From: a virus
Reading direction: 5' to 3' (one strand)
Virus record (IMG/VR): IMGVR_UViG_3300032213_001731
Location: 1-33,490 of that record
DNA length: 33,490 nt
Both the position numbers and the translations under genes were made by a program. Within the stretch, counting starts at the first letter, position 1. The number at the start of each line of letters is the position of its first letter. The notes below the pieces were generated by a model, which had not been told where the DNA came from, searched no databases, and was given only the letters and a program-made list of their open reading frames with translations. Shown in pieces: positions 1 through 33,490 of this stretch.

Positions 1-21
1 TAGGCCGCCCACACCGCCCGG

Positions 22-372
22 CTATGCACGCGCCGCCTCGACGCTTGCGCGTAGGGTAGCGACGGCGTAGCGATCCGCCTCCCGCCCCGCCGCCATACCC
101 TCGCGGTAGGCGCGGATCACGGCGAGAAGCTCCCGCCTCGAAACATAGCCGCCCGATACCGCACGCACGCCGCCATGCTCGTTGATGACCTGCACGAGCT
201 GCCAGCCGCCATACGCCCCCATGACGTAGTAGCGCCCGATAATCCACGCGCCCACGCCGCCCTCGCCGTAGCGGTACGCCGTACCATCGGCCTCGTCGGG
301 CGATAACCCCGCCCATAGGTTGAGGCCACGCAGCGCCCCGTCGATATCCTTCTGGGTAATCCTGTCGCTCAT
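22..372 (-). CDS. Hypothetical protein, 116 aa, last gene of leftward block visible here
   Basis: I do not recognise this protein. It looks soluble, with a Gly/Tyr-rich middle (around GVGAWIIGRYYVMGAYGGW) and an Ala/Arg-rich helical C-terminus. The reading frame could begin 21 nt further upstream, but the ATG at 372 is preceded by AGGAGG at ideal spacing and overlaps the end of the neighbouring gene, so I chose it. It forms one coupled block with the Cys-rich gene 372-689, transcribed leftwards. Base composition is strongly GC-rich, like the other minus-strand genes and unlike the plus-strand genes. No membrane segment or signal peptide is seen. Confidence 0.7.
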   Translation of the reverse strand: MSDRITQKDIDGALRGLNLWAGLSPDEADGTAYRYGEGGVGAWIIGRYYVMGAYGGWQLVQVINEHGGVRAVSGGYVSRRELLAVIRAYREGMAAGREADRYAVATLRASVEAARA

Positions 373-689
373 TATTCTCCTCCTTCTGGGCACGTTGCAT
401 GGTGCCCCTCATGGTGCTCTTCGCATCCCGGCGCGAAGCCGCACGCCCCGCACACAATAGATTGACACGCCGCCTTGCCGCACGTCTCGCACGCCATGCA
501 CGCATCGAGCGGCATCTTGCAACGCCGTAGCCCTTCAGCTACCTCCTCGCCCTCCGTAAGGATCGGCGTGGCCTCTTCGATCCAGGCGGGATCGTATTTC
601 TCTTCTACGCAACGCGCACACTCTACCGCGCCGAGCGCGTAGCTTGTTTCGTAGTAGGAGCGCCCTGCCTCTCGCGTATTTGTCGCCAT
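372..689 (-). CDS. Cysteine/histidine-rich small protein, probable zinc-binding
   Basis: This is a 105-residue protein with a CxxC pair at residues 24/27. A dense cluster follows: Cys 57, 64, 67, 70, 75, 80, 83, 89 and 100, plus His 92, 93, 96 and 97. The spacing resembles a cross-braced zinc module (B-box or RING-like), but I cannot assign a family. The ATG at 689 follows an AAGGGGG ribosome binding site and the hairpin at 710-728, and is the first gene of a two-gene block. Its TAA overlaps the start of the next gene. A regulatory or protein-binding role would be typical for such phage proteins; that is inference. Confidence 0.7.
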   Translation of the reverse strand: MATNTREAGRSYYETSYALGAVECARCVEEKYDPAWIEEATPILTEGEEVAEGLRRCKMPLDACMACETCGKAACQSIVCGACGFAPGCEEHHEGHHATCPEGGE

Positions 690-709
690 AGTGTACCCCC
701 TTCTATCCC

Positions 710-728
710 GGCGAGGATTCTCCCCGCC
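710..728 (-). promoter_or_regulatory. Leader hairpin 1 of the repeated GC-rich hairpin family
   Basis: An 8-bp stem with one mismatch and a 3-nt loop (top strand GGCGAGGA-TTC-TCCCCGCC) lies 21 nt upstream of the ATG at 689. It is one of five near-identical hairpins that precede the first gene of each leftward block. It is followed on the minus strand by a GAAGGGGG ribosome binding site. No U-tract follows, so it is not a classical terminator. Confidence 0.7.
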
Positions 729-731
729 GTA

Positions 732-908
732 CTACTTAAATACAAGCTCCCCAAGCTCATAGTCTGCCGTAATGTGCCGCATGATTTGGTAGAGCTCCCA
801 GGCAAGCTCATGCTCGCCCCGGGCATCCGCCTCGCGGATGCACTCCATATAGGGCGCGGCTAGCTCTCGCGCCGCCTTAAGCGTTGCGATATCATCCGCC
901 AGGCTCAT
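732..908 (-). CDS. Hypothetical small helical protein, 58 aa
   Basis: This short reading frame begins MSLADDIATL and ends GELVFK. It is rich in Ala, Glu and Leu and looks entirely helical, with a predicted amphipathic pattern and no Cys cluster. Its ATG at 908 overlaps the stop of the upstream gene as ATGA, which strongly suggests translational coupling. A GGGAGGGG ribosome binding site lies just upstream. It is the third and last gene of the block that begins at 1251. Its stop lies four bases before leader hairpin 1. Function unknown. Confidence 0.7.
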   Translation of the reverse strand: MSLADDIATLKAARELAAPYMECIREADARGEHELAWELYQIMRHITADYELGELVFK

Positions 909-1084
909 GCTACGCCCCTCCCATACGATGCTCGAAATAGCGTAATGCGGTAGGCGAGGCCAGGCCCACTACGCGCCGCCATAATCGCCTCTTGCTCTAC
1001 GCGCTTAGCCTCTTCATAGGTTGCGTGCACGGTGTCATGATCGCCGCCTGGTTTGTGGCGGCGTACAATCCATCCGCCCCTCAT
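905..1084 (-). CDS. Hypothetical small basic protein, 59 aa
   Basis: This short frame begins MRGGWIVRRH and ends YGRGVA. The N-terminus reads like a small beta-rich domain (WIVRRHKPGGDHDTVH), followed by a helix with Glu/Lys/Arg (YEEAKRVEQEAIMAAR). Both ends overlap neighbours by ATGA (stop of the previous gene with this start, and this stop with the next start), so it sits inside a three-gene coupled block. The upstream ribosome binding site is a run of Gs. I do not recognise the family. Confidence 0.7.
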   Translation of the reverse strand: MRGGWIVRRHKPGGDHDTVHATYEEAKRVEQEAIMAARSGPGLAYRITLFRASYGRGVA

Positions 1085-1251
1085 GATAGCCCCCCGGCAC
1101 GTGCCGCCGCCCTGAATAGGCGCACGGCCTGGCGCTTAGTGTAGCCCATGAATAGCCGCGACACATACGCGCCGCCTATCATCGCCTCGATCCGATACGC
1201 GCCGCCGTTTACGCCCGCCGTGCGGGTTATTGTGAGCTCGATCCTGCCCAT
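1081..1251 (-). CDS. Hypothetical small protein, 56 aa, first gene of a three-gene block
   Basis: The frame begins MGRIELTITR and ends RAGGLS. It has alternating beta-like segments (ELTITRTAGVNGGAYRIEAMIGGAYVSRLF) and then a basic helix. The ATG at 1251 has the AAGGGGG-TACACT leader also seen at 689 and, with one base changed, at 2731. It is preceded by leader hairpin 2. A longer frame in another register (1136-1318, minus) ignores this ribosome binding site and was rejected. Its stop overlaps the next start as ATGA. Function unknown. Confidence 0.7.
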   Translation of the reverse strand: MGRIELTITRTAGVNGGAYRIEAMIGGAYVSRLFMGYTKRQAVRLFRAAARAGGLS

Positions 1252-1271
1252 AGTGTACCCCCTTCGATTCT

Positions 1272-1290
1272 GGCGGGGATTCTCCCCGCC
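1272..1290 (-). promoter_or_regulatory. Leader hairpin 2 of the repeated GC-rich hairpin family
   Basis: A perfect 8-bp stem with a 3-nt loop (top strand GGCGGGGA-TTC-TCCCCGCC) lies 20 nt upstream of the ATG at 1251. It is followed on the minus strand by AGAATCGAAGGGGGTACACT and then the start codon. It is nearly identical to the hairpins at 710 and 2752. No good -10 element is visible immediately upstream of this copy. Confidence 0.75.
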
Positions 1291-1311
1291 CTACGCCATA
1301 CCCTACGCCAT

Positions 1312-1369
1312 GCGGCACGGGGTGTCAATAGGGGGGCGAGCTCATGCCCGCCCCCCGTAGCCGTGCCGC
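1312..1369 (-). other. Nested long inverted repeat after the stop of the 109-aa gene
   Basis: An outer 9-bp stem (1312-1320 with 1361-1369, GCGGCACGG/CCGTGCCGC) encloses an inner 8-bp stem (1331-1338 with 1349-1356, GGGGGGCG/CGCCCCCC). It begins four bases after the stop at 1373 on the minus strand. It is much larger than the leader hairpins and has no U-tract. It could slow or end transcription, protect an mRNA 3' end, or be part of a structured RNA. The pairing is directly visible; the role is inference. Confidence 0.55.
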
Positions 1370-1372
1370 CCC

Positions 1373-1702
1373 CTAATAGGCGGGCGCCGTGTCGAGCGTG
1401 TAGGCGTAGCCGCCCTCCATCGCCCCCGCCGATACGATAGCCGGAGCGTAGGCCTCGCCCTCGCGCCGCATATCATCGAGGAGCGCGAGCGCCGCCGCCG
1501 TGTGCGCCTCGTACTGGTTGAGCTCATACGGGTAGCTGATCGCAACGCGCGGGCGCTTACCCGCCCCTGCTAGGCGGGCAACGATCCGCGCCCCGCGTGT
1601 ATTTGTCGCGCCGTAGTATCGGGTAAGAATAACGGCGTGCGTGCCGCCCGCCGCCGTAGCGGTAGCGTGTACCCTCGCCGCGTCGATTGTATAGCCCTTC
1701 AT
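1373..1702 (-). CDS. Hypothetical protein, 109 aa
   Basis: The protein begins MKGYTIDAARVHATATAAGG and is Ala- and Tyr-rich. Alternating strands and helices are apparent (THAVILTRYYGATNTRGARIVARL, then a helical AAALALLDDMRREGEAY). It has no Cys, no signal peptide and no membrane segment. The ATG at 1702 follows a GAAGGGGG ribosome binding site, with leader hairpin 3 further upstream. It is a single-gene block, ended by the large inverted repeat at 1312-1369. I do not recognise the family. Confidence 0.65.
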   Translation of the reverse strand: MKGYTIDAARVHATATAAGGTHAVILTRYYGATNTRGARIVARLAGAGKRPRVAISYPYELNQYEAHTAAALALLDDMRREGEAYAPAIVSAGAMEGGYAYTLDTAPAY

Positions 1703-1731
1703 GATCGCGCCCCCTTCATGCTATCGGCTAA

Positions 1732-1754
1732 GGGGGCGGGATTCTCCCGCCCCC
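1732..1754 (-). promoter_or_regulatory. Leader hairpin 3 of the repeated GC-rich hairpin family
   Basis: A perfect 10-bp stem with a 3-nt loop (top strand GGGGGCGGGA-TTC-TCCCGCCCCC) lies upstream of the gene starting at 1702. On the minus strand a TACAAT -10-like hexamer (1764-1769) ends 9 nt before the stem, the geometry expected if a transcript began at the hairpin. No convincing -35 accompanies it. Confidence 0.7.
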
Positions 1755-1773
1755 CGCCCTTTGATTGTAGCCG

Positions 1774-2082
1774 CTAGAATCGGCTACCCGTGCGACGTTG
1801 CGCGAGCGCGTCGTCGATCGCCCGCCCCGCCCCGTATGATCCCCCGCCGCTATCGGCTAGGGCGCTACGGGCGCGGCTAGCGGCTACCGCTACCGCGTCG
1901 AGGAAGCGCCCCCCGTCAAACGTCGCCCCGCTATCGTGCAGGGTATCGGCTACGGCGAGGGCTACCCGATAGGCCGCCCCCGCAGCCCGGATACCCTCGC
2001 CGCCCCCGTCGATGGATTCTACCGCTACCGCCCGCCCTAGCGTATCGGCTAGCTTCACATAGTCGCGCCTCGACATGCTCAT
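1774..2082 (-). CDS. Hypothetical Ala-rich protein, 102 aa
   Basis: The frame starts MSMSRRDYVKLADTLGRAV and is almost entirely Ala-rich helices with two Gly-rich turns (DGGGEG, DSGGGSYGAG). ATG at 2082 has GGGGAG nine bases upstream and is preferred over the ATG six bases downstream. It is a single-gene block between leader hairpins 3 and 4. No membrane segment or catalytic motif is recognised. The bundle-like composition suggests a small helical scaffold or binding protein, but this is weak inference. Confidence 0.65.
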   Translation of the reverse strand: MSMSRRDYVKLADTLGRAVAVESIDGGGEGIRAAGAAYRVALAVADTLHDSGATFDGGRFLDAVAVAASRARSALADSGGGSYGAGRAIDDALAQRRTGSRF

Positions 2083-2107
2083 GATTCTATTCTCCCCTCA
2101 TACTATC

Positions 2108-2126
2108 GGGCGGGATTCTCCCGCCC
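2108..2126 (-). promoter_or_regulatory. Leader hairpin 4 of the repeated GC-rich hairpin family
   Basis: A perfect 8-bp stem with a 3-nt loop (top strand GGGCGGGA-TTC-TCCCGCCC) precedes the gene starting at 2082. On the minus strand a TACAAT hexamer at 2133-2138 ends 6 nt before the stem, similar to the arrangement at the main promoter (TATGAT ending 7 nt before hairpin 5). Confidence 0.7.
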
Positions 2127-2141
2127 CCTTCGATTGTACCC

Positions 2142-2306
2142 TTAGCAGGGTAGCCCCGCCGCCCGGTTGCAGGGTAGCAGCAGGATCACAATAGCCCCGC
2201 CGATAATCCCCGCCCAGGCTAGGCGGTGCAGCATACGGGCGCGGCGCTCCCGCGCTTGGTGCTCTGCAATCGTGCGCAATGAGGCGACGCGGTAGCCCCG
2301 CCTCAT
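2142..2306 (-). CDS. Small single-span membrane protein, 54 aa
   Basis: The frame begins MRRGYRVASL. A positively charged N-terminal helix (EHQARERRARMLHRLAW) precedes one hydrophobic segment (AGIIGGAIVILLLP) near residues 31-44 and a short C-terminal tail (CNRAAGLPC) with two Cys. An N-in topology is expected from the positive charge. Start 2306 is chosen over an in-frame ATG further upstream because a GAAGGGGGGG ribosome binding site sits just before it and it overlaps the previous stop as ATGA. It is coupled to the Cys-rich gene 2303-2731. Function unknown. Confidence 0.65.
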   Translation of the reverse strand: MRRGYRVASLRTIAEHQARERRARMLHRLAWAGIIGGAIVILLLPCNRAAGLPC

Positions 2307-2731
2307 CGCGCCCCCCCCTTCGCGTTGCAGCGGCACGTGTCGCAATGGGCATCATACCCGTGCTCTTCGCAGCACGTATCGCATTCATACGGCGCACCCT
2401 CTTCGAGGATATCCGGTTGCGCCTCTTGCGCGGATAGCCCGCCGCCCTTTGTGCCCGTCGCCTCTTCGATATATAGGGCGTCATGTGCCAGACATACCCG
2501 CAACGGCGGGCAGCTAGTACCCTCGAAGCGGCGCACGGCGTAGGTTGTGAATCCTGGCGCGGCGTAGTCGTCGAGCATCGCCCCTAAGCGATCCCCCCGC
2601 CCTACCGCGAGGATCGCACGCCCCCTCTTAGCCTCTTCGAGAATTTCGGCACAATCCCCGCACAACCGGGTGCCGCGCTCGGCGGCGTAGTAGTCTCCCC
2701 TGCAACGCTTGCAGACATAGGCGCGATCCAT
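2303..2731 (-). CDS. Double zinc-ribbon-like protein, 142 aa, promoter-proximal gene
   Basis: The N-terminus carries a CxxC-13-CxxC zinc ribbon (Cys 7, 10, 24, 27). The C-terminus carries a second cluster (Cys 117, 120, 121, 130, 133, 135; His 124, 129). Between them is an alpha/beta segment of about 85 residues with a Leu/Ala/Asp-rich helix. Start 2731 is chosen for its AAGGGGG-TACGCT leader; the frame itself extends 25 codons upstream, through hairpin 5 and into the promoter, so the longer version is unlikely. It is the first gene downstream of the strongest leftward promoter. A role in binding nucleic acid or host transcription machinery is a guess from the zinc ribbons and the early position. 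Confidence 0.7.
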   Translation of the reverse strand: MDRAYVCKRCRGDYYAAERGTRLCGDCAEILEEAKRGRAILAVGRGDRLGAMLDDYAAPGFTTYAVRRFEGTSCPPLRVCLAHDALYIEEATGTKGGGLSAQEAQPDILEEGAPYECDTCCEEHGYDAHCDTCRCNAKGGAR

Positions 2732-2751
2732 AGCGTACCCCCTTCGATCAT

Positions 2752-2770
2752 GGCGGGGATCATCCCCGCC
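2752..2770 (-). promoter_or_regulatory. Leader hairpin 5, at the predicted 5' end of the leftward transcript
   Basis: A perfect 8-bp stem with a 3-nt loop (top strand GGCGGGGA-TCA-TCCCCGCC) begins 7 nt downstream of the TATGAT -10 element. The predicted RNA would therefore start with, or within a base or two of, the hairpin. It is followed by ATCGAAGGGGGTACGCT and the ATG at 2731. Confidence 0.75.
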
Positions 2771-2777
2771 TGGTGCA

Positions 2778-2806
2778 ATCATAGGGGGTGCCAGGGATAT
2801 GTGCAA
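2778..2806 (-). promoter_or_regulatory. Strong sigma70-like promoter for the leftward genes
   Basis: On the minus strand TTGCAC (2801-2806) and TATGAT (2778-2783) are separated by exactly 17 bp. Each differs from consensus by one base. It points at the nine-gene leftward set and starts transcription at about 2770, next to leader hairpin 5. Confidence 0.8.
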
Positions 2807-2837
2807 GGGGCGTTGCAGAATTTGGGGGTGTAGCTGG

Positions 2838-2857
2838 TTGTTCTATATTGTTCTATT
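2838..2857. repeat. Tandem 10-bp direct repeat in an AT-rich island
   Basis: TTGTTCTATA is followed immediately by TTGTTCTATT. The pair lies 31-51 bp upstream of the leftward -35 element, in an otherwise G-rich region. The position fits an activator or repressor site, or an UP-like element. Confidence 0.5.
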
Positions 2858-3088
2858 TGAATAGGGGTTTATGGGCAACCGAGCGGGTCGATAGGGGCGG
2901 GGGTGATGCAATCACACCCGGGCGGGTGGTAATAGCTGCAGCGTGTCGCATATGTGGCAAAGCGGCCGCATGGGGATCCTGGCGGTATCGGCGGGGGGTA
3001 CCCGGTTAGGGCTAGGGGTAGCCCCTACGGGGCGGGGGTATCGGGTACGGCTAGGGGGTATCGCCCCCTCTCCCCTCCCCTCCCCCCT

Positions 3089-3151
3089 CGACAAGGCCAC
3101 CTGTCGCCCATCGACAAGGGCGCTTGTCGTAGGATGGCACGTTTTGTGCCA
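3089..3151. other. Three consecutive hairpins
   Basis: Stems are CGACA/TGTCG (3089-3093 with 3102-3106), CGACAAG/CTTGTCG with loop GGCG (3112-3118 with 3123-3129), and TGGCAC/GTGCCA with loop GTTTT (3135-3140 with 3146-3151). The first two share the direct repeat TCGACAAGG. A polypyrimidine run lies just before them. They resemble an iteron/hairpin origin or a structured RNA; which one is unknown. Confidence 0.55.
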
Positions 3152-3270
3152 CCCCCCTCTCCCCCTAGCCGTTCGAGGGCTGGGCGTGCGCGGGCTAGGA
3201 ACACCCAACCCCGCAATGAACACCCCTTCTGATAAGGCCACCCCCCTTTTGAGAAGGGTTTCACCCCAAT

Positions 3271-3335
3271 CTGTTAACGCAGCTCTGTTAAGTTGTGCTC
3301 AACAGCCTCCCTCATAAAGATTAAGAAACCTTAAT
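3271..3335. promoter_or_regulatory. Operator-like repeats upstream of the rightward promoter
   Basis: CTGTTAA occurs at 3271-3277 and again at 3285-3291, with the inverted half AACAG at 3301-3305. A perfect palindrome ATTAAG-AAAC-CTTAAT spans 3320-3335, ending 10 bp before a TTGACA -35 element. These are typical positions for a repressor or activator site, but no regulator gene is recognised in the window. Confidence 0.45.
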
Positions 3336-3345
3336 GATGTTATTT

Positions 3346-3377
3346 TTGACAAAACACCCCCGTTTTTCTGGTTATAT
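3346..3377 (+). promoter_or_regulatory. Rightward promoter, TTGACA with an extended -10
   Basis: TTGACA (3346-3351) is a perfect -35. The best -10 is TTATAT (3372-3377), preceded by TG at 3369-3370 as in extended -10 promoters. The spacer of 20 bp is longer than usual, which lowers confidence. It would drive the plus-strand genes from 3494. Confidence 0.55.
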
Positions 3378-3399
3378 GGGGGAGACACAGAGGGGGCAA

Positions 3400-3463
3400 C
3401 GAACTCACCCTCCACAAGATTGGTCTCTCACTCAATAGAGTTCGCTCTGGCCGCTAGGCCAGA
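3400..3463 (+). promoter_or_regulatory. Folded 5' leader of the rightward transcript
   Basis: CGAACTC (3400-3406) can pair with GAGTTCG (3438-3444), and TCTGGCC (3446-3452) with GGCCAGA (3457-3463) through loop GCTA. The second hairpin ends 18 nt before the AAGGAG ribosome binding site of the first gene, so it could influence translation or mRNA stability. Confidence 0.5.
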
Positions 3464-3493
3464 TTAAGAATGGGGAAACCCAAGGAGTTAAAA

Positions 3494-3796
3494 ATGCCAA
3501 AGGGCAAGATTCTGATGGGGAAGAAGACCCCAGCAAAGCCAGCAGCCAAGCCTGCTCGTCGTCCACAGTTGGACAAGATGGGTCCAAACCAGGGGTTTAA
3601 CATCATTGGAAAAACCGCAGCGGGAAAGAACATTAAGACTCTTGAAACAGGCATTGGCATTCGAAATGCACAAAATGCCTACTACGGCAACCCAGTAAAC
3701 AAGCAGCAGATTCTCAAGGAAGAGCGAGTTCGGGCTAAGGCTGGAGCAAATAGCATCTACGCCAACCGAAATTATGACCGCAAGGGCGGCAAGTAA
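3494..3796 (+). CDS. Lys-rich basic hypothetical protein, 100 aa
   Basis: The protein is strongly basic: MPKGKILMGKK followed by Ala/Pro/Lys runs, ending DRKGGK. Start 3494 is chosen because a perfect AAGGAG sits six bases upstream; the in-frame ATG at 3470 lacks one. It is the first rightward gene after the folded leader. The next start lies two bases past its stop, and that gene is also short and basic. Such proteins are common in phage late regions and may bind nucleic acid or be minor virion parts; no specific function can be claimed. Confidence 0.65.
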   Translation: MPKGKILMGKKTPAKPAAKPARRPQLDKMGPNQGFNIIGKTAAGKNIKTLETGIGIRNAQNAYYGNPVNKQQILKEERVRAKAGANSIYANRNYDRKGGK

Positions 3797-3798
3797 TT

Positions 3799-4125
3799 AT
3801 GGGACCATTGAAGCCAAAACCAGTAAAGCCACAGCCAAAGTTCCCATCGATGATGGAGTTCAATGGCCCACGACGCACGGGCAAAAGCGCACTGGATCAG
3901 GGACTAGATTTTGTCTTCTCCCCATTCACGGCGCTATCGGGCATCGTGAACCAGAACGCCCCCATCAAGAAGGGTGGCAAGTACCAGGTTCCGCAGGACA
4001 TGATGAAGGGGCGAACAAAGCGCCAGAACTCAGTCACTGCAAACCCACGTTCGCGCAAGGGCGCAATCGCTGGTGCCGCAGTTGGCAAGATGCGAAAGCC
4101 TATTCGGGGTATGAACAGCCGCTAA
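3799..4125 (+). CDS. Basic hypothetical protein, 108 aa
   Basis: The N-terminus is Pro/Lys-rich (MGPLKPKPVKPQPKFP). A short hydrophobic stretch follows in the middle (LDFVFSPFTALSGIV), and the C-terminus is Arg/Lys-rich (RKGAIAGAAVGKMRKP). It begins two bases after the previous stop with an AAGGGCGG-like site upstream. A 159-codon frame in another register over the same DNA (3774-4253) would overlap the HExxH gene and was rejected. Possibly a minor structural or nucleic-acid-binding protein; unrecognised. Confidence 0.65.
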   Translation: MGPLKPKPVKPQPKFPSMMEFNGPRRTGKSALDQGLDFVFSPFTALSGIVNQNAPIKKGGKYQVPQDMMKGRTKRQNSVTANPRSRKGAIAGAAVGKMRKPIRGMNSR

Positions 4126-4158
4126 TAGTTACAACGCCACCGATTCAGAGGGGGTCGA

Positions 4159-4548
4159 ATGTCCAAGGCGATCACGCACTACGTCAATCGCTGCAAGGAC
4201 ATCCTCGGGTTGGGGCATTGGACAGTCACGGTAGGAGCTGGCGCTCCGCCTGACGATTCCTGGGCTGACGTAGAAGTCAGCACGAACCTGTATAACGCCA
4301 CCATCCGCTTCTCTCCAGATCTCTGGAAGCAGAAGAAGGACGAGATCCGACGGGTGGTAGCGCACGAACTGATCCACCTGCACCAGGCAGGGGTGGAGCG
4401 TCTCGTTGAGGCGTTGGAGGCGTCGCTGGGATCAGCGGCCCATAGCATCCTCAGCCACGTATGGGATGTTGAAACGGAGCGAGCGGCTGACTCGCTTTCC
4501 GTCCCCCTGGCTCGGCTCTTGCCGATGCCGAGCATAGGAGAAGAATAA
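4159..4548 (+). CDS. HExxH zinc-metalloprotein, phage peptidase-like
   Basis: This 129-residue protein has the zinc-protease signature HELIH at residues 69-73 inside VVAHELIHLH. A downstream Glu-rich helix (DVETERAADSLS, Glu 105/107) could supply the third zinc ligand, as in gluzincin-type peptidases. The catalytic residue would be Glu70. It is short for a full protease, so it may be a minimal domain acting on phage or host proteins. GAGGGGGTCGA lies directly upstream of the ATG. The next gene overlaps its stop by one base. Metalloprotein assignment is strong from the motif; substrate unknown. Confidence 0.75.
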   Translation: MSKAITHYVNRCKDILGLGHWTVTVGAGAPPDDSWADVEVSTNLYNATIRFSPDLWKQKKDEIRRVVAHELIHLHQAGVERLVEALEASLGSAAHSILSHVWDVETERAADSLSVPLARLLPMPSIGEE

Positions 4549-4847
4549 TGCCGTTGAAGAAGGGTTCATCGCAGAAGACGATCTCTGCGAACATTCAAAT
4601 GGAGATGCACAAGGGTTATCCTCAGAAGCAGGCCATTGCGATGGCACTGCGTGCTGCTGGTAAGAACAAGCCAATGACCGAAGCGCCAAAGAAGGTTGTC
4701 AAGACCCATACGCACAGCAAAGTTGTTGTGAAGTTTGGCGTTGCCAAGGACCAGATGGGCATGAGCAAGAAGGCTCAGAAGCGTCACGAGAAGGCAGAGC
4801 CACGACGTAAGAAGGTCATGGAGACCAAGCGATACGGGGCGTCATAA
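4548..4847 (+). CDS. Small basic phage protein with a SQKTISxNI...KQAIAMAL motif
   Basis: Residues 4-37 follow a pattern I know from many phage small proteins: a Lys/Gly/Ser start, the ISxNI core, an EMxKGxPQKQAIAMAL segment and a basic end (a domain of unknown function; I recall DUF6496, unverified). The remaining 60 residues are Lys/Arg-rich and lack that pattern. It starts in the overlap with the metalloprotein stop (TAATG). Function is unknown in the family. Confidence 0.65.
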   Translation: MPLKKGSSQKTISANIQMEMHKGYPQKQAIAMALRAAGKNKPMTEAPKKVVKTHTHSKVVVKFGVAKDQMGMSKKAQKRHEKAEPRRKKVMETKRYGAS

Positions 4848-4850
4848 GCT

Positions 4851-6263
4851 TTGTCCCGCTTCACCTCAACCAAGGTAATCAACAGCCGCTGGCGAAACAA
4901 TGATTTCGTCGGCGTAGCTGGTTCTACCCACACCTTCCCAGACCAGTTTCATGATGAGTTCCTGGTGGACTGGGCGTTGCAGATCTCCGACGGTTCAATT
5001 GTCATTACGGAAACCCCGACGACGGGGGTCATCCAGATGTCTAGCCTTACCGTTGGAAATATTACCCTCACTGGAACTGCGACTGGAAACTTTGGTGGAG
5101 GATCAGGGACGTATGTAAGTAAAACTGGCGATACCATGAGTGGCCAGTTGCTTGTCTCATCAGCCACCACCACAACGACTGTTGGCTTTGGCGACATCAT
5201 TTTTGCTAAGAATACCTCGTATGGATCCATTGCAGTAAATGCACCAGGCGACAATCTCCACATTCGATCTAAGAATGCAGTTGAAGTTATAGGTCAAACT
5301 GGAGCAGCCCCAGTAAGTCTACGGGCAAAATCTATTGGAGTAAACTCCAGCACCACATCTCCAACGCTTGTAGACGACGGCATCACGTTTGGTGATGATG
5401 TCAATCTCTACCGAGTGTCTGCTAATGCACTAAAGACTGACGATGCCCTTGAGGTTGTTGGAGCACTCACCAATGGCGGAACCTCAGTCAGTTTATCAAC
5501 GCACACCCATGCTGGTATTGGCGTATCAAGCGTTAGCGGAACTTTGCCAATTACCACAAGCGGAACAACTGCTGTTACTGTTGCAATTAACCAAGGATCA
5601 ACCACGGCAGTCGGAGTGTTGCAACTCACTGATTCAGTTAGCAGCACTAGCACAACAACAGCGGCTACACCGAACAGCGTCAAGACATCGTATGACTTGG
5701 CAAATGCAGCACTTGCAACTTCTGCGTTTGCCCAATACAATCAAGGTTCTGGAAATTCAGCGATCGTTTCTAACGCTCCTTGGTATATCTTTTTAAACAG
5801 TCACGCTTTTGCTCTTGGTACTGCTTACTTCAATCGAATTGTTCCATATAAAAACATTACGCTCTCTAATATCTCATTTGCTTCAGCAGGGGTGACATCA
5901 TCTGGATTAACCCTGTGCAGATTTGGAATTTACACTCGTAGCGGAACAACAATGACGCTTGTAGCGCGTACTGCCTCAGACACAACCATCGGAGCTACTG
6001 CAAATACAAAATACACACGAGCATTAGATACAACTGGCGGTTATCCAGCAACCTACTCAATGACGGCAGGGAGTGAATACTTCCTCGCTGTTCTTTCAAC
6101 AGGAAGCACTAACTGGAATGCTGTTGCAGTTGGAACTATGACTAACAACCCAACAGGTATTAGCGGTTCGGTAATGTATTTTAAATCAAGTCAAACTGAC
6201 CTCACTGCAACGGTAACAACAGTCAGCACAAACAACAACTATCACTATGCTGAGGTGTCCTAA
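4851..6263 (+). CDS. Tail-fibre / receptor-binding-like protein, 470 aa
   Basis: The sequence has the Ser/Thr/Gly-rich, beta-repetitive texture of phage fibres. The motif YVSKTGDTMSGQLLV (residues 88-102) contains the DTMSG element common in tail-fibre proteins. The N-terminal 60 residues (DQFHDEFLVDWALQISDG) may attach to the particle. The last 150 residues (from about 320) look like a separate compact beta domain that could bind the receptor or carry the trimer tip. The only start near the previous stop is TTG at 4851. It lies before the lysis genes rather than beside the tail genes, as in several phages with a fibre next to lysis. Confidence 0.65.
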   Translation: MSRFTSTKVINSRWRNNDFVGVAGSTHTFPDQFHDEFLVDWALQISDGSIVITETPTTGVIQMSSLTVGNITLTGTATGNFGGGSGTYVSKTGDTMSGQLLVSSATTTTTVGFGDIIFAKNTSYGSIAVNAPGDNLHIRSKNAVEVIGQTGAAPVSLRAKSIGVNSSTTSPTLVDDGITFGDDVNLYRVSANALKTDDALEVVGALTNGGTSVSLSTHTHAGIGVSSVSGTLPITTSGTTAVTVAINQGSTTAVGVLQLTDSVSSTSTTTAATPNSVKTSYDLANAALATSAFAQYNQGSGNSAIVSNAPWYIFLNSHAFALGTAYFNRIVPYKNITLSNISFASAGVTSSGLTLCRFGIYTRSGTTMTLVARTASDTTIGATANTKYTRALDTTGGYPATYSMTAGSEYFLAVLSTGSTNWNAVAVGTMTNNPTGISGSVMYFKSSQTDLTATVTTVSTNNNYHYAEVS

Positions 6264-6403
6264 TGCCAGTAATTACTGAACCAGCCGTCTACGATCCCGA
6301 AACTGGTTTTTTGGTTGAGATTGTTCGAGATGCCGAGACTGGCGAGATCATCGGCAAGAACGAGCGATACCCAGATCCAGTAGTAGAGGATACGCCTGAG
6401 TGA
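6263..6403 (+). CDS. Very small acidic protein, 46 aa
   Basis: The frame begins MPVITEPAVYDPETGF and ends DPVVEDTPE. It is acidic, with DPETG/DAETG turns. Its ATG overlaps the fibre stop (TAATG) and its TGA overlaps the next gene's GTG (GTGA), so it is embedded in a coupled series. Its position just after a fibre gene suggests a fibre-associated or assembly-related peptide, but no family is recognised. Confidence 0.6.
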   Translation: MPVITEPAVYDPETGFLVEIVRDAETGEIIGKNERYPDPVVEDTPE

Positions 6404-6888
6404 CTGACCTTGCGCCAGTCCTAACGGGCTGCCATGTCTGTCGAAGTCCTCTTGTTGAGGCAATCAACAAGAAGATGCGCGACGGAATGTCAGATGTGCA
6501 GCTTTCCAAATGGCTCGCAGACGCTGGACACTACATTTCCCGCATCACTCTTGGCAAGCATAAGCGTGACCATCTCACCGAAGACCACGAACACAAGCGC
6601 ATTTCCGCAGTAAAGCACCTACAGAAGCAGAAGAAAACCATTAAAGCAACGGGCGATCTGGCAATGCTGGTGCGAGACTACGTACATAGTGCGGTACAAG
6701 AGGGCGATTTGACGCCAACGCTGGCAGAAGGCCTTCGCGCACAGGAAATGATTGACCGACGCCAAGAAAAGGGCGCTGATCGAGAGGTTGCTCTGCAACT
6801 TGCGGGCATCTTGGGCGGCGGAGCCACGTATCAGATCATTGAGGCAACAGAAATCAAACCATTAGGGGTCGGAGACTCGGAGTCATGA
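6400..6888 (+). CDS. Zinc-finger/HTH DNA-binding protein, possible small terminase subunit
   Basis: The N-terminus holds CHVC (Cys 11, 14) and HKRDH (His 54, 58), framing a helix-turn-helix-like stretch (VQLSKWLADAGHYISRITL). This CxxC...HxxxH arrangement with an HTH is familiar from phage DNA-binding proteins and some small terminase-like proteins. The rest (162 aa in all) is charged and helical, as in oligomerising small terminases. Start is GTG at 6400, overlapping the previous stop, with GAGG upstream. It lies about 3.3 kb before the large terminase gene, not adjacent, so a transcriptional regulator is the main alternative. Confidence 0.5.
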   Translation: MTDLAPVLTGCHVCRSPLVEAINKKMRDGMSDVQLSKWLADAGHYISRITLGKHKRDHLTEDHEHKRISAVKHLQKQKKTIKATGDLAMLVRDYVHSAVQEGDLTPTLAEGLRAQEMIDRRQEKGADREVALQLAGILGGGATYQIIEATEIKPLGVGDSES

Positions 6889-7653
6889 TTGCGATTCGCA
6901 GCCATTCTAAGCGCAATTGTACTAGCAAGCCTTGTAATTCCAACCATTGCTCGTGCAAACCAGCAGGAAGTCTGGTGCGGGGACTGGAATCCCTATACAC
7001 AGGAGTTTCAAACTTGGGGACCGCTCTGGTGGGAAGATCAGCCATGGGAAAATCTGTGGTACGAACTATGCCTACCAAATCGACCGTGGGATCCGATTCC
7101 TTGGGGACCGAATCCAACGCCGAGCGCGAGTGTGGAGCCTAGCCTTGAGCCGACACCAGAGCCTACACCCAGCCAGACGCCTGAGCCGACGCCAGAGTTT
7201 ACACCAGAGCCGACTCCGACTCCGACTGAAGAACCGACGCAAAGCCCAGTACCAACTCCGACTGAAACTCCGCAGCCTACGCCAACAGTAGCTCCAAGTG
7301 AGCGACCATCATCAACTCCAACGCGAACTCCAGATCCTAGTCCAGAACAAAGCGGAACGCCGACTCCAAGCGAGACGCCAAGCGAAAGCGTCACTCCGAG
7401 TCCTGAACCAGTTTCAGTCCCTAGCGTGGATTCTGATGGGCCAGCGGGTGCAGTAGTAGAGGCTGTTAGCGAAGCGGTCGCAGCAATTTCAGAAAGCATT
7501 GGGGAAGCAGTTACTGCGGTAACCACCCTAGGAAAAGATCTCTCGGTCGAGGAGAAGAAGCAGGCTCAACCAGTCGCGGTGGCAATCATCGTGAGCCAGG
7601 TAGCCCAAGCAGCAGCGGCGGCATCCTTGATTAGCGGGAGGAACAAGAAGTGA
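6889..7653 (+). CDS. Secreted Trp-rich protein on a Pro/Thr/Glu stalk with C-terminal membrane segment
   Basis: A clear signal peptide (residues 1-24, likely cut after ARA) leads into a domain with nine Trp between 29 and 72 and two Cys (30, 61). Then come about 100 residues of degenerate PxPTP/EPTP repeats (77-175), a helical segment, and a hydrophobic stretch (VAVAIIVSQVAQAAAAASL, about 229-247) before a basic end (GRNKK). It would be exported and anchored, with the Trp domain held outside by the stalk. It overlaps no upstream gene; TTG at 6889 has GGAG at spacing 6. Neighbouring lysis genes suggest a cell-wall-directed or spanin-like role (inference). Confidence 0.7.
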   Translation: MRFAAILSAIVLASLVIPTIARANQQEVWCGDWNPYTQEFQTWGPLWWEDQPWENLWYELCLPNRPWDPIPWGPNPTPSASVEPSLEPTPEPTPSQTPEPTPEFTPEPTPTPTEEPTQSPVPTPTETPQPTPTVAPSERPSSTPTRTPDPSPEQSGTPTPSETPSESVTPSPEPVSVPSVDSDGPAGAVVEAVSEAVAAISESIGEAVTAVTTLGKDLSVEEKKQAQPVAVAIIVSQVAQAAAAASLISGRNKK

Positions 7654-7820
7654 TTTCACGCATCATTAACGATCTTGTAGGCGGATCATGGACGATCCTT
7701 GGTTTGCTCTTTGCAGTCGTTGTACTGCCAGATGGGGCAACCAAAGACACAATGTCAGCAATCTTTACTGGATTGACACTAGTATGGTTCATTACTGGAC
7801 CACTAAGATGGAAGGATTAA
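7650..7820 (+). CDS. Two-TM small membrane protein, holin candidate, 56 aa
   Basis: The frame begins MISRIINDLVGG and has two hydrophobic segments (SWTILGLLFAVVVLP, about 13-27; MSAIFTGLTLVWFITG, about 35-50) joined by a short polar loop with Asp and Lys. The end is basic (RWKD). This is the build of small class II holins. GTG at 7650 overlaps the previous stop and has GGGAGG eight bases upstream. It lies directly before the peptidase-holin gene. A holin function is likely from context; no sequence family is certain. Confidence 0.6.
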   Translation: MISRIINDLVGGSWTILGLLFAVVVLPDGATKDTMSAIFTGLTLVWFITGPLRWKD

Positions 7821-7823
7821 CAA

Positions 7824-8888
7824 ATGAAGCTTAAGGTTTTTAGCCAACTACCATACGCTGAAAAGGGTGGTCGCATTGACGATTGCGGTCCATCCGCACT
7901 TGCCGCTGCAATTTATCATTCATCTGGTGGTGCTGAGAATCCTAAAGTTGATGGAACGATTGCTGCGGCAGCCAAGGCTGGTCGAGTAGACAAAGAAGGT
8001 TCCAGCGAGGGGACAACCTTTGAGCAGATCGTTAAGGCTGCAAAGTTCCTTGGCGCAACACTGACCATTGCTCCAACGTGGGCAAAGGCTGTTGCGGAGA
8101 TGAAGAACGGCAAGGCTGTCTGCGTTGCTTTCCGTGCCGCTATCGCTACGCCACCAAACGCAATCAGCGCGTGGCAACGCGGCTCAATGAAGCGGCACCC
8201 TGGACACACCTACGCGCACTACGCCACGCTCGCCATCGTTGATGGTCAGTTTGTCTTTGCCGATCCGACGATGAGCGGCAAGGGTGCCGAAGAGTTCGGT
8301 GTGGTGATCACTGAGGCTGAAGCAAAGATGCTTGCTCACTGGGGCATCGCTGAGGTCAATGCCAAACGCAAGACGCCAATGGCATGGATCTGCACAACCA
8401 AAACAAAGGCGGTGGCACCAACTGGCCCAGAAGAGACTGATGAGCCTGCCACAATCGTCGTAGAGGCACCAAGGAAGCCCGTAGAGGCTCCAAAAGTAGA
8501 ATCTGGTACTAAGACACCATCCGAGTTGGATAGTGCAATGAAAGCCCTAGAAAAGGTCGACTGGGCATCAATCGGAGCGAAGGGTCTAGCTCTGGCAGGA
8601 GATGCGGCTGAGGCCGCAAAAAAGGAGAAGACCATTATGGGGAAGATTGGCGCATGGCTAAAGTACATCGCAGACAACAGCAAGATTGACGAGATGCTGC
8701 TAGATGCAGTACGAACGTTCCTTACCGTATCAATCTCGGTCGCACTCGGTTTGGGCATTCCGCTTCTGGATATCAGCGGGGGAGACTTCCGTACTATCCT
8801 AAGCGCAGGTCTGGCATCGGCACTCCAGATCCTTGTCAAGGCTCTTGATCCTAACTCAACGGAATACGGAATTCAGAAGAAGAAGTAA
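7824..8888 (+). CDS. C39-like cysteine peptidase fused to a holin-like membrane domain, probable endolysin
   Basis: The N-terminal 190 residues look like a papain-like peptidase of the C39 type: DCGPSALAAAI with Cys21, then HYATLAIVDG with His132, and DP with Asp147 as third catalytic residue. A Pro/Glu/Thr-rich linker (about 200-235) follows. The C-terminal part (290-345) has LLDAVRTFLTVSISVALGLG and ILSAGLASALQILVKAL, two hydrophobic segments resembling phage r1t-type holins. The start is ATG at 7824, three bases after the holin candidate. The peptidase would cleave peptide bonds in peptidoglycan. Peptidase assignment is firm; the holin-like call is good but not proven. Confidence 0.7.
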   Translation: MKLKVFSQLPYAEKGGRIDDCGPSALAAAIYHSSGGAENPKVDGTIAAAAKAGRVDKEGSSEGTTFEQIVKAAKFLGATLTIAPTWAKAVAEMKNGKAVCVAFRAAIATPPNAISAWQRGSMKRHPGHTYAHYATLAIVDGQFVFADPTMSGKGAEEFGVVITEAEAKMLAHWGIAEVNAKRKTPMAWICTTKTKAVAPTGPEETDEPATIVVEAPRKPVEAPKVESGTKTPSELDSAMKALEKVDWASIGAKGLALAGDAAEAAKKEKTIMGKIGAWLKYIADNSKIDEMLLDAVRTFLTVSISVALGLGIPLLDISGGDFRTILSAGLASALQILVKALDPNSTEYGIQKKK

Positions 8889-9406
8889 TGTCCAACAAGT
8901 GGGTCTATGTCGGCGGGACATTTGACCTCTTCCACGCAGGACATATCAACTTCCTCAACCTTTGTGCCGAATACGGCAAGGTGGTTGTTGCACTAAACAC
9001 GGATGAGTTTGCTGCTCGGTATAAGCGGCGACCAATCCTCTCCCTCACCGAGCGATACGACGCAGTTGAGGCATGCAGGTTCGTAGACAAGGTAGTAGTC
9101 AACATCGGAAACGAAGACAGTTGGCTTACCATCAACACAATGCCAATCGACTGCGAGGTCAAGTACATCGCCCATGGTGATGACTGGACTGGAGAAGCTC
9201 TCCTCAAGCAGTTGAACATCAGCCAACCATGGCTAGATAACAAGGGCATTGAGATGCTGTACATCCCGTACACCGCTGGTATCTCAACAAGCGACATTAT
9301 AGGGAGAATCAATGGCGAGCATCACCGTCGTGGTAACTGCTCATGCGGACTCGGAGAACCTTGTTCGTACCCTGGAATCCGTGGGCCAGCAGACGCTGAA
9401 GCCTGA
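8888..9406 (+). CDS. Cytidylyltransferase-family nucleotidyltransferase (TagD/RfaE-like)
   Basis: The N-terminus VGGTFDLFHAGH has the HxGH motif (His 16, 19) and the late motif GISTSDII (131-138) matches the ISTTxII signature of glycerol-3-phosphate and related cytidylyltransferases. The enzyme would join a sugar- or polyol-phosphate to CMP, making an activated donor. About 140 residues carry the domain. The last 31 residues (INGEHHRRGNCSCGLGEPC...) lie in the 95-nt overlap with the next gene and have no counterpart in the usual fold. It is followed immediately by a glycosyltransferase, so the two probably act in one pathway. The exact substrate cannot be read from sequence. Confidence 0.8.
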   Translation: MSNKWVYVGGTFDLFHAGHINFLNLCAEYGKVVVALNTDEFAARYKRRPILSLTERYDAVEACRFVDKVVVNIGNEDSWLTINTMPIDCEVKYIAHGDDWTGEALLKQLNISQPWLDNKGIEMLYIPYTAGISTSDIIGRINGEHHRRGNCSCGLGEPCSYPGIRGPADAEA

Positions 9407-9851
9407 TGAGATCTTTGTTCTCTGCTCTGAGATCGATCTTGAGGGTATCTGGCAGCAGTTCCCGTGGGTCAGGTTCTACAAAGAGCCAAACCTCAACGAC
9501 TGGGGTCACGACAAGAGGGCCAAGGGGCTTGACCTGGCGACATCTGAATACACCGCGTGGTTCAACCACGACGACTCCTACGACCAGACCTTCATCCAAG
9601 AAATGATGGAATCTGCATCAGGCGGCGCAGATGTGCTATACTGCGGCTGGAGCAAGAACCACACTCCATCCTTTGCCCCTGGGCAATCCACCTCTGGCAA
9701 CTACATTGCCAAGACTAGCTACGCTCGCAAGGCTGGCTACACCGACCGCCACTACGAAGCGGACGGCACCTTCATCAATCGACTGGCCGCACTTGGCGGC
9801 AAGATTGAGTTCCTACCCAAAGTCCTATATTTCCACAATGAGGTGAAGTAA
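9312..9851 (+). CDS. Glycosyltransferase family 2-like, GT-A fold
   Basis: The N-terminus ITVVVTAHADSENLVRTLESV followed by QTLKPDEIFVLC is the opening of GT2-family enzymes. FNHDDSYD (about 84-91) gives the DxD-type metal/nucleotide site. The C-terminal ARKAGYTDRHYEADGTFINRLA matches the acceptor-side conserved segment. It is short (179 aa) but contains the core. ATG at 9312 has GGGAG five bases upstream and overlaps the cytidylyltransferase by 95 nt. It would transfer a sugar from a nucleotide donor; the acceptor (virion or host glycan) is unknown. Confidence 0.75.
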   Translation: MASITVVVTAHADSENLVRTLESVGQQTLKPDEIFVLCSEIDLEGIWQQFPWVRFYKEPNLNDWGHDKRAKGLDLATSEYTAWFNHDDSYDQTFIQEMMESASGGADVLYCGWSKNHTPSFAPGQSTSGNYIAKTSYARKAGYTDRHYEADGTFINRLAALGGKIEFLPKVLYFHNEVK

Positions 9852-10150
9852 TGCCCAAGAGTGCTGCATGGCAACGCAAAGAAGGCAAGAATCCTCAGGG
9901 CGGCTTGAATGCCAAGGGTCGTGCGTCCTACAAGGCGCAGACTGGCGGCACGCTGAAGGCTCCTGTCAAGAACGGAGACAATCCGCGACGAGCCTCTTTC
10001 CTCGCCCGTATGGGCGGTATGCCTGGTCCAGAGCGTGACGAGAAGGGTCAACCGACACGCTTGCTCCTTAGCCTTAAGGCTTGGGGCGCCAGCAGCAAGG
10101 CGGATGCCCGTGCAAAGGCAGCCGCGATCAGCAAGCGCAACAAGGCTTGA
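9851..10150 (+). CDS. Small basic phage protein of a family often found in phage genomes
   Basis: Residues KSAAWQRKEGKNPQGGLNAK, then GRASYKAQTGGTLKAP, RRASFLARMGGM and KGQPTRLLLSLKAWG match a pattern seen in many phage small proteins (a DUF, I recall DUF6321; unverified). It is basic, 99 aa, soluble. It overlaps the GT2 stop by one base and precedes the terminase, with which its stop overlaps. Function of the family is unknown. Confidence 0.65.
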   Translation: MPKSAAWQRKEGKNPQGGLNAKGRASYKAQTGGTLKAPVKNGDNPRRASFLARMGGMPGPERDEKGQPTRLLLSLKAWGASSKADARAKAAAISKRNKA

Positions 10151-11646
10151 AGCAACTAGCCAATGAAGTTGCGGTCGATCTGGCTCGTGGTCGCTCTGAC
10201 ATCGAGTTCTTTGCTCGCAGGTGGCTTGGCATCCAGGGCAATCCTGGACAGGTTGCATGGTGGAAGTCCTGCTCCGAGCGCGATGAGTCTGGGTACCGAC
10301 CGAAATACATCACAACCGTCGTATCCGCTGGCAACCGTGCGGGTAAAACGATGGCAATGGCGGTGGTCTGTTTCCACCACGCCTTGTACAAACTGGGACT
10401 TCCAAACCCGAAATATGGTGATTCCAAGTCCCACCTTGAATGGCTAGATTCTCCCTATGAATGGTTCCACATTGGTATTCAGCAGGAGACCGCAGAGCTA
10501 GTCTTCCGAGAGATTGAGACCATCCTCACTGGCCAGCACCCAGCTCAAAAGGGTCGTGGTTGCCCAATGGTCAGGGAACTTGGTAAGATCGTAGAGACAA
10601 CCAAGAAGTATCGCGGTGAGTATCCGTGGATCAAGTTCAACCCGATTGTCGGTGGGGCAAGCATCCACTTCCGAACTACGCAGGATCGAGCAAAGGCTCT
10701 CCTTGGTAAGGACATGAACGGCATCTCGTTTGACGAAGCGGCGTTTGAGCCGCACTTGCTGATGATCTACCAAGAGGTGCTGAACCTACGACGACTCTCC
10801 ACTGGCGGACCACTCCACTTCATTGGAACGCCAACCGAAGGATTCAACGAATACGCAGATCTCTGGGAGAAGGGTAATCCTGAGAACCCAGAGCGCGACT
10901 CCAAGTTCATCTCGTTCCGATTGTCCACACGGGACAACATCGGCTACGGATTGACCCAAGAAAACTTTGATGATGTTGTTCGCCAGCAGGCTGAGTACCT
11001 CATCCCACAGAACATTGACGGATTCTTCATTGAGGCACGAGACGCATTTTTCTGGTCTCAGTCCATTCAAGCAGTATTCAAATCAGGAGTCGAAGAGTTA
11101 GGCCCGACACGTCACCATAAGTATGTCCAGGGTGTAGACCCAGGGATTTCACATGACGCAACGTGGGCGATTACACTCGACATTACTGACAGAAAACTCC
11201 TTCGCGGCACGCGGATTAGAAAGCGTGGCGGCAAGCAGAGCATCTCTGCCGTCGTGAACATGGTCCGCGAAGGACATCTCCTCTACCAACAGGACGGTGC
11301 GTATTGCACCACCATCGTCGATTCCACAGGACTCGGTGGACGACTATTTCAACAGGAGTTCAGCATCATCCGCCCGCTCCGAGGATTTGACTTCGGTGGC
11401 ACCAAGGCGAAAAAGGTAGAACTCCTCAATGACTTGAAGGCGGTCCTAGACAAAGGACAAATCGAACTGCCAACTGGCGGTGCGTGGGATGAGATGCGAA
11501 GGCAACTCCTCACCTACAAATTGGATGATAAGAAGCTGGAGCAAGATGCGGTAATGGCACTGGCCATTGCTGTGCGACACGCTTTGCGAAACCCAGAGAA
11601 GCCCGTGAACGATCCAGTGTTCACATATTTTGGAGTGAGTGACTGA
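10147..11646 (+). CDS. terL: Terminase large subunit
   Basis: This ATP-driven motor packages DNA into the prohead and cuts it. Walker A is GNRAGKT (62-68), Walker B ISFDEA (193-198). The C-terminal RNase H-like nuclease has Asp331 (GVDPG), Asp392 (VDSTG) and Asp467 (EQDAVMALA). Length (499 aa) is normal. The frame continues upstream to 10081, but TTG at 10147 overlaps the previous stop as TTGA and the longer start would cover 70 nt of the preceding gene; no strong ribosome binding site decides between them. It stands immediately before the portal. Confidence 0.93.
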   Translation: MKQLANEVAVDLARGRSDIEFFARRWLGIQGNPGQVAWWKSCSERDESGYRPKYITTVVSAGNRAGKTMAMAVVCFHHALYKLGLPNPKYGDSKSHLEWLDSPYEWFHIGIQQETAELVFREIETILTGQHPAQKGRGCPMVRELGKIVETTKKYRGEYPWIKFNPIVGGASIHFRTTQDRAKALLGKDMNGISFDEAAFEPHLLMIYQEVLNLRRLSTGGPLHFIGTPTEGFNEYADLWEKGNPENPERDSKFISFRLSTRDNIGYGLTQENFDDVVRQQAEYLIPQNIDGFFIEARDAFFWSQSIQAVFKSGVEELGPTRHHKYVQGVDPGISHDATWAITLDITDRKLLRGTRIRKRGGKQSISAVVNMVREGHLLYQQDGAYCTTIVDSTGLGGRLFQQEFSIIRPLRGFDFGGTKAKKVELLNDLKAVLDKGQIELPTGGAWDEMRRQLLTYKLDDKKLEQDAVMALAIAVRHALRNPEKPVNDPVFTYFGVSD

Positions 11647-14294
11647 TGGCCGACAAGGTACGAAAGATCCCGCGTGCGTTCCAGGGAACGCGAGCGATTC
11701 CAGCGCAGTACACGACTGACCCTGATATCGCCACGCCTGAGCAGATTGCCTCCATTGGTACCGCCAATGCCAAGGCACGAAATATTGCCAAGGGTAATAA
11801 CGCTATTTCCCCAGCATCTACTGCTGCTCCAATTAGAACCAACCTTACTGGCGGTCAGCCGAACCTGCCACAGGTCAAAGGCAAGCCGATCAACACAACT
11901 CCTGCTGGTCTTACTGCAACAAGCAAGTCAAGCGTTGACGCTGGTGCTGCGTTTACTGCTGGTCTCAAGGGTGCTGCTGGCAGCGAGAACGAATCGCTCT
12001 TTAGCAAGCCAAACCAGAATCCTCTGCCAACAGATGCTGCACCAAAGAAGAGCCGAGTGGTTGATGCACTTGACCGACTTCGAGCGGCTTCAGAATACTT
12101 CAATGGAAACAATGTAAGCGGCGGTGCAGGTAAGCCAGCCAAGCAGACGCCAAACAGAACGACTACTCGCGGCACGATTGCGACTTCCCCATCTAAGGTA
12201 AATGTCTCTGGGGGTGCTGGATCACCTGCTGCACAGACACCAAATAGCCCGCTGACGCGAGCACGAATTAAGGAACTGCTCAATACGCCAAGAGTAGAAA
12301 GCACTGGTGGGCAGATTGCCACAGCGCCAGAGACAATCAATGCAACAAGCAAGGCTCCAGTAGTTCGCACGATCAAGCCGAACTTTGAGAAGCTTGCTCT
12401 TGGCGAGCAGGCATCCTTGAAGATGTCAGAGACCTCACTTAGCGGTCAGGGGATTGATCCGAGCAAGGATGAGTCGCATCTCCTACTCCAGGAGATCCTT
12501 GGGCGCAAGCAGTTGGTTGAGCCAGAGCAGAATCGCCTTCGCTCGCTCTTCCGCCGCATGGACAACCTTTACCACCCAGAGACCATGACCCTTGGTGGTG
12601 CCGACCACTGGGCAGATGATCCAAGCGCACGGCTTGCTGGTCGAGCACACGTCTCGGTCAACATCCACCACGCCTATGTGCAGATCCCAGCCTCTATCCA
12701 GGCTGTGCGACCAGTCGTCAACTATGTTGCCACTGGACCAACGACTGAAGAGCGCGACGCCGCACAACTGCGCGAGCGACTCTACTTCCGCTGGTGGGAT
12801 TCCAACGAGATGGACTTGCTCCACGAGCACGCTGCGCTTCTCAAGGAACTCTACGGCCATACGGCGGCAAAGGTCTTCTGGGATCCAGTTTCGGAACTGC
12901 CAAAGGTCAGCGTCATTGAGCGACCAGAGAACCTCTACCTTGGCTTTGGCGACAGCGACTTCAACCGCCTAGACTGGGCGCTCTACTGCTACGGTATGTC
13001 ACCACAGTCAGTCCAAGAGGACTACGGCGTGGATGTCATCCCTGTCAAGCAGGGCGACAAGTATTTCCCATACACGACCCGTGGCACACACGACGACCCA
13101 ATCGGCAACGTGTGGTCCAACACCTTTGAGCGCAATCCGCTCCGCCGCGAGACTGCCTACGAGCAGATGCAGGTTGAGGTCTACGACTACTGGTACAAGG
13201 TACCAACCAAGCCAGGTAAGGCTCCACTTGTGTACAACGCCATCTTTGTTGGCAACTCGCTGGTAAAGAACGATGCGCACCCTGAGTATCAGGGGCAGAT
13301 CCCGTATGTCCACCTACCAAACGGCAAGATCCCTGGTAGCCCATACGGTAAGCCAGCACTCTACGATGCCGAGCAGTTGCTCCGAGAAAAAGACGAGCGA
13401 GTCACCGCTATGGCGCAGATGATTCAGTCCATCGTCGGTGGGCAGATGTGGCAGCTCGTTGGACCAGAGGCTCCTGATGAGGTACCGCCAAACGCGCTAC
13501 CAAAGCCAGGTCGCGTCGCAACCCCTGGACCTGGCAACGAACTCCGTGCCATCCAGCCGTTTATCCCTTCGTTCCAGATTGAGCAGTACATCGGTCGTAT
13601 CGACCGAGAACTTGCTGTGGCAACGGGCTTGAACGACCTGCTCCTTGGTCTCGCACCCGCACAGGTTCTTGGTTCGTCACGAGCCATCGCCGCGCTTATT
13701 GCCAACTACGAAGCACGCCTTGCCCCAAAGCGCAAGGTGTTCTATCAGTGGATGCGACAGGTCTGGGAGATGTGCGCCCGCATTTGGGAAATCAAGAACC
13801 CAGCCGTTGCGGAAATCATTGGCGGCCAGTACCGCATTGACATCGTTGCGCCAGAACTGACGCCACGAGACACGCTGGAACTTGCCAGCACCGCGATCAA
13901 CCTAGTCCAGAACCGACTGTGGAGCGCCGAGCGTGCCATGGATCGAGTGGGTGTGGAAGATCCGATTGGCGAGAAGGACCTCATCCGTGATGAGCAGACT
14001 GACGCAACGCTGAACCCTGCTGCTGTCGCAACGATGGCACAGGTGATGCAGCAGATGAGCCAGATGCAGCAGATGCAGGGCCAAGCCCAGCTTCAGCAGC
14101 AGGCGGCTATGACGCAGCAGCAGACTGCTAATGCCCAGCGCACAATGCAGCAGGGTGTTCCTGGGAGCCAGTCCCTAAACCAGCCAGAGAACCAGGCGCA
14201 GTTGCCGCCTGAAGCTTTGCCAGCAAACGCCGCTGCGCCAGGATCAGAGAACCTGATCCCAGCGCCGACTGGCACCAATGAGGTACCTGCATAA
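11646..14294 (+). CDS. Portal protein with a long low-complexity N-terminal extension
   Basis: The portal is the ring at one capsid vertex through which DNA enters and leaves. The region from about 275 has portal-like features: LLLQEILGRKQLVEPEQNRL, then YVQIPASIQAVRPVVNYVA, ELYGHTAAKVFWD, RENLYLGFGD-like, and later ATGLNDLLLGLAPAQVLGSS. The first 270 residues are Ala/Thr/Pro/Gly-rich and include a repeat NVSGGAGxPAxQTPN at 156-170 and 186-200. The C-terminus has a Gln/Met-rich helix then a Pro/Ala tail. At 882 aa it is larger than usual. It follows the terminase directly (TGATG). Confidence 0.85.
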   Translation: MADKVRKIPRAFQGTRAIPAQYTTDPDIATPEQIASIGTANAKARNIAKGNNAISPASTAAPIRTNLTGGQPNLPQVKGKPINTTPAGLTATSKSSVDAGAAFTAGLKGAAGSENESLFSKPNQNPLPTDAAPKKSRVVDALDRLRAASEYFNGNNVSGGAGKPAKQTPNRTTTRGTIATSPSKVNVSGGAGSPAAQTPNSPLTRARIKELLNTPRVESTGGQIATAPETINATSKAPVVRTIKPNFEKLALGEQASLKMSETSLSGQGIDPSKDESHLLLQEILGRKQLVEPEQNRLRSLFRRMDNLYHPETMTLGGADHWADDPSARLAGRAHVSVNIHHAYVQIPASIQAVRPVVNYVATGPTTEERDAAQLRERLYFRWWDSNEMDLLHEHAALLKELYGHTAAKVFWDPVSELPKVSVIERPENLYLGFGDSDFNRLDWALYCYGMSPQSVQEDYGVDVIPVKQGDKYFPYTTRGTHDDPIGNVWSNTFERNPLRRETAYEQMQVEVYDYWYKVPTKPGKAPLVYNAIFVGNSLVKNDAHPEYQGQIPYVHLPNGKIPGSPYGKPALYDAEQLLREKDERVTAMAQMIQSIVGGQMWQLVGPEAPDEVPPNALPKPGRVATPGPGNELRAIQPFIPSFQIEQYIGRIDRELAVATGLNDLLLGLAPAQVLGSSRAIAALIANYEARLAPKRKVFYQWMRQVWEMCARIWEIKNPAVAEIIGGQYRIDIVAPELTPRDTLELASTAINLVQNRLWSAERAMDRVGVEDPIGEKDLIRDEQTDATLNPAAVATMAQVMQQMSQMQQMQGQAQLQQQAAMTQQQTANAQRTMQQGVPGSQSLNQPENQAQLPPEALPANAAAPGSENLIPAPTGTNEVPA

Positions 14295-16897
14295 TGGCAC
14301 GACGAGGACGATTCACCAGCCCGAATTCGGGCGGACAGAACCTTACCGCGCTAATCACTAGCCTCCTGCGCGAACGAAACTCCGCAGAAGAGCAGGCGTT
14401 GCTTGACGCCTATCGAACTGGTACTGCCTATAACGGCGCTGTGCCAACCGCGAATGACATTCAGTCGTTCTACGATCAGTGGGCATCAGCCTCTGGATAC
14501 ACCCCAGGATCACTTGAGTATCAGGCAATATTCCAAAAGAAGTCCGACCTAAATAACTACGACCTCAAGAAGCAGTTCAATGCGTTGATCTCCACATTCA
14601 ATACGACCGATGGGTCAAACTACCAGGACATCATTGACTTCCTTGGCAATCAGGCGCAGACCTCTACCGATCCAAATGATCTTGCTGATTATTCCAATTC
14701 TATTGAGACAACTACCAGCGCCTATTTGAAGTACCAGGGTCAGCGGCTAGTTCGTGGAGAGTTGACGGCTGCTGAGTATCAGAAGATTACCCTTGAGTCC
14801 CTTAAGGTGCTAGATCCAGGTAGCACCGCCTACAAGAACGCAGTCTATGATGCTTTCCAGTACGAATGGAACGCAGAAGCAACTAAGTGGCAGAACCGCG
14901 TTAAGGCTGGGACTGCAACAAGCGCACAGTTCCGTTCTTGGGCAAGCAGCTTCAAGAATCGAATGGCAGGATCTGGCATTTCCAAGGACAGCGACCTGTA
15001 TACCTCAGTTGGGGCAAGCATTTCCCAGGCAAGTCTTGCGGTTGGAGATAGCCCAACAAACACGCGACTCAATAAAACACTAAGCACCCTTAACGATGTC
15101 TTTAGTCTTGCTCGAACGCAGATTGGCGGTGTAGAGGTTGGCGTTGAAGACATTATGGGCGATCCAAAAGATGTTCTTAAGAATTTGACTAAGAACCCAG
15201 ACCTTATGGGCCTGTACGCTGAATGGATTGACAACAACAAAGGATCGATTAGCCCAACGCTTACCGCTCTTAAGATTACCGATGGGGCAAGTTTCCGACA
15301 GTGGTTTGAGGACACTTTAAAGAGCGGAATCACCGATGCGCAGGCAGTAACTGCTGCTGGTGGCAGTGCTAACTGGGATGACTGGACGGCTGCCGCCACT
15401 AGCAACGGCGCACTCACAACTTTTGACGAGTTTGCAGTTGCCAGCAGCAAACACACACGAGATGCGGCTGGTGCCAAGGGTGATGATTCTCTTATTACCT
15501 TTTATGACACTGAGTATAAGAAGTTTCTTAACGGAGAAAAATCTTACTACGGAGAACGGCCAGCACTTGAAGGTCTTTACCCACAGCAATTTGCCGTTGT
15601 TCAGAACGAAGCAAATGCAATGGACGGATCGCATACAGATGGTTCACTAACCATGACTGGCGCACTTAACGGTGGAGAACCAACTTGGTCAAACGTCCAG
15701 TTGACTATTGATAACTCAGCAGCACTTAGTTCTGGACAAGCGGTTAAGGTATGGAATAAAGAGACTGGCCAATTTACCACTGAGCCTCCACGAGCGGCTG
15801 GTGCTGCACAGGGTTCTTACCAGTATGTCAGTTTCACTGTTCTTCCCGACGGAACAAAGGTTCCGTCAGTTGTCTCCGTCCTTGGAAAGAAAACTGTTTC
15901 TTCTGACGGAATAACGCCAACTGGATTTATCTTTGAGTTGCCAAATAACAAGACCTATGCCGTCAATACTTCTGGCGATGCATATGAGGTAACTGGTTCG
16001 GTTCCAGTTTCTGGTGCTAATTATGTTATTGATGATTTTTCTACTGTTGGTCCAGCCACAAGTGATGGAAGACTGCCACTCATTGACACAATTCCCTTTA
16101 TTCGACAGGGTGCCAATGCTGGAGCATTTAATCTAGCAGATCGAGAGGCTCGACGAGCTGCGCTTACGCAGTATGGCGTAGATGCCGCTGACCTTGATGC
16201 TGCTGCACAACTGGCACTAACGGTGTCAGCGGGACTTGACCCAACAGCACGAACAGGAATTGAGGCTGCGTCTCAGGCACTTACTGCTGAGTCAGTCACA
16301 ATTCGTGCAACCGCACTTGAATCATCTGCGTCCAATGTTGACCAACTAGCGCAAGCTGCTGGTCTTCGTGGCAATCCTGCGGCAGCACAATACAACACGT
16401 TTGTGAAACCAAATATGGACAAGTACGAAGAAGTTTCTAAGGGTCTATTTCGGCTAAAGAACCCTGCTGGGGAAATGGGCGCAGATAGAAATGCCTCAGC
16501 GCAGAATTTCTACTCTAGGATGGGTGGCCAAACTGGAAATCAAACAGTTGCAGATCTTCCAACAACTGTTGACCTTCGACCAGATTGGGTAAAGAACAGC
16601 AATAAGGAGCGCGATGTTTCCGCAGCAGAGCGCATTTTTGCTGGATATGGCGTTCCTTCAACGCAGGCACCTTCAGATAACTTCTTTAGGAATATGCCGA
16701 CGACGAAGAAGCAGCAGTACGGCTCATTGCCACCTGCGCTTCCGCCAGCAGCAATGGCACCGTCGGTTGTTGTTCCTCCAACCCCTTCTGTTCGTATGCC
16801 AGACATTATGGGGCCAGTAATGCCAACTGCACCAGTAGTCGCCCCGCCACCACCGCTATTGCCACCGTCACGCGGCGGCGGCGTTAGGAAGTTGTAA
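14294..16897 (+). CDS. Large hypothetical virion protein, 867 aa
   Basis: No domain is recognised. The N-terminal 400 residues are helical and polar with repeated FxxW/YxxW-like segments; the middle (about 440-620) looks beta-rich; then a helical segment; the last 70 residues are Pro-rich (ALPPAAMAPSVVVPPTPS). No signal peptide. It starts in the portal stop overlap (TAATG) and precedes another very large gene. Its position between portal and scaffold and its size suggest an internal (ejection) or connector-associated protein rather than an enzyme. A tape measure would normally follow the capsid genes, so that is less likely. Confidence 0.6.
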   Translation: MARRGRFTSPNSGGQNLTALITSLLRERNSAEEQALLDAYRTGTAYNGAVPTANDIQSFYDQWASASGYTPGSLEYQAIFQKKSDLNNYDLKKQFNALISTFNTTDGSNYQDIIDFLGNQAQTSTDPNDLADYSNSIETTTSAYLKYQGQRLVRGELTAAEYQKITLESLKVLDPGSTAYKNAVYDAFQYEWNAEATKWQNRVKAGTATSAQFRSWASSFKNRMAGSGISKDSDLYTSVGASISQASLAVGDSPTNTRLNKTLSTLNDVFSLARTQIGGVEVGVEDIMGDPKDVLKNLTKNPDLMGLYAEWIDNNKGSISPTLTALKITDGASFRQWFEDTLKSGITDAQAVTAAGGSANWDDWTAAATSNGALTTFDEFAVASSKHTRDAAGAKGDDSLITFYDTEYKKFLNGEKSYYGERPALEGLYPQQFAVVQNEANAMDGSHTDGSLTMTGALNGGEPTWSNVQLTIDNSAALSSGQAVKVWNKETGQFTTEPPRAAGAAQGSYQYVSFTVLPDGTKVPSVVSVLGKKTVSSDGITPTGFIFELPNNKTYAVNTSGDAYEVTGSVPVSGANYVIDDFSTVGPATSDGRLPLIDTIPFIRQGANAGAFNLADREARRAALTQYGVDAADLDAAAQLALTVSAGLDPTARTGIEAASQALTAESVTIRATALESSASNVDQLAQAAGLRGNPAAAQYNTFVKPNMDKYEEVSKGLFRLKNPAGEMGADRNASAQNFYSRMGGQTGNQTVADLPTTVDLRPDWVKNSNKERDVSAAERIFAGYGVPSTQAPSDNFFRNMPTTKKQQYGSLPPALPPAAMAPSVVVPPTPSVRMPDIMGPVMPTAPVVAPPPPLLPPSRGGGVRKL

Positions 16898-19800
16898 TGC
16901 CAAGTATCTTTGACAAACCATCGGCAAAGGTTGGAACAACGCAAGTAGCGTCCATTGCCCAGCCTGGGACTTCGGCAAAGGCCGTTCAGTCCGCTGGTCG
17001 AATTCAGGTTAGCATTGCTGATCCGTCAAAGTCTATCCAGAAGTCCATTGGCGATGTCAATGCTGGCTTTATTGGAGTGGGCAAGGGCTTGGTATCCGTT
17101 GCGGAAAACCTTCCATTTATCGGCGGCATTGCCAAGCCGCTCATTGGATTTGTTGGCTCTATCGCTGACGCGACTATTGGTCAGGGTGTGAGCGCACTAG
17201 AAAAGATTCGCATTGGTGACTCTAACTTGGCTCAGGCGGCAGTCAGCGCCCTAGAGGTTGCTGGCACCCCGCTTGCCTTTGGTCTTGATGCCATCTCTGC
17301 TCCTGGTCGATTTGTGGAGCAGAAGGTTGCCGAAGCGCGAATTCAGAATACACAGACTGGCAAGCAGGATCTCATTTCTGGTATTTTCGGAGCAGCTCCC
17401 AAAGAAGTTATGGCAATGGTGCAGGGCGGCGCCTCTCTTGAGCAGGCTGCCGAACATCTCGCCACAACCAATGCTGGCTATAGCGAGAATGGCCTTGCCA
17501 ATCTTGGCTGGTCGTTGCTCCTAGACCCAATCAACCTCATCGCCCCTGGTGTTGGAAAAGTTGCATCAATGGGCAAGCAGGCTTCGGTCTTTGCTCGAAT
17601 TTCAAAGCAAGCTGCACTTGAAGGCGTCGCTGGCGTTGCTGCCAAGGCAGAGGCAGACGCATTCCTCAGCACGTGGGGTTGGGCTGGGAAGGTTCATGAT
17701 GCTACGGTAAAGACTTTATCGTGGCGACCGCAACTGTTTACCTCTACGCTGGCAAAAGAGGTCGTTGCCGCAACGCCAAAGGTCTACAATATGAAAACGG
17801 TTGGCGGGTTCCTAGACGATGTTGCTGCTGCTGGTGGCGTAGACATTGCCGACCGTCTACTCAAGAACTTTGCCGTAACCTCAATGAACGCGGTAAAGTC
17901 TGGTGCCGTCCGTGCTGTGACCGCAATCCGACGATCTGGCTCAGAGGACCTTGCTAACACAATTGTTCATCATTTTTGGGATGGTTTAAGCAAGAAGAAA
18001 AATCTAGACGAATTGCTGGCTGCACCATACTTTGGGTTTGATAACGTCTCTAACGCATTAAAAACCTATGGTCTAAATGATGAAGATATTATTAAGCTTA
18101 CCTCAACAATCCAAAATAAGGTGGGGATCCAAAGACTAGATGAATTGGTCAAAGACCCTGAAATCCGCGTTCTCGTAGATTCCCTGGCCAGCAGACATGC
18201 TAACTGGACAGTTTCTAATACAAAGGCGTCTATAAAAAATGTTGCGGATAGCCGAGTTGGTGCAGATTCTCGATTGGCTACCGAGGAGATGACCCGCGTC
18301 CTCTTTGAGGCAAAGAACGATGTGATTGCTCTTGCCGCAGATCCAGTTCTTGGTGTTCAGGAGTTAACAAAGTATCTAATCAATGGTGGTGGCCTTTCTC
18401 CAGAAAGAGCACTTACTGTTGCCCAACGACAGTTTGCCAAGCACGCTGGGGATACTCGCGCATTGACAGATATCCTTGCTATGGCTCGTGGTGCAAACTT
18501 CGGTCAAGCAGCACGCAAGCTCGCCGCTGTTCGCAGCCTCTTCCCAAAGGGAGACCCGTTTGCCAAGTTAACCATCACCTCACAGCGCAGCCTGACAAGG
18601 GCAGAGGTTGAGGCGACCATCAAGCGCGTTGACGGCTTGAAGGCGAAGTTGAAGCAGGCTGCCAAGGATGGCGACACTGCCACGCAGAAGGCAGTAAAGG
18701 TTGAACTGAAGGCAGAGGCTGACCGATTGGTTCAGGGGTACGATGAGTTTGCCGCTCAGTTTGGCACCAATGGACTCCATACCTACGATGAAGTCTTTGA
18801 CTTCCTGAATAAGGCTCCAAACCTTACGGTCCGCGAACTAAGCAAGTCACAGCGAGCACGCATTGCTGCTGAGGCCGTTAGCGATGACGCTGTTCGCCAG
18901 GTTGATGCGCTGGACAAGGAACTTACCGCGATGGGCTATCGCCTTGGCGTTGCCCCAGAAGATGACATTGCCCGCGTTACCACAATGGTAACGGACCACT
19001 TTGGCAATGAAAAGTTTGTTGAGATGACGATGCCATTTGCCGATACGATTGACCACGTGGCCATTGATGCCATTGACAACGCTGGGGTTGCGCTTCGCCC
19101 AAGCCGACTTGGTCGCATCTTTGACCGTGTATCTCGACCATTCGGCGCAGAGGTCACTAAGAATGTTGTGGCTGAACGATTTGTGACTAATATGGTTGGA
19201 AAATATGGCATCTCCGTCAACAAGGCTCGCCGCATCTTGGCTGAGGTCAATAACCTTGCCGCTCGTAAGGGCGTGCAGGTGAAGGCACTGCTTGCCGACA
19301 GCAACGAGTTGGAACAGATTTTCCGACGACCAGATATGATGGGCGATGCCTATGGTGATGTCTTGGATAAGGGAAGCACCGCCTTTAAGGAAGTGCTTGA
19401 TGCCGCTGCTGGTGACCTTGCTTCTGCTGGTCTGACTAGCGGATTTACTGGTCGAGTGAAGGCAGTATTCCCAGCCATCACCCTGCTGACCGACAAAATT
19501 TACCCAGAGGTTCGCTTCGGTTCCCTTAACCCATTCTTCAACTTGGTTCTTGAGCGCATTGAGACGGCAACACAAAAGATTATTTACGGAATTCGAAAAG
19601 AAGCTGCCAATGAGATGACCCAAGAAATCACTGGGACATCACTTCGACGAGCATATCTTGACCCGCGCAATGTAAACCGTGAGATTGCCGATGGGCAACT
19701 GTACATGGCCTCTCGCGCCAACCGAAATACCGCCGCTGCCATTGAAACCGCGACAAACTTTAAGCAACGTTCAGAGAAGTACATTAAGGAATTGCTTTCT

Positions 19801-20739
19801 GTAAAGCGGGTTCGTAACGAAAAGGAAATTGCACGAGACACAATGGCAGATAAATTTGCTGCCGATGAGTTTCTGGATGTGCTAGACCGTGCAGTTCCTG
19901 GGAAAATGGAAGAGTTTGCAATTCATTATGGGACAACCAACGCAAGAGATACTTTTACAATGCTGCTAGAAGAATACATGATTCAATATGATCCAATCCG
20001 ACTGGCAGAGTATGTTGCCGAAACTGGAACAAAGGTTCGCGGACTTGTGTCCAAAGAACTCGTTGCAAAGATGGGTGCCGAAGAAGCACAGGCCCTTGCC
20101 GATGCCGTTGTTGGTGCCTATGAAGTGGCAATCCTTAAGGGAAGCCGAGCTGCGGATAAGGCTCAATACTTCGCCAGCCAGCGCACTTGGCTTGAGCGCA
20201 GTCTTAACCACCCATTCCTAGCCATCTACCCATATTCCTACATGACACAGAAGGTCATCCCAATGATGATGCGCCTCATGTTCCTTACCCCAAATCCGTT
20301 TGGCAAAGGTCGGTTAGTAATGCCAGGACTTGGATATGCAAAGTATCAGAATTTCCTAGAGTATGCCAACAATCGAGTAAACAGCGATGAGACGCTACTG
20401 GATCAGTTGCTTCAGAATGATGCGATTCTCTATGTGTTCTCGACGTTGCTCCCTGCAACGCCAGACAACATGGGATTCTCAGCTCCATCGTGGCTACGCC
20501 GTGGATTCATTCAGCCAGCCCTTCGTGGTCAGGCACTCACCCCTGGCCAGATTGCCCCAACGCTCACTGAGGCAGTCTCTCAGTTGGGTCGAGGAACGGT
20601 GCTTGGCCAAGGTCGCACAATGCTTGAAGGACTTCAGGCAGTGCAGGATACGACAAAGGTCAATCAAGGTGTTAGTGATTTTATCCAATCAGGCGCACAG
20701 GATATTCAGGACACAGTTCTGAGCCTGCGCGGTAACTAA
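16897..20739 (+). CDS. Very large hypothetical virion protein, 1280 aa, ejection-protein candidate
   Basis: The protein is long and mostly helical. Near the N-terminus a Gly/Ile/Val-rich hydrophobic region (about 57-98, FIGVGKGLVSVAENLPFIGG and following) could insert into membranes. Another hydrophobic segment near 205-225 (LGWSLLLDPINLIAPGVG) follows. The middle has coiled-coil-like stretches (around 560-640, VDGLKAKLKQAAKDGDTATQ). No enzyme motif is visible. Portal-adjacent giant proteins with membrane-active helices are typical ejection proteins in podovirus-like phages; here that is inference. A short AT-rich section at about 17960-18260 differs from its surroundings. Confidence 0.6.
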   Translation: MPSIFDKPSAKVGTTQVASIAQPGTSAKAVQSAGRIQVSIADPSKSIQKSIGDVNAGFIGVGKGLVSVAENLPFIGGIAKPLIGFVGSIADATIGQGVSALEKIRIGDSNLAQAAVSALEVAGTPLAFGLDAISAPGRFVEQKVAEARIQNTQTGKQDLISGIFGAAPKEVMAMVQGGASLEQAAEHLATTNAGYSENGLANLGWSLLLDPINLIAPGVGKVASMGKQASVFARISKQAALEGVAGVAAKAEADAFLSTWGWAGKVHDATVKTLSWRPQLFTSTLAKEVVAATPKVYNMKTVGGFLDDVAAAGGVDIADRLLKNFAVTSMNAVKSGAVRAVTAIRRSGSEDLANTIVHHFWDGLSKKKNLDELLAAPYFGFDNVSNALKTYGLNDEDIIKLTSTIQNKVGIQRLDELVKDPEIRVLVDSLASRHANWTVSNTKASIKNVADSRVGADSRLATEEMTRVLFEAKNDVIALAADPVLGVQELTKYLINGGGLSPERALTVAQRQFAKHAGDTRALTDILAMARGANFGQAARKLAAVRSLFPKGDPFAKLTITSQRSLTRAEVEATIKRVDGLKAKLKQAAKDGDTATQKAVKVELKAEADRLVQGYDEFAAQFGTNGLHTYDEVFDFLNKAPNLTVRELSKSQRARIAAEAVSDDAVRQVDALDKELTAMGYRLGVAPEDDIARVTTMVTDHFGNEKFVEMTMPFADTIDHVAIDAIDNAGVALRPSRLGRIFDRVSRPFGAEVTKNVVAERFVTNMVGKYGISVNKARRILAEVNNLAARKGVQVKALLADSNELEQIFRRPDMMGDAYGDVLDKGSTAFKEVLDAAAGDLASAGLTSGFTGRVKAVFPAITLLTDKIYPEVRFGSLNPFFNLVLERIETATQKIIYGIRKEAANEMTQEITGTSLRRAYLDPRNVNREIADGQLYMASRANRNTAAAIETATNFKQRSEKYIKELLSVKRVRNEKEIARDTMADKFAADEFLDVLDRAVPGKMEEFAIHYGTTNARDTFTMLLEEYMIQYDPIRLAEYVAETGTKVRGLVSKELVAKMGAEEAQALADAVVGAYEVAILKGSRAADKAQYFASQRTWLERSLNHPFLAIYPYSYMTQKVIPMMMRLMFLTPNPFGKGRLVMPGLGYAKYQNFLEYANNRVNSDETLLDQLLQNDAILYVFSTLLPATPDNMGFSAPSWLRRGFIQPALRGQALTPGQIAPTLTEAVSQLGRGTVLGQGRTMLEGLQAVQDTTKVNQGVSDFIQSGAQDIQDTVLSLRGN

Positions 20740-20747
20740 AAAAATAA

Positions 20748-20769
20748 ACCCCTGACGCTGTGTCGGGGT
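20748..20769. terminator. Hairpin between the 1280-aa gene and scaffold gene
   Basis: ACCCC-T-GAC pairs with GTC-GGGGT through loop GCTGT (one bulged T). The plus strand has no U-run after it, but the minus strand reads the hairpin and then TTTATTTTTTT, a terminator-like end for leftward transcripts. It could block antisense reads or tune scaffold/capsid expression. Confidence 0.45.
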
Positions 20770-20794
20770 GGGTTGTAAAGAAGGAGAAAATGCT

Positions 20795-21355
20795 GTGGCT
20801 GAAGAAGTCGTGAACAGCGTCGTAGACCAGTCGGCTGAGGTAGTTGCCCCAGAGGTAGCTACTGTGCCCACTGAGAACGACGGTGATGTCGCCACTTGGA
20901 AGAAGCGTCTAGCAGGCAAGGATCAGGCGCTCACCGCTGCTAAGAAGGAACTTGATGATATCAAGTCCAAGGCAGAGGAACTCTCTCGCTGGAAGGCAGA
21001 GCAGGAGCAGGCTCAGATGACGGAGTTCGAGAAGGCGCAAGCCAAGATTCGAGATCTAGAGTCAAAGGCCGCTGCTGCCGAGGCATCAGCAAAAGAGGAG
21101 CGACTAGCGCGGGAATTCCCTCTCGCTTACCAGTTCCAGAAGGATACCAGTGGTCTTGATGAATCATCCCGCGCTGCTGCGTTGGAGAAGTTTATCCGAG
21201 ATGCCGCTGAAGTAGCCAAGGAACAGGTCGAGACGGCACCCGCCATCGTTGATCCAAACAATGCGCGTCGGGCAACCGCTGCGCCAACTACTAAGCCAGA
21301 TTCCAAGAGCATCTCTGAGAAGCTCAAGGGACTGGGTAATCCATTCGCTGATTAG
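20795..21355 (+). CDS. Capsid scaffolding protein
   Basis: This 186-aa acidic, helix-rich protein has a coiled-coil centre with many Lys/Glu/Ala (KKELDDIKSKAEELSRWKAE) and ends GLGNPFAD, as in phage scaffolds. It lies immediately before the major capsid gene. Scaffolds shape the prohead and leave before packaging. The start is the GTG at 20795 with AAGGAG eight bases upstream; the open frame reaches 27 nt further up, into the hairpin. Assignment rests on composition, size and position. Confidence 0.75.
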   Translation: MAEEVVNSVVDQSAEVVAPEVATVPTENDGDVATWKKRLAGKDQALTAAKKELDDIKSKAEELSRWKAEQEQAQMTEFEKAQAKIRDLESKAAAAEASAKEERLAREFPLAYQFQKDTSGLDESSRAAALEKFIRDAAEVAKEQVETAPAIVDPNNARRATAAPTTKPDSKSISEKLKGLGNPFAD

Positions 21356-21369
21356 GAAGGAGTAGCTTC

Positions 21370-22341
21370 ATGGCTACCACAACCACCAGCACGTCAGGTT
21401 TTTCTGACCTCGTACAGGAACTTGTTTCTGCACGAGCGGAAGAGGAACTGCGCGCACGTGCAGTCCACGCGATGCCAGGGCTTTATGTCCCTGCTCGCTT
21501 TATCAAGGGAACAAACACCCTCCGCTACGCTCGTTATGCTGACCTTGGTGTCAACACGACGCCGCTCACGGAAGGCGCCGCACCAGTTGACCAGGCTCTG
21601 ACGATTTCATCCGAGTTCTTTACTGCAACGCAGTACGGCTCGACGGTTGCAATCTCGGATCTTGCCAACATTGACTCGCCACATGACCTCATCAGCATTG
21701 CTGCTGAGCGCGTGGCGTATCAGGCAGTTCGTTCGATGGATCAGATTGTCCGCGACAACCTGCACTCGAACGCGGCAACATCTGCCATCTTCAGTGCAAC
21801 CGCATCGAGCACCCTCACCCAGAACGGCGCGAACAGCTCCGTTGCTACTGCTGGTGTTCTTAATGGTACCTTTGTCAAGCAGATCGTTGCTCGACTCAAG
21901 GGTGCCAACGTTCCTCAGTTCGCTGATGGCACGTATCGCGCAATCATCCATCCTTCACAGGAGTATGACTTGATCAGCGATACCGCCGTAAACGGCTGGA
22001 TTGAGTCGCGCAAGTACGTGGACAACACCAACCTGCTCACGGGCGAGATTGGTATGTTCGCTGGCGTGCGTTTCATCGTGTCTTCGGACGCCAAGGTCTA
22101 CACGACCGCTGGTGCTTCGGCTGGCAACGTGTACGCCGCCCTGTTCCTTGGCCCTGACGCCTACGCAATTGGCGACAGCCAGACCCTCCAGAGCTACTTC
22201 GTTGCTCCTGGTGGCGACCACACCGACCCACTCGCGCAGAAGGCGCTGTTGGGTTACAAGATGCGTTTCGGCTCCCTCCTCCTCGATGAGGCAGGCGCCC
22301 GCTACCGCGTCATCAAGACCCAGGCCACGGTCGGAGTCTAA
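21370..22341 (+). CDS. Major capsid protein, N4-gp56 family
   Basis: The 323-aa sequence matches the N4-gp56-type capsid pattern: an N-terminal helical arm (LVQELVSARAEEELRARAV), FIKGTNTLRYARYADLG, then ATQYGSTVAISDLANI, YRAIIHPSQEYDLI, GEIGMFAGVRFIVSSDAKVY and AALFLGPDAYAIGD. It builds the icosahedral shell in the HK97 fold. GGAAGGAG precedes the ATG. It has visibly more C-ending codons than its neighbours, as expected for the most abundant protein. It is followed by a hairpin and a new promoter. Confidence 0.92.
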   Translation: MATTTTSTSGFSDLVQELVSARAEEELRARAVHAMPGLYVPARFIKGTNTLRYARYADLGVNTTPLTEGAAPVDQALTISSEFFTATQYGSTVAISDLANIDSPHDLISIAAERVAYQAVRSMDQIVRDNLHSNAATSAIFSATASSTLTQNGANSSVATAGVLNGTFVKQIVARLKGANVPQFADGTYRAIIHPSQEYDLISDTAVNGWIESRKYVDNTNLLTGEIGMFAGVRFIVSSDAKVYTTAGASAGNVYAALFLGPDAYAIGDSQTLQSYFVAPGGDHTDPLAQKALLGYKMRFGSLLLDEAGARYRVIKTQATVGV

Positions 22342-22359
22342 TCGGTTGGGACGCCGATA

Positions 22360-22388
22360 CCCCCGTCCAGTCTTTGACTGGGCGGGGG
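22360..22388 (+). terminator. Stem-loop after the capsid gene, overlapping the next promoter
   Basis: A 13-bp stem (one G-U pair) with loop TTT joins 22360-22372 to 22376-22388, beginning 18 nt after the capsid stop. No U-tract follows. It may stabilise the capsid mRNA or partly terminate it. The promoter's -35 lies in its loop and 3' arm. Confidence 0.65.
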
Positions 22389-22402
22389 AGTCCCGCTAGA
22401 AT
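22374..22402 (+). promoter_or_regulatory. Strong sigma70-like promoter for the glycosyltransferase and tail genes
   Basis: TTGACT (22374-22379) and TAGAAT (22397-22402) are separated by exactly 17 bp; each differs from consensus by one base. It lies just behind the capsid gene and reads into the 410-aa glycosyltransferase at 22481, after a leader with a small hairpin (CGAGCC-AGGA-GGCTCG, 22423-22438). Confidence 0.75.
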
Positions 22403-22480
22403 CAACGGAGAGGCACGCCAGACGAGCCAGGAGGCTCGAAAAGGTCAGGGTGGTACCTAGATACCCCCAGAGGGTCGAAT

Positions 22481-23713
22481 ATGCTGAAAGTCCTAGTTTG
22501 GGGACACGTAGAAGACGGTCCCTGCGCCTACTTCCGTGGGCATCAATTCGTTGAAGAACTTAAGAAGCTCGGCGTAGAGTATCGCGGTCTGAACAAGGTC
22601 GGGATGAAGGTCAAAGAGGGCGGAGAAAATCTGCTTCTCCCTGAAGCAATGGCTAAAGGCCTTGTGGACTTTGACACCTCCGATGTGGACTGGGCAGATG
22701 TTGTCGTCTTCCGCCGCTACTACAACACCACGATCTGCTGCAAGACAGAAGAGTGCCAGTTTGTCACCTTCTCCTACGCAGAGGCAATGAAGCATGAGCA
22801 TGGCTGGAAAGAACGCGATCTTATTACGCGGCTCCTCTGGCCCACTTTCCAGTATGCCAACCACGGCAAGGCTATCATCTACGAGACCGACGATGATCAC
22901 TTCAACATCAAACCGTGGAATGGCTATATCAAAGATGTGATTCCAGAATACGAGATGATTGAGCAGATGGCAAAGCGTGCCGATCTGGTCACCACTTCTA
23001 CCAGCACTATCGCTCGGCGGTATGCACGATTCAATGACAATATTCGTGTCATTCGGAATGCCATTGACCCAGAGTTGTACAAGCCAACGGTTGAGCGACC
23101 AGCAGGCGACAAGCCACGGGTTGTTTACTACGGCAGCACCGCTCGACTCCGCGATTACGCTGGGTACCCAGAAGGTCCACGCGGAAAGATCTCTGGCGGC
23201 TACGCTGGCAAGGCGGTCATGGACCTTCGTAAGGAACTACAGACCGTCTTTCTTGGGACTAATGCTGGCACAGAGTCAGTCGTAGCCCAGTTCTTTCAAG
23301 AGCAGTATGGCTACGTTGAGGGCATCAACAAGTTCTGCGAGACCCTCGCCAATACCCACCCAGACATCGGCATTGCCCCACTGATGGGCGATAACTTTGA
23401 TCAAGCCAAGTCTGAACTTCACTGGCTTGAATACGCCCTGACGGGAGCCGCCTTCATTGGCGAGCGGTTCCGTGGCGATGGTCCATACCAGATGGTTCGC
23501 GAAGGGGTAGACGGAATGCTTGCCCGTGGTCGCGGAGAATGGTACGACGCAATGAAAAAGCTCACACGCAGCAAGGATCTGCGAGAACAACTCGCAGGTG
23601 CGGCGCGTGAGCGGGTGCTAAAGGAATATCACTACAAAGATCGAGCAAAGGAATGGGCAGACGCTTTCAAGTGGGCTGCTGAAAACAAGGGTAAAGGAGT
23701 GAAAGTAGCATAA
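22481..23713 (+). CDS. GT-B (GT4-like) glycosyltransferase
   Basis: The C-terminal half has the GT4 pattern: ADLVTTSTSTIARRY (168-182), VIRNAIDPELY, a nucleotide-sugar loop VVYYGSTA, and DIGIAPLMGDNFDQAKSELHWLEYALTGAAFI (295-326) with the conserved Glu317. The N-terminal half has a Rossmann-like opening (LKVLVWGHV...GHQFVEELKKLG) and YETDDDHFNI. It would transfer a sugar from a nucleotide donor, acting in the cytoplasm. AGAGGGTCGA lies just upstream. Its place between capsid and connector genes, under its own promoter, is unusual; it may glycosylate virion proteins or host glycans (inference). Confidence 0.8.
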   Translation: MLKVLVWGHVEDGPCAYFRGHQFVEELKKLGVEYRGLNKVGMKVKEGGENLLLPEAMAKGLVDFDTSDVDWADVVVFRRYYNTTICCKTEECQFVTFSYAEAMKHEHGWKERDLITRLLWPTFQYANHGKAIIYETDDDHFNIKPWNGYIKDVIPEYEMIEQMAKRADLVTTSTSTIARRYARFNDNIRVIRNAIDPELYKPTVERPAGDKPRVVYYGSTARLRDYAGYPEGPRGKISGGYAGKAVMDLRKELQTVFLGTNAGTESVVAQFFQEQYGYVEGINKFCETLANTHPDIGIAPLMGDNFDQAKSELHWLEYALTGAAFIGERFRGDGPYQMVREGVDGMLARGRGEWYDAMKKLTRSKDLREQLAGAARERVLKEYHYKDRAKEWADAFKWAAENKGKGVKVA

Positions 23714-24360
23714 TGGCTGTAGTAAGTTTTTCAACGCTTCTGAGTTCGCTAAGGCTCTCGCTTCGTGACCCAAATAGCACGACGTGGACAGATGGGCAAC
23801 TTGGAGAACTCATTAACCGTGGCATTGATGCCATTGGTGACATCTATCAATCAGAGACTATTCAGTCTACTGCATTCACGCAACCTGTAAGCGGTTCTGT
23901 TTTTTCGGTTGCTCTAACGACAGTAACCTGGCCAATCCGAGTGGATGTTTATGACGAAAGCGGGAAATATCGTGAGACGGTTCGACCCTCGTCTGGCGAT
24001 GGCCCCGATTCGGGTTGGGAGGCGCATGGAGGAATCCTGTATCTCCCAACCCGCTACACCCTTCCAGCCTCTACTGGCACATTGAACATTGTCGGTTATG
24101 GCGATTGGACGCAGCTTAATACATCTGTGTCGTCTTCAACAACCAATCTTGATACGACGGCACAGAATGCGGTCAAGGTCTTTGTTGAGGCTGAGGCGCT
24201 CACGATGCTGACCTTTGACCGAGCGCAGTACCAGCAGTGGCAGGTCTCTGCTGGCTCGTCGGACATCTCTGCCCTTGGCATGAACAACCTTGCCCTTGCT
24301 GCACAGCAGCGTTGGCGACAGGAGAAGAACCGTATTCGACGACTCCGCAAGGGAGGCTGA
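23713..24360 (+). CDS. Head-tail connector / adaptor-like protein
   Basis: This 215-aa protein opens with helices (STLLSSLRLSLRDPNSTTWTDGQLGELINRGIDAIGD) like phage connector subunits that bind beneath the portal, then a beta-rich middle (VTWPIRVDVYDESGKYRETV, ILYLPTRYTLP) and helices at the end (FVEAEALTMLTFDRAQYQQW). It sits after the capsid/glycosyltransferase and before the tail proteins and overlaps the previous stop (TAATG). A stopper or adaptor role is likely by position and build. Confidence 0.65.
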   Translation: MAVVSFSTLLSSLRLSLRDPNSTTWTDGQLGELINRGIDAIGDIYQSETIQSTAFTQPVSGSVFSVALTTVTWPIRVDVYDESGKYRETVRPSSGDGPDSGWEAHGGILYLPTRYTLPASTGTLNIVGYGDWTQLNTSVSSSTTNLDTTAQNAVKVFVEAEALTMLTFDRAQYQQWQVSAGSSDISALGMNNLALAAQQRWRQEKNRIRRLRKGG

Positions 24361-24362
24361 TC

Positions 24363-25241
24363 GTGGATTTCAACAGGCAAATCAATATTGCTACGGGTAC
24401 GGCTACCTCTGCGTATCTCAATCTCAATAGCATCACGACTGCCCCAACGTTTGGAACGCCATTTAGCGGTTATCTGACCGAGAGTGTTTCGTATGCTAAT
24501 ACGAACGTTTCTGGGTTTATTGATCCGTTGGCGCAGCGCGATGGGTCTGAGGCAAACATTGCCACACTAAGCAATCGGCAAATCCAAATGATTGTCCAGG
24601 TATACGGATCATCGGCGGCAGATTTCTACGATAAGCTCAATGGCCTCAACTCGGCATTTCAACCATACCCGTCATTTGCCTCAAGCGATGACGGGTTTCG
24701 TGCGTTGAGGTTTGATCAGGCAACCGTCAGCACGTCATCTTTTAGCACTGGCTTTATCCCGCTATACCTTAATGTTCGACCAGTAAACTTGCCAACGTAC
24801 AACTTGAAAAATGATCTTGTAACCCCACGGACAGACGAGCGTGGTGTTTCTACTAAGGCAGCTATCTCGCTTGTGGCTAAAGATCCACGAAAGATTAATC
24901 AGAATGCAAAGACTGGCACCCTTGCCATTGGGTCAAACACGCTCACAAACAATGGCAATTATGTAGCGTACCCAACGATTACCTTTGTTAACACTGGGTC
25001 GCAGCAGACAGCAACAATCTCAACATCGAGTTGGACATCGGTGATTGTCATTGCCGCTTCCGCGACAACAATCCTGAACAGTACAACTAGGTCGGTGACG
25101 GTTGCTGGCTCATTGCAGATGAACTATATCCTTGACGGCACGACCTCTTTGCCAAACCTATATTCAGGTTCCAACGCTATAACGCTGTCATCGTTAACAA
25201 ATACAACTATTACCTACACCTTTAATGAGGCTTGGTTGTGA
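24363..25241 (+). CDS. Tail / distal-tail-like beta-rich protein
   Basis: This 292-aa protein begins MDFNRQINIATGTATSAYLN. It has long Ser/Thr/Asn-rich beta segments and no helices to speak of. Start GTG at 24363 has GGGAGG six bases upstream; a longer open frame begins at 24237 inside the connector gene and was rejected. It is followed by the baseplate-hub-like protein, the order Dit-then-hub seen in many phages. The C-terminal half (about 195-290) looks like a separate beta domain. A distal tail or tail-tip role is inference. Confidence 0.55.
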   Translation: MDFNRQINIATGTATSAYLNLNSITTAPTFGTPFSGYLTESVSYANTNVSGFIDPLAQRDGSEANIATLSNRQIQMIVQVYGSSAADFYDKLNGLNSAFQPYPSFASSDDGFRALRFDQATVSTSSFSTGFIPLYLNVRPVNLPTYNLKNDLVTPRTDERGVSTKAAISLVAKDPRKINQNAKTGTLAIGSNTLTNNGNYVAYPTITFVNTGSQQTATISTSSWTSVIVIAASATTILNSTTRSVTVAGSLQMNYILDGTTSLPNLYSGSNAITLSSLTNTTITYTFNEAWL

Positions 25242-27274
25242 ACGATCAGAAGAAGTTTCGCCTTATCCTTTGGAGTGCGTCAACTTCTGGCTGGCGGGAC
25301 CAGCAAGTTGCTGTTGTCTATGATGCGAAATCAATCGCCGTTGAGGAGCACGCTAACGATGTTGGCTCTGCATACTGGACGCTAAACAACGATCACCCAC
25401 AGATTGCTCAGTTTCAACCGCTGCGTCGGCACTACGAGATCAGTCGATGGTCTGACACTCGCAGCAGGTGGGAGTTTGTTGGAGCTGGAATACTCAATGA
25501 TTATACCTCTACTGAATATGAAACGACATTTAGCGGCATTGATTATAAGGCCGTTCTAAACCAGATCTTTACTCCACTTTCAAATATTACCTTCTCTTCA
25601 TCTACGCCGCTAAATCCGAACATTGCAAGCATTTCAATCCCAACAGTCTTTAATCAAACGGACGGGGCTATCGGAAAAGACAATATTAACGGAACTACAT
25701 ATACCAGCACTGGCAATGCTTATTATGACTACACACCATCCTCAGCTTTAACTTTTAATTCGGCGTCTATTAGCGCAATTGCCCAAACAACAAAGACTAT
25801 TGTTGCGGATGCAAAGACTGCCAGCGTAGTGACTCCTTATGTGCGAGTTACCTATTCCGCCACATGGCTCTCTGGAACAACGGCGGGATTCTTGGCCACT
25901 CCACAATGGCGATTCCGAATCAATGCTTCCCCACCTGGGCAGATCGATTCTGGAAATCCACCTATTGGTGATTACGGAAAGTTGGCAGAATTCAGTGTGC
26001 CAGCAGATGGCTCAACTGGAACTTCAAAGTTTTCTGTGACAAATAGATCAGTTGATTTTTTTCCCTATGAGTCAAAACAGGAACTTCGGACAGCATTGAT
26101 TGCCCTTGGTGCCACAACAGCATCTATTGATACTGCCATGCCAGATGCAGTTTCTGCAACTGGTATTTCCGCAAGCAATTATACAACAGGAATTCTTACT
26201 GGATGGTCACTCCGTAAGGGTCTTACTTATTCATTTCAGATTTATGGAGCTATTCACCGAACTTCTGGTGGTGTTAGCGCAAGCAATAACCCAACATGGT
26301 ACGGAACATTGGCTGGAAAACAAATTGTAGAAACCACTGTTGGGCAAGGAGATGAAGATGTTTCAACAGTAATCCAGCGTGTTTTCAGCAATGCAAAGAC
26401 AAGTTCATCAAGTTCTCGAATTAGATATGCTTCACTTAGTGTTAGCGGATCAACCTATACGACGCACACAACCTACTCTGCTGGTCAGCCAACGCTAGAT
26501 TATATCGGTGATCTCTGCGACCTTGAAATGGGCGCACGCGGCGGTGGCTCAAAGGCAATATTCGGCATTGATAAACCTATTGCTGGTTCAGCGTATAGCG
26601 GAAACTTCAAACTATCGTTGAATGTATCTAGCACCGCGATTACCACGGGGCCATCATTGAAGTATCCAGAAAACATTAAAGCGTATTCATTCTCTCCTGG
26701 ATTTGCAAAAGTCCGCAATAACATTACCGTTGTCCCAACAGAGAAATACCTTAGTGGATCAACTGGTCAGGGTGCATCTGGAGCGCAGATCATCGGAGCG
26801 TCAGCTTCTGATAGTGCCAGCATCTCAGCCTATGGGAACATTCCCCTTGTTGCCGCTAAAGGTGGATTCGTTAATGCTGCATCGGCACAAAACGAAGCCA
26901 ATCGAATGCTTACGCTTTATGCCTCTCTTGATACAACAGTATCTCCAAGCGTTCCCAAGAACACCAAGCAGGTTTCTCTTAGAGTTACCGTAGATGGCAT
27001 TGATCCATTCTACAAATGGGATGTCGGGGATTCCATTGGCGTAAATGTTGAACACGGCTTGGTGAATATCAATGAGCCGTTTGTCATCTCTGGGGCAAGA
27101 TGGTTTGGTGAATCCAATGGCCGAGAACTATTGGAACTTGATCTAGTCCAAGGCTCCTCCTTTGCCGCTGCGTTTGGCGGTGGTGGCAACCAATCCGTTT
27201 CTGGAGCACCTGCTGCCAGCATTGGTAGTCCAGGTGCTGTCACTCCACAATTCATTAGGAATTCCCGTTCATGA
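25238..27274 (+). CDS. Tail-tip / baseplate hub-like protein, 678 aa
   Basis: The N-terminus resembles siphovirus baseplate proteins of the gp37-like type: FRLILWSASTSGWRDQQVAV, then AYWTLNNDHPQIAQFQPLRR, HYEISRWSDTRSRWEFVGAG and GIDYKAVLNQIFTP. The C-terminus has VGDSIGVNVEHGLVNINEPF and GRELLELDLV, as in the same family, then a Gly/Ala/Ser tail. The middle (160-480) is a long beta-rich insert. Start is GTG at 25238, overlapping the previous stop as GTGA, with GAGG upstream. Probably forms the tail tip and may carry receptor-binding elements. Confidence 0.6.
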   Translation: MNDQKKFRLILWSASTSGWRDQQVAVVYDAKSIAVEEHANDVGSAYWTLNNDHPQIAQFQPLRRHYEISRWSDTRSRWEFVGAGILNDYTSTEYETTFSGIDYKAVLNQIFTPLSNITFSSSTPLNPNIASISIPTVFNQTDGAIGKDNINGTTYTSTGNAYYDYTPSSALTFNSASISAIAQTTKTIVADAKTASVVTPYVRVTYSATWLSGTTAGFLATPQWRFRINASPPGQIDSGNPPIGDYGKLAEFSVPADGSTGTSKFSVTNRSVDFFPYESKQELRTALIALGATTASIDTAMPDAVSATGISASNYTTGILTGWSLRKGLTYSFQIYGAIHRTSGGVSASNNPTWYGTLAGKQIVETTVGQGDEDVSTVIQRVFSNAKTSSSSSRIRYASLSVSGSTYTTHTTYSAGQPTLDYIGDLCDLEMGARGGGSKAIFGIDKPIAGSAYSGNFKLSLNVSSTAITTGPSLKYPENIKAYSFSPGFAKVRNNITVVPTEKYLSGSTGQGASGAQIIGASASDSASISAYGNIPLVAAKGGFVNAASAQNEANRMLTLYASLDTTVSPSVPKNTKQVSLRVTVDGIDPFYKWDVGDSIGVNVEHGLVNINEPFVISGARWFGESNGRELLELDLVQGSSFAAAFGGGGNQSVSGAPAASIGSPGAVTPQFIRNSRS

Positions 27275-27507
27275 CAGGGAGCCAGTTTAGCACACTCCTT
27301 AATGCCATTGAGGATGTCCGCAAAGACCTCTCTGCCAAGCTGGACTCCATTGAGGAGCGCCTTCGAATTGTTGAGGTAGATCAGGCAAAGGCTTCTGCCA
27401 TTGTGGAAAACAACAATGATCGCACGATTGGTGTACAATGGAAGATAGGGATTACTGTGTCCGCTGTGGGCGTGGTAGCAACCCTGATCGTAAGCCTATT
27501 ACCGTAG
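27271..27507 (+). CDS. Coiled-coil plus single-TM protein, XhlA/holin-like, 78 aa
   Basis: A charged heptad helix (LLNAIEDVRKDLSAKLDSIEERLRIVEVDQ, about 9-38) precedes a single hydrophobic segment near the end (IGITVSAVGVVATLIVSLLP). This is the layout of XhlA-type phage proteins, which aid holin-mediated lysis. It overlaps the tail gene stop (ATGA). It lies apart from the main lysis cassette; a tail-associated membrane protein is an alternative. Confidence 0.55.
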   Translation: MTGSQFSTLLNAIEDVRKDLSAKLDSIEERLRIVEVDQAKASAIVENNNDRTIGVQWKIGITVSAVGVVATLIVSLLP

Positions 27508-27520
27508 GCTGGGAGTATAC

Positions 27521-28672
27521 ATGAGTCTAGAACAGGACATCCACGAGCTTCGGCAACTGGGCCTTTCGTTCTCGATCATCGGTAACCGTGTCGGTCTTTC
27601 CAAAGACCAAGCCCAGAAGCGATACCAGAAGTTCCTCCTTGAAAACCCCCTCCCCCACACCCCCTCCCCAGAGGGGGACTGGTCTTCTTTAGAGGGGGAT
27701 CGGTCTTTTAGAGGAGGGCTAGTTAAGAGAGATACCCCCCCTTACCCCCCCAAGGTTGAGGATCTTATCACACCAGTAGAGCCAGTGCAACTAGACTACA
27801 TTCCAAGGATTGGCTCTCGTGAGGAAACCACGAACGAACTGGTTGTTGCAGCGGGGGACTTCCAGTTCCCTTTTGAAGACCCAGAGGTCTACGCATCCTT
27901 CCTCACGTTCCTTGCAGCAGAGCGACCAGATCGCATCGTGCTAACAGGTGACATCCTAGACCTCACGGCGGTGTCGGCGTATGACCGAGACCCACGGCTA
28001 GGGATGCCAGTGCAGGAAGAACTCAACCACACACACCGACGACTCGCAGAGATCCGCGCATCGGCTGGGCCAGAAGCGCAGATCTTTTTCTTGTACGGCA
28101 ACCACGAAGCTCGCCTCTCCAAGTGGCTGGCGAAGCGTGCGCCTGAGTTGGTTGGCATGACCGACTCCGAAGGTCGAGAGATTCTATCGCTGGCAAACCT
28201 GCTTCGGTTGGACACGCTGAACATTACGCCGTGTCTCTCTGAGGGTTTGGCGTTTGCTGGACCAGAGCACTTCCGCTCGTACTACCAAATCGCCCCAGAC
28301 CTCATCGCCACGCACGGGACCTACTCCCGCAGCACGGGCGGTGGCGCAAGCATCCTGCCAATTGTGGATGCCGCTGGTGTCTCCGTCGTTGGTGGTCACG
28401 ACCATTCGCAAGGTGTGGCGTTCAAGACGGTCGGCGGATTCGCTGGCATTGAGCAGCGTCGTACTGCCGCCATCTCCACGGGAATGATGTGCCGACGGAC
28501 GGAGTTGGGCTACCTTGCCCAACACCAGGTCAGCCGCTGGGCTGCTGGCTTTGCGGTCATTGAACTGTGGGGTGAAGAGGCTGGCCAGTGGCAGCCTGAC
28601 TTCGCATCGTGGACAGGGACGGAACTGGTGTGGCGTGGAAAACGTTACCAGCCCAAGAGTGTGGTAAAGTAA
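27521..28672 (+). CDS. Calcineurin-like metallophosphoesterase with an N-terminal HTH-like region
   Basis: The catalytic domain (about 105-370) has GDFQF (Asp113), GDILD (Asp144), GNHE (Asn194, His195), ATHG (His265) and GHDH (His293, His295), the full two-metal phosphoesterase set, except that the usual His of the first GDxH motif is Gln115. Residues 1-40 resemble a helix-turn-helix (LSFSIIGNRVGLSKDQAQKR) and a Pro/Gly linker with repeated DNA (27640-27720) joins the two. It probably cleaves phosphodiesters or phosphates; the substrate is unknown. GGGAG precedes the ATG. Confidence 0.8.
   Translation: MSLEQDIHELRQLGLSFSIIGNRVGLSKDQAQKRYQKFLLENPLPHTPSPEGDWSSLEGDRSFRGGLVKRDTPPYPPKVEDLITPVEPVQLDYIPRIGSREETTNELVVAAGDFQFPFEDPEVYASFLTFLAAERPDRIVLTGDILDLTAVSAYDRDPRLGMPVQEELNHTHRRLAEIRASAGPEAQIFFLYGNHEARLSKWLAKRAPELVGMTDSEGREILSLANLLRLDTLNITPCLSEGLAFAGPEHFRSYYQIAPDLIATHGTYSRSTGGGASILPIVDAAGVSVVGGHDHSQGVAFKTVGGFAGIEQRRTAAISTGMMCRRTELGYLAQHQVSRWAAGFAVIELWGEEAGQWQPDFASWTGTELVWRGKRYQPKSVVK
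27640..27760 (+). repeat. Purine/pyrimidine-run repeats inside the phosphoesterase linker
   Basis: The coding strand has CCCCCTCCCCC-type runs, then AGAGGGGGACTGGTCTTCTTT followed by the near-copy AGAGGGGGATCGGTCTTTT, then CCCCCC runs. The C-runs and G-runs can pair in RNA. The encoded linker is low complexity (PHTPSPEGDWSSLEGDRS). Confidence 0.5.
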
Positions 28673-28702
28673 TCACAACAAATCCATAACGAAAGGGTCG
28701 AG

Positions 28703-29548
28703 ATGATAGGGGTCGTAGGTACTGGGCAAGTAGCCCAACACGTTCTTGCAGAGCTGCGCCGTCGGGCGCTGCCACATATTGTCTTCTCACGCTCGGCTGC
28801 GCCTATTGGCGAGTCGGGCGTTTCTGTTTTGTACACGGAAACAACCCTACCTGACTTGCTCAGGGAGCACAAGGTGACGAGCGTCATCAACTGCGCGGCG
28901 CAGCGGGACATCGTTGCCTGCGAGAAAGATCCAGGGTCGGCGGTTACGGCGAACGTTGTCTTGCCAACCATCATTGGCCAGCACGTCCGTCAGGTGTACA
29001 TCAGCACCGACTACGTGTTTGACCGCAACGAAGAGTGCCGCCCACTCACGGAGTTCACCGAGAGCAAGGGCGCACTTAGCATCTACGGCACCACCAAGTG
29101 GAAGGGTGAGCAGATGGTGCTTGCCAACAACGGTGTCGTGGCACGGATCAGCAGCCCATGGGGGCTGTATCCGTCGCCGTTCAAGCCACACTTCGCTGAC
29201 TTTGCGATCATGAGTCCAAACACACTAGACCTACCGAATGACCAACACTTCAACCCAACGTACCTGCCCGATGTGGTCGGCACGATGGTGGATTTGGCAA
29301 TCGACGAGCAGTACAACGGCATCTACCACTTGGTCTCCAGCGGCAGGACGGACTGGGCAGCCTTTGCTCAGATTGCTCGCAGGTTCCGCAAGAATAAGCA
29401 GAAGGTCACTGGCTCCGCTCGCAACGACAAGACGCGACCGAGGCATGGTGCGTTGCTAAACGGCAGGCTCCTACCGTTCCGACATTGGATGATTGCTATG
29501 GAAGAATATTGCAGAGGCCAGTTGGCTGAAGAAAGGATTACGCGATGA
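28703..29548 (+). CDS. RmlD-like dTDP-4-dehydrorhamnose reductase (extended SDR)
   Basis: The N-terminal GVVGTGQVA (4-11) is the NAD(P) binding loop. YISTDYVFD (99-107) and YGTTKWKGE (128-136, Tyr128/Lys132) are the RmlD/SDR catalytic segments. FNPTYLPDVVGTMVDLAID matches the C-terminal substrate side. The enzyme would reduce a 4-keto deoxysugar nucleotide, the last step of rhamnose synthesis in the family. It is 281 aa, normal length. AAAGGGTCGAG precedes the ATG. It overlaps the next SDR gene by four bases. Confidence 0.8.
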   Translation: MIGVVGTGQVAQHVLAELRRRALPHIVFSRSAAPIGESGVSVLYTETTLPDLLREHKVTSVINCAAQRDIVACEKDPGSAVTANVVLPTIIGQHVRQVYISTDYVFDRNEECRPLTEFTESKGALSIYGTTKWKGEQMVLANNGVVARISSPWGLYPSPFKPHFADFAIMSPNTLDLPNDQHFNPTYLPDVVGTMVDLAIDEQYNGIYHLVSSGRTDWAAFAQIARRFRKNKQKVTGSARNDKTRPRHGALLNGRLLPFRHWMIAMEEYCRGQLAEERITR

Positions 29549-30504
29549 AGGCACTAATCGTTGGGCATCGTGGCTACCTAGGGCCACTCGTCGTCAAGCA
29601 CCTCAAGCGTGGTGGCGTCACCGTCCACGGGCTGGATGAAGACTGGTACACCGAGACCCTCAACGGGCTGAAGGGCGAGCACGTGCCACACAGCGAGCGC
29701 AACGGGCTGGATGCTCGGCTGGTCGACCTTGACCCGCTTGGCTCTTACGATGTGATTGTCTGGCTGGCTGCTGTCTCCAACGACCCGCTGGGCGAACTCA
29801 ATGTCCTAGACACGCAGTGGTCTAACTACGAGCAGCCGATGCTCCAGGCGAAGCGGTTCTGGCACGAGAACCCATCGGGCAAGTTCATCTACATCTCGTC
29901 GGCATCCGTCTACGGAGCTGGTGAAACCCAACCATCTACGGAGTTGTCGCCAGTCAACCCCCTCTCTGCTTATGGTCGCACCAAGGCAGCGATGGATGCG
30001 TGGCTGCTGGGGCAGGAGCACCACCCGTGGGTGTCCTTGCGCCTTGGCACGCTCTGGGGTGAGTCTCCCAATATGCGCCGCGATCTTGTGGTCAACGCCT
30101 TTATCTGGGAAGCCATCCACAATGGCGTGATCAAACCAGCGTCGGATGCTCGGCGTCCGATTCTCAACGTGGACGACGCGGCGTGGTGCATTGCCCTTGC
30201 CGCCCTTAGCCCAGCCGTCCGTGGTATCCTCAATGTCTGCTCCGAGAACATCACGGTATATGATCTGGCCAGTCGAGTTGGCGATGCGCTCGGTGTTCGT
30301 GTAGAGTACGGTAGTGGAGACGGCGACCGCCGTGACTACCACATGGACAATGCGCGAGCGTTGTACAACTTGGAGATTAGGGAGGGCGAGTTGAAGACGA
30401 CACACAATCCAGACAACCTCTGGCGCGTAGACCGTTGTCTGCGGGGCTATGACGGCTATCTTCCAACGCGCACGGATATGTACAGGAAGTTGCTAGGCGA
30501 ATGA
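29545..30504 (+). CDS. NAD-dependent sugar epimerase/dehydratase (extended SDR)
   Basis: GHRGYLG (7-13) forms the dinucleotide loop, Asp31 ends beta-2 as in NAD-using enzymes, ISSASVYG (117-124) and YGRTKAAMD (143-151, Tyr143/Lys147) form the active site. RRPILNVDDAAWCIALA matches the conserved C-terminal region. Such enzymes epimerise or dehydrate nucleotide sugars. It overlaps the reductase by ATGA and the nuclease by ATGA, so the sugar pair and the recombination genes are one operon. Which reaction it performs is unclear. Confidence 0.8.
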   Translation: MKALIVGHRGYLGPLVVKHLKRGGVTVHGLDEDWYTETLNGLKGEHVPHSERNGLDARLVDLDPLGSYDVIVWLAAVSNDPLGELNVLDTQWSNYEQPMLQAKRFWHENPSGKFIYISSASVYGAGETQPSTELSPVNPLSAYGRTKAAMDAWLLGQEHHPWVSLRLGTLWGESPNMRRDLVVNAFIWEAIHNGVIKPASDARRPILNVDDAAWCIALAALSPAVRGILNVCSENITVYDLASRVGDALGVRVEYGSGDGDRRDYHMDNARALYNLEIREGELKTTHNPDNLWRVDRCLRGYDGYLPTRTDMYRKLLGE

Positions 30505-31175
30505 ACGTCTCGCAGGTTCTTGACCTTGCGCTAAAAGAGAAAGCCAAGATTGGTCGACCATCGGCTCGCCGTTGGCGTGGCTCCCTATTGGGTGCCTGTG
30601 TCCGACAGCAGTGGTACAACGCCGAGAAAGTAGAGCCAAGCAACCCATTCCCTGACAGCCTGTACCGAGTCTTTGAGCGCGGCCACGTTGTTGCTGAAGT
30701 TCTCAACCGAGCTGGGCGGGAAGCCGAGCGGCTCGGTATCGTGGAATCCTTCCAAGAGGAAGTGCCACTGGTCTGGGACGAGTACAACTTCTCTGGCAAC
30801 GCCGATGCCGTTGTCTTGCGAAAGGATGGGATCTATGAGGTCTGGGAGTACAAGTCGATCAACAGCCGTGGGATGCAGTACCTCAAGGGCGTCAAGCCAG
30901 AGCACGCAATCCAGGCGTCCATCTATGCACATATCTTGGAGTTGCAGACGGGTGATCCGCACGAAGCCCGTGTGGTCTATGTCGCCGCCGACAATTTCCA
31001 GATTGTGGAGTACACGCTGGACAGGGCGTGGCGCGATAGAGCTATGAGGGTTCTTCGTGTGCTACAATACTTTGGTGAGCGGAAGCCGCCCCGTTTGCCG
31101 TCCCGTAAGGGAAAGGATATGAAGGCGGAGTGGCCCTGCAAGGGCTGCCAGTGGTTGAAGGAGTGTAGAGGATGA
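30501..31175 (+). CDS. Cas4/RecB-like PD-(D/E)XK nuclease with Fe-S cysteines
   Basis: A Cys at 33 and a C-terminal CKGCQWLKEC cluster (213, 216, 222) frame a PD-(D/E)XK core: His62, Asp102 (NADAVV), Glu116 and Lys118 (WEYK), and the QASIYAH helix (138-144). Four Cys in this layout bind an iron-sulfur cluster in Cas4 and AddB-type enzymes. The enzyme is probably a 5' exonuclease making single strands for the Erf-like protein encoded next. No CRISPR genes accompany it. 224 aa, normal for the family. Confidence 0.8.
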   Translation: MNVSQVLDLALKEKAKIGRPSARRWRGSLLGACVRQQWYNAEKVEPSNPFPDSLYRVFERGHVVAEVLNRAGREAERLGIVESFQEEVPLVWDEYNFSGNADAVVLRKDGIYEVWEYKSINSRGMQYLKGVKPEHAIQASIYAHILELQTGDPHEARVVYVAADNFQIVEYTLDRAWRDRAMRVLRVLQYFGERKPPRLPSRKGKDMKAEWPCKGCQWLKECRG

Positions 31176-31687
31176 CGCAGCCAATCAAACTCGCGGCGAA
31201 GATCGCCAAGGTTATGGAAGCGGTAGGGTACGTTGCCAAGACGGGAACGAACTCGGCGCAGGGATACAAGTTCGTGCAGGCATCGGCAGTTGCCGACAAG
31301 GTGCGCGAGCAGTTGTCAAAGCTGAGCGTCTCGATGACGCCAACCAACATTGATGTGATCAGCGAAGGGGTTACCCCTAGCGGCAAGCAGGCGCTGCTGA
31401 CGCTCCGCTTCACATGGACGCTGACGGATGGCGAGACGGGCGAGACCCTATCGTTCCAGTCCATCGGCACGGGCGCAGACTCAGGCGACAAGGCGGCGTA
31501 CAAGGCTGCTACTGGCGCTCTGAAGTACGCGCTGCTCACTGGGTTCCTCATCCCAACGGGTGATGATCCAGAAGCAGACATTGCAACCGACAAGGTTTCG
31601 TCGGCAGCGAAGGCGTTGTTTGGGGATCAGGAGCGCACTGCTCCAGCCCCAGCGAAGAAGGTTGAAGTAGGGGAGTTTGACTTCTAA
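31172..31687 (+). CDS. Erf-family single-strand annealing protein
   Basis: The N-terminal helix (IKLAAKIAKVMEAVGYVAKT), GYKFVQASAVADKVREQL (31-48) and the signature DSGDKAAYKAATGALKYALL (103-122) followed by GFLIPTGDDPE are typical of the Erf/Rad52-like annealing family. It pairs complementary single strands during recombination or replication. An acidic end (EVGEFDF) resembles SSB-type tails that bind partners. It overlaps the nuclease (ATGA) and the SSB candidate (TAATG). Confidence 0.88.
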   Translation: MTQPIKLAAKIAKVMEAVGYVAKTGTNSAQGYKFVQASAVADKVREQLSKLSVSMTPTNIDVISEGVTPSGKQALLTLRFTWTLTDGETGETLSFQSIGTGADSGDKAAYKAATGALKYALLTGFLIPTGDDPEADIATDKVSSAAKALFGDQERTAPAPAKKVEVGEFDF

Positions 31688-32103
31688 TGACTGAGAACAA
31701 GCGCGGCCCACAGGTCGCAGTTGACGTATGGCTCTCTGACAAGAAGGAGCCGAAGGAAAAGACGTTCCAGAGTGGAACGACTGCCTATGAGTTCTTTGCC
31801 AGCCGTAGTACGGAAGAGTACACCACGTGGCGTGCGCTTCCACGCGAAGGCAAGCCAGAAGCCCCAGAGAACAAGTATGTCTACGTGACGCTCACCGTCT
31901 TTGACAAGAAGACGCAGGAGCATCTCTACAAGATCTACTACAAGGTGCAGGAGGCTCGCGCAAAGAACCCAAACGAGAAGCGACCGAACCTGCACGTCAC
32001 GGGCGAGCTACGCAATGCTCGCATCTATGAGGGCAAGTCATACGAGGACATCACTGTCCGCGACTGCTCGCCATTGATCTGGACTCCTGCGGAGCAGGCG
32101 TGA
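31687..32103 (+). CDS. Possible single-stranded DNA-binding protein (OB-fold-like)
   Basis: The strand pattern (QVAVDVWLSD, KYVYVTLTVFDK, NLHVTGELRNARIYEGKSYE, DITVRDCSP) resembles OB-fold SSBs, where VxGELRxxxYEGKxY is a common segment. It is 138 aa, lacks the acidic DDxPF tail, and lies right after Erf, where phages often carry an SSB. The assignment is moderate. Confidence 0.45.
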   Translation: MTENKRGPQVAVDVWLSDKKEPKEKTFQSGTTAYEFFASRSTEEYTTWRALPREGKPEAPENKYVYVTLTVFDKKTQEHLYKIYYKVQEARAKNPNEKRPNLHVTGELRNARIYEGKSYEDITVRDCSPLIWTPAEQA

Positions 32104-32330
32104 TCTCCACGCCAGAGGGCGCAGTAGCAGCCGCTACCTGTGCGCTGGCGCGTATCTCGACATTCAAGTCTCAGGGTCAGCACAACGAAGGCTGCTCGTT
32201 CTGCAAGATTGATCCGCGAGACCTTTGCCGAATGGTGGCTGAGTTCATGGACAACTCCGCGAACACGGCTGCCATTCGGCTCTACGAAAACAGCACGTCA
32301 CAGAAACTGATGGAGTCAATGTGGCAGTAA
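32100..32330 (+). CDS. Small hypothetical Cys-containing protein, 76 aa
   Basis: Start is GTG at 32100, overlapping the previous stop as GTGA with GCGGAGC upstream. Cys at 14, 32, 35 and 43 (GCSFCKIDPRDLC) may bind a metal. The rest is helical. Unrecognised; it sits in the recombination operon. Confidence 0.55.
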   Translation: MISTPEGAVAAATCALARISTFKSQGQHNEGCSFCKIDPRDLCRMVAEFMDNSANTAAIRLYENSTSQKLMESMWQ

Positions 32331-32509
32331 AGAAGGTAGCCAAGACAGAGGGAAAGAAGGCCGCAGTATGGCTAAATCCTGTCTGCTCTGAGTGCGCTAC
32401 GGACATTGAGAAGGAAGCCGACGCAATAAAGGTGAAGCTCATCTTCTGGATTCCAGAAGGTAGGCGCACAGGTTGGCGTTGGCAGCATCGAGTATGTCCG
32501 AAGAAATAA
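32321..32509 (+). CDS. Small basic protein with a CxxC pair, 62 aa
   Basis: Starts GTG at 32321, ten bases inside the previous gene. The N-terminus is Lys-rich (MAVKKVAKTEGKKAAV). CSEC (22/25) and Cys59 suggest a small zinc-binding domain; the end is WRWQHRVCPKK. No family is recognised. It lies among recombination genes. Confidence 0.55.
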   Translation: MAVKKVAKTEGKKAAVWLNPVCSECATDIEKEADAIKVKLIFWIPEGRRTGWRWQHRVCPKK

Positions 32510-32790
32510 GGCGCGACGGTCGCTTCCTGGATGACAACCTAGAGTTGATCCAGCAAGAGGATGTCTGCTGGGCTGCGGATACCAAGATGTTTCGCGTCTG
32601 GGCATTCCTCTCGCGGCGCTACCTAGATGAAGGTATCAAGCCACCAGAGGGCTGGTTCTTCTTGAGAGAAACGATTGAGAATAGGGTTCTCAACAAGCAG
32701 TTGCTTGAGGCTGGAGCCATTGAGTTGGGCGAGAAGGTCAACCTAGGTGACGGTCGCAGAGCACAGACAGCGAGGTTACTCCGTGGGTAA
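32494..32790 (+). CDS. Hypothetical protein, 98 aa
   Basis: The frame begins MSEEIRRDGRFLDDNLELIQ. It could start at TTG 32473 (seven codons earlier); I prefer the ATG at 32494, though neither has a strong ribosome binding site, and either start overlaps the preceding gene. It is helical with a conserved-looking WAFLSRRYLDEG and KPPEGWFFLRETIENRVL. It may resemble winged-helix replication proteins, but I cannot support a family. Confidence 0.5.
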   Translation: MSEEIRRDGRFLDDNLELIQQEDVCWAADTKMFRVWAFLSRRYLDEGIKPPEGWFFLRETIENRVLNKQLLEAGAIELGEKVNLGDGRRAQTARLLRG

Positions 32791-33154
32791 GATGAAAGAC
32801 CTAGCCATTGACGAGGCAAACAGGGAGCGGTCAGTTCGTGGCAAGCGTGCGCGTCAGCGCGGCAATGCCTTTGAGCGTGAGGTCGCCACTCGACTGAACG
32901 GACAACGCACTGGGATGTACGGCGGCAAGGACGACGTGCAGGCTGGCGTGTTTGTGGTGCAGTGCAAGGTTGGCCTCTCCTATCCAGAGCGTCTGGATAA
33001 GTGGCTTCGTGAACTAAAGCCGAAGGCTGGGCAGTTGCCCGTGCTAGTGGTCGGAGATTCCCCTGGTGCTGGTACACGGCGCAGGGCATTAGCGGTCGTT
33101 GACTTTGACGACTTTGTAGCATGGTTTGGAAAGGTGGAATCAAGTGAGCTTTGA
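32783..33154 (+). CDS. PD-(D/E)XK nuclease, Holliday-junction-resolvase-like
   Basis: GNAFEREVATRL (27-38, Glu31), KDDV (49-52, Asp50/51) and VVQCK (58-62, with QxK) follow the Hjc/VRR-type PD-(D/E)XK layout. The C-terminal DFDDFVAWF resembles the end of these nucleases. Start GTG at 32783 has GAGG seven bases upstream; a longer frame from 32747 has no such site. It likely resolves branched DNA before packaging; the assignment is moderate. It overlaps the previous gene by eight bases. Confidence 0.65.
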   Translation: MGKMKDLAIDEANRERSVRGKRARQRGNAFEREVATRLNGQRTGMYGGKDDVQAGVFVVQCKVGLSYPERLDKWLRELKPKAGQLPVLVVGDSPGAGTRRRALAVVDFDDFVAWFGKVESSEL

Positions 33155-33490
33155 ACCGTCGATCATTAAGGGAAGCGTTCATACGGATGCACGCGGGTTC
33201 TTTACCGAAGTCCTGAAGGACTTCGGCTTCCGACAGATCAACATGAGTTGGTCGAAGAAGGGAACGGTTCGCGGCATCCACGCCCAGCGTCAGATGTCCA
33301 AGGCCATGTGGCTTTCGTCTGGCAAGGCAACCATTTTCGCAGTCAACCTTGACCCAGCGTCGGCGCTCTTTGGCAAGACGATTGCTGAGGAGATGGTGGC
33401 TGGGGATGGCAAGGTCTTCTTCGCTCCGTGGTGGTGGGGTCGTGGCTTCCTCGCACTTGAGGATACGACTGTGACCTACGCAACGACAGA
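33144..33490 (+). CDS. RmlC-like dTDP-4-keto-sugar 3,5-epimerase, truncated by the window end
   Basis: The frame begins MSFEPSIIKGSVHTDARGFF. DARGFFTEV (15-23), QINMSWSKKGTVRGIHAQRQ (31-50, His46) and Lys53 match the RmlC cupin pattern. The usual AHGF segment is replaced by GRGF (99-102), and the DLR..S.TFG stretch is altered to NLDPASALFG, so the activity may differ. Start is GTG at 33144, overlapping the resolvase by eleven bases. The C-terminus lies beyond the window. Confidence 0.75.
   Translation, partial: MSFEPSIIKGSVHTDARGFFTEVLKDFGFRQINMSWSKKGTVRGIHAQRQMSKAMWLSSGKATIFAVNLDPASALFGKTIAEEMVAGDGKVFFAPWWWGRGFLALEDTTVTYATT

Follow-up and report, generated by a model that had tools for sequence, protein, structure and literature searches.

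Most leftward mRNAs examined in an uncultured phage family appear to start with a short, stable hairpin placed directly behind the promoter

The left arm (2.8 kb) of the 33,490-nucleotide viral DNA analyzed here, hereafter the window (IMG/VR record IMGVR_UViG_3300032213_001731), carries five leftward gene blocks, numbered 1 to 5 (2731–2142, 2082–1774, 1702–1373, 1251–732 and 689–22). A preliminary description had placed a GC-rich hairpin and an AAGGGGG or GGGGAG ribosome-binding site at the head of each block, and all five hairpins, the ribosome-binding sites and the block layout were recovered as described. All of these features are on the minus strand. The putative 5'-terminal hairpin of block 1 (2752–2770) reads GGCGGGGA-UGA-UCCCCGCC in the mRNA and is followed by the ribosome-binding site AAGGGGG (2738–2744) and the start codon at 2731; the related genome G008 has the same leader. 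The candidate 5'-terminal hairpin of block 4 (1272–1290) shares the arms GGCGGGGA/TCCCCGCC with that of block 1. The corresponding hairpin of block 2 (2108–2126) has the arms GGGCGGGA/TCCCGCCC and reads GGGCGGGA-GAA-UCCCGCCC, and that of block 3 (1732–1754) has a 10-bp stem. The block 5 hairpin (709–729, first described as 710–728) reads CGGCGGGGA-GAA-UCCUCGCCG, in which the single mismatch of the plus strand becomes a G·U wobble pair in the mRNA. The plus-strand loops are TTC in four hairpins and TCA in one, corresponding to GAA and UGA in the mRNA. The hairpins had been called near-identical, which is loose wording, since there are two stem types and the stems are unequal in length. The proposed rule of one hairpin per block holds in the window but breaks down in some relatives.

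The arm contains six strong hairpins, compared with 0.39 (maximum 3) in shuffled sequences, and only 1–5 per 1000 dinucleotide shuffles of each window leader fold as strongly as the leader itself. No equally strong hairpin lies within the genes of the arm, and none of its four internal, overlapping gene starts is preceded by a hairpin. The sixth strong hairpin (1331–1356, minus strand) is intergenic and distinct from the leader hairpins. It has an 11-bp stem, lies between the stop codon of gene 1373–1702 and the block 4 promoter, and is probably the terminator of the preceding block 3.

A sigma70-type −10 box is located 4–10 nt before most hairpins, often with a TTG(ACA) −35 element 17–18 nt further upstream. 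The block 1 promoter (2778–2806, minus strand as are the others) consists of TTGCAC (2801–2806) and TATGAT (2778–2783) separated by 17 nt and ends 7 nt before the hairpin. The block 4 promoter (1300–1328) has TTGACA (1323–1328), again 17 nt, and TAGGGT (1300–1305), 9 nt before the hairpin. Blocks 2 and 3 each have the −10 box TACAAT (2133–2138 and 1764–1769), 6 and 9 nt before the hairpin, respectively, with no clear −35 element, and the best −10 box of block 5, TGTATT (739–744), is poor and belongs to the weakest of the five promoters. Among 33 non-redundant leaders, TANNNT is concentrated 4–10 nt before the hairpin (19 matches at these 7 offsets versus 7 at the next 33 offsets) and TTG is found 22–33 nt upstream; about 30% of these leaders have no good −10 box at the expected place. 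A promoter score of at least 13 is reached by 39% of the leaders and by 1.0% of control positions (Mann–Whitney p = 2.5e-10). When TTGACA...TANNNT promoters of the left arms were picked regardless of hairpins, most of them were followed by a hairpin 6–11 nt after the −10 box, including hairpins of very different sequence such as GTTGGCACTTGCCAAC and CTGGCACTTGCCAG. Among 2.9 million viral contigs, a search for TAGGGT followed by a GC hairpin gave 12 matches with TTGACA at 17–18 nt. All 12 have a ribosome-binding site and a start codon 16–20 nt past the hairpin, and 11 lie on contigs already assigned to the same phage family. Because the −10 box is 4–10 nt before the hairpin, the hairpin should form the first ~20 nt of the transcript, and each leftward block should, judging from its sequence, be a transcription unit of its own. 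As in ompA-type leaders, the stem-loop thus starts no more than a few nt from where transcription is predicted to begin, as judged by promoter position.

The hairpin type was found in 55 leaders across 14 records, namely the window and 13 relatives, and homologous leaders of the relatives keep the hairpin. Orthologs of the block 4 hairpin in G001, G008, G011 and G014 have lost one G and one C symmetrically, and the block 3 hairpin has a compensatory ortholog in G014, GGGGGCGGCA-CGU-UGCCGCCCCC. In G002, G011 and G014, one hairpin is contained in the terminal (3') portion of the ORF preceding it. An exact-sequence scan of viral contigs returned four contigs of the phage family and one match that sits in an unrelated context and lacks a start codon. 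DNA and protein searches of a phage collection gave no match and hence no annotated relative. Searches with single leftward proteins recovered few relatives, mostly contigs already found, and 67 further loci yielded no new leftward leader of the hairpin type. The portal protein is 56% identical to one on a Salinibacterium MAG contig; this is the sole host hint, and the host may be an actinobacterium. No Rfam family reached its gathering score; the best, Acido-1, was sub-threshold (27.2 versus 50 bits) and was taken as a chance match. A search of the open-access literature found no earlier description of 5'-terminal hairpins recurring as an element in phages of this kind.

Pairing is kept while the sequence changes. 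In the aligned leader stems, 95% of cells are paired, and both sides have changed in a compensatory manner in seven of the eight stem pairs. The covariation is 0.581 compared with 0.155 in shuffles, none of 500 being as high, and does not exceed 0.18 when the alignment is slid. Interior non-Watson–Crick pairs comprise six G·U pairs (seven with G002:14162) and no A·C pair; the excess of G·U could in part reflect a C-to-T bias on the non-template strand. The leaders have a single hairpin of 17–27 nt with a stem of 7 to 12 bp, C and G trade places at pair 4 in roughly every second sequence, and the odd-loop leaders comprise 25 distinct 19-mers. The loops also vary widely among phages (GAA, UGA, CAA, CUA, CGU, AUCUA, GUU and others); among close relatives of the window, the majority of leaders have GAA. 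The 5' arm is G-rich almost universally, and the predicted stem probability within the leader context is 0.92. Conserved pairing, compensatory changes and G·U without A·C favor an RNA hairpin, as in ompA-type leaders, over a DNA operator. Together with the promoter boxes in the window and its relatives, this covariation supports the earlier suggestion that the hairpins mark transcript 5' ends. The suggestion of an RNase processing site finds no support and is not needed because the promoter already sets the 5' end at the hairpin.

Most of the leftward mRNAs examined in this phage family therefore appear to start with a short, very stable hairpin after the promoter, which probably shields or insulates the front of the message. 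The best explanation, of moderate confidence, is a stem-loop at the 5' terminus of the mRNA, which would insulate the leader and block decay that depends on the 5' end. Every leftward block would be transcribed separately by the host RNA polymerase from its own sigma70/sigmaA-type promoter. The hairpin would begin at about +1 to +4, so that the mRNA would have 0–4 unpaired nt, the GC-rich stem-loop, and a linker that contains the ribosome-binding site and leads to the start codon; the observed distance from hairpin to start codon is mostly 17–31 nt with a mode of 19–20 nt. Acting as RNA, by structure rather than sequence, the paired 5' end would make the mRNA a poor substrate for pyrophosphate removal and for 5'-end-dependent decay (RppH/RNase E, RNase J), and the hairpin would hold the leader's 5' portion in a self-contained fold. 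As an outcome, each mRNA would be long-lived and its translation independent of upstream sequence. We infer the actual 5' ends, half-lives and decay protection, as well as the host and its nucleases. In E. coli, mRNAs with a paired 5' end resist RppH/RNase E, and 5' roadblocks stabilize mRNA in B. subtilis (PMC3997798). However, 5' UTR structure is not correlated with half-life in M. smegmatis, where a double stem-loop conferred no stability when tested (PMC11728522); these mycobacterial data speak against a general stabilizing effect. The G-rich 5' arm, which pure stability does not require, also counts against this explanation, as do some leftward gaps further left in relatives that have no hairpin and the leaders without a good −10 box.

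It is unlikely that an RNA-binding protein or RNA polymerase instead recognizes the hairpin, which would head every transcript for antitermination or anti-pausing like HK022 put or lambda boxB. The position directly after the promoter resembles that of putL, and the frequent GAA loop of the close relatives would suit such a role. However, the loops differ widely between phages and the short transcription units leave little to antiterminate. The put RNA, also an RNA structure at the start of early phage transcripts, has two stems and a conserved sequence of ~70 nt (PMC9378689), whereas a single short hairpin followed by a ribosome-binding site is seen here. A protein-binding RNA element controlling all blocks together, as once proposed, is weakened likewise: with loop and stem sequences that change from phage to phage, the hairpins show no shared recognition sequence. 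An equally doubtful alternative is a translation module, in which the hairpin would serve as insulation for the ribosome-binding site or as a standby structure for ribosomes, without contributing to stability. The start codon is close, and the self-folded hairpin is predicted to hold its C-rich 3' arm off the G-rich ribosome-binding site, whose mean predicted exposure is 0.60 compared with 0.46 when the 5' arm is absent. However, exposure is the same with or without the whole hairpin in nearly all leaders, and the hairpin's position is linked to the promoter as well. A switch that hides and exposes the ribosome-binding site is unlikely for the same unaltered exposure.

Quite improbable is an operator at the DNA level, in which a 19-bp palindrome spanning the transcription start would be bound by a phage or host dimeric repressor that switches all blocks together, in the manner of dispersed phage operators. 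The dyads are mostly perfect, have an odd center and lie at +1 of several promoters, and repeated palindromes near starts are present in cluster O and EG actinophages. However, half-sites are unlike within one genome and between phages, and the variable stem length, the exchange at pair 4 and the mismatches of G·U rather than A·C type speak against an operator. HTH_3 was not matched in 11 records, with positive controls. Similarly, there is only a slim chance that the hairpins are a family-wide structural 5' 'cap' sparing phage messages during host mRNA degradation, perhaps with a structure-reading phage factor; if so, the rightward leader (about 3375–3494) would be the counterpart in the other arm. 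Intrinsic terminators of upstream blocks are very improbable: three of the five hairpins lie 4–20 nt past an upstream stop codon, and terminators without a U-tract have been proposed in actinobacteria, but the leader hairpins have no U-tract (mean 1.65 T in 8 nt after the stem, never more than 3), none was called by a terminator scan, they lie downstream of promoters, the first has no upstream leftward gene at all, and block 3 has its separate terminator-like hairpin.

Several T7 transcripts, from class III and gene 10 leaders, also start with a stem-loop. The T7 leaders belong to fixed-sequence promoters of the phage RNA polymerase, whereas the window promoters are sigma70-like and the stems variable; PF00940 (single-subunit phage RNA polymerase) was not matched in 11 records, in a search whose control likewise matched nothing. 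The 5' stem-loops of E. coli ompA and papA mRNAs (PMC3997798) are alike in acting through structure. In contrast to them, the phage set consists of dispersed hairpins that differ from one another but occupy equivalent positions, heading most transcription units of an arm, with a presumed effect on stability. Actinophages of clusters O and EG have many short inverted repeats (17 bp and 18 bp); intergenic gaps immediately before starts contain some of those in O and most of those in EG, the EG repeats being confined to one arm (PMC4351075, PMC7302621). The gaps upstream of starts are a common feature, but the O and EG repeats are sequence-invariant and those of O partly intragenic, whereas the hairpins of the window's family vary in sequence and keep pairing; the O and EG consensus sequences were absent here. 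In cluster K mycobacteriophages, ESAS elements have 17-bp half-sites with 4–13 bp spacers, and the study describing them saw little evidence of RNA pairing (PMC3203893). SAS/ESAS likewise combine an inverted repeat and a ribosome-binding site ahead of some genes, but the family's stems vary yet pair and have no conserved half-site, and six genomes contain no site with at most one mismatch to the 13-bp SAS GGGATAGGAGCCC at the ribosome-binding site.

Repeated inverted repeats before actinophage genes have been reported several times, mostly as presumed DNA-binding sites. In the window's family, covariation allows a comparable arrangement to be attributed to RNA, and its position ties it to promoters, giving a directly testable model of message construction in an uncultured phage group. 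The order of promoter, 4–10 nt, hairpin and ribosome-binding site offers a rule by which transcription units may be located in related genomes. The rightward leader is separately structured; TAGAGT before its hairpin was rejected as a −10 box because it shares bases with the 3' strand of a conserved helix.

The five hairpins on the minus strand of the window (2752-2770, 2108-2126, 1732-1754, 1272-1290 and 710-728), which precede leftward gene blocks 1 to 5 (2731-2142, 2082-1774, 1702-1373, 1251-732 and 689-22), are present as the preliminary description had them. In the mRNA sense, a G-rich arm is followed by a GAA loop (UGA in one) and a C-rich arm. Hairpin strength in the 60-nt leaders of the window is matched by only 1-5 of 1000 dinucleotide shuffles, the whole left arm contains 6 strong hairpins where shuffled sequence has 0.39 on average, and none of the 4 internal overlapping gene starts of this arm carries one. 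The sixth strong hairpin (1331-1356, minus strand, 11 bp) lies between the stop codon that ends gene 1373-1702 and the promoter of block 4. Because of this position, and because related hairpins at the same place in three other viral contigs (G008, G014 and G015) have altered sequences with pairing kept, it probably terminates block 3.

The phage collection searched gave no match to the window. Among viral contigs, the portal has at least 193 relatives, 80 of which were fetched, and the 109-aa protein has 12; whole records were fetched. Leftward-arm leaders of the hairpin type number 55 across 14 records (the window and 13 others), a set chosen by eye out of a rule-based list (hairpin, ribosome-binding site, start codon, leftward arm), which limits the counts derived from it.

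Most of the hairpins are anchored to promoters. In the window, block 1 has TTGCAC-17-TATGAT-7-hairpin, block 4 TTGACA-17-TAGGGT-9-hairpin, block 2 TACAAT-6-hairpin, block 3 TACAAT-9-hairpin and block 5 a weak promoter; a consensus scan with a stricter rule calls the block 1 promoter alone. In 33 non-redundant leaders, TANNNT clusters 4-10 nt upstream of the hairpin, and full promoter scores exceed those of controls (p=2.5e-10). When promoters are chosen blind to hairpins, most of those in the leftward arms have a hairpin 6-11 nt downstream, including hairpins of unrelated sequence (GTTGGCACTTGCCAAC at G001:3423 and CTGGCACTTGCCAG at G007:36775); promoter-like sites without a hairpin also occur, the majority of them in other parts of the genomes. 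Of the 67 matches in the collection scan, 12 carry TTGACA with a spacing of 17-18 nt, and each of these has a ribosome-binding site and a start. Eleven belong to contigs already recognised as members of the family, and the twelfth, contig L208, has a near-identical leader. Judging from promoter position, the transcript should start 0-4 nt upstream of the stem.

The way in which the stems change favours an element that acts as RNA over one that acts as DNA. Stem sequences vary, each with its own complement (GGCGGGGA, GGCGGGA, GGGCGGGA, GGGGGAGGA, GGGGTGGGC, GGGGCGGGGCC, GGGGGGCCGC and others). Block 3 orthologs show a compensatory change (GGGA-GAA-UCCC in the window, GGCA-CGU-UGCC in G014), and those of block 4 in G001, G008, G011 and G014 have lost one G-C pair symmetrically. 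Alignment A1 is 95% paired, with double changes in 7 of 8 pairs and a covariation of 0.581 against 0.155 in shuffles (0/500 reach it; slid versions, <=0.18), although its rows are centre-aligned hairpins selected for pairing, a choice that favours pairing itself without favouring a diversity of pairs. If the conserved element were a DNA palindrome rather than RNA, G.U and A.C would be expected equally; in a search open to every mismatch type, leader stems contain 6 interior G.U and no A.C, with an additional G.U in a 7-bp stem at G002:14162, and part of this excess could be mimicked by a bias from C to T in the non-template strand.

The hairpins are best described as probable 5'-terminal mRNA stem-loops, which in this uncultured phage family form a dispersed set, tied to promoters and variable in sequence. 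Folded in leader context, they have a mean stem probability of 0.92. Deletion of the hairpin in silico leaves predicted ribosome-site exposure nearly the same, and deletion of the 5' arm alone lowers its mean from 0.60 to 0.46. No U-tract was found after the hairpin in the leaders. Loop sequences differ between phages without conservation, which weakens the case for a sequence-reading protein; the constant feature across leaders is a strong hairpin at the predicted transcript 5' end. In this they resemble ompA-type protective stem-loops (PMC3997798). Speaking against protection, a general link of this kind was not found in M. smegmatis (PMC11728522). Therefore, a 5'-terminal RNA hairpin is very probable as anatomy, whereas the whole statement, protective function included, is an even call. 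The repeats of cluster O, EG and K actinophages are arranged in a similar way, but their sequence is conserved, and none of their consensus sequences occurs in the genomes searched here. HK022 put RNA has another size and architecture, and Rfam has no fitting family.

The proposed rule of one hairpin per block holds as a strong tendency but not as a law, because, with rough gene calling across a broader region, a hairpin stands at 24 of 49 leftward starts after 41-200 nt gaps and at 11 of 79 where the gap is no longer than 15 nt, and one hairpin lies inside the 3' end of the upstream ORF in three relatives.

In this uncultured IMG/VR record of 33,490 bases, the left arm is GC-rich (65%) and has small leftward genes, and the right arm has structural and metabolic ones (portal, terminase, major head protein, tail component, ERF). 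GC content steps sharply from 65% (1-2780) to 53% (3300-33490), and known relatives of the small leftward proteins are almost absent. Glycosyltransferase, RmlD-like reductase, NAD-dependent epimerase and metallophosphatase genes (22481-30504, plus strand) lie within or after the structural genes and are sugar-nucleotide genes that the phage carries. A portal 56% identical to that of the window, on a phage contig binned to Salinibacterium (one match in the genome collection), faintly hints that the host may be an actinobacterium, the binning of phage contigs being poor evidence.

The rightward leader (3375-3494, plus strand) is a different, larger structured RNA, with no significant Rfam match. 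Its helix CGAACTC/GAGTTCG is replaced by compensatory TCCAGTG/CACTGGA in contigs G005 and L078, and a nearly invariant hairpin, CTGGCCGCTAGGCCAG, precedes an AAGGAG ribosome-binding site; it is 99% paired, with a covariation of 0.337 against 0.106. Two leaders in phage contig L144 (5400-5445 and 6810-6860) read GTAAACCAC, hairpin, AGGAGG and start, which suggests that leaders with a hairpin and ribosome-binding site occur elsewhere as well.
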